Source: Bacteroidota bacterium (GTDB lineage: Bacteria > Bacteroidota > Bacteroidia > Chitinophagales > BACL12). From it: a stretch of 40,914 nucleotides of DNA. A program made the translations under genes and the position numbers. A model generated the notes under the pieces. That model was not told the origin of the DNA, ran no database searches, and worked only from the letters and a program-made list of their open reading frames with translations. The DNA lies in contig JAKQVC010000257.1 in assembly GCA_029571985.1 (NCBI GenBank), positions 1 to 40,914 of the forward strand, given 5' to 3'. Shown one piece after another: positions 1 to 40,914 of the stretch. The stretch's first letter is position 1, and the number at the start of each line of letters is the position of its first letter.

Positions 1-432
1 TGTTGGTGTTATCAGTTTATCGCCGTTCAGGGAGTATTGTAACATGCCACCGGATAAGCCTGCACTAAGGGTTGCACCTCCAAATCGCTTGTGGTATGAC
101 CAAGCTGCTGAAACGGTTGTTAATCTTTGTTCGCCAGCAGTGATATTTGTGACGTGGATACCTGCGCCGCTGTTTAACTTATACACAGGTACGTGACTGG
201 TGAGGTCCTGAGAAACAGGCGCACCGGGCAGTCCGACCCACTGACTCCTGATTAACAAGCTACTCACCCAAGCCTCTCCTACCCCGGTTGCGGCAGGATT
301 GAACATGGCGGGCGACAAGGCATACTGCGAAAATTGGGGGTCTTGCTGGCCATATGACACTAAACTACTCGTTTGTGACATCGCCACCAACGCACTTCCA
401 AAACCCGTTATAAGTAGTATTAGTTTTCGCAT
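1..432 (-). CDS. PorP/SprF-family type IX secretion membrane protein (partial, C-terminal part off the window)
   Basis: The first 144 codons read without a stop to the window edge, so only the N-terminal part is present. A signal peptide (RKLILLITGFGSALVAMSQ) is followed by QQDPQFSQYALSPAMFNPA, the hallmark N-terminus of the PorP/SprF family, then by alternating short strands typical of an outer-membrane barrel. Members of this family are outer-membrane components linked to the type IX secretion system, which exports surface proteins and drives gliding in many Bacteroidota. Another in-frame ATG lies three codons upstream (start at 441); I chose 432 because it gives a basic residue right after Met. 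A promoter candidate overlaps the stop of the DUF255 gene upstream, so the gene may be transcribed on its own. Family assignment is firm; which paralogue it is cannot be told. Bacteroidota often carry many, some fused to other domains. Confidence 0.85.
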   Translation of the reverse strand, partial: MRKLILLITGFGSALVAMSQTSSLVSYGQQDPQFSQYALSPAMFNPAATGVGEAWVSSLLIRSQWVGLPGAPVSQDLTSHVPVYKLNSGAGIHVTNITAGEQRLTTVSAAWSYHKRFGGATLSAGLSGGMLQYSLNGDKLITPT

Positions 433-472
433 CAGCAACATAAACGCAATAATCAATCAAGTGTTGTGGAGA

Positions 473-503
473 TAAAGGTACTTTATTCAATCATGCCATC
501 AAA
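473..503 (-). promoter_or_regulatory. Candidate promoter of the PorP/SprF-like gene
   Basis: On the minus strand TTTG (503-500) is followed after 19 nt by TACCTTTA (480-473), close to the Bacteroidota promoter form TTTG-N19-21-TAnnTTTG with one mismatch in the -7 element. The ATG choices at 441 and 432 lie 31 to 40 nt downstream. The -33 part overlaps the stop codon of the preceding gene. Only a sequence match. Confidence 0.4.
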
Positions 504-2544
504 GGTCTGTGACCTGATTAACAAAATCTTGCACTGAGGTGACAGGCTGCTGACAAGTGAAATTCCGGCAATGATAAATAGTGGTCTGGCCGGTGACAAA
601 CCGGTTATGGGTGATGGGAAAATGCGCTGAACCATCAACGTCAGTTACATAAACGGCATGAGGAAAATACTGCCTGAAAATAGCATCTCGAAATTCGTTT
701 GCCTGATTGCCTGTGATTACGATTTCATGGTAAGGCATCCATTCTGTTAAAGCGGCCATTAACCAATTACCAAATGAAGTGCCGTATTGCAACATACTTT
801 TTTTCATATTGGCCAGCATCTGATCGGCCTGTTGTTTGTAGCCTGCATTTTCGGTTATATAAAATAATCGTTGCGCATTATGCACCATGATGCTATTTCC
901 GGAGGGGGTTGCATTATCATAAAATTCCATGGCTCTTAATGGAATATCTGTTTGATATCCTGCAGTGAAAAAATACATAGCATCAGGTCCGGCAAAATGC
1001 TGATTGACATGTTGCAGTATCTCTTCTGCTTTTTGCACATACTGTATTTTGCCGGTGATATCATGCACATCTAATAATGCCTGAATAACACCAGCATAAT
1101 CATCTAATACGGCATCCACTTTTCCGGCACCTGAAGTAACTGTATGCCACATTTTTCCGTTTGAGTCCGGAATAGCAAAATAGTGCAACATAGCCTGCAG
1201 CATGTCATCAGCCAGTGTTCGATACGGTTCATGCGCGGTAGCTTTAAAGGCTTCAGCGATGGCAGAGCACATGAGTGCATTCCACGATAAAATACATTTG
1301 TGGTCTGCTAATGGCGGAATTCTTTTTTTCCGAAATTGATATAATTTTTCTTTCGCTTTTTGTACTTGTGCAGCAAATTCTTCCGGATGCAATTTATGTT
1401 GCCTGGCATAGTCATACACATCTGTTGTTGTATGCAGAATATTGGTATGCTCCCAATTTCCTTCAGGTGTTATTTGCCAGTAAGCTGCGGCCCATTCAGC
1501 ATCATCGCCGAGTGCCTCTTTGCATTCATCATAAGTGAATGTATAAAATTTTCCTTCCACACCTTCGCTGTCGGCATCATAGGAAGCGATACATAATTTT
1601 TCCGGCAACAACATTTCGTTTTCTATAAACCGGATGATTTCATGTAGTGTTTCAGCATAAATTTTTTCTTGTGTTGCGCGATAAACTTCAGCGTATACTT
1701 GTATCAGCAGTGCATTATCGTATAGCATTTTTTCGAAATGGGGAATCATCCAATTTCTATCCACCGCATATCTGGAAAAGCCGCCGCCTACATGATCGTA
1801 AATACCTCCATTGCGCATTTTTTGTAATGACAGATGTACATGTTGCAAACACTTTTCATTTCCGGTAAACCAGGCATACCGGAATAAAAAACGCAACGAC
1901 ATACTGCCCGGAAATTTAGGCGCTTGTCCGAAGCCACCCTGTTCCAAATCAAATTGTGCCTGCATGCCTGCAACTGCCTGGAACAATTCTTTTTCACTAA
2001 ATAAAGGTTCCGTTTCCGGAATCTGCATGTTGTGAATAAAGGACTGATCAACCTGTACAATATGGTGTGCCAGACGTTCGGCCTGTTCTTCTACTTTATC
2101 TCTTTCATTTTTAAAAATGGTGTGCATATAATTCAGCACTTGTGTCCACGCCGGTTTTCCATAACCTGGTTTGGGTGGGAAATAAGTACCTGCACTAAAT
2201 GGTTTGCGTTCGGGTGTGAGAAATACGTGTAAAGGCCAGCCGCCGGCTCCGGTTAATATCTGACAGGCATTCATAAAAATGTGATCAATATCGGGGCGTT
2301 CTTCGCGGTCGACTTTTATGTTGATGAAATGCGTGTTCATTACATCGGCGGTTGACTGATCTTCAAAACTTTCGCGTTCCATTACATGGCACCAGTGGCA
2401 GGCCGCATAGCCAATGCTAACGAGTATGGGTTTATCTTCCCGTTGTGCTATTTCAAATGCTTCTTCGCACCACGGAAACCAATGCACAGGGTTATGCTGA
2501 TGTTGTAATAAATAGGGAGAAGACTCATGTGAAAGACGGTTCAT
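499..2544 (-). CDS. DUF255 / YyaL-type thioredoxin-fold protein
   Basis: 681 residues, the usual length of this family (bacterial YyaL, human SPATA20). The N-terminal thioredoxin-like domain (about 1-165) starts with the conserved [19 protein letters not shown] and has the CHWCHVM motif with C49 and C52, then the family's [15 protein letters not shown]. The rest (about 190-681) is the six-hairpin, (alpha/alpha)-toroid-like part, with [17 protein letters not shown] and [13 protein letters not shown]. No signal peptide is seen, so it should be cytoplasmic. The exact reaction of the family is unsettled; a redox or sugar-epimerase-like role has been proposed from the folds. It lies between the hemD operon and the porP-like gene on the same strand, but 313 nt separate it from hemD, so it is probably its own transcription unit. 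Confidence 0.85.
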
Positions 2545-2857
2545 GGCGGAAAAGTACGCAACAAATCAGGGAAAACAAACCATGCGTACCCCGATACGGC
2601 TGAAATAACAACTGCTGCGTTGTGCGCGTCAAAACAGCGTACACGGCAGCGGTAGGGCCTGCTGCTGACACCGATATGCCATCTTGCCCGCTTGCATTTC
2701 AGCATGTTTATGTGAACCATTTGGTTACTGCAGCATACTTTTTTTGGAACGCGAACATCAAAGGACTCCCTGTGCACGAATATGATTAATTGTGCCAAAT
2801 AAGCACGCTATGGCATACAGTTAACTATTTAACTGCAAGTATGCACACGAATAAAAA
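2545..2857. other. Intergenic stretch between the DUF255 gene and hemD
   Basis: 313 nt without a convincing gene. An 85-codon reading frame crosses it on the minus strand (2541-2798) but is rich in Cys, Arg and Trp, shows no domain and overlaps the DUF255 start, so I treat it as chance. The only clear structure is the hairpin at 2813-2844 just after hemD. The promoter of the DUF255 gene should lie here, but I see no clear TAnnTTTG element. Confidence 0.5.
2813..2844 (-). terminator. Strong hairpin 3' of hemD, possible terminator or mRNA 3' end
   Basis: GCATAC/GTATGC (outer, 6 bp) encloses AGTTAA/TTAACT (inner, 6 bp) with loop CTAT and a 4-nt GCAA bulge on one side. It begins 13 nt after the hemD stop. 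No T-run follows it in the hemD direction, so it is not a standard intrinsic terminator; it may stabilise the 3' end. In the opposite direction it is followed by an A/T-rich stretch. Confidence 0.4.
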
Positions 2858-3640
2858 TTATTTTTTCTTATTTGCGATGGCAAGATATTTATCCAGCGCC
2901 ATGATGATGGAGGGAGACTCCGGCGATGGTGCCATGATATCGATACGCAGTTTATATTCCTCCATGGCTTTAAGTGTTGCGGCACCCATACCACCGATGC
3001 GAATATCTCCTTGAACAAAATCGGGAAAATTTTGGAAGAGACTGGCCACTCCGGTAGGTGTAAACAGAATAACCATATCGCATTTTAATTTACCTTTTAA
3101 ATCAGATAAATCAGAAGGAACTGTTTCGTACATGAAAGCCTCACTAAAATCCGCATTAATGGATTTGAGGTATTCGGTATAAATATCTTTATGATTAACG
3201 GTGCATGGGAAGATGAATTTTTCGGCGATATGTTTTTTAAATAAATCGAACATATCGGTATCTTTTCCTGAACCGTAAAACACTTTACGTTTTCTGTATT
3301 GAATATATTTCTGCAGGTAAACAGCGATAGCTTCTGACACGCAGAAATATTTTGTCATTTCCGGCATGCGGATGCGCAGTTCATCGCAGATACGGAAGAA
3401 ATGATCGATGGCATTCCGGCTGGTAAAAATGACAGCGGTATAATCGAGGATAATGATACGTTGTTTACGAAATTCTTTTGCTGCGAGTCCGCGTACCTGA
3501 ATGAATTGACGAAACTCAATATTGACCTTATATTTTTCAGCAAGATCCTGGTAGGGTGATTTGGGCACCTCAGGTGGTTTAGGCTGAGAAATGAGGATGG
3601 ATTTAACCGGTTTGATGCTCGTGGGCTGCGGTTTGGTCAT
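2858..3640 (-). CDS. hemD: Uroporphyrinogen-III synthase
   Basis: 260 residues, usual for the Bacteroidota form. The enzyme closes and rearranges hydroxymethylbilane to uroporphyrinogen III in tetrapyrrole synthesis, in the cytoplasm. HemD proteins are poorly conserved. The recognisable parts are the first-domain stretch YTAVIFTSRNAIDHFF (about 67-82), the domain-swap region near SGKDTDMF, and the second-domain MVILFTPTGVASLFQNFP with GGMGAATLKAMEEY and SPESPSIIMALDKYL near the end, matching the family's phosphate/substrate loops. The N-terminus has a Pro/Lys-rich leader of about 25 residues that is common in Bacteroidota members. It lies 15 nt downstream of the DUF4271 gene on the same strand, an arrangement familiar in this phylum, and is likely co-transcribed with it. 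hemW is nearby but divergent. Confidence 0.78.
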   Translation of the reverse strand: MTKPQPTSIKPVKSILISQPKPPEVPKSPYQDLAEKYKVNIEFRQFIQVRGLAAKEFRKQRIIILDYTAVIFTSRNAIDHFFRICDELRIRMPEMTKYFCVSEAIAVYLQKYIQYRKRKVFYGSGKDTDMFDLFKKHIAEKFIFPCTVNHKDIYTEYLKSINADFSEAFMYETVPSDLSDLKGKLKCDMVILFTPTGVASLFQNFPDFVQGDIRIGGMGAATLKAMEEYKLRIDIMAPSPESPSIIMALDKYLAIANKKK

Positions 3641-3655
3641 TGGGTGTTTTTTAGG

Positions 3656-4537
3656 CTACGCGCCGGCCCACATGTTGAACAACCTGATTGTGATCAGCAG
3701 AGGGGCCACTTCGAGGGCGCAAATATACAGCAAAAAGTAGAGGATATGCAATCTGCCTGTCAAACCGACGGCTACCAAACCCTTTAGGATGCGGATAAGC
3801 AGGGCAATTGCCACGAGAACGAGTGCACTATAAAGCGCATACGTGTTAACCGGCGGGTCGGCAAAAGCAGCCAATAAGAGGAAGGGTAAGAGGATGATAC
3901 CGAGCAGGTGGTAAACGACCAGCGCGTTGAATCTGAAGAATTGCAAAGCATTGCCGATGCGAAATACGGCGCCAATAATGCGATACACCCAGCCTCTGAT
4001 TACATAGAGTAAACTAAAGCCAACTACACAGGCGAGAATGGTATATCCGGAAGCCTTAAACGGCATGGGCCATTGAAAATGTCGCATGACCAAAAACAGG
4101 AGTACGCCGATACCGATAGCGAAATTGAGGAAGGTAACGAATTTGAAAATATTCGCTGAAAATTCTCTGTCGCGATAAATTTGCTGTCCAAGATTACTAT
4201 TCCAGACAACGGTAATATTTTCCTTTAATTCGCGATGAAAGGTGTATCGAATCCAGGTAACATACAGCAGCATAATCAGGCCTACGATGGGCAACACTAA
4301 ATCTTTATGTTGCAGATGAAAAGTTGCCGGGTTTGCCATCTGTACTTTTTCTTCTTTTTCTGCGATAATACTATCGTAAACAAATGGTTTGAAATTCAAT
4401 TGTTTTTGCAAGGCAGCTGTATCGAACGGATAATAAATAACTTCCGGTGTGGCCGTAGCCGTATCTGCAGCATTTTCCTGTGCCATCAGCGGCAGGCAAA
4501 CCAGTAACACACAAAACAGGGTGCAGATATTCTTCAC
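3656..4537 (-). CDS. DUF4271 membrane protein
   Basis: 293 residues. An N-terminal signal peptide (KNICTLFCVLLVCLPLMAQ) is followed by a periplasmic-type stretch of about 65 residues and then by about six or seven hydrophobic segments from residue 75 onward (LVLPIVGLIMLLYVTW, FLNFAIGIGVLLFLV, ILACVVGFSLLYVI and others). This fits the DUF4271 family, which is largely restricted to Bacteroidota and often sits beside hemD. No biochemical role is established. The start is GTG, directly abutting the TAA of the BamA-like gene (TAAGTG), so translation is probably coupled. The GTG is preferred because it is what gives the signal peptide. The link to haem synthesis rests on gene neighbourhood only. 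Confidence 0.75.
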   Translation of the reverse strand: MKNICTLFCVLLVCLPLMAQENAADTATATPEVIYYPFDTAALQKQLNFKPFVYDSIIAEKEEKVQMANPATFHLQHKDLVLPIVGLIMLLYVTWIRYTFHRELKENITVVWNSNLGQQIYRDREFSANIFKFVTFLNFAIGIGVLLFLVMRHFQWPMPFKASGYTILACVVGFSLLYVIRGWVYRIIGAVFRIGNALQFFRFNALVVYHLLGIILLPFLLLAAFADPPVNTYALYSALVLVAIALLIRILKGLVAVGLTGRLHILYFLLYICALEVAPLLITIRLFNMWAGA

Positions 4538-6334
4538 TTAAAAATAATTGATATAGCCAAAATGCACTTTTGTATTTCGGAATTGCACGGGGGCTTCCGA
4601 GGTACCGCCTAATGCATAAGTGAGTCCAAAGATACCTGCTTTTGATTCAAACCGTATACCGGCGCCAAATCCGTATACCCAAAATTCGCTGGTGAGTATG
4701 GTAGGATTTTGCACATATCCGACATCTGAGAAAACCGACATAAAACTTCTGGCACCGAGCAGATAGCGATATTCCAAAGTGCCCATATGATAATTAGCAA
4801 CGGGCAGGCTTTGTTCGTCAAAACCGCGCAACAAATTAGCGCCACCTATGCGCATTAATTCGTTCGCAACAGGTTCCGGTTGCAGCAATGCAGCTCCGCG
4901 CAGTTGAAACAGGAGGGTGCTGTTTTTACCCAGTGGTTGAAAGTACTGTATATCCAGCTGATACCTGCCGCTAAATGTTTTCGTATCGATACTATCGTAG
5001 AGGCTTGCGTAATTGTAATCCGGGAATTCTGGATTAGTTAAACCGGCGATGCTGGCATTTTCGAGAATGGTGCGTGTTCCGGCGGATGCACTCACATTCC
5101 AGATCCAGCCTTTTTTGGGATTAAATATATCGTTTACACGCTGGCTGCTCCATTCGAATCCATAAGTTGTTTCTTTTACATCCAGCATGGCAGGCAGTTC
5201 AAAATTATTGAGTGCGAAGGTGGTATCCGGACGCAACACGGATGACTGCGCGAAACGCACGAGACCTTTAAGTTTATCTGTGCCTGATAATTGGTACACC
5301 AATCCGAAATCAGATTTTCGTTCTAAGAACGTAGAGTCTTTAAGGTATAAATAAAACATACCTTCCGGACCAAATGGCAAACCAGGTAAAAACGGATAAG
5401 CTGCTTTTGCTAAGAGTGATTTAGTTGAGCTTTCTAATTTGGTGTATTGAAATTGCAGGGACTCACCTTGGCCAAATGTATTTTGCAATTGCAATTGAAT
5501 GTCGCCGGTAATAACAAGACGACCGGTAATGGCATTATCCGGAAGTACTCCCAGAATAAAATCGAACCTGCTTGTTTTTCTTGTTTCAGCGAAGATGATT
5601 ACCCTTGCCTGATTACCAACAAATTCAACAACCGGTTCTTTTACCATTTGGGCGAAACCGAGTTGCCGCAGTCGCACCGGCAATGCATCGATGATTGATT
5701 GATTATAAGGTTCACCCGGTTTGATGCCGGTGTATGCGTTGAGATAATTCTGACTGATATTTAAATTACCCACCAGAATTACAGAATCGAAGGTGAAAAA
5801 TGTGTTACGGTCAATATGCAATTCAGCCGTTAGCGTGTTTTCCTGCAGTTGCCATGATTGGCAGGATACGTAAGCAAACGGGTAGCCTTTATTATTCAAT
5901 GCCTGCACTAATGAGCGGAGTGCGCGTGTATAATCTGTATAATTAAATTTCCGGCCTTCTGTAAATTCTTTTGATAAACCGGCAATTTGAGCAAATGGTA
6001 AATCTTCAGGAGCAATTTTTAATTCGGCCCATTGTAATTGGGGGCCGTGTTCAAAATAGATATTGGCTGTTGAATCTGTGAGTGGTTGTAACTCACTAAA
6101 AGCCAACAAATATCCATTTAAATGCCATTCCTGCAATATTGACCGAGCAAATTGATTTGCGGCGGTAACATCCTGAAAAACGAGGGTGTGGTCAGGTAAG
6201 GGAGATAGTTTTTCGGGGGCGGCTCCGGTGATGGAAACACGTACTGTATCCTGTGCATGCAGTGGGCACATTTGCAGTATGCCAATTATGGCACACATCG
6301 TGAACAGGCGATGACACAGAAAGGAAGGATGCAT
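4538..6334 (-). CDS. BamA/TamA-type outer-membrane protein (POTRA plus surface-antigen barrel)
   Basis: 598 residues from the chosen start. A signal peptide ends near CPLHAQ; residues about 28-250 look like POTRA-type repeats (LNNKGYPFAYV, INQSIIDALPVRLRQLGF-like segments), and about 260-598 form a barrel ending in aromatic Phe (FGYINYF), the outer-membrane insertion signal. The conserved barrel motif GGANLLRGFDEQSL lies near residue 513, and YLLGARSFMSVFSDVGYV follows. This is a relative of BamA/TamA rather than BamA itself, since it is short and lacks a full set of five POTRA domains. The frame stays open for 46 codons upstream, but that part would run into hemW and would bury the signal peptide. 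A perfect -7 element 9 nt before this ATG supports the shorter form. First gene of an operon with DUF4271 and hemD. Confidence 0.8.
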   Translation of the reverse strand: MHPSFLCHRLFTMCAIIGILQMCPLHAQDTVRVSITGAAPEKLSPLPDHTLVFQDVTAANQFARSILQEWHLNGYLLAFSELQPLTDSTANIYFEHGPQLQWAELKIAPEDLPFAQIAGLSKEFTEGRKFNYTDYTRALRSLVQALNNKGYPFAYVSCQSWQLQENTLTAELHIDRNTFFTFDSVILVGNLNISQNYLNAYTGIKPGEPYNQSIIDALPVRLRQLGFAQMVKEPVVEFVGNQARVIIFAETRKTSRFDFILGVLPDNAITGRLVITGDIQLQLQNTFGQGESLQFQYTKLESSTKSLLAKAAYPFLPGLPFGPEGMFYLYLKDSTFLERKSDFGLVYQLSGTDKLKGLVRFAQSSVLRPDTTFALNNFELPAMLDVKETTYGFEWSSQRVNDIFNPKKGWIWNVSASAGTRTILENASIAGLTNPEFPDYNYASLYDSIDTKTFSGRYQLDIQYFQPLGKNSTLLFQLRGAALLQPEPVANELMRIGGANLLRGFDEQSLPVANYHMGTLEYRYLLGARSFMSVFSDVGYVQNPTILTSEFWVYGFGAGIRFESKAGIFGLTYALGGTSEAPVQFRNTKVHFGYINYF

Positions 6335-6343
6335 TACAAACAG

Positions 6344-6351
6344 CAAATTTA
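6344..6351 (-). promoter_or_regulatory. -7 element TAAATTTG of the BamA-like operon
   Basis: Perfect match to TAnnTTTG on the minus strand, ending 9 nt before the ATG at 6334. It shares a 36-bp intergenic region with the hemW element, from which it is separated by only 4 bp. No clear TTTG lies at -33. Confidence 0.55.
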
Positions 6352-6355
6352 CCGA

Positions 6356-6363
6356 TACATTTG
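6356..6363 (+). promoter_or_regulatory. -7 element TACATTTG of hemW
   Basis: Perfect match to TAnnTTTG on the plus strand, ending 7 nt before the ATG at 6371, so the leader would be very short. It argues for the 6371 start over upstream in-frame codons. No clear TTTG lies at -33. Confidence 0.55.
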
Positions 6364-6370
6364 CGGTATT

Positions 6371-7522
6371 ATGCAGTATAACGAAAAGAGTGCGGGGATA
6401 TATATCCACATTCCATTTTGCCGAAAGGCCTGTCATTACTGCAATTTTCACTTCAGTACGAGTATGGCTCAAAAGTCGGCCTATGTGGATGCACTTATAC
6501 AGGAAATCGATATGCGAGCATCCTATCTTACTGACAGAGAGGTAGGTTCTATTTATTTTGGTGGGGGCACGCCCAGTTTGTTAAGCGGCGAAGAGTTAGA
6601 CCGCATCATGTCGGCTTTACACAGCAGGTTTGTGATTGCATCGGGTGCGGAGGTAACGCTTGAGGCTAATCCGGATGATATTAAAGAGGAAACGCTTTCG
6701 TTCTGGAAAAAAAATGGCATCAATCGTTTGAGTATAGGTGTTCAATCGTTTCGTGATACAGATTTACGTCGCATGAATCGCGCCCATACCAGTGCAGAGG
6801 CTACAGGTGCAATTGCTATGGCACAGGATTTCGGGTTGAGCAATATTTCAGCTGATTTAATGTATGGCTTACCTGATTTAGATGATGATGCGTGGACGAT
6901 GAATATACATACTTTAGTTTCGATGGGTGTGCAGCATATCAGTTCTTATGCATTAACCATTGAGCCTAAAACAGCGCTTGCGTATTTTGTGGCAACTGGC
7001 AAAGAAAAGCCTTTGAGTGATGCAGCAACTGAGCGTCAATTCCATTACTTAAGGGGATATTTACAGGAGCAGGGATTTAAACATTATGAAATTTCCAATT
7101 TTGGAAAGGAAGGCTATTTTGCGGTGCACAACAGTGGTTACTGGAGGGGGATGATGTATTTAGGTTTAGGCGCATCAGCACATAGTTATAATGGCGAGAG
7201 CAGGCAATGGAATATTGCGCAAAATGCTGCCTATATTAAAGGACTTCAGGAAGGTACTCCTGTATTTGAGCAGGAGATTTTAACTGAATCGATGCGCATG
7301 CATGAAAGTATTATGATTAGTCTGCGAACACAATGGGGATTGTCATTAAACAAATTTGGTGCGCAATTCGGAGAGGAAGCCTTGCAGCAATTACGGGCAG
7401 TTAGTGCAACACTGATGCATTCGGGTCAGCTTGAAGAACATGAGGGGCATTTACATATTCCACGGAGTTATTGGTTTATTGCAGATAGTATTATTGCATC
7501 CTTATTTTTTGATATTGCATAA
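6371..7522 (+). CDS. hemW: Radical SAM haem chaperone HemW
   Basis: 383 residues, the normal length of HemW and shorter than the coproporphyrinogen oxidase HemN. The N-terminus GIYIHIPFCRKACHYCNF carries the radical SAM cysteines C17, C21 and C24, followed by the SAM-binding GGGTPSLL. VTLEANPDD and LSIGVQSFRDTDLRRMNRAH are family signatures, and HNSGYWRG near the middle is the HNxxYW motif typical of HemW. The protein binds haem and passes it to target haemoproteins; it is often misnamed as HemN. The C-terminal part (about 300-383) is the HemN/HemW C-terminal domain. The frame is open 38 codons further upstream but would overlap the divergent BamA-like gene; the -7 element at 6356 supports this ATG. 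A terminator hairpin follows the stop. Confidence 0.88.
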   Translation: MQYNEKSAGIYIHIPFCRKACHYCNFHFSTSMAQKSAYVDALIQEIDMRASYLTDREVGSIYFGGGTPSLLSGEELDRIMSALHSRFVIASGAEVTLEANPDDIKEETLSFWKKNGINRLSIGVQSFRDTDLRRMNRAHTSAEATGAIAMAQDFGLSNISADLMYGLPDLDDDAWTMNIHTLVSMGVQHISSYALTIEPKTALAYFVATGKEKPLSDAATERQFHYLRGYLQEQGFKHYEISNFGKEGYFAVHNSGYWRGMMYLGLGASAHSYNGESRQWNIAQNAAYIKGLQEGTPVFEQEILTESMRMHESIMISLRTQWGLSLNKFGAQFGEEALQQLRAVSATLMHSGQLEEHEGHLHIPRSYWFIADSIIASLFFDIA

Positions 7523-7524
7523 AA

Positions 7525-7551
7525 AAGCCGAATGCTACATGCATCCGGCTT
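7525..7551 (-). terminator. Intrinsic terminator between the converging hemW and tlpA-like genes
   Basis: AAGCCG-A-ATGC, loop TACAT, GCAT-C-CGGCTT: a stem of 10 pairs with one mismatch. On the minus strand the hairpin runs into TTTTTT, so it best serves the tlpA-like gene; for hemW the following bases are a weaker TCAAATGTTTT. Confidence 0.7.
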
Positions 7552-7579
7552 CAAATGTTTTATGTTATTTGGTTCAGGC

Positions 7580-8068
7580 TTACTTAGCCAGTTTGGCAAT
7601 TTTTTCTTCGAGTTCATATTCATCACCTTCAATATATCCGGTATGTTTATCTACAATATTTCCGGCTTTATCTGTAATTACGGTGAATGGAACTGACTGA
7701 CCACCGAGCAGGCGCTGCAGATCTTTATTACTATCGAGCAGAACGGTATATTTCCAGCCCTGACCTTCGGCATATGATTTAGCTTGAGCGCGGGTTTTGG
7801 CATCATCTACGGAAACAGCAATAATTTCGACGTTATAGTCTTTTTGCCAGTCTTCATAGATTTCGGCGATGTTATTGAGTTCTTCTTTACATGGCACGCA
7901 CCAGGTTGCCCAAAAACTGAACACCTGAATGGTGCTATCATTGGAATAGGAAGACACATTTATTTTATTGCCGTTTACATCAGACAATTCCAGATCAGGC
8001 AATTTATCCTGAGCAAATACGGCTGAGCCCATTAAGATGCCAAGTGTTAAAATCAGCGTTTTCTTCAT
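7580..8068 (-). CDS. TlpA/ResA-like periplasmic thioredoxin
   Basis: 162 residues. The signal peptide KKTLILTLGILMGSAVFAQ points to export. The AhpC/TSA-thioredoxin fold follows, with LPDLELSDVNGNKINVSSY, the active site FWATWCVPCKEEL (C57, C60), IIAVSVDDAKTRAQAKSYA and the cis-proline loop GGQSVPFTVITDKAGNIV. Proteins of this type reduce or isomerise disulfides outside the cytoplasm, for example in cytochrome c maturation or in partner lipoproteins. It is divergent from the DUF6029 and Omp28-like genes; the Omp28-like protein also has a thioredoxin-like CxxC, so the three may work on the same thiols. That link is inferred from position. A perfect TATCTTTG element lies 22 nt upstream of the start. 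Confidence 0.85.
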   Translation of the reverse strand: MKKTLILTLGILMGSAVFAQDKLPDLELSDVNGNKINVSSYSNDSTIQVFSFWATWCVPCKEELNNIAEIYEDWQKDYNVEIIAVSVDDAKTRAQAKSYAEGQGWKYTVLLDSNKDLQRLLGGQSVPFTVITDKAGNIVDKHTGYIEGDEYELEEKIAKLAK

Positions 8069-8090
8069 CTGTAACAGAGGTTTAAGCTTT

Positions 8091-8098
8091 CAAAGATA
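8091..8098 (-). promoter_or_regulatory. -7 element TATCTTTG of the tlpA-like gene
   Basis: Perfect TAnnTTTG match on the minus strand, 22 nt before the ATG at 8068. A TTG at the standard -33 spacing is not visible. Confidence 0.5.
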
Positions 8099-8170
8099 CG
8101 GTTTGAAGAGCAAGTAGTGTGCCAAGTTCCGTATTTAGGGTAGTCGCTCACCCGGGGAGAAGAGGTATTT

Positions 8171-8182
8171 TGACACAATTCA
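8171..8182. promoter_or_regulatory. TGA-N6-TCA site (CRP/FNR-type) between tlpA-like and DUF6029 genes
   Basis: TGACACAATTCA in the divergent intergenic region. The core spacing matches CRP/FNR-family sites; the outer bases are only partly symmetric. It lies about 80 bp upstream of the tlpA-like -7 element. Similar cores precede nifJ, nuoA and the gene at 35042. Confidence 0.25.
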
Positions 8183-8258
8183 GACAAAGTCGGATGCATG
8201 TGCAGGTCAAGGCTTTAGCGGGTCGGCGGAAGGTCAGATACCGGTAGCCGGCATGGAT

Positions 8259-8274
8259 AATTACCGTGGTAATT
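8259..8274. promoter_or_regulatory. Perfect palindrome AATTACC-GT-GGTAATT upstream of the DUF6029 gene
   Basis: Two perfect 7-bp arms with a 2-bp centre, placed 1 bp before a -7-like TAACTTAG (8276-8283) and 32 nt before the ATG at 8307. The position and symmetry fit an operator for a dimeric regulator; no regulator is identified. Confidence 0.35.
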
Positions 8275-8306
8275 TTAACTTAGTGCCCTGAAACCATTAC
8301 CTGTAC

Positions 8307-9896
8307 ATGAAAAAATTACTGATTTGTGCCTTAGCCGTTGTGTTTGTTACACGGCTAAATGCACAAGGCGCGTTAAGCGGCGACGTGATGATGAATGCTG
8401 AATTTTACCAGCGCGACAGTCTGATAGGGGCATCCGGCACACCGCATTACGACAATCTATTAAGCGGCACTAATACCTGGGTGAATACGAACTACCGGAA
8501 CGATGCCTGGGGTTTGGAAGCCGGCGTTCGGGTCGATTTGTTCCTGAACAGCAACCTGCATAACCCTGGTATTCCTTATACCGGTACCGGCTTAGGCAGA
8601 TATTACATAAGTAAGCGCATTGACAACCTGCGGATTACGGGCGGACATATTTATGATCAGTTTGGGAGTGGTTTAACATTCAGGTCGTATGAAGAAAGAC
8701 CCTTAGGAATTGACAATGCCCTTTTCGGTATTTCAATTGCCTATGATTTTTCAGAGAATCTGAAAGCTAAAATCATTGCCGGACAGCAAAAGGATTTATT
8801 TACCCGATTTAATCCGGTTATAAAAGGGGCTACGCTTGAAGGCAATGTGCCCATGAAGAATGAAAATATCATTCTGGCACCGGGAGCAAGTTTTGTGAAC
8901 CGTACAATTGACCAGGACAATATGGAAATTATCATCTCACAGATTAACACCTATGAGCTGGAGGACCGGTTTTATCCAAAGTACAATGTTTATGCGGCTT
9001 CATTCTTTAATACCTTAACTATTAAAAATGTAACCTGGTATGCAGAATATGCGCGCAAATCATCTGAAGCCGTGCGCGATATTACAGGCAAACTGGTTGA
9101 CACGGATGGAGATGTTTTATATAGCTCTTTAACCTATTCAACCAGTAAAATTGGAGATGGTTTTGGGTTAACCGGACAGGTACGTATCATTAATGATTGG
9201 GTGATGCGCACTTCTCCAAATGAAACTTTACTGGATGGGATTATCAACTATTTACCATCACTTACCCGTCAGAATTCGTTGCGATTAACTGCACGTTATC
9301 AGGCTGTTGCGCAGGAATTGGGTGAATTTGCCTATCAGGTAAACGGCACCTTTACACCTAAAAAGGGATATACGATTAATGCGAATTTTGCGCAGGTTAC
9401 GAATGATAGTCTGGATTTATTTCAGGAGATATTTTTTGATTTCGAAATGCGCAAAAAGACATATAAAATATTAGTTGGCGGACAGGTTATCCATTACAAT
9501 CAGGCCATTTACGAGAATGAGCCTGACAGACCGATGGTGGTTGCCATTACACCTTTTGCGGAGTTTTTATACAAAATCGACCGTAAGAAGTCCATTCGCA
9601 TGGAGTTGCAGTACCAGCATTGCGAGCAGGATTTCGGCAGTTGGGTATATGGGTTGGCCGAATTTACGATAGCCCCACACTGGAGTTTTTCTGTGAGTGA
9701 TATGTGGAATTATGAACCTTTACGCACGGAAGACGATTTACATTATTACAGTGTTTTTGCTGCTTATACCAATAATGCCAGCCGGTTTACGTTAAACTAT
9801 GTGAAACAGATTGCCGGTATTGTGTGTACAGGTGGTGTTTGCCGATTTGAACCGGCATTTAGCGGTATTAAAGCAGGATTTACAACTTCATTCTAA
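8307..9896 (+). CDS. DUF6029-family outer-membrane barrel protein
   Basis: 529 residues with a signal peptide (KKLLICALAVVFVTRLNAQ). The remainder is a long series of alternating amphipathic strands rich in Tyr, Asn and Gly, with conserved-looking stretches such as GGHIYDQFGSGLTFRSYEER and PLGIDNALFGI, and it ends in Phe as outer-membrane barrels do. This matches DUF6029, known only as a Bacteroidota family without a defined function. It is followed 9 nt later by the Omp28-like lipoprotein gene, so the pair is surely co-transcribed, and it is divergent from the TlpA-like thioredoxin. I infer a surface or outer-membrane role; no substrate can be named. Confidence 0.72.
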   Translation: MKKLLICALAVVFVTRLNAQGALSGDVMMNAEFYQRDSLIGASGTPHYDNLLSGTNTWVNTNYRNDAWGLEAGVRVDLFLNSNLHNPGIPYTGTGLGRYYISKRIDNLRITGGHIYDQFGSGLTFRSYEERPLGIDNALFGISIAYDFSENLKAKIIAGQQKDLFTRFNPVIKGATLEGNVPMKNENIILAPGASFVNRTIDQDNMEIIISQINTYELEDRFYPKYNVYAASFFNTLTIKNVTWYAEYARKSSEAVRDITGKLVDTDGDVLYSSLTYSTSKIGDGFGLTGQVRIINDWVMRTSPNETLLDGIINYLPSLTRQNSLRLTARYQAVAQELGEFAYQVNGTFTPKKGYTINANFAQVTNDSLDLFQEIFFDFEMRKKTYKILVGGQVIHYNQAIYENEPDRPMVVAITPFAEFLYKIDRKKSIRMELQYQHCEQDFGSWVYGLAEFTIAPHWSFSVSDMWNYEPLRTEDDLHYYSVFAAYTNNASRFTLNYVKQIAGIVCTGGVCRFEPAFSGIKAGFTTSF

Positions 9897-9905
9897 TAAC
9901 AGATT

Positions 9906-10766
9906 ATGAGAAACATATTCATTCTTTCAAGTCTTGCAAGTGTCATTACACTTGGCAGCATTTTTACAGGCTGTGAAGAAGTGAAGCCGCCGATTGACAT
10001 GACCGAAAGTCTTTATGAAACCGGTGTAGGCACTCCAGAGGCGCCTGATACGAAGGTGGTATTAATTGAAGATTTCACCGGCGCCGCTTGTCCGAACTGT
10101 CCTGATGCCCATATTGCGATTGAAGATGCTTACGCGGCTTACCCCGGTCAGGTAGTCGCCATTGCAGAATACAATTATTTCGCTGACCCGTTGTATATCG
10201 AACAAAATATGATTACAAATGAGGCGCTCTTATTAAATGATTATTTAGGACCTGCGATTGGCTGGCCTGCTTCTATTATTGACCGCACAGATTTTACCGA
10301 TAATAATTATTTACCTGAATTACCGGCAAACGTTGTTCCGTATGTTGGTGATCAGACGGCAATTACACCACCATGTAACATTTCCATTACCAATACTTTT
10401 GATGAAGCAACGCGTCAATTAGATGTAGAAATACGCATAGATTATACCAGCACGGTTACTGATGCAAATAATTTAAGTATTTCGCTTATTGAAAGTGGCA
10501 TTATAGCTGCTCAGGTAGATGACAATGTAGGAGGCGAGGTAGAAGACTATGAGCACAATCATGTTTTGCGTAAAATGCTGACAAATTTTTCGGGCACTTC
10601 CTTACCTGAAGAAAATATTGCTGGTCGCTGGTATATTTTTAATTATTCCTATACAATTCCTGCTAACTGGAATGCAGATAACATGGCCGTTGTTGCTTTT
10701 GTACACAATATTGCACCAGAAGATAAAGTTGTTCTTCAGGCGGCTGAAGCACATGTAACAGAATAA
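9906..10766 (+). CDS. Omp28-related lipoprotein with thioredoxin-like fold
   Basis: 286 residues. The N-terminus has a lipoprotein-type signal (SIFTGCEE, lipidated Cys likely C23). A thioredoxin-like domain begins near residue 50 with VVLIEDFTGAACPNCPDAH, carrying C62 and C65 as CxxC, and YPGQVVAIAEYNYFADPLY follows; this is the signature of Omp28-related outer-membrane proteins. The C-terminal part (about 145-286) is a beta-rich domain common to the family. Omp28 of Porphyromonas is a surface antigen; the chemistry of the CxxC is not established. It is the second gene of the DUF6029 pair, and its 3' end converges on nifJ with only 33 nt between and no visible terminator. Confidence 0.8.
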   Translation: MRNIFILSSLASVITLGSIFTGCEEVKPPIDMTESLYETGVGTPEAPDTKVVLIEDFTGAACPNCPDAHIAIEDAYAAYPGQVVAIAEYNYFADPLYIEQNMITNEALLLNDYLGPAIGWPASIIDRTDFTDNNYLPELPANVVPYVGDQTAITPPCNISITNTFDEATRQLDVEIRIDYTSTVTDANNLSISLIESGIIAAQVDDNVGGEVEDYEHNHVLRKMLTNFSGTSLPEENIAGRWYIFNYSYTIPANWNADNMAVVAFVHNIAPEDKVVLQAAEAHVTE

Positions 10767-10799
10767 TTCACATTTTTTGCGACAATAAGGCAGTCCTGA

Positions 10800-13700
10800 T
10801 TACATGCCTTGCAGCAGGTGCAGTCTTTCATATTTTGACTTCAGGTCTTCTTCTGCCATTTTAAGGAAGGCATCAGCAAGAGCAGGGTCTTTTGCACGTA
10901 TGGAGGCAAATCGGTTTTCATGATACAAGAATTCGCTTAACGGAATTGAAGGGTCTTTAGAATCGAGCAGGAACCTCTCCCCTTTTGGTTTCATCGGATT
11001 AAACCTGAACAATGGCCAGTACCCTGAGTTAACAGCATTTTTCTGTTGATCGCTACCGTGACACATATCATAACCGTGCGCAATGCAGTGACTATAGGCA
11101 ATTATTAAGGAAGGACCCGGGTAGGCTTCAGCCTCCTGAATAACTCTTACAGTATGCATATCATTTGCGGCCATAGCGATTTGTGCGACATAGGCTTTTC
11201 CATGCGCAATCGCCTGCAGGGCCAAATCCTTTTTACCAGATTTTTTTCCGTTAATCGAAAACTTGGCACTTGCACCTAAAGGAGAAGCTTTTGATTTTTG
11301 TCCGCCGGTATTGGAATACACTTCTGTATCCAACACAAATATATTTACGTTCTCTCCTGTAGACAAAACGTGATCAAGTCCGCTAAATCCGATATCATAA
11401 GCCCAACCATCGCCACCTATAATCCAAACAGATTTCTCAATCAGATAATCGGCGAAATGCAACAGCATTTGTGCGTTTGGATGATCGAGGCTGCGAATGC
11501 GTTTGCGCAGGCTTGCTATATATTGTTTTTGTTTCCGCAAATCCGCTTCAGTAGTGCCGGTATTATGCAGAATTGACTGATACAATTCGCTGCCCACTTC
11601 TTCTTTTAATTCTCGAAGTAAATGAAAAGCAATATCACGCTTTTTATCTGTAGCCAGTTTAATACCCAGTCCAAATTCAGCATTATCCTCAAAAAGCGAA
11701 TTAGCCCAGGCAGGGCCCTGACCTTCATGGTTAACTGTCCATGGAGTTGTTGGTAAATTTCCGCCAAAAATGGATGAGCATCCGGTTGCGTTTGCCACTA
11801 CCATTCTATCTCCAAATAACTGAGTCAGTAATTTCAAATAAGGAGTTTCACCACAACCGGCGCAGGCGCCACTAAATTCAAATAATGGCTGTAAGAACTG
11901 CGTGCCTTTTACGGTATTTTTATTCACGCGTTCACGGTCGATGTCAGGTAATGCGAGGAAGAAATCCCAATTATCTCTTTCCGGAATTTCCAACTCCATT
12001 TTATCGACCATATTGATCGCTTTATGGCCAGGATTTGTTTTGCTTTCAACCGGGCAGTATGCTACACACAAATTACATCCGGTGCAATCTTCCACACTCA
12101 CCTGCAGTGTATAGGCTTCCGCTTCCTTGTTAAATTCTTTTCCGATTGGTGCAGTATGTTTAAACGTAAGCGGAGCCTCTGCAAGCATTTCCTTTTCATA
12201 TACTTTTGGGCGGATAGCTGCGTGCGGGCATATCATAAAACACTTTCCACACTGCGAGCAGATATCTGCATCCCAAACCGGCACTTGCTCGGCGATATTG
12301 CGTTTTTCGTATTGAGTAGTTCCGCTTGGGTAGCGGCCATCTACCGGAAATGCACTTACCGGTAAGTCATCGCCATCACCTGCCATAATTTTGCTCAATA
12401 CCTTTTGCACGAAATCAGGCGCATTTCCAGAAATCAAGGCATCCCCTTCTAAAGTTCCGGGAAGCTTATTGCTGTAATCTATTTTATATAAATGCGCCAA
12501 TGCCTGATCGACAGCCACGTAATTTTTCTCGACCACCTGAGCTCCCTTCTTGATATAGGTATCATGGATAGCCTGTTTAATTTCGGCGATAGCAACCTCC
12601 TTTGGCATGACATTACTAATGGCGAAAAAACACGTTTGCAAAATCGTATTAATGCGTGAACCCATACCGGTTTCGCGGGCAACTGCATTAGCGTTTATTG
12701 AGTAGAATTGCAGTTGCTTCTCTATAATTTCTTCTTGTATTTTGTGAGGTAACTGATCCCAAACTTCATCCGGACCGTACGGTGCATTTAATAAGAACAG
12801 CGCCCCCGGTTCGGCAAAGCGCAGCACATCGTATTTGCGCAAATAATTAAAATGATGGCAAGCGACAAAGTTTGCGGAGCGGATTAAATAGGTTGATTTG
12901 ATTGGGTTCTTTCCTGCACGCAAGTGTGAAACGGTAAGTGAGCCCGATTTTTTGCTATCATATACAAAGTATCCCTGCACAAAATCACCGGTTTGATCGC
13001 CCATAATTTTGATGGAATTTTTGTTTGCACTTACTGTTCCATCGGCGCCCAAACCATAAAACAAACCGCGGAATGCATGTTGATCTTCAAGCGTAAAATC
13101 CGGATCAAAATCGAGGCTTGTATGTGATATATCATCTTCAATACCAATCGTAAAGTGATTTTTAGGATGTGAGGATAATAAATTATCGAACACGGCTTTT
13201 ACCATACCCGTATTAAATTCCTTTGACCCTAAACCATATCGGCCACCTACAATAGTTGGCATGTTTTTTCGCTGATGTTCCATCAGGGTGTTGCATATAT
13301 CCATATATAATGGCTCACCTATACTGCCGGGTTCTTTGCAACGGTCGAGCACACAGATATGACGGGCGGAAAGTGGCAATGCATCCATAAATGCCTGAGC
13401 AGGAAATGGTCTGTACAAGCGTATAATAATCGCGCCGGTTTTTTCGCCTTGTGCATTGAGATAATCAATTATTTCCTGAACAGGCCCTGCACCTGAACCC
13501 ATGATTACAACAACTCTTGATGCCTCAGGATCACCATAATATTCAACAAGTGAATACTTACGTCCTGTTAAAGCAGCAAAGGCTTGCATTTTTGCTGAAA
13601 CTATACCGGGCACCTGACTATAATACGTATTAGAGGCTTCACGACCTTGAAAAAACACATCCGGATTTTGCGCGGTACCCTTAATAAATGGATTTGCAGG

Positions 13701-14381
13701 ATTCATAGCGCGACTTCTGTGTGCCATGACATCTGTAGGATCAATCATGGCTTTAATAATTTCATCTGGAATGATATCAACTTCTGTTAATTCATGTGAT
13801 GTTCTGAAACCATCAAAAATATTCATGAATGGCACTCTCGCATTCAATGTGGATGCCTGAGCGATGAGCGCCATATCCATTACCTCTTGAGCATTATTAC
13901 CAAACAACATTGCAAATCCAGTTGATCTGGCTGCCATAACATCGCTATGATCGCCGAAAATACTCAATGCATGAGTGGCTACGGCGCGAGCGGCAATATG
14001 GAAAACAGCAGGTGTAAGTTCACCTGCAATTTTGAACATATTCGGAATCATTAATAACAATCCTTGCGAGCAGGTAAAGGTGGTGCTCAATGCGCCGGCA
14101 GCTAATGCACCGTGAATAGCTCCGGCAGCGCCGGCTTCACTCTGCATTTCAATAACGGTTGGTACTTGCCCGAAAATATTGATAATTCCTTTCGACGACC
14201 ATTCATCAGCCCATTCGCCCATTGGACTCGAGGGCGTTATCGGATAAATGGCACATACCTCGTTTGTTTTAAACGCAATCATGGCGGCCGCTTCATTGCC
14301 ATCCATGACATCACGTTTCCAAGTAAATTGTTTTTTTTCTTGTGGGGAGCTGGTGGTATCAACCATTAATTGCTGTGCCAT
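10800..14381 (-). CDS. nifJ: Pyruvate:ferredoxin (flavodoxin) oxidoreductase, single-chain
   Basis: 1193 residues, the full single-chain length. It oxidises pyruvate and CoA to acetyl-CoA and CO2 and reduces ferredoxin or flavodoxin, in the cytoplasm. Domain I has YPITPSSPMGEWADEW; the gamma-type domain has MGDQTGDFVQGYFVYDSKKSG-like sequence; two [4Fe-4S] motifs follow, CSQCGKCFMIC (C708, C711, C714, C718) and CTGCNLCVAYC (C766, C769, C772, C776). The C-terminal part carries CAGCGETPYLKL and the thiamin diphosphate motif GDGWAYDIGFSGLDHVLSTG with VYSNTGGQ. No frame break is seen. Its 122-nt upstream region holds a nested palindrome and a TGA-N6-TCA site, which suggests redox or anaerobic control. 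It lies about 3.6 kb from a complex I locus lacking the NADH module, a natural user of its reduced product. Confidence 0.95.
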   Translation of the reverse strand: MAQQLMVDTTSSPQEKKQFTWKRDVMDGNEAAAMIAFKTNEVCAIYPITPSSPMGEWADEWSSKGIINIFGQVPTVIEMQSEAGAAGAIHGALAAGALSTTFTCSQGLLLMIPNMFKIAGELTPAVFHIAARAVATHALSIFGDHSDVMAARSTGFAMLFGNNAQEVMDMALIAQASTLNARVPFMNIFDGFRTSHELTEVDIIPDEIIKAMIDPTDVMAHRSRAMNPANPFIKGTAQNPDVFFQGREASNTYYSQVPGIVSAKMQAFAALTGRKYSLVEYYGDPEASRVVVIMGSGAGPVQEIIDYLNAQGEKTGAIIIRLYRPFPAQAFMDALPLSARHICVLDRCKEPGSIGEPLYMDICNTLMEHQRKNMPTIVGGRYGLGSKEFNTGMVKAVFDNLLSSHPKNHFTIGIEDDISHTSLDFDPDFTLEDQHAFRGLFYGLGADGTVSANKNSIKIMGDQTGDFVQGYFVYDSKKSGSLTVSHLRAGKNPIKSTYLIRSANFVACHHFNYLRKYDVLRFAEPGALFLLNAPYGPDEVWDQLPHKIQEEIIEKQLQFYSINANAVARETGMGSRINTILQTCFFAISNVMPKEVAIAEIKQAIHDTYIKKGAQVVEKNYVAVDQALAHLYKIDYSNKLPGTLEGDALISGNAPDFVQKVLSKIMAGDGDDLPVSAFPVDGRYPSGTTQYEKRNIAEQVPVWDADICSQCGKCFMICPHAAIRPKVYEKEMLAEAPLTFKHTAPIGKEFNKEAEAYTLQVSVEDCTGCNLCVAYCPVESKTNPGHKAINMVDKMELEIPERDNWDFFLALPDIDRERVNKNTVKGTQFLQPLFEFSGACAGCGETPYLKLLTQLFGDRMVVANATGCSSIFGGNLPTTPWTVNHEGQGPAWANSLFEDNAEFGLGIKLATDKKRDIAFHLLRELKEEVGSELYQSILHNTGTTEADLRKQKQYIASLRKRIRSLDHPNAQMLLHFADYLIEKSVWIIGGDGWAYDIGFSGLDHVLSTGENVNIFVLDTEVYSNTGGQKSKASPLGASAKFSINGKKSGKKDLALQAIAHGKAYVAQIAMAANDMHTVRVIQEAEAYPGPSLIIAYSHCIAHGYDMCHGSDQQKNAVNSGYWPLFRFNPMKPKGERFLLDSKDPSIPLSEFLYHENRFASIRAKDPALADAFLKMAEEDLKSKYERLHLLQGM

Positions 14382-14400
14382 AATTACGTAATTAAAGTAC

Positions 14401-14437
14401 CAGGAATATGCACCTGAAATTCAGGGTAAACTTCCTG
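14401..14437. promoter_or_regulatory. Nested symmetric palindrome in the nifJ leader/promoter region
   Basis: Inner CCTGAA-A-TTCAGG (14413-14425) is bracketed by CAGGAA (14401-14406) and TTCCTG (14432-14437) at equal 6-nt distances, so the 37-bp unit is symmetric about base 14419. It lies 20 to 56 nt upstream of the nifJ start. It could be an operator for two dimers or a leader hairpin. Confidence 0.4.
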
Positions 14438-14457
14438 ATAAATCATACCAAGCATCA

Positions 14458-14469
14458 TGACCTGTGTCA
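14458..14469. promoter_or_regulatory. TGA-N6-TCA site (CRP/FNR-type) upstream of nifJ
   Basis: TGACCTGTGTCA, extended as CATGA-CCTGTG-TCACA, with one half equal to the CRP half-site TCACA. It is 77 to 88 nt before the nifJ ATG. A regulator of the CRP/FNR family is plausible, not shown. Confidence 0.3.
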
Positions 14470-14503
14470 CAAAAAATGGTGATTAAAGTCAATTTAGCAT
14501 GCC

Positions 14504-15346
14504 TTAAGTATGGATGCGCGACCTGAAATATTCTCTCACGACCATTGGGAAGAATGCAAGGTCTTCAATAAAGAATCGCTTAAAGAGGCGTCGTGGTTCT
14601 TGTATAAATCTGTGAAACCATTCTGTGCCAGTTTTCTGCATGAGAACCGGAGCGCGTTTTTTTATGCCAACATAAAATTCATAGGAGGCACCTAATAAGA
14701 GGAAAAGTGGGGAAGTTGTCTGATCTCCTTTTGTCTTGTTTGTAGTATGGCATCTGTTAATCATCTCCAGAGCCAACATATGTTGTTTAGGAAATCGGAT
14801 GCCGATTAATACCAACTCAGGTTGAACTAACGCAACTTGCCTCATAGCCGCCTCGAGTATCTCCTGAAATTGTATATGATTATCCACCTCAAAAAACGGA
14901 GGTACGTAATACTGCAAATCCGGGTATTCCTTTTGCAATGGTTGCGCCACCTGGAGGGATGGGGCAATCAATAAAATACGTTTATGCTGCGCGATGGCTT
15001 TCTTCCAGAGCACCGGAAACAAATCGCTACCGGGTAATCTGTTTTTAATAGGCTTACCAATCAAGCGGCTGGCCCACACTATAAATTGACCATCAGGCAA
15101 GATAAAAGCAGCATGTGGCATGTGCCGGGCGATGGCTGCGTTTTTGCGCTTGCTGAATTGCACAACATCATCCACATTCGGTGTAATTACCAGGGGTAAA
15201 TGTGTATCGGTGATGACTGGTTGGTAGGCTAAAATAGTATCTGCAACATCCGCAATTGATTTAGCAGAAATAAAATCCAATCCAAATACAGAAACTTTGT
15301 CTATTAACATGTTTTCATGGTTTAAATAGATGATGTGGGGCATCAC
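14504..15346 (-). CDS. WecG/TagA/CpsF-family glycosyltransferase (GT26)
   Basis: 280 residues. Family marks are ITPNVDDVVQFSKR near residue 54, AAFILPDGQFIVWASRLIGKPI with the presumed catalytic Asp in LPDG (D85), RLPGSDLFPVLWKKA (G106-S107-D108), LVLIGIRFPKQHMLALE, and the C-terminal RAPVLMQKTGTEWFHRFIQ with QEPRRLFKR. The family's usual G.PKQE has His for Glu here. GT26 enzymes add a sugar, often N-acetylmannosamine or its uronate, to a lipid-linked acceptor at the inner face of the membrane; the C-terminal tail helps membrane binding. The substrate here is unknown. An alternative start (MLIDKVSVFG) lies at 15310 and fits the family's N-terminus better, but a promoter candidate allows either. 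It faces the radical SAM and GT2 genes across a 224-nt region. Confidence 0.8.
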   Translation of the reverse strand: MMPHIIYLNHENMLIDKVSVFGLDFISAKSIADVADTILAYQPVITDTHLPLVITPNVDDVVQFSKRKNAAIARHMPHAAFILPDGQFIVWASRLIGKPIKNRLPGSDLFPVLWKKAIAQHKRILLIAPSLQVAQPLQKEYPDLQYYVPPFFEVDNHIQFQEILEAAMRQVALVQPELVLIGIRFPKQHMLALEMINRCHTTNKTKGDQTTSPLFLLLGASYEFYVGIKKRAPVLMQKTGTEWFHRFIQEPRRLFKRFFIEDLAFFPMVVREYFRSRIHT

Positions 15347-15353
15347 CTCATGC

Positions 15354-15385
15354 TAAGGTAAACTGAAATTGTATGTATTTGCAAG
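15354..15385 (-). promoter_or_regulatory. Candidate promoter of the GT26 gene
   Basis: On the minus strand TTG (15385-15383) is followed after 21 nt by TACCTTAG (15361-15354), one mismatch from TAnnTTTG. The start of transcription would fall close to 15347, giving an almost leaderless message if translation begins at 15346, or a leader of about 37 nt if it begins at 15310. Confidence 0.35.
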
Positions 15386-15570
15386 CATTTTTAAACAAAT
15401 ATTTTAGCGAGTATTTGTCTATTGAACGGTTATATATATCTCCTACATTCATGTATGCATTTCACATAATATTTTAGTCACTTCACACAAAGTGGGTTGT
15501 GGGAACAATTGGGAATTCTGACTTTTATAAAACCAACAGCACCCAATCTGTTGCGAATTAAATCTGCTTT

Positions 15571-16722
15571 ATGAAAACACTTAATACACTCTATCAGAGA
15601 GGCGTAGCTTGCACTCGTTTATTTACGCCTGAAAAGAAAATGCCAGTTTACTTGTTGCAATTTGTAACCAACCGATGCAATGCAGCCTGTGATCATTGTT
15701 TTTACTGGCGCGAATTAAATGAGAAGGTCAAAAACGAATTACAATTACCAGAGTATGAAAAAATCGCCAGGAGTCTTGGGCCGATGCTGCAGGTTACGTT
15801 AACAGGAGGTAGTCCTGAATTGCGCACTGATCTTCCGGAAATTACGGAAATATATTCCAGCATATGCAAGCCAGCTAACATTACTTTTTGCATGCTCGGG
15901 CATAGCACAAACCGAATCGTGCAGCATATGGAAAAAATATTGCGTAAAATGCCCAATCAACGCTTTACTGTTGCCATTTCGCTTGATGGGATTGGCGAGG
16001 AGCACGACAAACTCCGCAGACTGGATGGCTGCTTTGATCGCGTGTTAGAAACCTTTGCCCATTTAGGAAAAATGAAAAAGCACCATAAGAATTTGCGATT
16101 GGCTGTTGGCACTGTAGTACAAGGATTAAACTATCAGACTGTAGCAGATACCGCATTATGGGCGCGCACACATTTACCTATTGATTTATTGAAACCAATT
16201 TTAGTTCGAGGCAATCCATTAAATGCAGAATCGAAAAAAGACATCTGTGTTGAAACATATATTGATGTAATTGATCGTGACCGGCAATGGATGAACGGTT
16301 CGAGAGGGGGTTTACAAACACCGATGGATTATATCATTGCCACTAAAGAAAATATTCAGCGTGATTTAATCTCACAAATTGCGATGACTAAAATGGCGCG
16401 TCATACCTGTGCAGGCGGACGTGAAACAGCAGTCATTTATCCAGACGGAAATGTGGCAGGATGTGAATTGCGTGATGATGTATTAGGCAATGTGCGCGAT
16501 GTTGCATACGATTTCAAAAAAATCTGGTTAGGCGCCGCAGGTGATGCCTTCAGAGCAACCACCGGCAAAGCAGAAGCTTGTCAAGGATGTTATCACCATT
16601 GTTTTTTAAGCCCTACCGTTTTCAGAACACCCGCTTTATGGCCAAAGGTGATGCAATCAGCCATTTCGGTATACAGAAATAACAAACGGCAAAAATGGCA
16701 ACCTGAAGCAGTTACTGCCTAA
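15571..16722 (+). CDS. Radical SAM protein with SPASM-like C-terminal cluster domain
   Basis: 383 residues. Near the N-terminus LLQFVTNRCNAACDHCFYW gives the CX3CX2C cluster (C36, C40, C43), followed by the SAM-binding LTGGSPELR and the strand AISLDGIGEEHDKLR. The C-terminal part has Cys at about 280, 298, 337, 340 and 344 (HTCAGG, AGCELRDD, EACQGCYHHC), as in SPASM or Twitch domains that hold extra iron-sulfur clusters; IYPDGNVAGCE is typical. Such enzymes modify peptides, sugars or lipids by radical chemistry. No peptide precursor is visible, and the gene is followed by a GT2 glycosyltransferase whose ATG lies 30 nt after its stop, so a role in glycan or glycolipid synthesis is more likely than peptide maturation. 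The substrate cannot be told. Confidence 0.82.
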   Translation: MKTLNTLYQRGVACTRLFTPEKKMPVYLLQFVTNRCNAACDHCFYWRELNEKVKNELQLPEYEKIARSLGPMLQVTLTGGSPELRTDLPEITEIYSSICKPANITFCMLGHSTNRIVQHMEKILRKMPNQRFTVAISLDGIGEEHDKLRRLDGCFDRVLETFAHLGKMKKHHKNLRLAVGTVVQGLNYQTVADTALWARTHLPIDLLKPILVRGNPLNAESKKDICVETYIDVIDRDRQWMNGSRGGLQTPMDYIIATKENIQRDLISQIAMTKMARHTCAGGRETAVIYPDGNVAGCELRDDVLGNVRDVAYDFKKIWLGAAGDAFRATTGKAEACQGCYHHCFLSPTVFRTPALWPKVMQSAISVYRNNKRQKWQPEAVTA

Positions 16723-16752
16723 TTGAGTAATGTCAAAATTAAATTTCTCCCT

Positions 16753-17805
16753 ATGACACAACCATTAATTCCATTTCCAGTTCGTGTAATTGTGCCCGCT
16801 TACAAAGCAAATGCTACTATTCAAATTTGTCTGCAGCACATTTTTAAGGCCCTCACCTCATTTGCAGATGCAGAGGTATTTGTAGTTACCCATAAAACAA
16901 CGATATGTAACTTTTCTGATGACCGATTACACATTATTGATTCTGCTAAACCATTAAATGCGGGAGAGGCGCGTAATGTTGGTGCACAAGATTGCGGTAA
17001 TCGAATATTACTTTTCGTTGACGCAGATGTATTGGTGCATGCTGACACATTTGTTGCATTGACTGCACCCATCCGACAAGGAATTGCGGATGCTACTGTT
17101 GGGAATTACGCAACTGATGTATACGGCAACGCATTTTATCAAAAGTATAAAAAGTTGTATATCCACCAAGCCTACGCACGCGAGGGATTTATAACGAATG
17201 AATTCTGGACCGCAATTGCGGCTATTCATGGCAATGTATTTCATGCAGTAGGCGCATTTTCTACCACTTTTGCATTTAAAGGTGGCGAGGATACGGAAAT
17301 TGGTATGCGCATCACCAATTCCGGTTTTCGTATTTATGCAGTGGCAACTGCCCAAGGTAGTCATTTGAAAACCTTTACTTTTTCTTCATTGGTCGAAAAT
17401 GATTTTATCAAAGGCACACGCACTGTCGTTTTAGCGCTGCAGCGTAAAACACCGCTTAGTGAAAACCGACATGCAAAAAAATCAGACCAGCTGGCAGTGG
17501 CGTTGGCTTGTTTGATGCTGATACTGATTCCTGCTGCATCCCTGGTTCCATGGTTAATTTTGTTTATGCCACTTTTGGTGGCTGGTTATATCTATAGCCG
17601 TGGAAGCTTTGTGATATTATGCATCCGGGAAGGCATTTGGTTTACCATTCGAGCTTTAATCATGAGTTGGACGCTAGACCTAGTTCGAGCGGCATCTGTA
17701 GCATTTGGCTCAGGTATCTATTTCCTACGGAAGGCCCCTGCAGTAAAAGCACCGGCGTCTGCGGTTGTTACCCTAAAACCCGGCCAGGAGCCACTCAGAG
17801 CATAA
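16753..17805 (+). CDS. GT2 family glycosyltransferase with C-terminal membrane segments
   Basis: 350 residues from the ATG at 16753. The frame is open to a TTG at 16723, directly after the radical SAM stop, but the ATG puts VRVIVPAYKANATIQ at the N-terminus as in GT-A enzymes. The nucleotide-sugar/metal motif is LLFVDADVLVHADTF (D90-A91-D92), and KGGEDTEIGMRI (E178-D179) supplies the catalytic ED region. After residue about 235 come two or three hydrophobic stretches (LAVALACLMLILIPAASLV and LILFMPLLVAGYIY) and an amphipathic end. It should transfer a sugar at the inner membrane; donor and acceptor are unknown. It shares an operon with the radical SAM gene and ends in a strong terminator before nuoA. 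Confidence 0.83.
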   Translation: MTQPLIPFPVRVIVPAYKANATIQICLQHIFKALTSFADAEVFVVTHKTTICNFSDDRLHIIDSAKPLNAGEARNVGAQDCGNRILLFVDADVLVHADTFVALTAPIRQGIADATVGNYATDVYGNAFYQKYKKLYIHQAYAREGFITNEFWTAIAAIHGNVFHAVGAFSTTFAFKGGEDTEIGMRITNSGFRIYAVATAQGSHLKTFTFSSLVENDFIKGTRTVVLALQRKTPLSENRHAKKSDQLAVALACLMLILIPAASLVPWLILFMPLLVAGYIYSRGSFVILCIREGIWFTIRALIMSWTLDLVRAASVAFGSGIYFLRKAPAVKAPASAVVTLKPGQEPLRA

Positions 17806-17829
17806 AATTCCCCCTTAAATGCTGATGTA

Positions 17830-17860
17830 GCCCGTTTCGAACTGTGAAACGGGCATTTTT
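17830..17860 (+). terminator. Intrinsic terminator of the radical SAM-GT2 operon
   Basis: GCCCGTTTC, loop GAACTGT, GAAACGGGC: nine perfect pairs followed by ATTTTT. It lies 25 nt after the GT2 stop and separates this operon from nuo. Confidence 0.9.
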
Positions 17861-17885
17861 AGTAAAAAGCCAATGCATAAACGTA

Positions 17886-17897
17886 TGACAGAAATCA
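17886..17897. promoter_or_regulatory. TGA-N6-TCA site (CRP/FNR-type) upstream of the nuo promoter
   Basis: TGACAGAAATCA, centred about 67 bp upstream of the middle of the candidate nuo -7 element. It shares the core and spacing with the nifJ site. Only a short match. Confidence 0.25.
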
Positions 17898-17930
17898 TTT
17901 GGCAGACTGATTCTTTTGCACCTGACCAAA

Positions 17931-17962
17931 TTTGAAGTTTCAGCCTGTGCAGCGTATTTTAG
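17931..17962 (+). promoter_or_regulatory. Candidate nuo operon promoter
   Basis: TTTG (17931-17934), 20 nt, TATTTTAG (17955-17962): the Bacteroidota form TTTG-N19-21-TAnnTTTG with one mismatch. The -7 element ends 9 nt before the nuoA ATG, as in other short-leader genes of this window. Confidence 0.5.
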
Positions 17963-17971
17963 CCGCACTAT

Positions 17972-18322
17972 ATGGGACCGGCATCTTTACTGGTATTGAT
18001 TTTGGCGGCTGTAGCCTTTGCGACGGCGGCCATACTTCTGAGCAAGCTCGTGTTGAAAGCAAGTCATAACCCTGTAAAAGGAGAGACTTATGAGTGCGGG
18101 GTACCCACGATTGGTAAGAGCTGGATACAGTTCAATGTGGGGTATTACCTGTTTGCGTTGATCTTTCTGATTTTTGATGTAGAGCTTATCTTTTTATATC
18201 CGTGGGCGGTTACCGTGCAAAAACTGGGCATGTTTGCCTTTTATGAAGCACTGATATTCCTGTTTATTTTATTCATGGGCTTTTTATATGCCCACAAAAA
18301 AGGCGCTTTGAAATGGATGTAA
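17972..18322 (+). CDS. nuoA: NADH-quinone oxidoreductase subunit A
   Basis: 116 residues, three membrane helices, the expected size. The loop after helix 1 has [13 protein letters not shown] with the conserved Cys, and helix 2 has [27 protein letters not shown] with the conserved acidic Asp and Glu next to the quinone cavity. NuoA sits in the membrane arm near the joint with NuoB, NuoD and NuoH. First gene of the nuo operon; its last 10 nt overlap nuoB. Confidence 0.95.
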
Positions 18323-18861
18323 AAGACAATCAGCAGCATGCCTTTCCGGGCGATGTGCATCCAACGGCATCCGGTGGCATATTGGTTAGCAAATTAGACG
18401 ATGTCATTAACTGGGCCCGGTCAAACAGCTTGTGGCCGTTGGTTTTCGGCACCAGTTGCTGTGCAATTGAGATGATGAGCACCGCGAGTGCCAAGTATGA
18501 CTGGAGTCGGTTTGGTTTTGAAGTGGCACGTGCCACACCCAGGCAGGCGGATGTGATTATCATTGCCGGTACGATTGTAAATAAAATGGCGCCTGTTTTA
18601 AAGCGCTTATACGATCAGATGGCAGATCCAAAATATGTCATCGCCATGGGTGCCTGTGCAACCAGCGGCGGTCCTTTCTTTTATAATACCTATAGTGTAG
18701 TTAAGGGAGCAGACCATGTTATTCCGGTAGATGTTTATGTTGCCGGCTGCCCGCCCAGACCGGAAGCGCTGTTACATGCTTTAATTACCCTGCAAGCTAA
18801 AATCAAGGCCGGAGATAAGCGGGAAAAAATTGTGATTGAAAAATTTGTCGACTCCAACTAA
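18313..18861 (+). CDS. nuoB: NADH-quinone oxidoreductase subunit B (cluster N2)
   Basis: 182 residues. Ligands of the terminal [4Fe-4S] cluster N2 are all present: the tandem Cys in [11 protein letters not shown] (C49, C50), C115 in MGACATSGG and C146 in [11 protein letters not shown]. This subunit passes electrons to quinone at the interface with NuoD. It overlaps the end of nuoA by 10 nt, and nuoC follows after 6 nt, so the three genes are translationally linked. Residues 1-30 form a short variable leader. Nothing is missing compared with the family. Confidence 0.96.
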
Positions 18862-18867
18862 TCTGCC

Positions 18868-19323
18868 ATGAACAGGGAAGAATTACAATCAGCCATCACC
18901 GCGCTTAACGCCGATATCACCTTTGAAGAAGGCGGAGAATATCTGACAGCTAACATTCCGGCAGATGCTTGTCGCGATATCATGCAAGCCCTGCACAATT
19001 TGCCGGCTTTCGAGATGGACTATATGTTCTGCTTGACCTGTGTTGATTGGAAGACGCATCTAACTATGGTGTATCATTTAGAATCGCGTAAACATGCACA
19101 TGCGGTTGTCATTAAATCGAAGCTTGACAGAGAAAATCCTGAAATAGAGACGCTTTCTGATATTTGGCGCACTGCTGAATTTCTGGAGCGGGAAGTATAT
19201 GATTTATTTGGTGTTCGGTTTATACATCATTCGGATTTGCGCAGGTTATTGTTGACGGATGATTGGGAAGGTTATCCATTGCGCAAGGATTATGAAGACC
19301 CGATAAATATGATTAAGTTATAA
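18868..19323 (+). CDS. nuoC: NADH-quinone oxidoreductase subunit C
   Basis: 151 residues, a separate NuoC rather than the NuoCD fusion found in enteric bacteria and in Bacteroides. The conserved core is present: FEMDYMFCLTCVDW, MVYHLESRKHAH, and the signature REVYDLFGVRFIHHSDLRRLL with DDWEGYPLRKDY at the end. NuoC packs on NuoD and NuoI in the connecting fragment of the peripheral arm. An 86-nt gap to nuoD holds only a weak hairpin. Confidence 0.94.
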   Translation: MNREELQSAITALNADITFEEGGEYLTANIPADACRDIMQALHNLPAFEMDYMFCLTCVDWKTHLTMVYHLESRKHAHAVVIKSKLDRENPEIETLSDIWRTAEFLEREVYDLFGVRFIHHSDLRRLLLTDDWEGYPLRKDYEDPINMIKL

Positions 19324-19418
19324 ATCTGTGCCCCCGGTGGCAGTTATTAAAAAATAAAACGCCCTAACGGGTATAAGCAGCGTCGTTTGATACCGACAAT
19401 GCAGTTAATGTGAAAACC

Positions 19419-20534
19419 ATGTTACAGGAAGTAGCACAAAAAGAAACCGGCGATCTGGTGATCAATGTTGGGCCTCAACACCCCAGCACACATGGTGTAT
19501 TGCACCTTGTGATTACACTAAATGGAGAAACAATCAAAAAGGTTGAGCCACATTTAGGGTATATCCATCGCTCCATTGAAAAAATGTGCGAAAGTTTGAG
19601 TTACAGGCAGTTTATTTACTCTACTTCCCGCATGGATTATTTATCTGCACATATTAATAATCACGCATGTGCCCTTGCCGTTGAAAAAGGATTACAGATA
19701 GAAATTCCGGAGCGTGCGCAGGTTATTCGTGTATTAATGGATGAGTTAACGCGACTGGCATCACATCAGTTATGGTGGGGAGCATTGGCTATGGACGTGG
19801 GCGCGATAACACCTTTTTTCCATGCTTTTCGCGAGCGTGAAGTGCTGAATGATATTATGGAAGAAACGTGCGGTGCACGATTAACCATGAATTATATGGT
19901 ACCCGGTGGGGTTATGTTCGACTTACATCCTAATTTCCAAAGCAGGGTGAAAGATTTCATCACCTTATTTAAATCTAAATTACCTGAATACGATGAATTG
20001 GTTACCGGAAATGTGATTTTCCAGAATCGTATGAAGCAGGTAGGATTTATATCAGCAGAAGATGCTGTTTCTTATGGATGCACCGGCCCAACTTTACGCG
20101 GCAGCGGTGTTTCCTGCGATATCCGTAAGCATCACCCATATGAACTTTATGACAAACTCCAATTTACCGAACCACTGGAAACCGGTGGCGATTGTTGGGC
20201 AAGATATTTAGTGCGTATGGAGGAGATGCGTCAATCATTACATATTGTAGAACAATTAATTGATAATATTCCGGAAGGCGAATTTCAGGCTAAAACAAAA
20301 GCCGTGTTGAAATTACCTAAAGGAGAATTTTACAGTCGTGTTGAAACCGCCAGAGGTGAATTAGGTGTATATATTGTAAGTGAAGGCGGACTCACACCTT
20401 ATCGAATCAAATTCCGTTCACCAGGTTTTTCTAATTTGTCGGCATTAGACCATATGGCTCGCGGGCAAAAAATTGGTGATTTAGTTGCCATTATGGGGAC
20501 TTTAGATTTAGTGATTCCGGATATTGACCGATAA
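19419..20534 (+). CDS. nuoD: NADH-quinone oxidoreductase subunit D (quinone site)
   Basis: 371 residues from the ATG at 19419; a GTG three codons upstream (19410) is also possible. The N-terminus has NVGPQHPSTHGVLHLV with the quinone-site His loop, then HLGYIHRSIEKMCES, YSTSRMDYLSAHINNHA with the conserved Tyr, MDVGAITPFFHAFREREVL, and near the C-terminus FRSPGFSNLSALDHMARG with LVAIMGTLDLVIPDIDR. Together with NuoB it forms the quinone-reduction chamber. The next gene is nuoH after 66 nt; nuoE, nuoF and nuoG, which usually stand between nuoD and nuoH, are absent. Confidence 0.96.
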   Translation: MLQEVAQKETGDLVINVGPQHPSTHGVLHLVITLNGETIKKVEPHLGYIHRSIEKMCESLSYRQFIYSTSRMDYLSAHINNHACALAVEKGLQIEIPERAQVIRVLMDELTRLASHQLWWGALAMDVGAITPFFHAFREREVLNDIMEETCGARLTMNYMVPGGVMFDLHPNFQSRVKDFITLFKSKLPEYDELVTGNVIFQNRMKQVGFISAEDAVSYGCTGPTLRGSGVSCDIRKHHPYELYDKLQFTEPLETGGDCWARYLVRMEEMRQSLHIVEQLIDNIPEGEFQAKTKAVLKLPKGEFYSRVETARGELGVYIVSEGGLTPYRIKFRSPGFSNLSALDHMARGQKIGDLVAIMGTLDLVIPDIDR

Positions 20535-20600
20535 GGGAGACGGTATAGATCAATCAAAATAACACGCATCACATAAGAGGATGCAGGAAAAATATATATC

Positions 20601-21680
20601 GTGGAATTCAGTTTATCTGCAATAGCAAATCAGGTTGACACCTGGTTACATGCGAACTGCGCATCGTGGTTGGCGCTCACAATTGAATTTGTGATTGTCG
20701 GACTGTTATGCATCGCTCTGTTCGCTGTATTAGGACTTGTATTAATTATGATGGAACGAAAAGTTTCCGCATATATGCAATTGCGTTTAGGGCCGAATCG
20801 TGTAGGACCTAAGGGTATGTTTCAAACACTGGCCGACACGCTTAAATTATTGGTGAAAGAGGGACTTACCCCTAATGGTGCCGACAAATTTCTGTTCAAT
20901 CTGGCTCCCTTTATTGTGATGATTGCCGCCATGTTGGTTTTAGCACCCATTGGATTTGCCAAAGATTTTGTGATATGGGATATTAATATTGGTGTATTAT
21001 ATATCAGCGCTATTTCCTCTATTGGTGTCATTGGGATTTTAATGGCCGGTTGGGCATCAAATAATAAATATTCATTGCTTGGCGCTATGCGGAGTGGAGC
21101 ACAAATTGTGAGTTATGAATTGAGCGCCGGTTTAAGCATTCTAACCATTGTCATTTTTACACAAGACATGAGCATGGGGCAAATTGTAGCTTCGCAAGCT
21201 GATGGATGGTGGATTTGGAAAGGGCATATTCCGGTAATCATATCTTTCATTATTTTCCTCATCGCGGTGACGGCTGAAACAAACAGAGCTCCATTCGACC
21301 TAGCCGAAGCCGAATCTGAATTAACTGCCGGTTTTCATACTGAATATTCCGGAATGAAATTCGCATTGTTTTTTTTAGCTGAGTATGTCAATATTTTCAT
21401 TGTTTGTGCTGTAGGCGCCACTTTGTTTTTAGGCGGTTGGATGCCATTACATATTGGAAATTGGGCAGACTTTAACCGGATTATGGATTATATTCCATCA
21501 TCGGTATGGTTCTTTGGCAAAACGTTCTTCCTGATATTTGTCATTATGTGGTTCAGGTGGACTTTTCCAAGGTTGCGTATCGATCAATTACTCAATCTGG
21601 AATGGAAATACCTGTTGCCTATATCCATGTTTAACTTGTTATTAGCAACATTTATCGCCATTCAAGGCTGGTATTTATAA
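20601..21680 (+). CDS. nuoH: NADH-quinone oxidoreductase subunit H
   Basis: 359 residues with about eight membrane helices. Family signatures are MMERKVSAYMQLRLGPNR with VGPKGMFQTLADTLKLL, the acidic loop TNRAPFDLAEAESELTAG with HTEYSGMKFALFFLAEY, and WFRWTFPRLRIDQLL. NuoH forms the E-channel and the entrance to the quinone cavity. The start is GTG: no ATG occurs in frame before the family's first helix, and the GTG gives the expected length. Directly after nuoD, so nuoEFG are missing at this locus. Confidence 0.95.
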   Translation: MEFSLSAIANQVDTWLHANCASWLALTIEFVIVGLLCIALFAVLGLVLIMMERKVSAYMQLRLGPNRVGPKGMFQTLADTLKLLVKEGLTPNGADKFLFNLAPFIVMIAAMLVLAPIGFAKDFVIWDINIGVLYISAISSIGVIGILMAGWASNNKYSLLGAMRSGAQIVSYELSAGLSILTIVIFTQDMSMGQIVASQADGWWIWKGHIPVIISFIIFLIAVTAETNRAPFDLAEAESELTAGFHTEYSGMKFALFFLAEYVNIFIVCAVGATLFLGGWMPLHIGNWADFNRIMDYIPSSVWFFGKTFFLIFVIMWFRWTFPRLRIDQLLNLEWKYLLPISMFNLLLATFIAIQGWYL

Positions 21681-21724
21681 AAATATAAAAAACACAACAT
21701 ACCACAACAGAAATTCAATCAAAC

Positions 21725-22195
21725 ATGTTCATCACGAAATATTTATCTGAAGTTTTTGGTGGCCTAAGATCCTTACTCACAGGTATGCGCAGAACCGGGT
21801 ATTATTTCACCCATCATAAAAATATCATCACGCAGCAGTACCCAAATGAAAAGCCTGTTTTGGCTGAACGGTTCAGAGGAGAAGTGGTTATGCTGCACGA
21901 CGACAATAATGAACATGCCTGTACAGGTTGTACAGCCTGTGAGTTGGCCTGTCCGAACGCCACCATCAAAATTGTTACCAAATTTGATTTGACTCCGGAA
22001 GGCAAGAAAAAGAAAGCTATCGACAAATTTGTATATCACCTCGAACTCTGCACCATGTGTAATTTATGTGTGGAAGCCTGTCCGACAGGCGCTATTACCA
22101 TGGCTCCGAATTTCGAGCATTCAGTACTTAACCGAAATGAGCTGACCAAGGTTTTGAATAAACCCGGAAGCAAAATCAGGGAAGGTGTTGAGTAG
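21725..22195 (+). CDS. nuoI: NADH-quinone oxidoreductase subunit I (clusters N6a, N6b)
   Basis: 156 residues. Two [4Fe-4S] motifs are intact: CTGCTACELACP (C66, C69, C72, C76) and CTMCNLCVEACP (C109, C112, C115, C119). An amphipathic N-terminus (about 1-35) should lie on the membrane. In the full enzyme NuoI receives electrons from NuoG; with no nuoG here it would be the natural docking subunit for ferredoxin or flavodoxin, as proposed for photosynthetic complex I and other 11-subunit forms. A Lys-rich stretch (GKKKKAIDK, about 93-101) lies between the clusters and could favour an acidic partner; that last point is inference. Confidence 0.95.
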   Translation: MFITKYLSEVFGGLRSLLTGMRRTGYYFTHHKNIITQQYPNEKPVLAERFRGEVVMLHDDNNEHACTGCTACELACPNATIKIVTKFDLTPEGKKKKAIDKFVYHLELCTMCNLCVEACPTGAITMAPNFEHSVLNRNELTKVLNKPGSKIREGVE

Positions 22196-22214
22196 TACTT
22201 GTTTGAGATAATAC

Positions 22215-22234
22215 CACACAGGTAATACTGTGTG
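22215..22234. other. Hairpin between nuoI and nuoJ
   Basis: CACACAG, loop GTAATA, CTGTGTG: seven perfect pairs, 20 nt after the nuoI stop. It is followed by A/T-rich sequence but no T-run, so it is more likely an mRNA-processing or stability element than a terminator. It lies in the 76-nt gap where the operon passes from the iron-sulfur subunits to the pure membrane subunits. Confidence 0.45.
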
Positions 22235-22271
22235 CAATTGATTTTATTAATATTTGAATTCCTGACTACGC

Positions 22272-22790
22272 ATGAACGCGAATGATATTATTTTTTATCT
22301 GCTAGGTGCCTTCATACTTGTGAATGGCATTTTGGCTATGACGAATCGCAAGATTTTTCGCGCAGCCATATTTCTTTTATTCTCACTGATTGGTGTAGCC
22401 GGACTCTATTTCTGGATGCACGTTGAATTTGTTGCAGCCGTTCAGATTATTGTATATGTAGGAGGTATTGTTGTTTTAATTATTTTCTCCATATTCCTGA
22501 CACAACAAACCGGTCAGGATATGCCGAAGCCAAATAAAATGCGCATGCTGTTTAGTGCATTAGCTGTGCTTTTTGGTGCAGGGTTTACCTATATGCTCAT
22601 CCGGAACCACGGTTTCATAGGTGACGGAAACAATCAATTCGACGTTTCACCGCAGCGAATTGGCGAGCAGATGCTGGATACAGAGCAATCAGGATATGCC
22701 TTGCCTTTTGAAGTAATCAGTATTCTTTTACTTGCGGCCATGATTGGCAGCATTGTCATTGCGTTAAAATCTAAAGCCCAAGAAGCATGA
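22272..22790 (+). CDS. nuoJ: NADH-quinone oxidoreductase subunit J
   Basis: 172 residues with five hydrophobic helices, the normal size. Helix 3 carries VEFVAAVQIIVYVGGIVVLIIFSIF, the family signature with the pi-bulge Tyr-Val-Gly-Gly region that gates the membrane arm. The last helix, EVISILLLAAMIGSIVIAL, is also typical. Its last 4 nt overlap the start of nuoK, so translation is coupled. Confidence 0.93.
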   Translation: MNANDIIFYLLGAFILVNGILAMTNRKIFRAAIFLLFSLIGVAGLYFWMHVEFVAAVQIIVYVGGIVVLIIFSIFLTQQTGQDMPKPNKMRMLFSALAVLFGAGFTYMLIRNHGFIGDGNNQFDVSPQRIGEQMLDTEQSGYALPFEVISILLLAAMIGSIVIALKSKAQEA

Positions 22791-23101
22791 GTCCCATTAG
22801 TCTAAACCACATCCTGTTTATCAGCACTGCCCTCTTTTTTATTGGCATGTACGGCTTATTTACACGGAGAAATATGATTACCATGCTGATGGCCATTGAG
22901 CTCATCCTGAACAGTGTAAACATCAATTTCGTGGCTTTCAATAAGTATCTATGGCCTGGAAATCTGGATGGTGTGTTTTTCAGCATATTCATAATAGCCA
23001 TAGCTGCCGCAGAAGCTGCTGTTGCCATTGCTATTATTATAAATATTTATCGCAACCACAACTCAATTGATGTGGCTGATACAGAGGAAATGAAATATTA
23101 A
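22787..23101 (+). CDS. nuoK: NADH-quinone oxidoreductase subunit K
   Basis: 104 residues with three helices. The two membrane Glu residues used in proton transfer are present in MLMAIELILNSVNINFV and FFSIFIIAIAAAEAAVAIAIIINI. LFFIGMYGLFTRRNMITML is the conserved start of helix 2. It overlaps nuoJ by 4 nt and is followed 2 nt later by nuoL, which marks tight coupling of the membrane-arm genes. Confidence 0.95.
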   Translation: MSPISLNHILFISTALFFIGMYGLFTRRNMITMLMAIELILNSVNINFVAFNKYLWPGNLDGVFFSIFIIAIAAAEAAVAIAIIINIYRNHNSIDVADTEEMKY

Positions 23102-23103
23102 TC

Positions 23104-25023
23104 ATGAACGCATTTGATTTAAGTATCTGGATTCCTATTTTACCCTTTGCCGGTTTTCTGTTAATCGGACTTATAGGGAAAAAATATTTTCCATCTATCA
23201 GCGGTTGGCTGGCAACGCTTTTCATGGGTGTGGCTGCTGCATTATCTATATATGTAGCCATCGACTATTTCTTTTTGTCAGCTCCTTCTGACGGGCATTA
23301 TATTGCACAGGAAATTATCAATATCCCTTGGCTGCAGTTTACTGACTCTTTGTCGATTAATATGGGTGTAATGCTGGATCCCATTTCGGTGATGATGCTG
23401 GTTGTTGTAACCTTTGTATCCTTAATGGTGCATTTGTATTCGACTGGATATATGCATGGCGAAAAAAGGTATGCCACCTTTTTTGCTTACCTGCAATTAT
23501 TTACCTTCTCCATGTTGGGTTTAGTGCTGTCCAGCAACCTGTTTCAGATTTACATTTTCTGGGAGCTGGTAGGTGTTTCATCCTTTCTGTTAATTGGATT
23601 TTATTTTGATAAACCAAGTGCAGTGGCTGCCAGTAAAAAGGCCTTTATCGTTACGCGCTTTGCAGATTTATTTTTCCTGATTGGTATTTTAATAGTGGGG
23701 GTAACAGGAGATAGTTTTGATTTCAACACCATTATTATTAACCTGACATCACCTGAAGGCGCAGGTAAATTATCTGCCACTTTCCTGGGCGTTTCCATTA
23801 TTACATGGGCACTAACACTCATATTTATAGGCGGTGCGGGTAAATCTGCCATGTTTCCTTTACATATCTGGCTGCCAGATGCCATGGAAGGACCAACACC
23901 TGTTTCTGCCTTAATCCATGCAGCCACGATGGTAGTTGCAGGGGTGTATCTGGTTGCACGATTATTTCCGGTATTCATCCTTACCGGAAGTGGCGCTATT
24001 GAAATCGTAGCCTATATCGGTATTTTTTCAGCTCTCTTTGCCGCAGTAATTGCCTGCACACAAACAGACATCAAACGCGTATTGGCTTATTCAACCATGA
24101 GTCAGATAGGTTATATGATGTTTGCTTTAGGTGTAAGCAATATGCATCATACAGATGGATTTACAGCAAGTATGTTTCATTTGTTCACGCATGCTTTCTT
24201 CAAATCTTTATTATTTCTTGGCGCCGGTGTGGTGATTCATGCCGTGCACAGTAATGATATGCGGGATATGGGTGCTTTGCGGAAATATTTGCCCGTTACC
24301 CATCTTACATTTTTAATTGGCTGTTTAGCTATTGCCGGTGTGCCGCCGTTTGCAGGGTTCTTTAGCAAAGAAAGTATTCTGCATGCAGCATATGCTACTC
24401 ATCCAGACATATTTTACCTGGCTTTAATTACCAGCGGGTTAACCGCATTTTATATGTTTCGATTGTATTTCAGCATATTCTGGGGGCAAAAGGAAATCCA
24501 TCTTCACCACTTTCATGGCGAGGCCGGATGGAGTATGAAATTACCGTTGATTATGCTGGGCACTTTAAGTGTTATAACAGGATTTGTTCCCTTTGCAGAA
24601 TATATAACAGCTGATGGCATACCACACCTGGCTGAAACTGATATTATGTTTAGTATAGCGCCGGTGCTAATGGGCCTCACCGGTATTGGTATTGCGATGA
24701 TTATGTATAAATCAGCGAATGCATTGCCCGATCGTGTTGCTTCTGCCGGCAAAAGTGTGTATCGCTGGGCATATCATAAATTTTATATTGATGAATTATA
24801 CATCTTCATCACTAAAAAAGTAATATTCAACTTAATCGGACGACCTGCCGCCTGGATTGACCGCACCATTGTAGATGGTACAATGAATCTCATTGCACTG
24901 ATGACTACGGAGATTTCGGATAGTGTGAAGGGAATGCAATCTGGTAAGGTGCAGGGCTATGCCATGTATTTCTTTGCAGGTGTTATTGGTTTAGGTTTAT
25001 TGTGTTTATATATCTGGTTATAA
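23104..25023 (+). CDS. nuoL: NADH-quinone oxidoreductase subunit L (antiporter-like)
   Basis: 639 residues, full length, including the long C-terminal lateral helix region. Key Mrp-type motifs are IYIFWELVGVSSFLLIGFYF (Glu of helix 5), GGAGKSAMFPLHIWLPDAM with the conserved Lys, TPVSALIHAATMVVAGVYLVAR, and TQTDIKRVLAYSTMSQIGYM. NuoL is the distal proton-pumping subunit. The last hydrophobic segment near the C-terminus (YFFAGVIGLGLLCLYIWL) anchors the lateral helix. The 34-nt gap to nuoM holds a short palindrome, ACAGCA-T-TGCTGT (25026-25038). Confidence 0.96.
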   Translation: MNAFDLSIWIPILPFAGFLLIGLIGKKYFPSISGWLATLFMGVAAALSIYVAIDYFFLSAPSDGHYIAQEIINIPWLQFTDSLSINMGVMLDPISVMMLVVVTFVSLMVHLYSTGYMHGEKRYATFFAYLQLFTFSMLGLVLSSNLFQIYIFWELVGVSSFLLIGFYFDKPSAVAASKKAFIVTRFADLFFLIGILIVGVTGDSFDFNTIIINLTSPEGAGKLSATFLGVSIITWALTLIFIGGAGKSAMFPLHIWLPDAMEGPTPVSALIHAATMVVAGVYLVARLFPVFILTGSGAIEIVAYIGIFSALFAAVIACTQTDIKRVLAYSTMSQIGYMMFALGVSNMHHTDGFTASMFHLFTHAFFKSLLFLGAGVVIHAVHSNDMRDMGALRKYLPVTHLTFLIGCLAIAGVPPFAGFFSKESILHAAYATHPDIFYLALITSGLTAFYMFRLYFSIFWGQKEIHLHHFHGEAGWSMKLPLIMLGTLSVITGFVPFAEYITADGIPHLAETDIMFSIAPVLMGLTGIGIAMIMYKSANALPDRVASAGKSVYRWAYHKFYIDELYIFITKKVIFNLIGRPAAWIDRTIVDGTMNLIALMTTEISDSVKGMQSGKVQGYAMYFFAGVIGLGLLCLYIWL

Positions 25024-25057
25024 AAACAGCATTGCTGTCAATTGAAAATGAAATGAA

Positions 25058-26566
25058 ATGATGAATCTGAATATTTTAGTTGCGATTCCTATCCTGACTG
25101 CTTTTGGTTTAATTGCAGTGAAGGGATTATCGCGGACACGCATAGTAGCATTTACCGGTGCATGTATACAGTTAATACTGAGCGTGTTCCTGTTTTTTGC
25201 TTACCAGGCGGAACAACACAAAGGCAACACAGACCAATATGTATTTACGCAACAATATGATTGGTTTCCAACCTTAGGCATTCATTACCAGGTAGGTGTT
25301 GATGGCATTTCAGTAGCAATGATTTTATTGACTGCCTTTGTCGTACTAGCAGGTGTATTAGTAAGCTGGAAGCAGGAAAAATGGTCTAAAGAATTTTTCC
25401 TCTTACTCACTTTATTAAGTGCCGGTGCTTATGGATATTTTATTGCAACCGATTTATTTACACTATTCTTCTTCCTGGAGGTAGCTGTAATTCCGAAATT
25501 CCTGTTAATTGGTATTTGGGGTAGCGGAAAGAAAGAGTATGCTGCTATGAAACTCGCCTTGATGCTGATGGGTGGAAGCGCATTGGTATTTGTTGGGCTG
25601 ATTGGCACCTATTTTTGGGGTGGGTATTCTTTCGACATGCAGGCAGCAGATACCATTCAAATGCCGGTTGATAAGCAAATGATATTTTTTCCATTCCTGT
25701 TTGCAGGATTTGGCATTTTCACCGCCATGTTCCCATTTCATACTTGGGTGCCCGATGGTCACTCGAGTGCTCCAACGGCAGCTAGTATGTTTCTTGCCGG
25801 TATTAGTATGAAGTTAGGTGGCTACGGATGTTTGCGTGCTGCTGTTTTTCTTATGCCTGAAGCCGCACATGCTTATCAGGGTGCGATTATAACGGTCGCA
25901 GCCATTGCTATTATATATGGCGCTTTTGCAACCTTGATGCAAACAGATTTAAAGTACATCAACGCCTATTCATCTGTTTCGCATTGTGGATTTGTGTTAC
26001 TTGGTATTGGCATGCTCAATGAAACAGCAATTAATGGCGCTGTATTACAAATGGTTTCACATGGATTAATGACCGCTCTATTTTTCGCCGCAATAGGCAT
26101 GGTTTACGAGCGCACACATACACGCATGGTAAAGGATATTTCCGGTATGCTAAAAGCAACGCCGTTTATTGGAACCGTATTTATTTTGGCCGGTTTATGC
26201 TCCTTAGGTCTTCCGGGCATGAGTGGATTTGTTGCAGAAATGACCGTGTTTATGGGTGGCTGGCAGGCTGGAGATGCGCTTTATCAATTTGCAACAATAT
26301 TAGCATGTGCCAGTATTGTTGTAACGGCTGTTTATATTTTAAGAGCTGCAGGCAAAACAATGATGGGACCCATTCTCCATTCAGAATATTCTTTGTTTAA
26401 AGACGCTGGGTGGAATGAACGGGGAGCTGCCTTTTTATTGCTGGCCGGCATTTTTATAATGGGTCTTGCCCCCTTTGTATTAACCAATATCATTTACCCC
26501 GGAACTGCCGACATGATGCAACGCATTACAGAAGGCAGTATTTCAACATTTGAATTATTAAAATAA
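25058..26566 (+). CDS. nuoM: NADH-quinone oxidoreductase subunit M (antiporter-like)
   Basis: 502 residues, about fourteen helices. TLFFFLEVAVIPKFLLIGIWG contains the conserved Glu of helix 5; MFPFHTWVPDGHSSAPTAAS, SMKLGGYGCLR and LMQTDLKYINAYSSVSHCGF are family motifs. It is the middle-to-distal proton pump of the membrane arm. Start ATG at 25058 or the next codon, also ATG (25061). It is followed 8 nt later by nuoN. Confidence 0.95.
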   Translation: MMNLNILVAIPILTAFGLIAVKGLSRTRIVAFTGACIQLILSVFLFFAYQAEQHKGNTDQYVFTQQYDWFPTLGIHYQVGVDGISVAMILLTAFVVLAGVLVSWKQEKWSKEFFLLLTLLSAGAYGYFIATDLFTLFFFLEVAVIPKFLLIGIWGSGKKEYAAMKLALMLMGGSALVFVGLIGTYFWGGYSFDMQAADTIQMPVDKQMIFFPFLFAGFGIFTAMFPFHTWVPDGHSSAPTAASMFLAGISMKLGGYGCLRAAVFLMPEAAHAYQGAIITVAAIAIIYGAFATLMQTDLKYINAYSSVSHCGFVLLGIGMLNETAINGAVLQMVSHGLMTALFFAAIGMVYERTHTRMVKDISGMLKATPFIGTVFILAGLCSLGLPGMSGFVAEMTVFMGGWQAGDALYQFATILACASIVVTAVYILRAAGKTMMGPILHSEYSLFKDAGWNERGAAFLLLAGIFIMGLAPFVLTNIIYPGTADMMQRITEGSISTFELLK

Positions 26567-26574
26567 TCAGCAAC

Positions 26575-27987
26575 ATGCCCTTTAGCTTCCTGTCAATAAT
26601 GCAATTCGAATGGTCAGCGCTGATACTGCTTTTTATCGTGCTGTTCCTGCGTATTGGTAAAAAGGTGATATCAAACACATCTTTATTGTATATCGTTAAT
26701 GGCCTTTTGCTCATTAATTTTATTTCCGGATTCTTTGCACACGAAGATGGCACACTGTTCGGAACCATGTTTGTTTCAGACAGTCTGATCCGTTTTGAAA
26801 AATCCTTATTAAATCTGGGTGTGCTGATTATATCCTTACAATCTTTTCACTGGCTTTCTAAACATCACCACGCCTCTGAATTTTACATGATATTGTTGTC
26901 ATCCCTAACCGGGATGTTTTTCATGTTGAGTTCGAACAACCTCTTTATGTTGTATTTGAGTTTAGAGTTATCTGCCATTCCATTAGCTGCCCTCGCGAAT
27001 TTTGATTTACAGAAAAGAGTGAGTGGAGAAGCCGCAATCAAGTATATCATAAGCAGTGCGTTCTCGAGTGGTATTTTACTGATGGGTATTTCCCTAATTT
27101 ATGGTGCCTTAGGTACTTTATCCTTTGATGCCATAAGTTTAAATATGACAGGTGAACCATTATTATTATTTGGTTTTATTTGCCTCTTCGCCGGCTTTGC
27201 CTTTAAATTATCAGCCGTGCCTTTTCATCTGTGGACAGCAGATGTATACGAAGGTGCTCCAGTTGCCGTTACATCTTATTTAAGTGTAATCAGCAAAGGT
27301 GCTATGGTATTTGTATTTATTACAGCGCTGTTCCGCGTGTTTGCCAATGTTGCAGAATCCTGGTATCAGATGCTATTTGTTATCAGTATAGCTACGATGA
27401 TTATTGGCAATCTATTTGCTATCAGACAACAAAATTTAAAACGATTCCTCGCCTTCAGTTCAATTGCACAGGTAGGATTTATATTAATAGGTATTAGCGG
27501 ACACAGCGATGCAGCTGTTGCATCGGCTGTATATTTTATCATGGTCTATATTTTCAGCAACCTTGCTGCATTTGGCATTATCTCATTAGTAAGCGATGTT
27601 ACAGGTAAGGAAAATATTGATGATTATAAAGGATTCTATTCAACCAATCCGCTATTAGCCTGGGTGCTTACTATTGCATTATTTTCTTTAGCAGGCATTC
27701 CACCAACTGCAGGTTTTTTTGGAAAATTCTTTTTATTGATGTCCGGTGCTGCAGCAGATAATAATACGCTCATTATTATTGCTGCACTGAATATGATTGT
27801 GTCGCTGTATTATTATTTACGCGTGGTAAAAGCCATGTTTATGGATAGCAACGCACAACCTATCGAAAAACTAAAACCAGGCTGGATGCCTGTAACAGCT
27901 TATATAGTTTGCACTGCAGGCATTTTGCTTTCCGGTATCATTGGAGGTGCATTTGAATACATTATTTCAATCGTGTCAACACATTAA
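26575..27987 (+). CDS. nuoN: NADH-quinone oxidoreductase subunit N (antiporter-like)
   Basis: 470 residues, about fourteen helices. LFMLYLSLELSAIPLAALANF holds the helix 5 Glu; FKLSAVPFHLWTADVYEGAP, LKRFLAFSSIAQVGFIL and AGIPPTAGFFGKFFL are family signatures. It is the antiporter-like subunit nearest to NuoJ and NuoK. The stop is followed after only 2 nt by the ATG of a small protein of unknown function, so the nuo message continues past nuoN. Confidence 0.95.
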   Translation: MPFSFLSIMQFEWSALILLFIVLFLRIGKKVISNTSLLYIVNGLLLINFISGFFAHEDGTLFGTMFVSDSLIRFEKSLLNLGVLIISLQSFHWLSKHHHASEFYMILLSSLTGMFFMLSSNNLFMLYLSLELSAIPLAALANFDLQKRVSGEAAIKYIISSAFSSGILLMGISLIYGALGTLSFDAISLNMTGEPLLLFGFICLFAGFAFKLSAVPFHLWTADVYEGAPVAVTSYLSVISKGAMVFVFITALFRVFANVAESWYQMLFVISIATMIIGNLFAIRQQNLKRFLAFSSIAQVGFILIGISGHSDAAVASAVYFIMVYIFSNLAAFGIISLVSDVTGKENIDDYKGFYSTNPLLAWVLTIALFSLAGIPPTAGFFGKFFLLMSGAAADNNTLIIIAALNMIVSLYYYLRVVKAMFMDSNAQPIEKLKPGWMPVTAYIVCTAGILLSGIIGGAFEYIISIVSTH

Positions 27988-27989
27988 CT

Positions 27990-28343
27990 ATGGCCATTAA
28001 TCAAAATCATACCTTTGATGATCTGGATGGCGTTAAATGCGCTATTGTTGAGAAAAATGCTTCGCAGAGCCGTATCGACTTTCTCAAACCTCTGCTTGAA
28101 TTCAATGGATATACGGTTGTGGTAGTGCCATCACCGCCCGCTAAAGGCGCTGCACCTGTGCCCGAAGGAGAAACACCTCCGCCGCCCACTTCTTTTACAA
28201 TTGGTGTAACCGACGTTACATTTAACCCTACCAACGCTCTGTTTGGCAGGCTGTTGCGCACACCTTCCGGTAAAATAGTAAGTCCGGCCTATTGGCAGCA
28301 GAAAGTAAGCGAAATCGCTGAAGACAAGCCTTATTTTTCCTGA
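27990..28343 (+). CDS. Small protein of unknown function, co-transcribed with nuo
   Basis: 117 residues, start 2 nt after the nuoN stop. I do not recognise a named domain. The first half (about 15-48) reads as a beta-alpha-beta unit (VKCAIVEKNASQSRIDFLK, then NGYTVVVVPSP), followed by a Pro-rich loop (about 47-67, PPAKGAAPVPEGETPPPP) and a C-terminal part IGVTDVTFNPTNALFGRLLR with TPSGKIVSPAYWQQK. No signal peptide or membrane helix is present, so it should be cytoplasmic. The C-terminal motif resembles small uncharacterised Bacteroidota proteins I recall, so it is likely a real conserved gene. Position suggests a link to complex I assembly or to the downstream pheT group; neither is shown. 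Confidence 0.7.
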   Translation: MAINQNHTFDDLDGVKCAIVEKNASQSRIDFLKPLLEFNGYTVVVVPSPPAKGAAPVPEGETPPPPTSFTIGVTDVTFNPTNALFGRLLRTPSGKIVSPAYWQQKVSEIAEDKPYFS

Positions 28344-28378
28344 GTAATACCGGCCTATTCTGTTAGACTGCTTATGTG

Positions 28379-28386
28379 TAAATTTG
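28379..28386 (+). promoter_or_regulatory. -7 element TAAATTTG of pheT
   Basis: Perfect TAnnTTTG match ending 6 nt before the ATG at 28393. It supports that ATG over the upstream TTG (28384), which lies inside the element. The pheT message would be nearly leaderless. No good TTTG is seen at -33. Confidence 0.5.
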
Positions 28387-28392
28387 CAGTCT

Positions 28393-30825
28393 ATGAAAAT
28401 TTCGTGGAACTGGTTACAGGAAATTTTACCTGTACAACTTTCTGTTGATGCAGCTGCCGAATTACTAACGGATATTGGTCTTGAGGTTGAATCAGTATCT
28501 GCCTATGCAAGTATCCGAGGTGGACTTGAAGGTTTGGTAACCGGCAAGGTAATGACCTGCGAAAAGCATCCTGATGCTGATAAACTCAAACTCACCACAG
28601 TGGATATTGGCACCGGAACCTTATTGCCAATTGTGTGTGGAGCGCCCAATGTAGAGGCAGGACAAATGGTGATTGTTGCAACAATTGGCACAACCATTTA
28701 TCCCGTAAACGCTGAACCATTTACCATTAAAAAAGCCAAAATCCGCGGACAGGAAAGTGCCGGTATGTTATGTGCAGATGATGAAATTGGATTAGGCGAA
28801 TCGCATGCAGGTTTACATATCCTGCCAGCAGAAACGCCAATTGGTATTCCGGTAAAGAATCTGTTTGATGTTTACACTGATCATATTATTGAAATTGGTT
28901 TAACGGCAAATCATGCAGATGCCAACAGCCATATTGGTACTGCCCGCGAACTCAAGGCAGCTCTTGAAGTGCGCCAGGGTATCGTAAATGCATTGCAATA
29001 TCCGAAGGTTAAAAATATTACTGTTAATCAACATACACCTGTAATCACAGTTGCTGTTGAAGATGATGCATGTAAAAGGTATTCAGGGATATATATCGAA
29101 CAAGTTCGCATTACAGAAAGTCCGAAGTGGTTGCAAAACAAATTACGGGCTGTAGGTATGCGCCCAATTAATGCAGTTGTAGATATTACCAATTACGTAT
29201 TACATACTTACGGACAACCCTTACATGCCTTTGATGCAGACAAGATTAAAGACAACCGGGTAATTGTAAAAAAGCTAACTGCGGGCACACCATTTGTTAC
29301 CCTGGATAATAAAACACACAAACTGTCAGCTAACGACTTAATGATTTGTGATGCAGAGGCGGGTTTGTGTATTGCAGGTGTTTATGGTGGATTATCCAGT
29401 GGTGTAACCGAGCAGACAACCCGTATTTTTTTAGAAAGCGCCTGGTTTGATCCGGCACATATCAGACGCACTGAATCCTTACATGGATTAAAAACAGATG
29501 CATCTGCACGTTTCGCAAAAGGTACGGATATTGAAATTACGGTTGCCGCCCTGCAATTAGCTACTGCACTCATTGTAGATATTTGTGGCGGGGTAGTAAA
29601 AGGCGACATCTCCGATTTTTATCCTGCGCCCATGGCTCCATTTAGCGTTCAATTGCGTTTGTCACGTTTGCGTGCAATTAGCTCCATTGATATGCCGGTT
29701 GAAACCGTTAAGCAGATATTACAATCATTAGGCATTCATATTACCAGTTATACGGATGGCGTATTGCAAACGGCAGTGCCAACCTATAAAAATGATGTTG
29801 TGCGTGAAATTGATTTAATTGAAGAAATTTTACGCTTATATGGTTTTAATAAAATCCCGATACCTAATAGTGTTCGTACACCCTATCTGGTAACCCCTAA
29901 ACCGGATCGCGAGCTTATTAAAATGAATATGATTCGATATTTATCCGCTCAGGGTGCCTATGAAATTGCAACGAATGCAATTGGTAAATCGAAATTCAAT
30001 CAGCAATTTTTACCACAATTAGCTGAACAGCAGGTTTCGTTGTTAAACTCATTAAATATCGAACTGGACAGCATGCGCCTCACGCTTGCTTTTACTGGAT
30101 TAGAGGTTATTGCCTATAATCATAGCCATAAGCAAACGGATTTACGTTTATTTGAGTTTGGCAGAACTTATCGTGTGCAACAAGGTGCTTACATCGAAAA
30201 TGATGTTTTGGCCATGTATATGACCGGAAATGCTTACGATGAAACCTGGCGCATACCACAGCGCAAAATCGACATTTTTGATTTGCAGGAACAGGTGCAA
30301 TCTGTATGCAATCGCATGGGCTTGCAGATTGATTGGCAGGTGCAGGAGCATCCGATAAATGGTATATTTTCAAGCGCTGTTTGTTTAACTGAGGGACAAA
30401 AAACTTTTGGTATAGCCGGCACCATTAAGCAGGAAGTGTGCGCTGCTTTTGGTATTCGAACACCAGTTTACTATGCAGAAATTGATTGGGCTTCATTAAT
30501 TGATCGTGCAGGAAACCGGTCGGTGGTATTCCGCGAAATACAAAAATATCCTGAAGTGCGTCGCGACTTAGCACTGGTGATTGACAGGCAAACAACCTAT
30601 CAGGCAGTGGAGCGGATTGCGCGTCAGGAAGGCAAACAGTTGCTGCGCGATATCAGGTTGTTTGACGTTTTTGAAGGAGAGCAATTAGCCGGTAAAAAAA
30701 GTTATGCTATTGGTCTTACATTTAGTGATGCAACAAAAACACTAACCGATGTCGAAATAGAGCCTGTGATGCAGAAGATGATGCAGCGATATGAAAAAGA
30801 ATTAGGTGCTATAATTCGTAAGTAA
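28393..30825 (+). CDS. pheT: Phenylalanine--tRNA ligase beta subunit
   Basis: 810 residues. It pairs with PheS (not in the window) to charge tRNA-Phe. The N-terminus MKISWNWLQEILPV is typical; the EMAP-type tRNA-binding domain spans about 40-150 (LVTGKVMTCEKHPDADKLKL, GAPNVEAGQMVIVATIGT); then the B3/B4 editing domain (RAVGMRPINAVVDITNYVL, GQPLHAFDADKI), the B5 domain (DFYPAPM onward), the core fold, and the C-terminal FDX-ACB anticodon-binding domain (REIQKYPEVRRDLALVIDR to the end). The frame extends three codons upstream to a TTG, but the ATG at 28393 matches the family start. It is followed after 30 nt by the short coiled-coil gene. Confidence 0.96.
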   Translation: MKISWNWLQEILPVQLSVDAAAELLTDIGLEVESVSAYASIRGGLEGLVTGKVMTCEKHPDADKLKLTTVDIGTGTLLPIVCGAPNVEAGQMVIVATIGTTIYPVNAEPFTIKKAKIRGQESAGMLCADDEIGLGESHAGLHILPAETPIGIPVKNLFDVYTDHIIEIGLTANHADANSHIGTARELKAALEVRQGIVNALQYPKVKNITVNQHTPVITVAVEDDACKRYSGIYIEQVRITESPKWLQNKLRAVGMRPINAVVDITNYVLHTYGQPLHAFDADKIKDNRVIVKKLTAGTPFVTLDNKTHKLSANDLMICDAEAGLCIAGVYGGLSSGVTEQTTRIFLESAWFDPAHIRRTESLHGLKTDASARFAKGTDIEITVAALQLATALIVDICGGVVKGDISDFYPAPMAPFSVQLRLSRLRAISSIDMPVETVKQILQSLGIHITSYTDGVLQTAVPTYKNDVVREIDLIEEILRLYGFNKIPIPNSVRTPYLVTPKPDRELIKMNMIRYLSAQGAYEIATNAIGKSKFNQQFLPQLAEQQVSLLNSLNIELDSMRLTLAFTGLEVIAYNHSHKQTDLRLFEFGRTYRVQQGAYIENDVLAMYMTGNAYDETWRIPQRKIDIFDLQEQVQSVCNRMGLQIDWQVQEHPINGIFSSAVCLTEGQKTFGIAGTIKQEVCAAFGIRTPVYYAEIDWASLIDRAGNRSVVFREIQKYPEVRRDLALVIDRQTTYQAVERIARQEGKQLLRDIRLFDVFEGEQLAGKKSYAIGLTFSDATKTLTDVEIEPVMQKMMQRYEKELGAIIRK

Positions 30826-30855
30826 AAAGTGCTACATTCGTTCACTCAAGTTGTT

Positions 30856-31173
30856 ATGGAGCCATTGCCATCCACTTCCGAAAAATTTGCATTACTAAAG
30901 GCCAATCTGGAGCGTCTGCTTCGGAGTTACCAGGCTATTCAGCGTGAAAACGACATGTTAAAGGAGCAAATAGAGGCTGTAAGGAAATCTGTGCAGGAGC
31001 GCAATAAAAAAATCGAAAGCCTGGAGGACCAGTTAAACATCCAGCGAACTGCCAGCTCAATAGCCTCTATTCCACAGCTACAGGACGGTTTAGGGGACAA
31101 GGAGGAGGTTAAAAAGCGTATCAACGAGCTGATAAAGGAGGTTGACAGCTGTATCGCCTTGTTGAATGAATAA
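30856..31173 (+). CDS. Short coiled-coil protein upstream of zapA
   Basis: 105 residues from the ATG at 30856; a GTG at 30829 would add nine residues. Residues about 10-65 form a clear coiled coil with heptads of Leu, Ile and Met (LLKANLERLLRSYQAIQRE, NDMLKEQIEAVRKSVQ, KKIESLEDQLN), then a flexible linker and a short helix at the end (VKKRINELIKEVDSCIALL). No signal peptide. Such small coiled-coil proteins are often found between pheT and zapA in Bacteroidota. It resembles ZapB or FtsB/TolA-like coiled coils in layout only; a role with ZapA at the division site is an inference from position. Confidence 0.72.
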   Translation: MEPLPSTSEKFALLKANLERLLRSYQAIQRENDMLKEQIEAVRKSVQERNKKIESLEDQLNIQRTASSIASIPQLQDGLGDKEEVKKRINELIKEVDSCIALLNE

Positions 31174-31215
31174 TCCCCGCCGGGCTCTCACATCTCTATT
31201 TTCATAATCTTTACT

Positions 31216-31224
31216 TAACTTTAG
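31216..31224 (+). promoter_or_regulatory. Candidate -7 element TAACTTTAG of zapA
   Basis: TAACTTTA matches TAnnTTTG except for the last base. It lies 35 nt upstream of the zapA ATG, and the same nonamer, also preceded by ATAATCTT, recurs upstream of the DUF47 gene at 40211. Weak evidence. Confidence 0.25.
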
Positions 31225-31259
31225 CCCTATTGGACTAAAACCGTTTGCAATAAACCCTG

Positions 31260-31568
31260 ATGGAATCTGAGGAAAGCAAGTTGTTGAATATACATGTTAC
31301 GATTTGCGACAGGCCCTATAGGCTCAAGGTGCGGCCGGAGGAGGAGGAAAACGTGCGCAAGGCGGCCAGAACCATTGCCGAGAAAATAAAGGAGTTGCAA
31401 AACCAGTTTGCCGGCAGCGATAAGCAGGATTACCTGGCGATGCTGTTACTGACAACCATGGTGGAGCAACCGGGAGCACATAAAGAAACAAGTGCATCTG
31501 CAACAAGCGAATTTGACAGCGCTTTAGATGCACTAAACAAGCAGCTTCAAGAAGCACTGCAGGTTTAA
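31260..31568 (+). CDS. zapA: Cell division protein ZapA
   Basis: 102 residues, usual size. The N-terminal globular part [28 protein letters not shown] is the ZapA signature (beta-hairpin followed by the helix with EEE..VRKAA), and the C-terminal half is a helix likely to form the dimeric coiled coil (about 60-102). ZapA cross-links FtsZ filaments at the division septum. It sits between a coiled-coil gene and rny, an arrangement common in Bacteroidota. In many bacteria the ssrS (6S RNA) gene follows zapA; the 73-nt gap after this gene is too short for it. Confidence 0.85.
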
Positions 31569-31641
31569 CAGCCTCCCACTGAACTCAATTCCTTCGCGAT
31601 TTATTGGCCACGGTCTCGTCTGTCATCATAAATTCATAACT

Positions 31642-33237
31642 ATGAACGAAACCGTCATGTATGCCATCATTGGCGTAGTAGCCCTGGTGGTTGGTATTAT
31701 CGCAGGTCGTTTGATCTTCGCCCCCAGCAAAAACCAACAAGCATTAGCACAAAAAGAAGCCGAAGAAATCGTGGCATTGGCCAAAAAAGATGCCGAACTT
31801 ATTATTGCCAAGAGCAAAACAGAAGCAGACGCCTATAAAAAAGAACGCTCTCTCGAATTAAAGGATCAGATGATTCAACAGAAAGCCGAGGTAGAGCGCG
31901 AACGACAGCAAAAAGTTGGGAAAGTTGAAGAGCACGAAATGCGGTTAAAGCAACGTGAATCACAACTTGGTCAACAACAGCAGCAACTTTCCAAAAAAGA
32001 AGCAGAAGTAAACAACCAGCGCGAAACCCTCAATAAGCAACTTGAAGCTGTTAACATCAAAAAAGCAGAGGTAGATAAGGCTTATGAAACGCATATCAGC
32101 AAATTAGAAGATGTTGCCAAGCTGAGTGCAGAACAGGCCAGAAATGAATTGATGGAAGCCTTAAAAGATGAAGCCCGCAACAAGGCTATGGCACATATCA
32201 AAGAGATAGTGGAAGAGGCAAAACTCAAAGCCAATAAGGAAGCCAAGAAAATTATCTTACAAACCATTCAAAGAACAGCTGCCGAGCAGGCAATTGAAAA
32301 TTCAGTTTCTGTATTTAATCTGGACAGTGATGATCAAAAAGGCCAGATTATCGGTCGCGAGGGTAGAAATATTCGCGCTCTAGAAGCTGCCACCGGTGTC
32401 GAATTTATTGTAGATGACACGCCGGAAACCATTATCATCAGCGGATTTGACCCCGTTCGTCGGGAAGTAGCCCGTTTGAGTTTACAGCGACTTGTAACTG
32501 ATGGGCGTATACACCCGGCCCGAATCGAAGAGGTTGTTGCGAAAACCAAAAAACAGATGGAAGAACACATCATGGAAATTGGTGAACGCACAGTTATTGA
32601 ATTAGGTGTAACTGGTTTACATGCTGAATTAATTCGCATGGTAGGACGTATGCGGTTCAGATCGTCCTATGGACAGAATTTATTGCAGCACTCAAGAGAG
32701 GTTGCCAATTTATGCGCAATAATGGCAGCAGAGCTCGGATTAAATCCAAAACTGGCTAAGCGTGCCGGCTTATTACACGACATAGGAAAAGTACCTGAAG
32801 AAGAAAGTGAATTAAGTCACGCCCTGTTAGGTGCAAAATTGTGCGAAAAATATGGTGAACATGCGGCTATTGTGAATGCTGTTGGTGCACACCACGACGA
32901 AATTGAAATGCAGTATGTTATTTCACCAATTGTACAGGCTTGTGATGCCATAAGTGGTGCGCGTCCTGGAGCTCGACGAGAAATTCTTGAAAGCTATCTG
33001 AAACGCATAAAAGAAATGGAAGGACTTGCTCTGGCACATGATGGTGTAGAAAAAGCATATGCCATTCAGGCTGGTCGTGAATTGCGTGTGATAGTAGAAT
33101 CTGAAAAGGTCGATGATAAGCGGGCAGAAGAGCTCTCTTTCAGCATCGCACAAAAAATTCAGGATGAAATGCAATACCCGGGACACATTAAGGTAACAGT
33201 CATCCGCGAAAAACGCGCGATATCATTTGCGAAATAA
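31642..33237 (+). CDS. rny: Ribonuclease Y
   Basis: 531 residues. An N-terminal membrane helix ([20 protein letters not shown], about 6-25) is followed by a long charged coiled coil (about 30-200), a KH RNA-binding domain (about 233-290, [20 protein letters not shown]) and an HD domain whose His-Asp pair is in GLLHDIGKV (about 379-380), with HHDEIE further on. RNase Y is the membrane-anchored endonuclease that starts mRNA decay. All key residues are present and the length fits. It is the last gene of the pheT group and ends before a two-way terminator. Confidence 0.95.
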
Positions 33238-33261
33238 AACGCATATCCTAAATAAATGGCA

Positions 33262-33287
33262 AAAGCCCCGACCGAAATCGGGGCTTT
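33262..33287. terminator. Bidirectional terminator between rny and the converging gene
   Basis: AAAGCCCCGA, loop CCGAAA, TCGGGGCTTT: ten perfect pairs, followed by GCTTTTG on the plus strand and by TTGCC then an A/T-rich run on the minus strand. Confidence 0.88.
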
Positions 33288-33309
33288 GCTTTTGTATGGA
33301 TCAATAAAC

Positions 33310-34197
33310 CTATTGCCAGAGATATAAAATCCGAATAGTGCCTCTTGGGCGGTATGTAACTTCGCCATCAAATGAGTCGGCCACAGGTAAATCAACCTGT
33401 AAGCCACCCACCCATGAACCCTTACCTACTTCACAACCCAACATCGCATAGGCAGAGGTGCCTTTTGTTTCAGATTCTACTAATTGGTGGTAAGTATCAC
33501 CAGTATTTGTTTCAACTAACAGACCTGCATTTGGCAGAAATGTAAAAGCCGGTTTTCGGATTGTATAACTATATAAACCGGTGCTCGTTTGCTGAAAGCC
33601 AAATTGATAAGCAGATGCATTAACTGTATTGTATTTGCCTGTATAATCAAGTGTAACGGTATGTTTATTCATAGCGTACGACACTCGGGCGCCCGCTAAT
33701 ATATCGAAACTACCAGAACCAAGCGAGACACCTGCAGGAAGATGATCGGCACGAAAATTTTCGCTGAATTTTCCTGTTGGCAACTCGATTCCGGCTTTTG
33801 TATAAATAGTCCATTTATGTTTAACCATCATACTATCGACATTCGAGTATACTTTGAATGTATTCATAACCCCCGCATCACCCAGGCCCGACAAATTCGT
33901 TTGAACACCTTCGTGATAAATAGAATTATACTTATAAGGTATATAAGCAGTAACATGCCACCAACGATTTAAACCTATTCCAAAGCCTGCATCCACACCC
34001 GAATACAGAATATCGGCATGCGCATCACCAGTGGCCTGGAAAGCGGCATAATGCGGCCTCAATAAGATAAAGTTGTATAAGGCATACGAGCTTGGCACAT
34101 TGAATACACCGGCACCGGAGCATCCACAAATATCGCAGGCCTTACCGGTGCTAATGGTCATCATTGACACCATCAGCACCGTCAGCATCCTTTTCAT
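33310..34197 (-). CDS. Outer-membrane-type protein with N-terminal CDICGC motif
   Basis: 295 residues. A signal peptide ends at about residue 20, so the mature protein would begin with CDICGCSG (C21, C24, C26), a Cys cluster at the very N-terminus that could bind a metal. The remainder consists of many short amphipathic strands (HVTAYIPYKYNS, HTVTLDYTGKYNTV, GSWVGGLQVDLPV), and the C-terminus GTIRILYLWQ fits a small barrel of about 10-12 strands. Proteins of this kind are common in Bacteroidota and are often called transporters; several lie near copper or iron genes, though I recall this only generally. It is the third gene of a three-gene set, 5 nt after the His-ended lipoprotein. No substrate can be named. 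Confidence 0.62.
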   Translation of the reverse strand: MKRMLTVLMVSMMTISTGKACDICGCSGAGVFNVPSSYALYNFILLRPHYAAFQATGDAHADILYSGVDAGFGIGLNRWWHVTAYIPYKYNSIYHEGVQTNLSGLGDAGVMNTFKVYSNVDSMMVKHKWTIYTKAGIELPTGKFSENFRADHLPAGVSLGSGSFDILAGARVSYAMNKHTVTLDYTGKYNTVNASAYQFGFQQTSTGLYSYTIRKPAFTFLPNAGLLVETNTGDTYHQLVESETKGTSAYAMLGCEVGKGSWVGGLQVDLPVADSFDGEVTYRPRGTIRILYLWQ

Positions 34198-34202
34198 ACA
34201 AG

Positions 34203-34592
34203 TTACATTACGTGAACGTGAACTTCTTCAGTTATTTTTTCAGCATAGTTTGTTTCCCAAGCTGAAATCTGCATATGACAATCACCTGCATCAGATGCTT
34301 CGATATCATAGTGTTCATGCACATTGAAGAATGTTTCAGTTGTAGACGTTTGATAATTGACAACTGTATCGCCGGCTGCATTTATAAAGAGTAATTCAAT
34401 ATTACCAATTGCCTTGGTTCCTTCCAAATCTACTTCCATGTGCAACTCTGTGCCAATCATCGCATGTGAATCAGCTTCAGGTTCAATTACCGTAAAGGTT
34501 ACATCATATCCAATTGGTTCTGGTTCTGGATCATCATTACAAGCAGACAAAATCATTCCGCACAGAGCAGTCAATAAAAATGCATTTTTCAT
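34203..34592 (-). CDS. Small lipoprotein with His-rich end
   Basis: 129 residues. The lipobox LSAC gives a lipidated C18, followed by an acidic linker (NDDPEPEPIG). The mature part looks like a single beta-sandwich domain with VTFTVIEPEADSHAMIGTELHM, HEHYDIEASDAGDCHMQISAW and a C-terminal EEVHVHVM. The repeated His and Met residues (HEHY, CHM, HVHVM) could bind a metal such as copper. I do not recognise a named domain with confidence. It lies between a Cys-motif membrane protein and a CDICGC protein on the same strand, with 69 nt before it and 5 nt after it, so the set is probably one operon. Confidence 0.6.
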   Translation of the reverse strand: MKNAFLLTALCGMILSACNDDPEPEPIGYDVTFTVIEPEADSHAMIGTELHMEVDLEGTKAIGNIELLFINAAGDTVVNYQTSTTETFFNVHEHYDIEASDAGDCHMQISAWETNYAEKITEEVHVHVM

Positions 34593-34606
34593 AATACCAT
34601 TATGTT

Positions 34607-34665
34607 TTAAGATCTAATAAATACGCACAAACAAATAAACGGGATAAACTAGTACGCGATCTTAA
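34607..34665. repeat. Spaced inverted repeat TTAAGATC ... GATCTTAA
   Basis: Perfect 8-bp arms at 34607-34614 and 34658-34665 with a 43-bp spacer, in the gap between the Cys-motif gene and the lipoprotein gene. The right arm covers the stop codon of the upstream gene. It might form an mRNA stem controlling the downstream gene; a chance match is possible. Confidence 0.25.
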
Positions 34666-35042
34666 ACACGTGGAGGGTCAAGAATGGTATTGAAATAAGG
34701 AATTGATTCGGGTATATCCTGCTGTTCTTCAAAACAAACAGCGGTAAATGTCGGAGAAGAAAATTGGATGGTTTCAAATGCCGTATGCGGCGAAAAAGCA
34801 TGCAAAACTACCAATGATTCTGGCGTTTTCTGTTGCTCGTCTGTTTTCACTTCAACGGTCTTCGCCAGCTCCTTGGTCAGATAACAGCTACCATGGCATT
34901 CCGAAACCGGGTTATCCCTATTCTCGCAGAGATTAGCCGAGATATAGGACCGGTTAGCATAAAAGCTGACATAGGTAACAAAGGGACCTAACATTACAGC
35001 CCAATAGCAAACAAATAATATGGTAACCAGTGCTTTACGCAT
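34662..35042 (-). CDS. Small membrane protein with CX9CX3C motif
   Basis: 126 residues. One N-terminal hydrophobic helix (about 4-27, LVTILFVCYWAVMLGPFVTYV) is followed outside the membrane by YANRSYISANLCENRDNP and VSECHGSCYLTKEL, giving C39, C49 and C53. The rest is polar and weakly structured. Bacteroidota have many small proteins with this YISxxLCEN..CxGxCYL pattern near metal-related genes, but no function is established that I can name. It is the first gene of the three-gene set with its own perfect -7 element 11 nt upstream. The Cys triad and the Cys/His motifs of the next two products suggest that the set handles a thiophilic metal; this is inference. Confidence 0.62.
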   Translation of the reverse strand: MRKALVTILFVCYWAVMLGPFVTYVSFYANRSYISANLCENRDNPVSECHGSCYLTKELAKTVEVKTDEQQKTPESLVVLHAFSPHTAFETIQFSSPTFTAVCFEEQQDIPESIPYFNTILDPPRV

Positions 35043-35053
35043 GTATCCGGGTG

Positions 35054-35061
35054 CAAAGATA
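35054..35061 (-). promoter_or_regulatory. -7 element TATCTTTG of the Cys-motif operon
   Basis: Perfect TAnnTTTG match on the minus strand, 11 nt before the ATG at 35042. The same octamer serves the tlpA-like gene. Confidence 0.5.
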
Positions 35062-35083
35062 CATCAGAATTGTGCTGCCAGAA

Positions 35084-35095
35084 TGATAAATATCA
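35084..35095. promoter_or_regulatory. TGAT-N4-ATCA site (FNR-type) upstream of the Cys-motif operon
   Basis: TGATAAATATCA is a perfect core of the FNR form. Its centre is about 32 bp upstream of the centre of the -7 element, which puts it near -40 relative to the expected transcript start, the usual place for activators of this family. Confidence 0.35.
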
Positions 35096-35151
35096 CCATT
35101 TACAAAGTTTTCACCCTTTTGCTATTGAATATATAAATAGCCGGATTGAAT

Positions 35152-35180
35152 AAAAAAAGGAGGTCAAATCTGACCTCCTT
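35152..35180 (-). terminator. Intrinsic terminator of the FAS1 gene
   Basis: AAGGAGGTCA, loop AATC, TGACCTCCTT: ten perfect pairs. On the minus strand it runs into TTTTTTT, 22 nt after the FAS1 stop. Confidence 0.9.
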
Positions 35181-35202
35181 GTAACATCCTAACAATACTC
35201 AC

Positions 35203-35754
35203 TTATTTGGGCATAGCCACTTTGTCAACCACATGGATAACCCCATTACTTTGATACACATCATAAACCGTAATGTTAATCAGATTGCCACTTTCATCCT
35301 GCAACTGGATATTGTGCTTACCATTCATCATGGCAGTGAGGGTGCTGCCTTCAACAGTTGTTAAGGTTGCCTTTCCTTTGCCATCTTTAATCATTTTGGC
35401 AATAGCGTCGTAATCATAAGCACCGCTCAACACGTGATACGTTAATACAGTAGTAAGCTTCTGCTTATTTTCCGGCTTAAGCAGTGTTTCCACAGTTCCG
35501 GCAGGCAGGTTTTCAAAAGCGTCGTTTACCGGAGCAAACACAGTAAAAGGGCCAGTTGATTTCAAGGTTTCTACCAAACCCGCGGCTTGAACTGCAGCAA
35601 CTAATGTGGTATGATCCTTTGAGTTTACAGCATTTGACACGATGTCTTTTTGCGGATACATTGATTCACCACCTACAGTAGTTACTTGTGCATGTACACT
35701 GGTTATAGCAATGAACAAGCCAAACATAGTTGTTAAAATTCTAGAGCGTTTCAT
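35203..35754 (-). CDS. Secreted fasciclin (FAS1) domain protein
   Basis: 183 residues. A signal peptide (ILTTMFGLFIAITSVHAQ) is followed by one FAS1 domain covering about 38-183: KDIVSNAVNSKDHTTLVAAV, LKSTGPFTVFAPVNDAFENLP, LTTVLTYHVLSGAYDYDAI and the terminal NGVIHVVDKVAMPK, which are the H1 and H2 signatures. FAS1 proteins mediate adhesion or matrix contacts; in Bacteroidota many short secreted ones occur with no known partner. It has its own terminator and lies between the phoU terminator and the Cys-motif operon, so it appears to be a single-gene unit. Confidence 0.92.
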   Translation of the reverse strand: MKRSRILTTMFGLFIAITSVHAQVTTVGGESMYPQKDIVSNAVNSKDHTTLVAAVQAAGLVETLKSTGPFTVFAPVNDAFENLPAGTVETLLKPENKQKLTTVLTYHVLSGAYDYDAIAKMIKDGKGKATLTTVEGSTLTAMMNGKHNIQLQDESGNLINITVYDVYQSNGVIHVVDKVAMPK

Positions 35755-35845
35755 AATTGTTTGTTTTTTGATTTGCTCTATTTACGCCGAATGTGTGCCG
35801 TTGGTTTTTATACGCAAAAAAATATATTTTTTCCATATAAAAAAC

Positions 35846-35877
35846 CAGGGGTCGCATATTTTCGTATGCGACCCCTG
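35846..35877 (-). terminator. Intrinsic terminator of the pst-phoU operon
   Basis: CAGGGGTCGCATA, loop TTTTCG, TATGCGACCCCTG: thirteen perfect pairs, followed on the minus strand by GTTTTTTATATGG. It starts 22 nt after the phoU stop. Confidence 0.93.
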
Positions 35878-35899
35878 CTATTACTTAATTAGGTTGGTG

Positions 35900-36562
35900 C
35901 TATTTAGGCTTCACGTGCTTCAGCACCTTAGCCTCAATATAAAAGATGATTTCTTCAGCAATATTCTTAAGCTGATCGCCAATACGCTCTAATTTTCGGA
36001 TGATGGAGATAATATAAAGTGCATCACTGAGTTTAGAAGCATCCCCGTTTGCCGCATGTGTCAAATTGGTAATTGCTTCGGCATTGATATGATCGAGGTA
36101 ATCATCACTCTTAAAAATCTTGCGGGCAATAGAAGTATCTTCCTTTTCATAGGCTTCATGTACTTCTTTGAGCATACGCAAAGCCGCCTCATACATCGGC
36201 ATCACATTACTTTCTTCCATTAAAGTGGCATCAAGCGGAGAGTTTGTCTCATTGATATACTTGCTGATTCCCTCAGCAATGTCGCCGATACGCTCCAGGT
36301 TGTTATTGATTTTAAGCGCTGCTAATACGAAACGCAAATCAATAGCCACGGGTGAGTACAGGGCAATAAAGTTCTCTGCAACACGATCAATCTGTAATTC
36401 CTGACCGTTTACACGCTTTTCAATCTGTATGACTTCACGTGCCAAATCTTTATCAAAGCCTGCCAGGGCATCTTTAGATTTAGTTAATTGCATCGTAACC
36501 AGATCAAACATCTGATCAAGTGCCGATTTAATATTGTGAACCGGGTTATCTATTTGCGACAT
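35900..36562 (-). CDS. phoU: Phosphate signalling regulator PhoU
   Basis: 220 residues of two three-helix repeats, the expected size. Family motifs with acidic metal-binding residues are present: EVIQIEKRVNGQELQIDRVAENFIA in the first half and the second-repeat counterpart IISIIRKLERIGDQLKNIAEEI, with LERIGDIAEGISKYI between. PhoU links the Pst transporter to the PhoR/PhoB two-component system and damps Pho activation when phosphate is plentiful. It is the last gene of pstSCAB-phoU, 40 nt after pstB, and is followed by a strong terminator. No phoR or phoB is in the window. Confidence 0.92.
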   Translation of the reverse strand: MSQIDNPVHNIKSALDQMFDLVTMQLTKSKDALAGFDKDLAREVIQIEKRVNGQELQIDRVAENFIALYSPVAIDLRFVLAALKINNNLERIGDIAEGISKYINETNSPLDATLMEESNVMPMYEAALRMLKEVHEAYEKEDTSIARKIFKSDDYLDHINAEAITNLTHAANGDASKLSDALYIISIIRKLERIGDQLKNIAEEIIFYIEAKVLKHVKPK

Positions 36563-36602
36563 ACCATTATACTTTTGTTATGACGGAATAAACTATGCTA
36601 TA

Positions 36603-37358
36603 TCATCCAAAACGACCGGTAATATAGCTTTGCGTTTTTTCTTCCTTTGGATTAGTAAAAATGTTAACCGTTTTATCGTACTCAATCAACTCGCCTAAAT
36701 AAAAGAATGCGGTTCTATCGCTAATGCGCGCTGCCTGTTGCATATTATGCGTTACAATAACGATTGTATACTGACTTTTGAGTTCGAGAATTAATTCTTC
36801 AATTTTCGCGGTGGAAATTGGATCCAAAGCACTTGCCGGTTCATCCATTAATATCATGGTTGGTTTCACGGCGAGGGTGCGCGCTATGCACAAACGCTGC
36901 TGCTGACCACCGGATAAAGCAAGCGCCGATTTTTTCAGGTTATCCTTTACTTCATTCCACAAGGCCGCCTGTTTCAATGATGTTTCGCAGGCCTCTTCCA
37001 GCACATGTTTATCGTTGATTCCCTGAATTTGTAATCCATACACCACATTATCGTAAATCGATTTGGGGAAAGGATTAGGTTTTTGAAAAACCATACCTAC
37101 TTCTTTCCTCAACTCTTCCACTAAAATACGTTTACCATAGATATTGCGACCGTCAATAATAATCTCTCCTCCCATATGAAAACCTTCAATGTAGTCATTC
37201 ATGCGGTTAAATAGACGCAGGAAAGTTGATTTACCACAACCACTGGGACCTATAAACGCAGTAACTGTATTTGGTTTTACAGAAAGGGTAACACCTTTCA
37301 AGGCATGAAAAGATCCATACCAAACATGCACATCCTGAGTTGTAAGCTTATGACTCAT
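36603..37358 (-). CDS. pstB: Phosphate ABC transporter ATP-binding protein
   Basis: 251 residues. Walker [10 protein letters not shown] (37-45), signature LSGGQQQR (148-155), Walker [13 protein letters not shown] (D172, E173) and the switch His in [13 protein letters not shown] are all intact. PstB-specific marks are [17 protein letters not shown] and [15 protein letters not shown]. It powers phosphate import through PstC and PstA. It starts 9 nt after the pstA stop on the same strand. Confidence 0.95.
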
Positions 37359-37367
37359 ACAAATTCA

Positions 37368-38222
37368 TTACCATTTTACTTTCCGTTGCCAACGATATCT
37401 CAAATAGATGGCAATTCCATTCATAACAAATGTAACCAACAATAATATAATTATCGCAGCTGCAGCATTTACGGAAAATTCCTGCTCAGGTCTGCTGATC
37501 CAGTTAAAAATTTGCATGGGCAATACAGAGTATTGGTCGAGCGGTGTTTGTGGAGGTTTATTCAAATACACAATAGCACCTACTAATATGAGCGGAGCTG
37601 TTTCGCCGATAGCCCTGCTAATGGCGAGGATAACACCGGTTACTATACCACCACTTGCGGCAGGTAGAACCTGTTTACTTACCGTTTGCCATTTCGTTGC
37701 GCCTAATGCAAAACTGGCCTCCCGTAATGTTTTAGGCACCGCTTTCAAGGCTTCACGTGTAGCAACGATAATAATAGGTAAAATCAGTAACGACAATGTT
37801 AAAGCACCCGCTATTACACTTTTTCCTAAGCCAAATGTGCGCACAAATACTTCAAGTCCGAGGATACCATATATGATAGAAGGCACACCTGCCAGATTCG
37901 TAATATTGATTTCCAATATGGAAGCAAATCTGGATTTTTTTCCATATTCCTCCAGGTAAATGCCCGCAGCAACTCCAACCGGTATAGCGATGATGGCTGT
38001 TAAAACTAAAATCCAGACAGTACCTAATAAGGCTACATAAATTCCGGCCTTTTCAGCTTTGCGTGATGGCAGACTGGTAATAAAATCCCAATCGATACGA
38101 CCTAAACCGTCAATGGCAATATTTACCAGAAATATACCCAGCATGATAATACCAATCAGTGTACAGCCTATTGCCCAAAGTTTAAATACCCGATCTGCTA
38201 TTCGATTTCGTCTGCTGCTCAT
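37368..38222 (-). CDS. pstA: Phosphate ABC transporter permease PstA
   Basis: 284 residues, six membrane helices. The coupling loop that contacts the ATPase is TLREASFALGATKWQTVSKQVLP with GIVTGVILAISRAIGETAPLI, the usual PstA/PstC signature. YLEEYGKKSRFASILEINITN and GVPSIIYGILGLEVF are also conserved in PstA. It pairs with PstC to make the inner-membrane channel. The start lies one base after the pstC stop. Confidence 0.93.
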   Translation of the reverse strand: MSSRRNRIADRVFKLWAIGCTLIGIIMLGIFLVNIAIDGLGRIDWDFITSLPSRKAEKAGIYVALLGTVWILVLTAIIAIPVGVAAGIYLEEYGKKSRFASILEINITNLAGVPSIIYGILGLEVFVRTFGLGKSVIAGALTLSLLILPIIIVATREALKAVPKTLREASFALGATKWQTVSKQVLPAASGGIVTGVILAISRAIGETAPLILVGAIVYLNKPPQTPLDQYSVLPMQIFNWISRPEQEFSVNAAAAIIILLLVTFVMNGIAIYLRYRWQRKVKW

Positions 38223-38223
38223 C

Positions 38224-39099
38224 TTATTCGTATTTATGTTGAAACTTGCGTTTAACTTTTGCTGAAATCGTATTTAAGACAAATGTGAACACAAACAAGG
38301 TTATACCCGCAGCAAAAATCGACCTGAACTCAATAGAATTTTGTTCCACATCTCCCATACTTACCTGTACAATATAGGTAGTAATGGTTTGCACCGGAAC
38401 AAGCGGATCTAAGGTTAATCTTGGCTGTTGTCCTGCGGCAACGGCAACAATCATGGTTTCACCAATAGCGCGGGAAATGGCCAAAATCACAGAAACAATA
38501 ATGCCCGATGAGGCAGCCGGAATTAAAACGCGAAAAGCCGTTTGAAATCGGGTAGCGCCCATGCCATAACTGGCCTCTCTCAAACTTTTTGGAACGGCAT
38601 ACAAGGCATCCTCACTCATTGAAGAAATGAAAGGTATGATCATAATACCCATAACAATTCCCGGTGAAAGGGAATTAAATCCAGACAGTCCCGGAATAAA
38701 TCCCTGTAAAAAAGGTGTTACAACCGTGAGTGCAAAAAATCCATAAACAACTGTAGGAATAGCGGCCAAAATTTCCAACACCGGTTTCACAATTTGTCGC
38801 ATACGCGGATGGGCATATTCGTTGAGGTATACGGCTATGCTTAAGCCAATAGGGAGTGCAACTAAAATAGCGATGAAGGAGGTAAGGATAGTACCGGAAA
38901 CAAGCGCCAAAATACCATAATGCTTATCAGCAAATAACGGCGTCCATTGCGTATCAGTTAAAAACTCTACAATAGATACTTCATTAAAGAAGGCAATAGA
39001 CTCTATTAACAAAACGATTAAAATACCAAGAGTGGTGAGTATGGTTAACCCACCACTAAAGGCAAGAAGAGCTTCTACAAATCGTTCTTTGCGTTTCAT
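38224..39099 (-). CDS. pstC: Phosphate ABC transporter permease PstC
   Basis: 291 residues, six helices. It has IAVYLNEYAHPRMRQIVKPVLE with LAAIPTVVYGFFALTVVTPFL, and the coupling loop SLREASYGMGATRFQTAFRVLIP followed by SRAIGETMIVAVAAG, which mark PstC rather than PstA. It partners PstA in the channel. It starts 12 nt after the pstS stop and is followed by pstA after 1 nt. Confidence 0.93.
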   Translation of the reverse strand: MKRKERFVEALLAFSGGLTILTTLGILIVLLIESIAFFNEVSIVEFLTDTQWTPLFADKHYGILALVSGTILTSFIAILVALPIGLSIAVYLNEYAHPRMRQIVKPVLEILAAIPTVVYGFFALTVVTPFLQGFIPGLSGFNSLSPGIVMGIMIIPFISSMSEDALYAVPKSLREASYGMGATRFQTAFRVLIPAASSGIIVSVILAISRAIGETMIVAVAAGQQPRLTLDPLVPVQTITTYIVQVSMGDVEQNSIEFRSIFAAGITLFVFTFVLNTISAKVKRKFQHKYE

Positions 39100-39111
39100 T
39101 CAAATACAAGG

Positions 39112-40068
39112 TTACTCCTTTTCCATAGTTGCCTTGTCGTAAGCAGCTACTTTTGCTTTCATTTCTGTGTATTCTTCAGATTTCAGAGGCACATAGCCTA
39201 CTTCTTTACATAACTTTTCTACATTATCAATATAGAAATGTACAAAGGCAAGTACTTCAGGTCTGCTTAAGGCCTTTTCGTTTATATAAATATATAGTGG
39301 ACGAGAAAGGGGCGCATATGTTCCTGACAATACCGTTTCCTGAGTGGGAACAACACCACCATTATTATTATCAACCGGTACTATTTTCAGTTTATCCGTG
39401 TTGTTTTCATAGTAAGCCATCCCAAAATAACCTAAAGCACCTTCATCACCGGCAATACCATTTACTAAAGTATTATCATCTTCGTTGGCATTATAATCGC
39501 CACGGCTGTCTCCTTTCTTTCCACAAATTACTTCGGTAAAGTATTCATAGGTTCCGGATGCTGTTCCAGGACCATAGAGGTGAATTTCCTTATTTGGCCA
39601 TTCAGGTCTGATTTGGTTCCACGTTTTAATTTTTCCCTGAGCAGCAGATTCCCAAATCATTTTCAATTCAGCAACGGTCAGTTTATCTACCCAATTGTTG
39701 CTTGGGTGCACCATTACGGCAAGACCATCATATGCGATTTCCAACTCCAGGTATTTGATTCCGGCTGAGTCGCAGGCAGCCATTTCGCTTTCCTTAATCG
39801 GGCGGCTGGCATTACAAATGTCAATTTCGCCTTTGCTGAACATTTTCATACCGCCACCGGTACCGCTTTCACCAAGCGCAACGTTAACATCAGGCTGGCC
39901 AAACCGGAACTCTTCAGCTACGGCCTCACTGATAGGGTAAACCGTACTGGAGCCATCAATTGAAATGGAACCAGACAAACCGTCAGTTCCAGCGTCGTTT
40001 TTGCCACCATTGCAGGCACTAAAGCCTGTTAATGCGGCTACGGATAATAGGATAGAGAGCTTTTTCAT
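39112..40068 (-). CDS. pstS: Phosphate-binding lipoprotein PstS
   Basis: 318 residues. The lipobox FSAC gives lipidated C19, so the protein is anchored and faces the periplasm. The phosphate-binding motifs of the PBP type are ISIDGSSTVYPISEAVAEEF (about 36-55), ALGESGTGGGMKMFSKGEIDI with the Ser/Thr ligands, and LYGPGTASGTYEYFTEVICG (about 167-186). It captures phosphate for PstCAB. It is the first gene of the operon; the divergent region to the DUF47 gene carries 11-bp-spaced repeats that look like a Pho box. Confidence 0.93.
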   Translation of the reverse strand: MKKLSILLSVAALTGFSACNGGKNDAGTDGLSGSISIDGSSTVYPISEAVAEEFRFGQPDVNVALGESGTGGGMKMFSKGEIDICNASRPIKESEMAACDSAGIKYLELEIAYDGLAVMVHPSNNWVDKLTVAELKMIWESAAQGKIKTWNQIRPEWPNKEIHLYGPGTASGTYEYFTEVICGKKGDSRGDYNANEDDNTLVNGIAGDEGALGYFGMAYYENNTDKLKIVPVDNNNGGVVPTQETVLSGTYAPLSRPLYIYINEKALSRPEVLAFVHFYIDNVEKLCKEVGYVPLKSEEYTEMKAKVAAYDKATMEKE

Positions 40069-40085
40069 TGCATCAAATTATGGTG

Positions 40086-40093
40086 CGAAGCTA
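40086..40093 (-). promoter_or_regulatory. Candidate -7 element TAGCTTCG of pstS
   Basis: On the minus strand TAGCTTCG matches TAnnTTTG with one mismatch, 17 nt before the pstS ATG. The repeat block at 40104-40131 begins 10 nt further upstream, where it would replace the -33 element. Confidence 0.35.
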
Positions 40094-40103
40094 ATCTGCC
40101 AAT

Positions 40104-40131
40104 GTTACCGGTATGTTAACTTACCATTAAG
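40104..40131 (-). promoter_or_regulatory. Pho-box-like triple direct repeat upstream of pstS
   Basis: In the pstS direction three hexamers CTTAAT, GTTAAC and GGTAAC recur at exact 11-bp steps (plus-strand positions 40126, 40115, 40104). The 11-bp period is that of PhoB and PhoP boxes, and the TTAAC core resembles Bacillus PhoP half-sites. It is inferred from pattern and gene context. Confidence 0.45.
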
Positions 40132-40208
40132 ATAATGCCATTTAAACAATTACTTAATGAACGAACGAGGAAAATGGGGCTAAACGGGGGTAATAACATA
40201 CTGATAAT

Positions 40209-40225
40209 CTTAACTTTAGCTTAAT
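40209..40225 (+). promoter_or_regulatory. Pho-box-like direct repeat upstream of the DUF47 gene
   Basis: CTTAAC (40209) and CTTAAT (40220) lie 11 bp apart, within the longer near-repeat CTTAACTTTAG / CTTAATTTTAC (9 of 11 identical). The first copy also reads as a -7-like TAACTTTAG, so the two explanations compete. Confidence 0.35.
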
Positions 40226-40273
40226 TTTACACCGTCTTAAAACAACCTACCCTTTCACAGCAAAACCATTAAC

Positions 40274-40914
40274 ATGTCTATTGATCGTGTACTTAGATTT
40301 TTTCAGCCAAAAGATGCCACCTTCTTTCCATTATTTGAAAAAGCTGCCGATAACATCGTGCATATTGCTGATTTATTAAGCAAAGTTGTTCGTGAATCAG
40401 ATATTCAAAAGCGCGAAGAATTGATTCGCGAGATAGAAGCCGTTGAACATTTGGGAGATGAAATTACCCACGAAGTGTTAAATAACCTGAATACGGTATT
40501 TATTACCCCTTTTGACCGGGAAGATATACATGCGCTGGCTACTTCAATTGACGATGTTGCAGATCATGTTAAAGACGCAGCACTTCGCATTCGCTTATTT
40601 AAACCACAATCACTTCCTACCGGTATAATAAAGATGTCTGACTTAATATGTCATGGAACTGAAGAGGTGCGTAAAGCGATGAAAGAATTAAAAGATGTGC
40701 GCAACTTAGGCAAATTAAAAAAACTCATCATTGATATCAATAATGTAGAAAATCAGGCAGATGCTGTTTTCGAAATGGCGATGACTGATTTATTTGCGCA
40801 TGAGAAAGACCCTGTTGAAATCATCAAAATCAAAGACATCATCGCAAAAATGGAAAGCGCAACCGACCGTTGTGAGGATATTGCCAATGTGATTGAATCC
40901 ATTATCGTAAAAAC
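40274..40914 (+). CDS. DUF47 / PhoU-like Pit accessory protein (3' end off the window)
   Basis: 213 complete codons are present and the frame is open at the window edge; the family usually has about 210-230 residues, so little is missing. It is all-helical, with FFPLFEKAADNIVHIADLL, IEAVEHLGDEITHEVLNNL, FITPFDREDIHALATSIDDV (the family's signature) and VENQADAVFEMAMTDLF. DUF47 proteins are PhoU-like and are normally encoded just before a Pit-type low-affinity phosphate permease, whose gene would lie beyond the end. It is divergent from pstS across 205 nt with Pho-box-like repeats, so both phosphate uptake routes may be controlled together. Confidence 0.88.
   Translation, partial: MSIDRVLRFFQPKDATFFPLFEKAADNIVHIADLLSKVVRESDIQKREELIREIEAVEHLGDEITHEVLNNLNTVFITPFDREDIHALATSIDDVADHVKDAALRIRLFKPQSLPTGIIKMSDLICHGTEEVRKAMKELKDVRNLGKLKKLIIDINNVENQADAVFEMAMTDLFAHEKDPVEIIKIKDIIAKMESATDRCEDIANVIESIIVK

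Follow-up and report, generated by a model that had tools for sequence, protein, structure and literature searches.

A radical SAM gene and a membrane GT2 glycosyltransferase gene form a conserved two-gene unit that lies between nifJ and nuo in the window analyzed here (the whole stretch of 40,914 nucleotides, part of a 4.01-Mb draft genome in 282 contigs), and a GT26 glycosyltransferase gene beside them is optional to this cassette. Our principal reading, to which we give a probability of about 0.5, is that the pair uses radical chemistry to modify a membrane- or polyprenyl-linked sugar. Good support exists for placing the radical SAM gene in a glycan context; we infer the substrate, the reaction, and the part taken by the GT26 protein.

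Locus layout and the nifJ-nuoA junction

The preliminary description of this DNA had placed a GT26, a radical SAM, and a membrane GT2 gene between nifJ and nuo, and the three open reading frames (ORFs), together with their Pfam families, bear this out at the positions given. It had also described the GT26 gene as facing the operon; the two units are in fact divergent, back to back, and transcribed away from each other. The features are as follows.

14504..15346, minus strand: GT26 (WecG/TagA/CpsF) glycosyltransferase gene, 280 aa (Pfam and alignment with TagA)
15347..15570, no strand: gap between the divergent GT26 and radical SAM genes (ORF list)
15571..16722, plus strand: radical SAM gene with a putative Twitch-like auxiliary-cluster domain, 383 aa (Pfam, cysteine motifs, and close homologues)
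15676..15699, plus strand: CX3CX2C radical SAM cluster motif, Cys36/40/43 (motif scan)
15805..15816, plus strand: GGSP where GGEP is usual (motif; in 9/9 paired-clade sequences)
16408..16602, plus strand: auxiliary-cluster cysteines Cys280-X12-G-X4-Cys298 and Cys337-X2-Cys340-X3-Cys344 (motif; SPASM/Twitch definitions from the accessible part of PMC6231123)
16723..17805, plus strand: GT2 ORF, open from TTG 16723, 360 aa
16753..17805, plus strand: membrane GT2 glycosyltransferase from the preferred start (Pfam, family homology, model, and structure matches)
17020..17028, plus strand: GT2 DxD (DAD) motif
17284..17298, plus strand: GT2 GEDTE motif (GED invariant in nine aligned GT2s)
17491..17664, plus strand: GT2 C-terminal hydrophobic segments (model and sequence)
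17830..17854, plus strand: intrinsic terminator after GT2, a 10-pair stem followed by a T run

The strong terminator said to end the operon is thus present. Since a terminator scan returned 6 terminator-like sites versus 3.7 expected in shuffled sequence, only the stem quality of this site is notable. Within the gap at 15347 to 15570, one weak sigma-70-like match was found on each strand, and no match to a Bacteroidota-type promoter was found upstream of the radical SAM gene.

The nifJ-nuoA gap spans 3590 bases in the window versus 468 in a sibling genome of the same genus (G003, with about 92% of NuoB in common), whose junction is without all three genes. The flanks of the two genomes align up to 14495 and again from 17925; therefore, the differing block consists of the three genes and the terminator. 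Because G003 carries 374 other bases at the junction, both gain and loss of this block are possible. The three genes showed no foreign base composition (codon z of −0.9 to 1.8), a result compatible with an old transfer, and no convincing mobile-element repeats flank the block. Carriage by phage was rejected, as 22 stretches of the viral_contigs collection matched a pattern and 0 encoded a relative.

The radical SAM and GT2 proteins

The radical SAM protein scored 54.6 bits against Pfam Radical_SAM (PF04055; cut-off, 29.5), and this score, together with CX3CX2C, places it in the superfamily. It also scored 28.9 bits against Pfam SPASM (cut-off, 21.5). According to the accessible part of PMC6231123, SPASM has the form CX9-15GX4C-gap-CX2CX5CX3C-gap-C and binds two auxiliary clusters; despite the Pfam score, this seven-cysteine pattern was absent from all sequences scanned. 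Instead, the window protein has five auxiliary cysteines, which fit the Twitch pattern C-X9-15-G-X4-C, gap, C-X2-C. The extra cysteines reported in the preliminary description are therefore real, but they are five and Twitch-like, not the seven of SPASM. Judged by these motifs, the domain should be called Twitch-like rather than SPASM, and the cysteines predict one SAM-cleaving cluster and one auxiliary cluster.

A second feature is the replacement of GGEP, whose Glu position corresponds to Ser81 in the window protein. GGSP was found in all nine paired-clade sequences covering the region, while the distant sequences tested have GGEP (4/5) or, in G358, GGEA. Because all nine paired sequences have GGSP and the distant ones mostly GGEP, GGSP is, at the level of sequence, a mark of the paired clade. 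A clear match to a family with a known, unrelated substrate, which had been named as evidence against an unusual glycan pathway, did not appear: no curated family was matched at its cut-off among the matches listed, the window protein lying below the cut-off of every NCBIfam model among the best 25 of 65 matches and its nine relatives reaching no model at cut-off among those listed. The structure model of the radical SAM protein had a pLDDT of 58.2, with an unreliable auxiliary-cluster region; at this quality, the model and its Foldseek matches were left out of the evidence.

The GT2 protein scored 40.4 bits against Pfam Glyco_tranf_2_3 (cut-off, 27) and reached the cut-off of no NCBIfam model among the matches listed. 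Family homology begins at ATG 16753, which makes this a likelier start codon than TTG 16723. Its model (pLDDT, 82.6) combines a predicted GT-A fold and C-terminal membrane helices with the DxD motif, consistent with a membrane GT2, and we take the GEDTE motif to be the catalytic base region. The top second-look match of the model was hyaluronan synthase (Z of 21.4 over 311 residues; rmsd, 3.8), and PcManGT gave a Z of 20.5 over 284 residues (rmsd, 4.1). As far as the model goes, these matches represent the common membrane GT-A arrangement, with no particular acceptor named.

Distribution of the pair and of the GT26 gene

We scanned the genome_contigs collection with the window radical SAM protein alone, a search that did not select for GT2. 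The output comprised 12 loci, of which eight are close (52 to 57% identity in the best segment) and four are planctomycete (27 to 28%). A GT2 gene directly adjoins the radical SAM gene in all eight close loci, its product belonging to the subfamily of the window GT2 and being 33 to 39% identical to it by BLAST, and the hosts, by their record titles, belong to Bacteroidota, Kapabacteria, Ignavibacteria, and Acetobacteraceae. The order is GT2 followed by radical SAM in these eight loci and is reversed in the window; the spacing across pairs ranges from −23 to +64 bases. Furthermore, the radical SAM and GT2 distance matrices were correlated (r = 0.925; 1 of 5000 permutations was as high) over 8 of the 9 pairs, L009 being left out with its radical SAM gene split over two frames. 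The pairs of L003 and L008 are near-identical, so that the nine pairs amount to about eight independent cases. Such covariation could also follow from joint transfer without joint function. In a FastTree phylogeny of 19 proteins, the paired clade stood on its own branch with a support of 0.992, and the deeper branching was weak. Among the planctomycete loci, L011, L012, and L013 had no match to the window GT2 or GT26 in their neighborhoods, and L010 has two GT2-like genes, recognized by their N termini only, about 2.2 kb downstream.

The family is rare. With a radical SAM profile of eight rows (A1), an E value of ≤1e-40 was reached in 3 of the 395 phylum genomes, G000 and G028 with close matches and G358 with a distant one, and in 8 of 391 genomes of the class of G405, three of them close (G405, G406, and G401) and five distant. 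At ≤1e-30, 1 of 299 genomes in the family of G407 matched, namely, G407 itself, and in the window's own family the gene was found in 1 of 6 genomes (G000, at ≤1e-20). A GT2 profile matched 6 of the 395 phylum genomes at ≤1e-30; the paired two scored 451 and 603 bits, values inflated by the fact that the window GT2, and very probably that of G028, are rows of the profile, and the other four scored 124 to 174 bits. BLAST found no match to the window radical SAM protein next to any of these four; one of them, L030, has a QueE-like gene downstream, as judged from its N terminus only. The window radical SAM protein is equally distant from the other Bacteroidota members and from one Acetobacteraceae member, which points to horizontal spread of the pair, as far as protein distances can tell. 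The best reading is of a rare cassette, horizontally spread.

The GT26 protein belongs to its family by a Pfam WecG score of 114.1 bits (cut-off, 27.4) together with TagA residues, and in NCBIfam only the WecB/TagA/CpsF superfamily model passed (81.2; cut-off, 69). In an alignment with 7mpk, in which positions were read by eye against the TagA active-site list of PMC6493773, Thr37, Asn39, Asp65, Arg83, Gln167, Arg214, Arg221, and Arg224 match TagA and are thus retained, save that Glu168 is replaced by His. The strict trio foreseen in the preliminary description did not hold in related genomes, whereas the radical SAM-GT2 pair did: GT26 adjoins 0 of the 8 close pairs (several contigs being short), and PF03808 was detected in 2 of their 8 genomes and went undetected in 6. 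The trio as one conserved unit was accordingly rejected for the close clade. To our knowledge, a GT26 gene adjoins no radical SAM gene in known TagA/WecG systems.

PF03808 was matched in 6/6 genomes of the window's family. In G003, G001, and G002, a GT26 gene whose product is 45 to 50% identical to the window's lies beside a short-chain dehydrogenase/reductase (SDR)-like gene, identified as such by its N terminus only. A search of the window's own genome for such an SDR partner came back empty, which is no proof of absence. The three GT26 proteins are 60 to 66% identical to one another, whereas that of the window is only 45% identical to its counterpart in G003, of its own genus; the window gene therefore looks acquired rather than a plain vertical copy, and the identity pattern does not support simple vertical descent. 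A GT26 of the window kind (E of ≤1e-40) was found in one other of the 395 phylum genomes, G258 (38% identity), where GT2-like genes stand nearby and the window radical SAM protein found no match at the locus.

A sister clade of radical SAM proteins offers a different gene context. Its five distant members (166 to 199 bits) are G778, G951, G936, G845, and G919, the last counted as G358, with the same match place and E value; the four proteins measured are 28 to 31% identical to the window protein. In G778, G936, and G845, genes for a GT26, a polysaccharide deacetylase, a radical SAM protein, and a sugar transferase stand in a row. G358 has the GT26, deacetylase, and radical SAM genes and then a gene without a Pfam match, and in G951 the contig ends within the deacetylase gene, with the radical SAM and sugar transferase genes next. 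Thus, GT26 is found two genes upstream of radical SAM in all four loci with a visible upstream side, the deacetylase is present in 5/5, and the initiating sugar transferase is present in 4/5 (three of the four readable loci and the truncated G951). These names rest on Pfam for all four G778 genes, for the G936 deacetylase and transferase, and for the G358 GT26; on BLAST for the GT26 genes of G936 and G845; and on N-terminal likeness to the Pfam-scanned proteins for the deacetylases and transferases of G845, G951, and G358. A Parabacteroides homologue (26.9% identity) is followed by a gene annotated as encoding a sugar-binding-domain protein, in which GT28 and EryCIII-like domains were matched. 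At 28 to 31% identity, the sister-clade context may not carry over to the window protein.

Proposed function and alternatives

The invariable presence of GT2 beside the close radical SAM genes, together with the polysaccharide genes of the sister-clade loci, points to a sugar as the target of the radical SAM protein, most likely one that is membrane or polyprenyl linked. The GT2 protein would transfer a sugar at the membrane. Either that sugar or the nucleotide sugar feeding GT2 would lose a hydrogen atom to the radical SAM protein and be oxidized, epimerized, or dehydrated; the product of the pair is probably a chemically altered surface sugar. In this strain, the GT26 protein probably adds a HexNAc-type sugar to an undecaprenyl-PP acceptor in the same process, as an optional step. 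Of the modified glycan or glycolipid suggested in the preliminary description, then, the glycan link has stood, through GT2 in 8/8 close loci and the GT26-deacetylase operons of the sister clade, and the trio as its unit has not. More tentatively, and with appreciably less confidence, a multiphylum Twitch-type radical SAM clade may modify polyprenyl-linked saccharides in envelope-glycan assembly, one branch with a dedicated GT2 and another with GT26, deacetylase, and initiating sugar transferase. Radical SAM enzymes acting on sugars are known from antibiotics, and we know of none that acts on lipid-linked envelope glycans. If the cassette reading is true, these two genes offer a testable system for a sugar modification that horizontal transfer has spread, and an unnamed radical SAM clade gains a candidate function; the multiphylum reading would bring radical chemistry to a lipid-linked glycan intermediate. 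No published description of such a pair or operon was found among titles and abstract openings, a coverage outside which most subscription journals lie.

The radical SAM protein might instead act on a membrane-lipid hydrocarbon, as Tes and HpnH do, with GT2 adding a sugar head group. The predicted membrane location of GT2 would suit this, and one of the few PDB entries that the radical SAM protein matched by sequence is a Tes structure (30.1 bits); however, the score against HpnH (TIGR03470), 43.4 bits, is far below the cut-off of 225.05, and the sister-clade operons carry polysaccharide genes. Squalene-hopene cyclase was found in just 2 of 9 paired genomes, both Acetobacteraceae, with no match in G000, so a hopanoid link was rejected, and we regard the hydrocarbon explanation as unlikely. 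Still less probable is that the radical SAM protein matures a RiPP that is then glycosylated, as by MftC/MftF, from a precursor gene elsewhere. Many SPASM/Twitch enzymes are peptide maturases (accessible part of PMC9012708), Twitch domains occur in maturases such as SkfB (accessible part of PMC6231123), and SkfB is the best PDB sequence match of the window protein. Yet the match of GT2 to MftF, at 29.9 bits, is far from the cut-off of 280, and with the radical SAM domain starting at residue 32, no space is left for an N-terminal recognition domain. The earlier statement that no peptide precursor is present agrees with our finding of no small ORF common to the loci up to 1.5 kb from the pairs, as far as the contigs reach, although the precursor may be unlinked.

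A further alternative bears only on what GT26 does and is compatible with the sugar-cassette reading: GT26 may be a chance neighbor with its own pathway. Its absence beside the close pairs and the three family relatives that have it next to an SDR-type gene rather than a radical SAM gene make this a serious contender, if somewhat short of an even chance. Against it stand the presence of all three genes in the block that the sibling junction lacks, the acquired look of the window GT26, and the presence of GT26 in the sister radical SAM operons.

Several known systems resemble the proposed sugar-modifying pair in part. Mycofactocin MftC/MftF likewise combines a SPASM-type radical SAM protein with a GT2; it differs in its precursor peptide, none being found near the window pair, and the MftF score does not place the window GT2 in that family. 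BtrN, a Twitch dehydrogenase that oxidizes an aminocyclitol (accessible part of PMC9012708), shares with the window protein one radical cluster and the C-X9-15-G-X4-C, gap, C-X2-C set, a likeness in cysteine motifs. The window protein differs by GGSP for GGEP and by an extra cysteine after CX2C. The substrate of BlsE, from the blasticidin S pathway, is made by a glycosyltransferase. According to the accessible part of PMC3715490, the sugar part of a glycoside is the direct target of BlsE, a radical SAM enzyme that needs the Glu of GGEP, which is Ser in the window protein; the two are likened by description. Finally, ArsS (TIGR04167) and TIGR04283, both named for arsenosugar biosynthesis in NCBIfam, likewise pair a radical SAM protein with a small GT2-type transferase; the window GT2 reached 25.4 bits against TIGR04283 (cut-off, 182) and so falls outside that family, and TIGR04167 appears, among the matches listed, for the relative L002 only, at 40 bits versus a cut-off of 300.

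nifJ-nuo adjacency shared with a sibling genome

The window and its sibling genome G003 share a divergent adjacency of nifJ and the nuo operon, with a gap of 468 bases between them in G003. The window coordinates are as follows:
10800-14381, nifJ
17972 onward, nuo operon

GT26 partner in the window's family

Family relatives have an SDR-like gene, so named by its N-terminus, as the partner of GT26 (L044:1465-3329, L045:4266-6100, and L046:5080-6829). A search of the window's genome for this partner returned no match, a result that does not establish its absence.

Other radical SAM loci

Five sister-clade loci in the class of G405 (L061, L062, L063, L064, and L019) carry an operon of GT26 (in all four with the upstream side in view), polysaccharide deacetylase, and Twitch-like radical SAM genes, mostly with an initiating sugar transferase; this operon is a candidate separate pathway in its own right. 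The Acetobacteraceae draft genome at L009:1855-2984 has its radical SAM gene broken across two frames, reflecting either assembly error or decay. A Parabacteroides distasonis record (L014:7992-10469) has a GT28/EryCIII-like glycosyltransferase gene downstream of its radical SAM gene.
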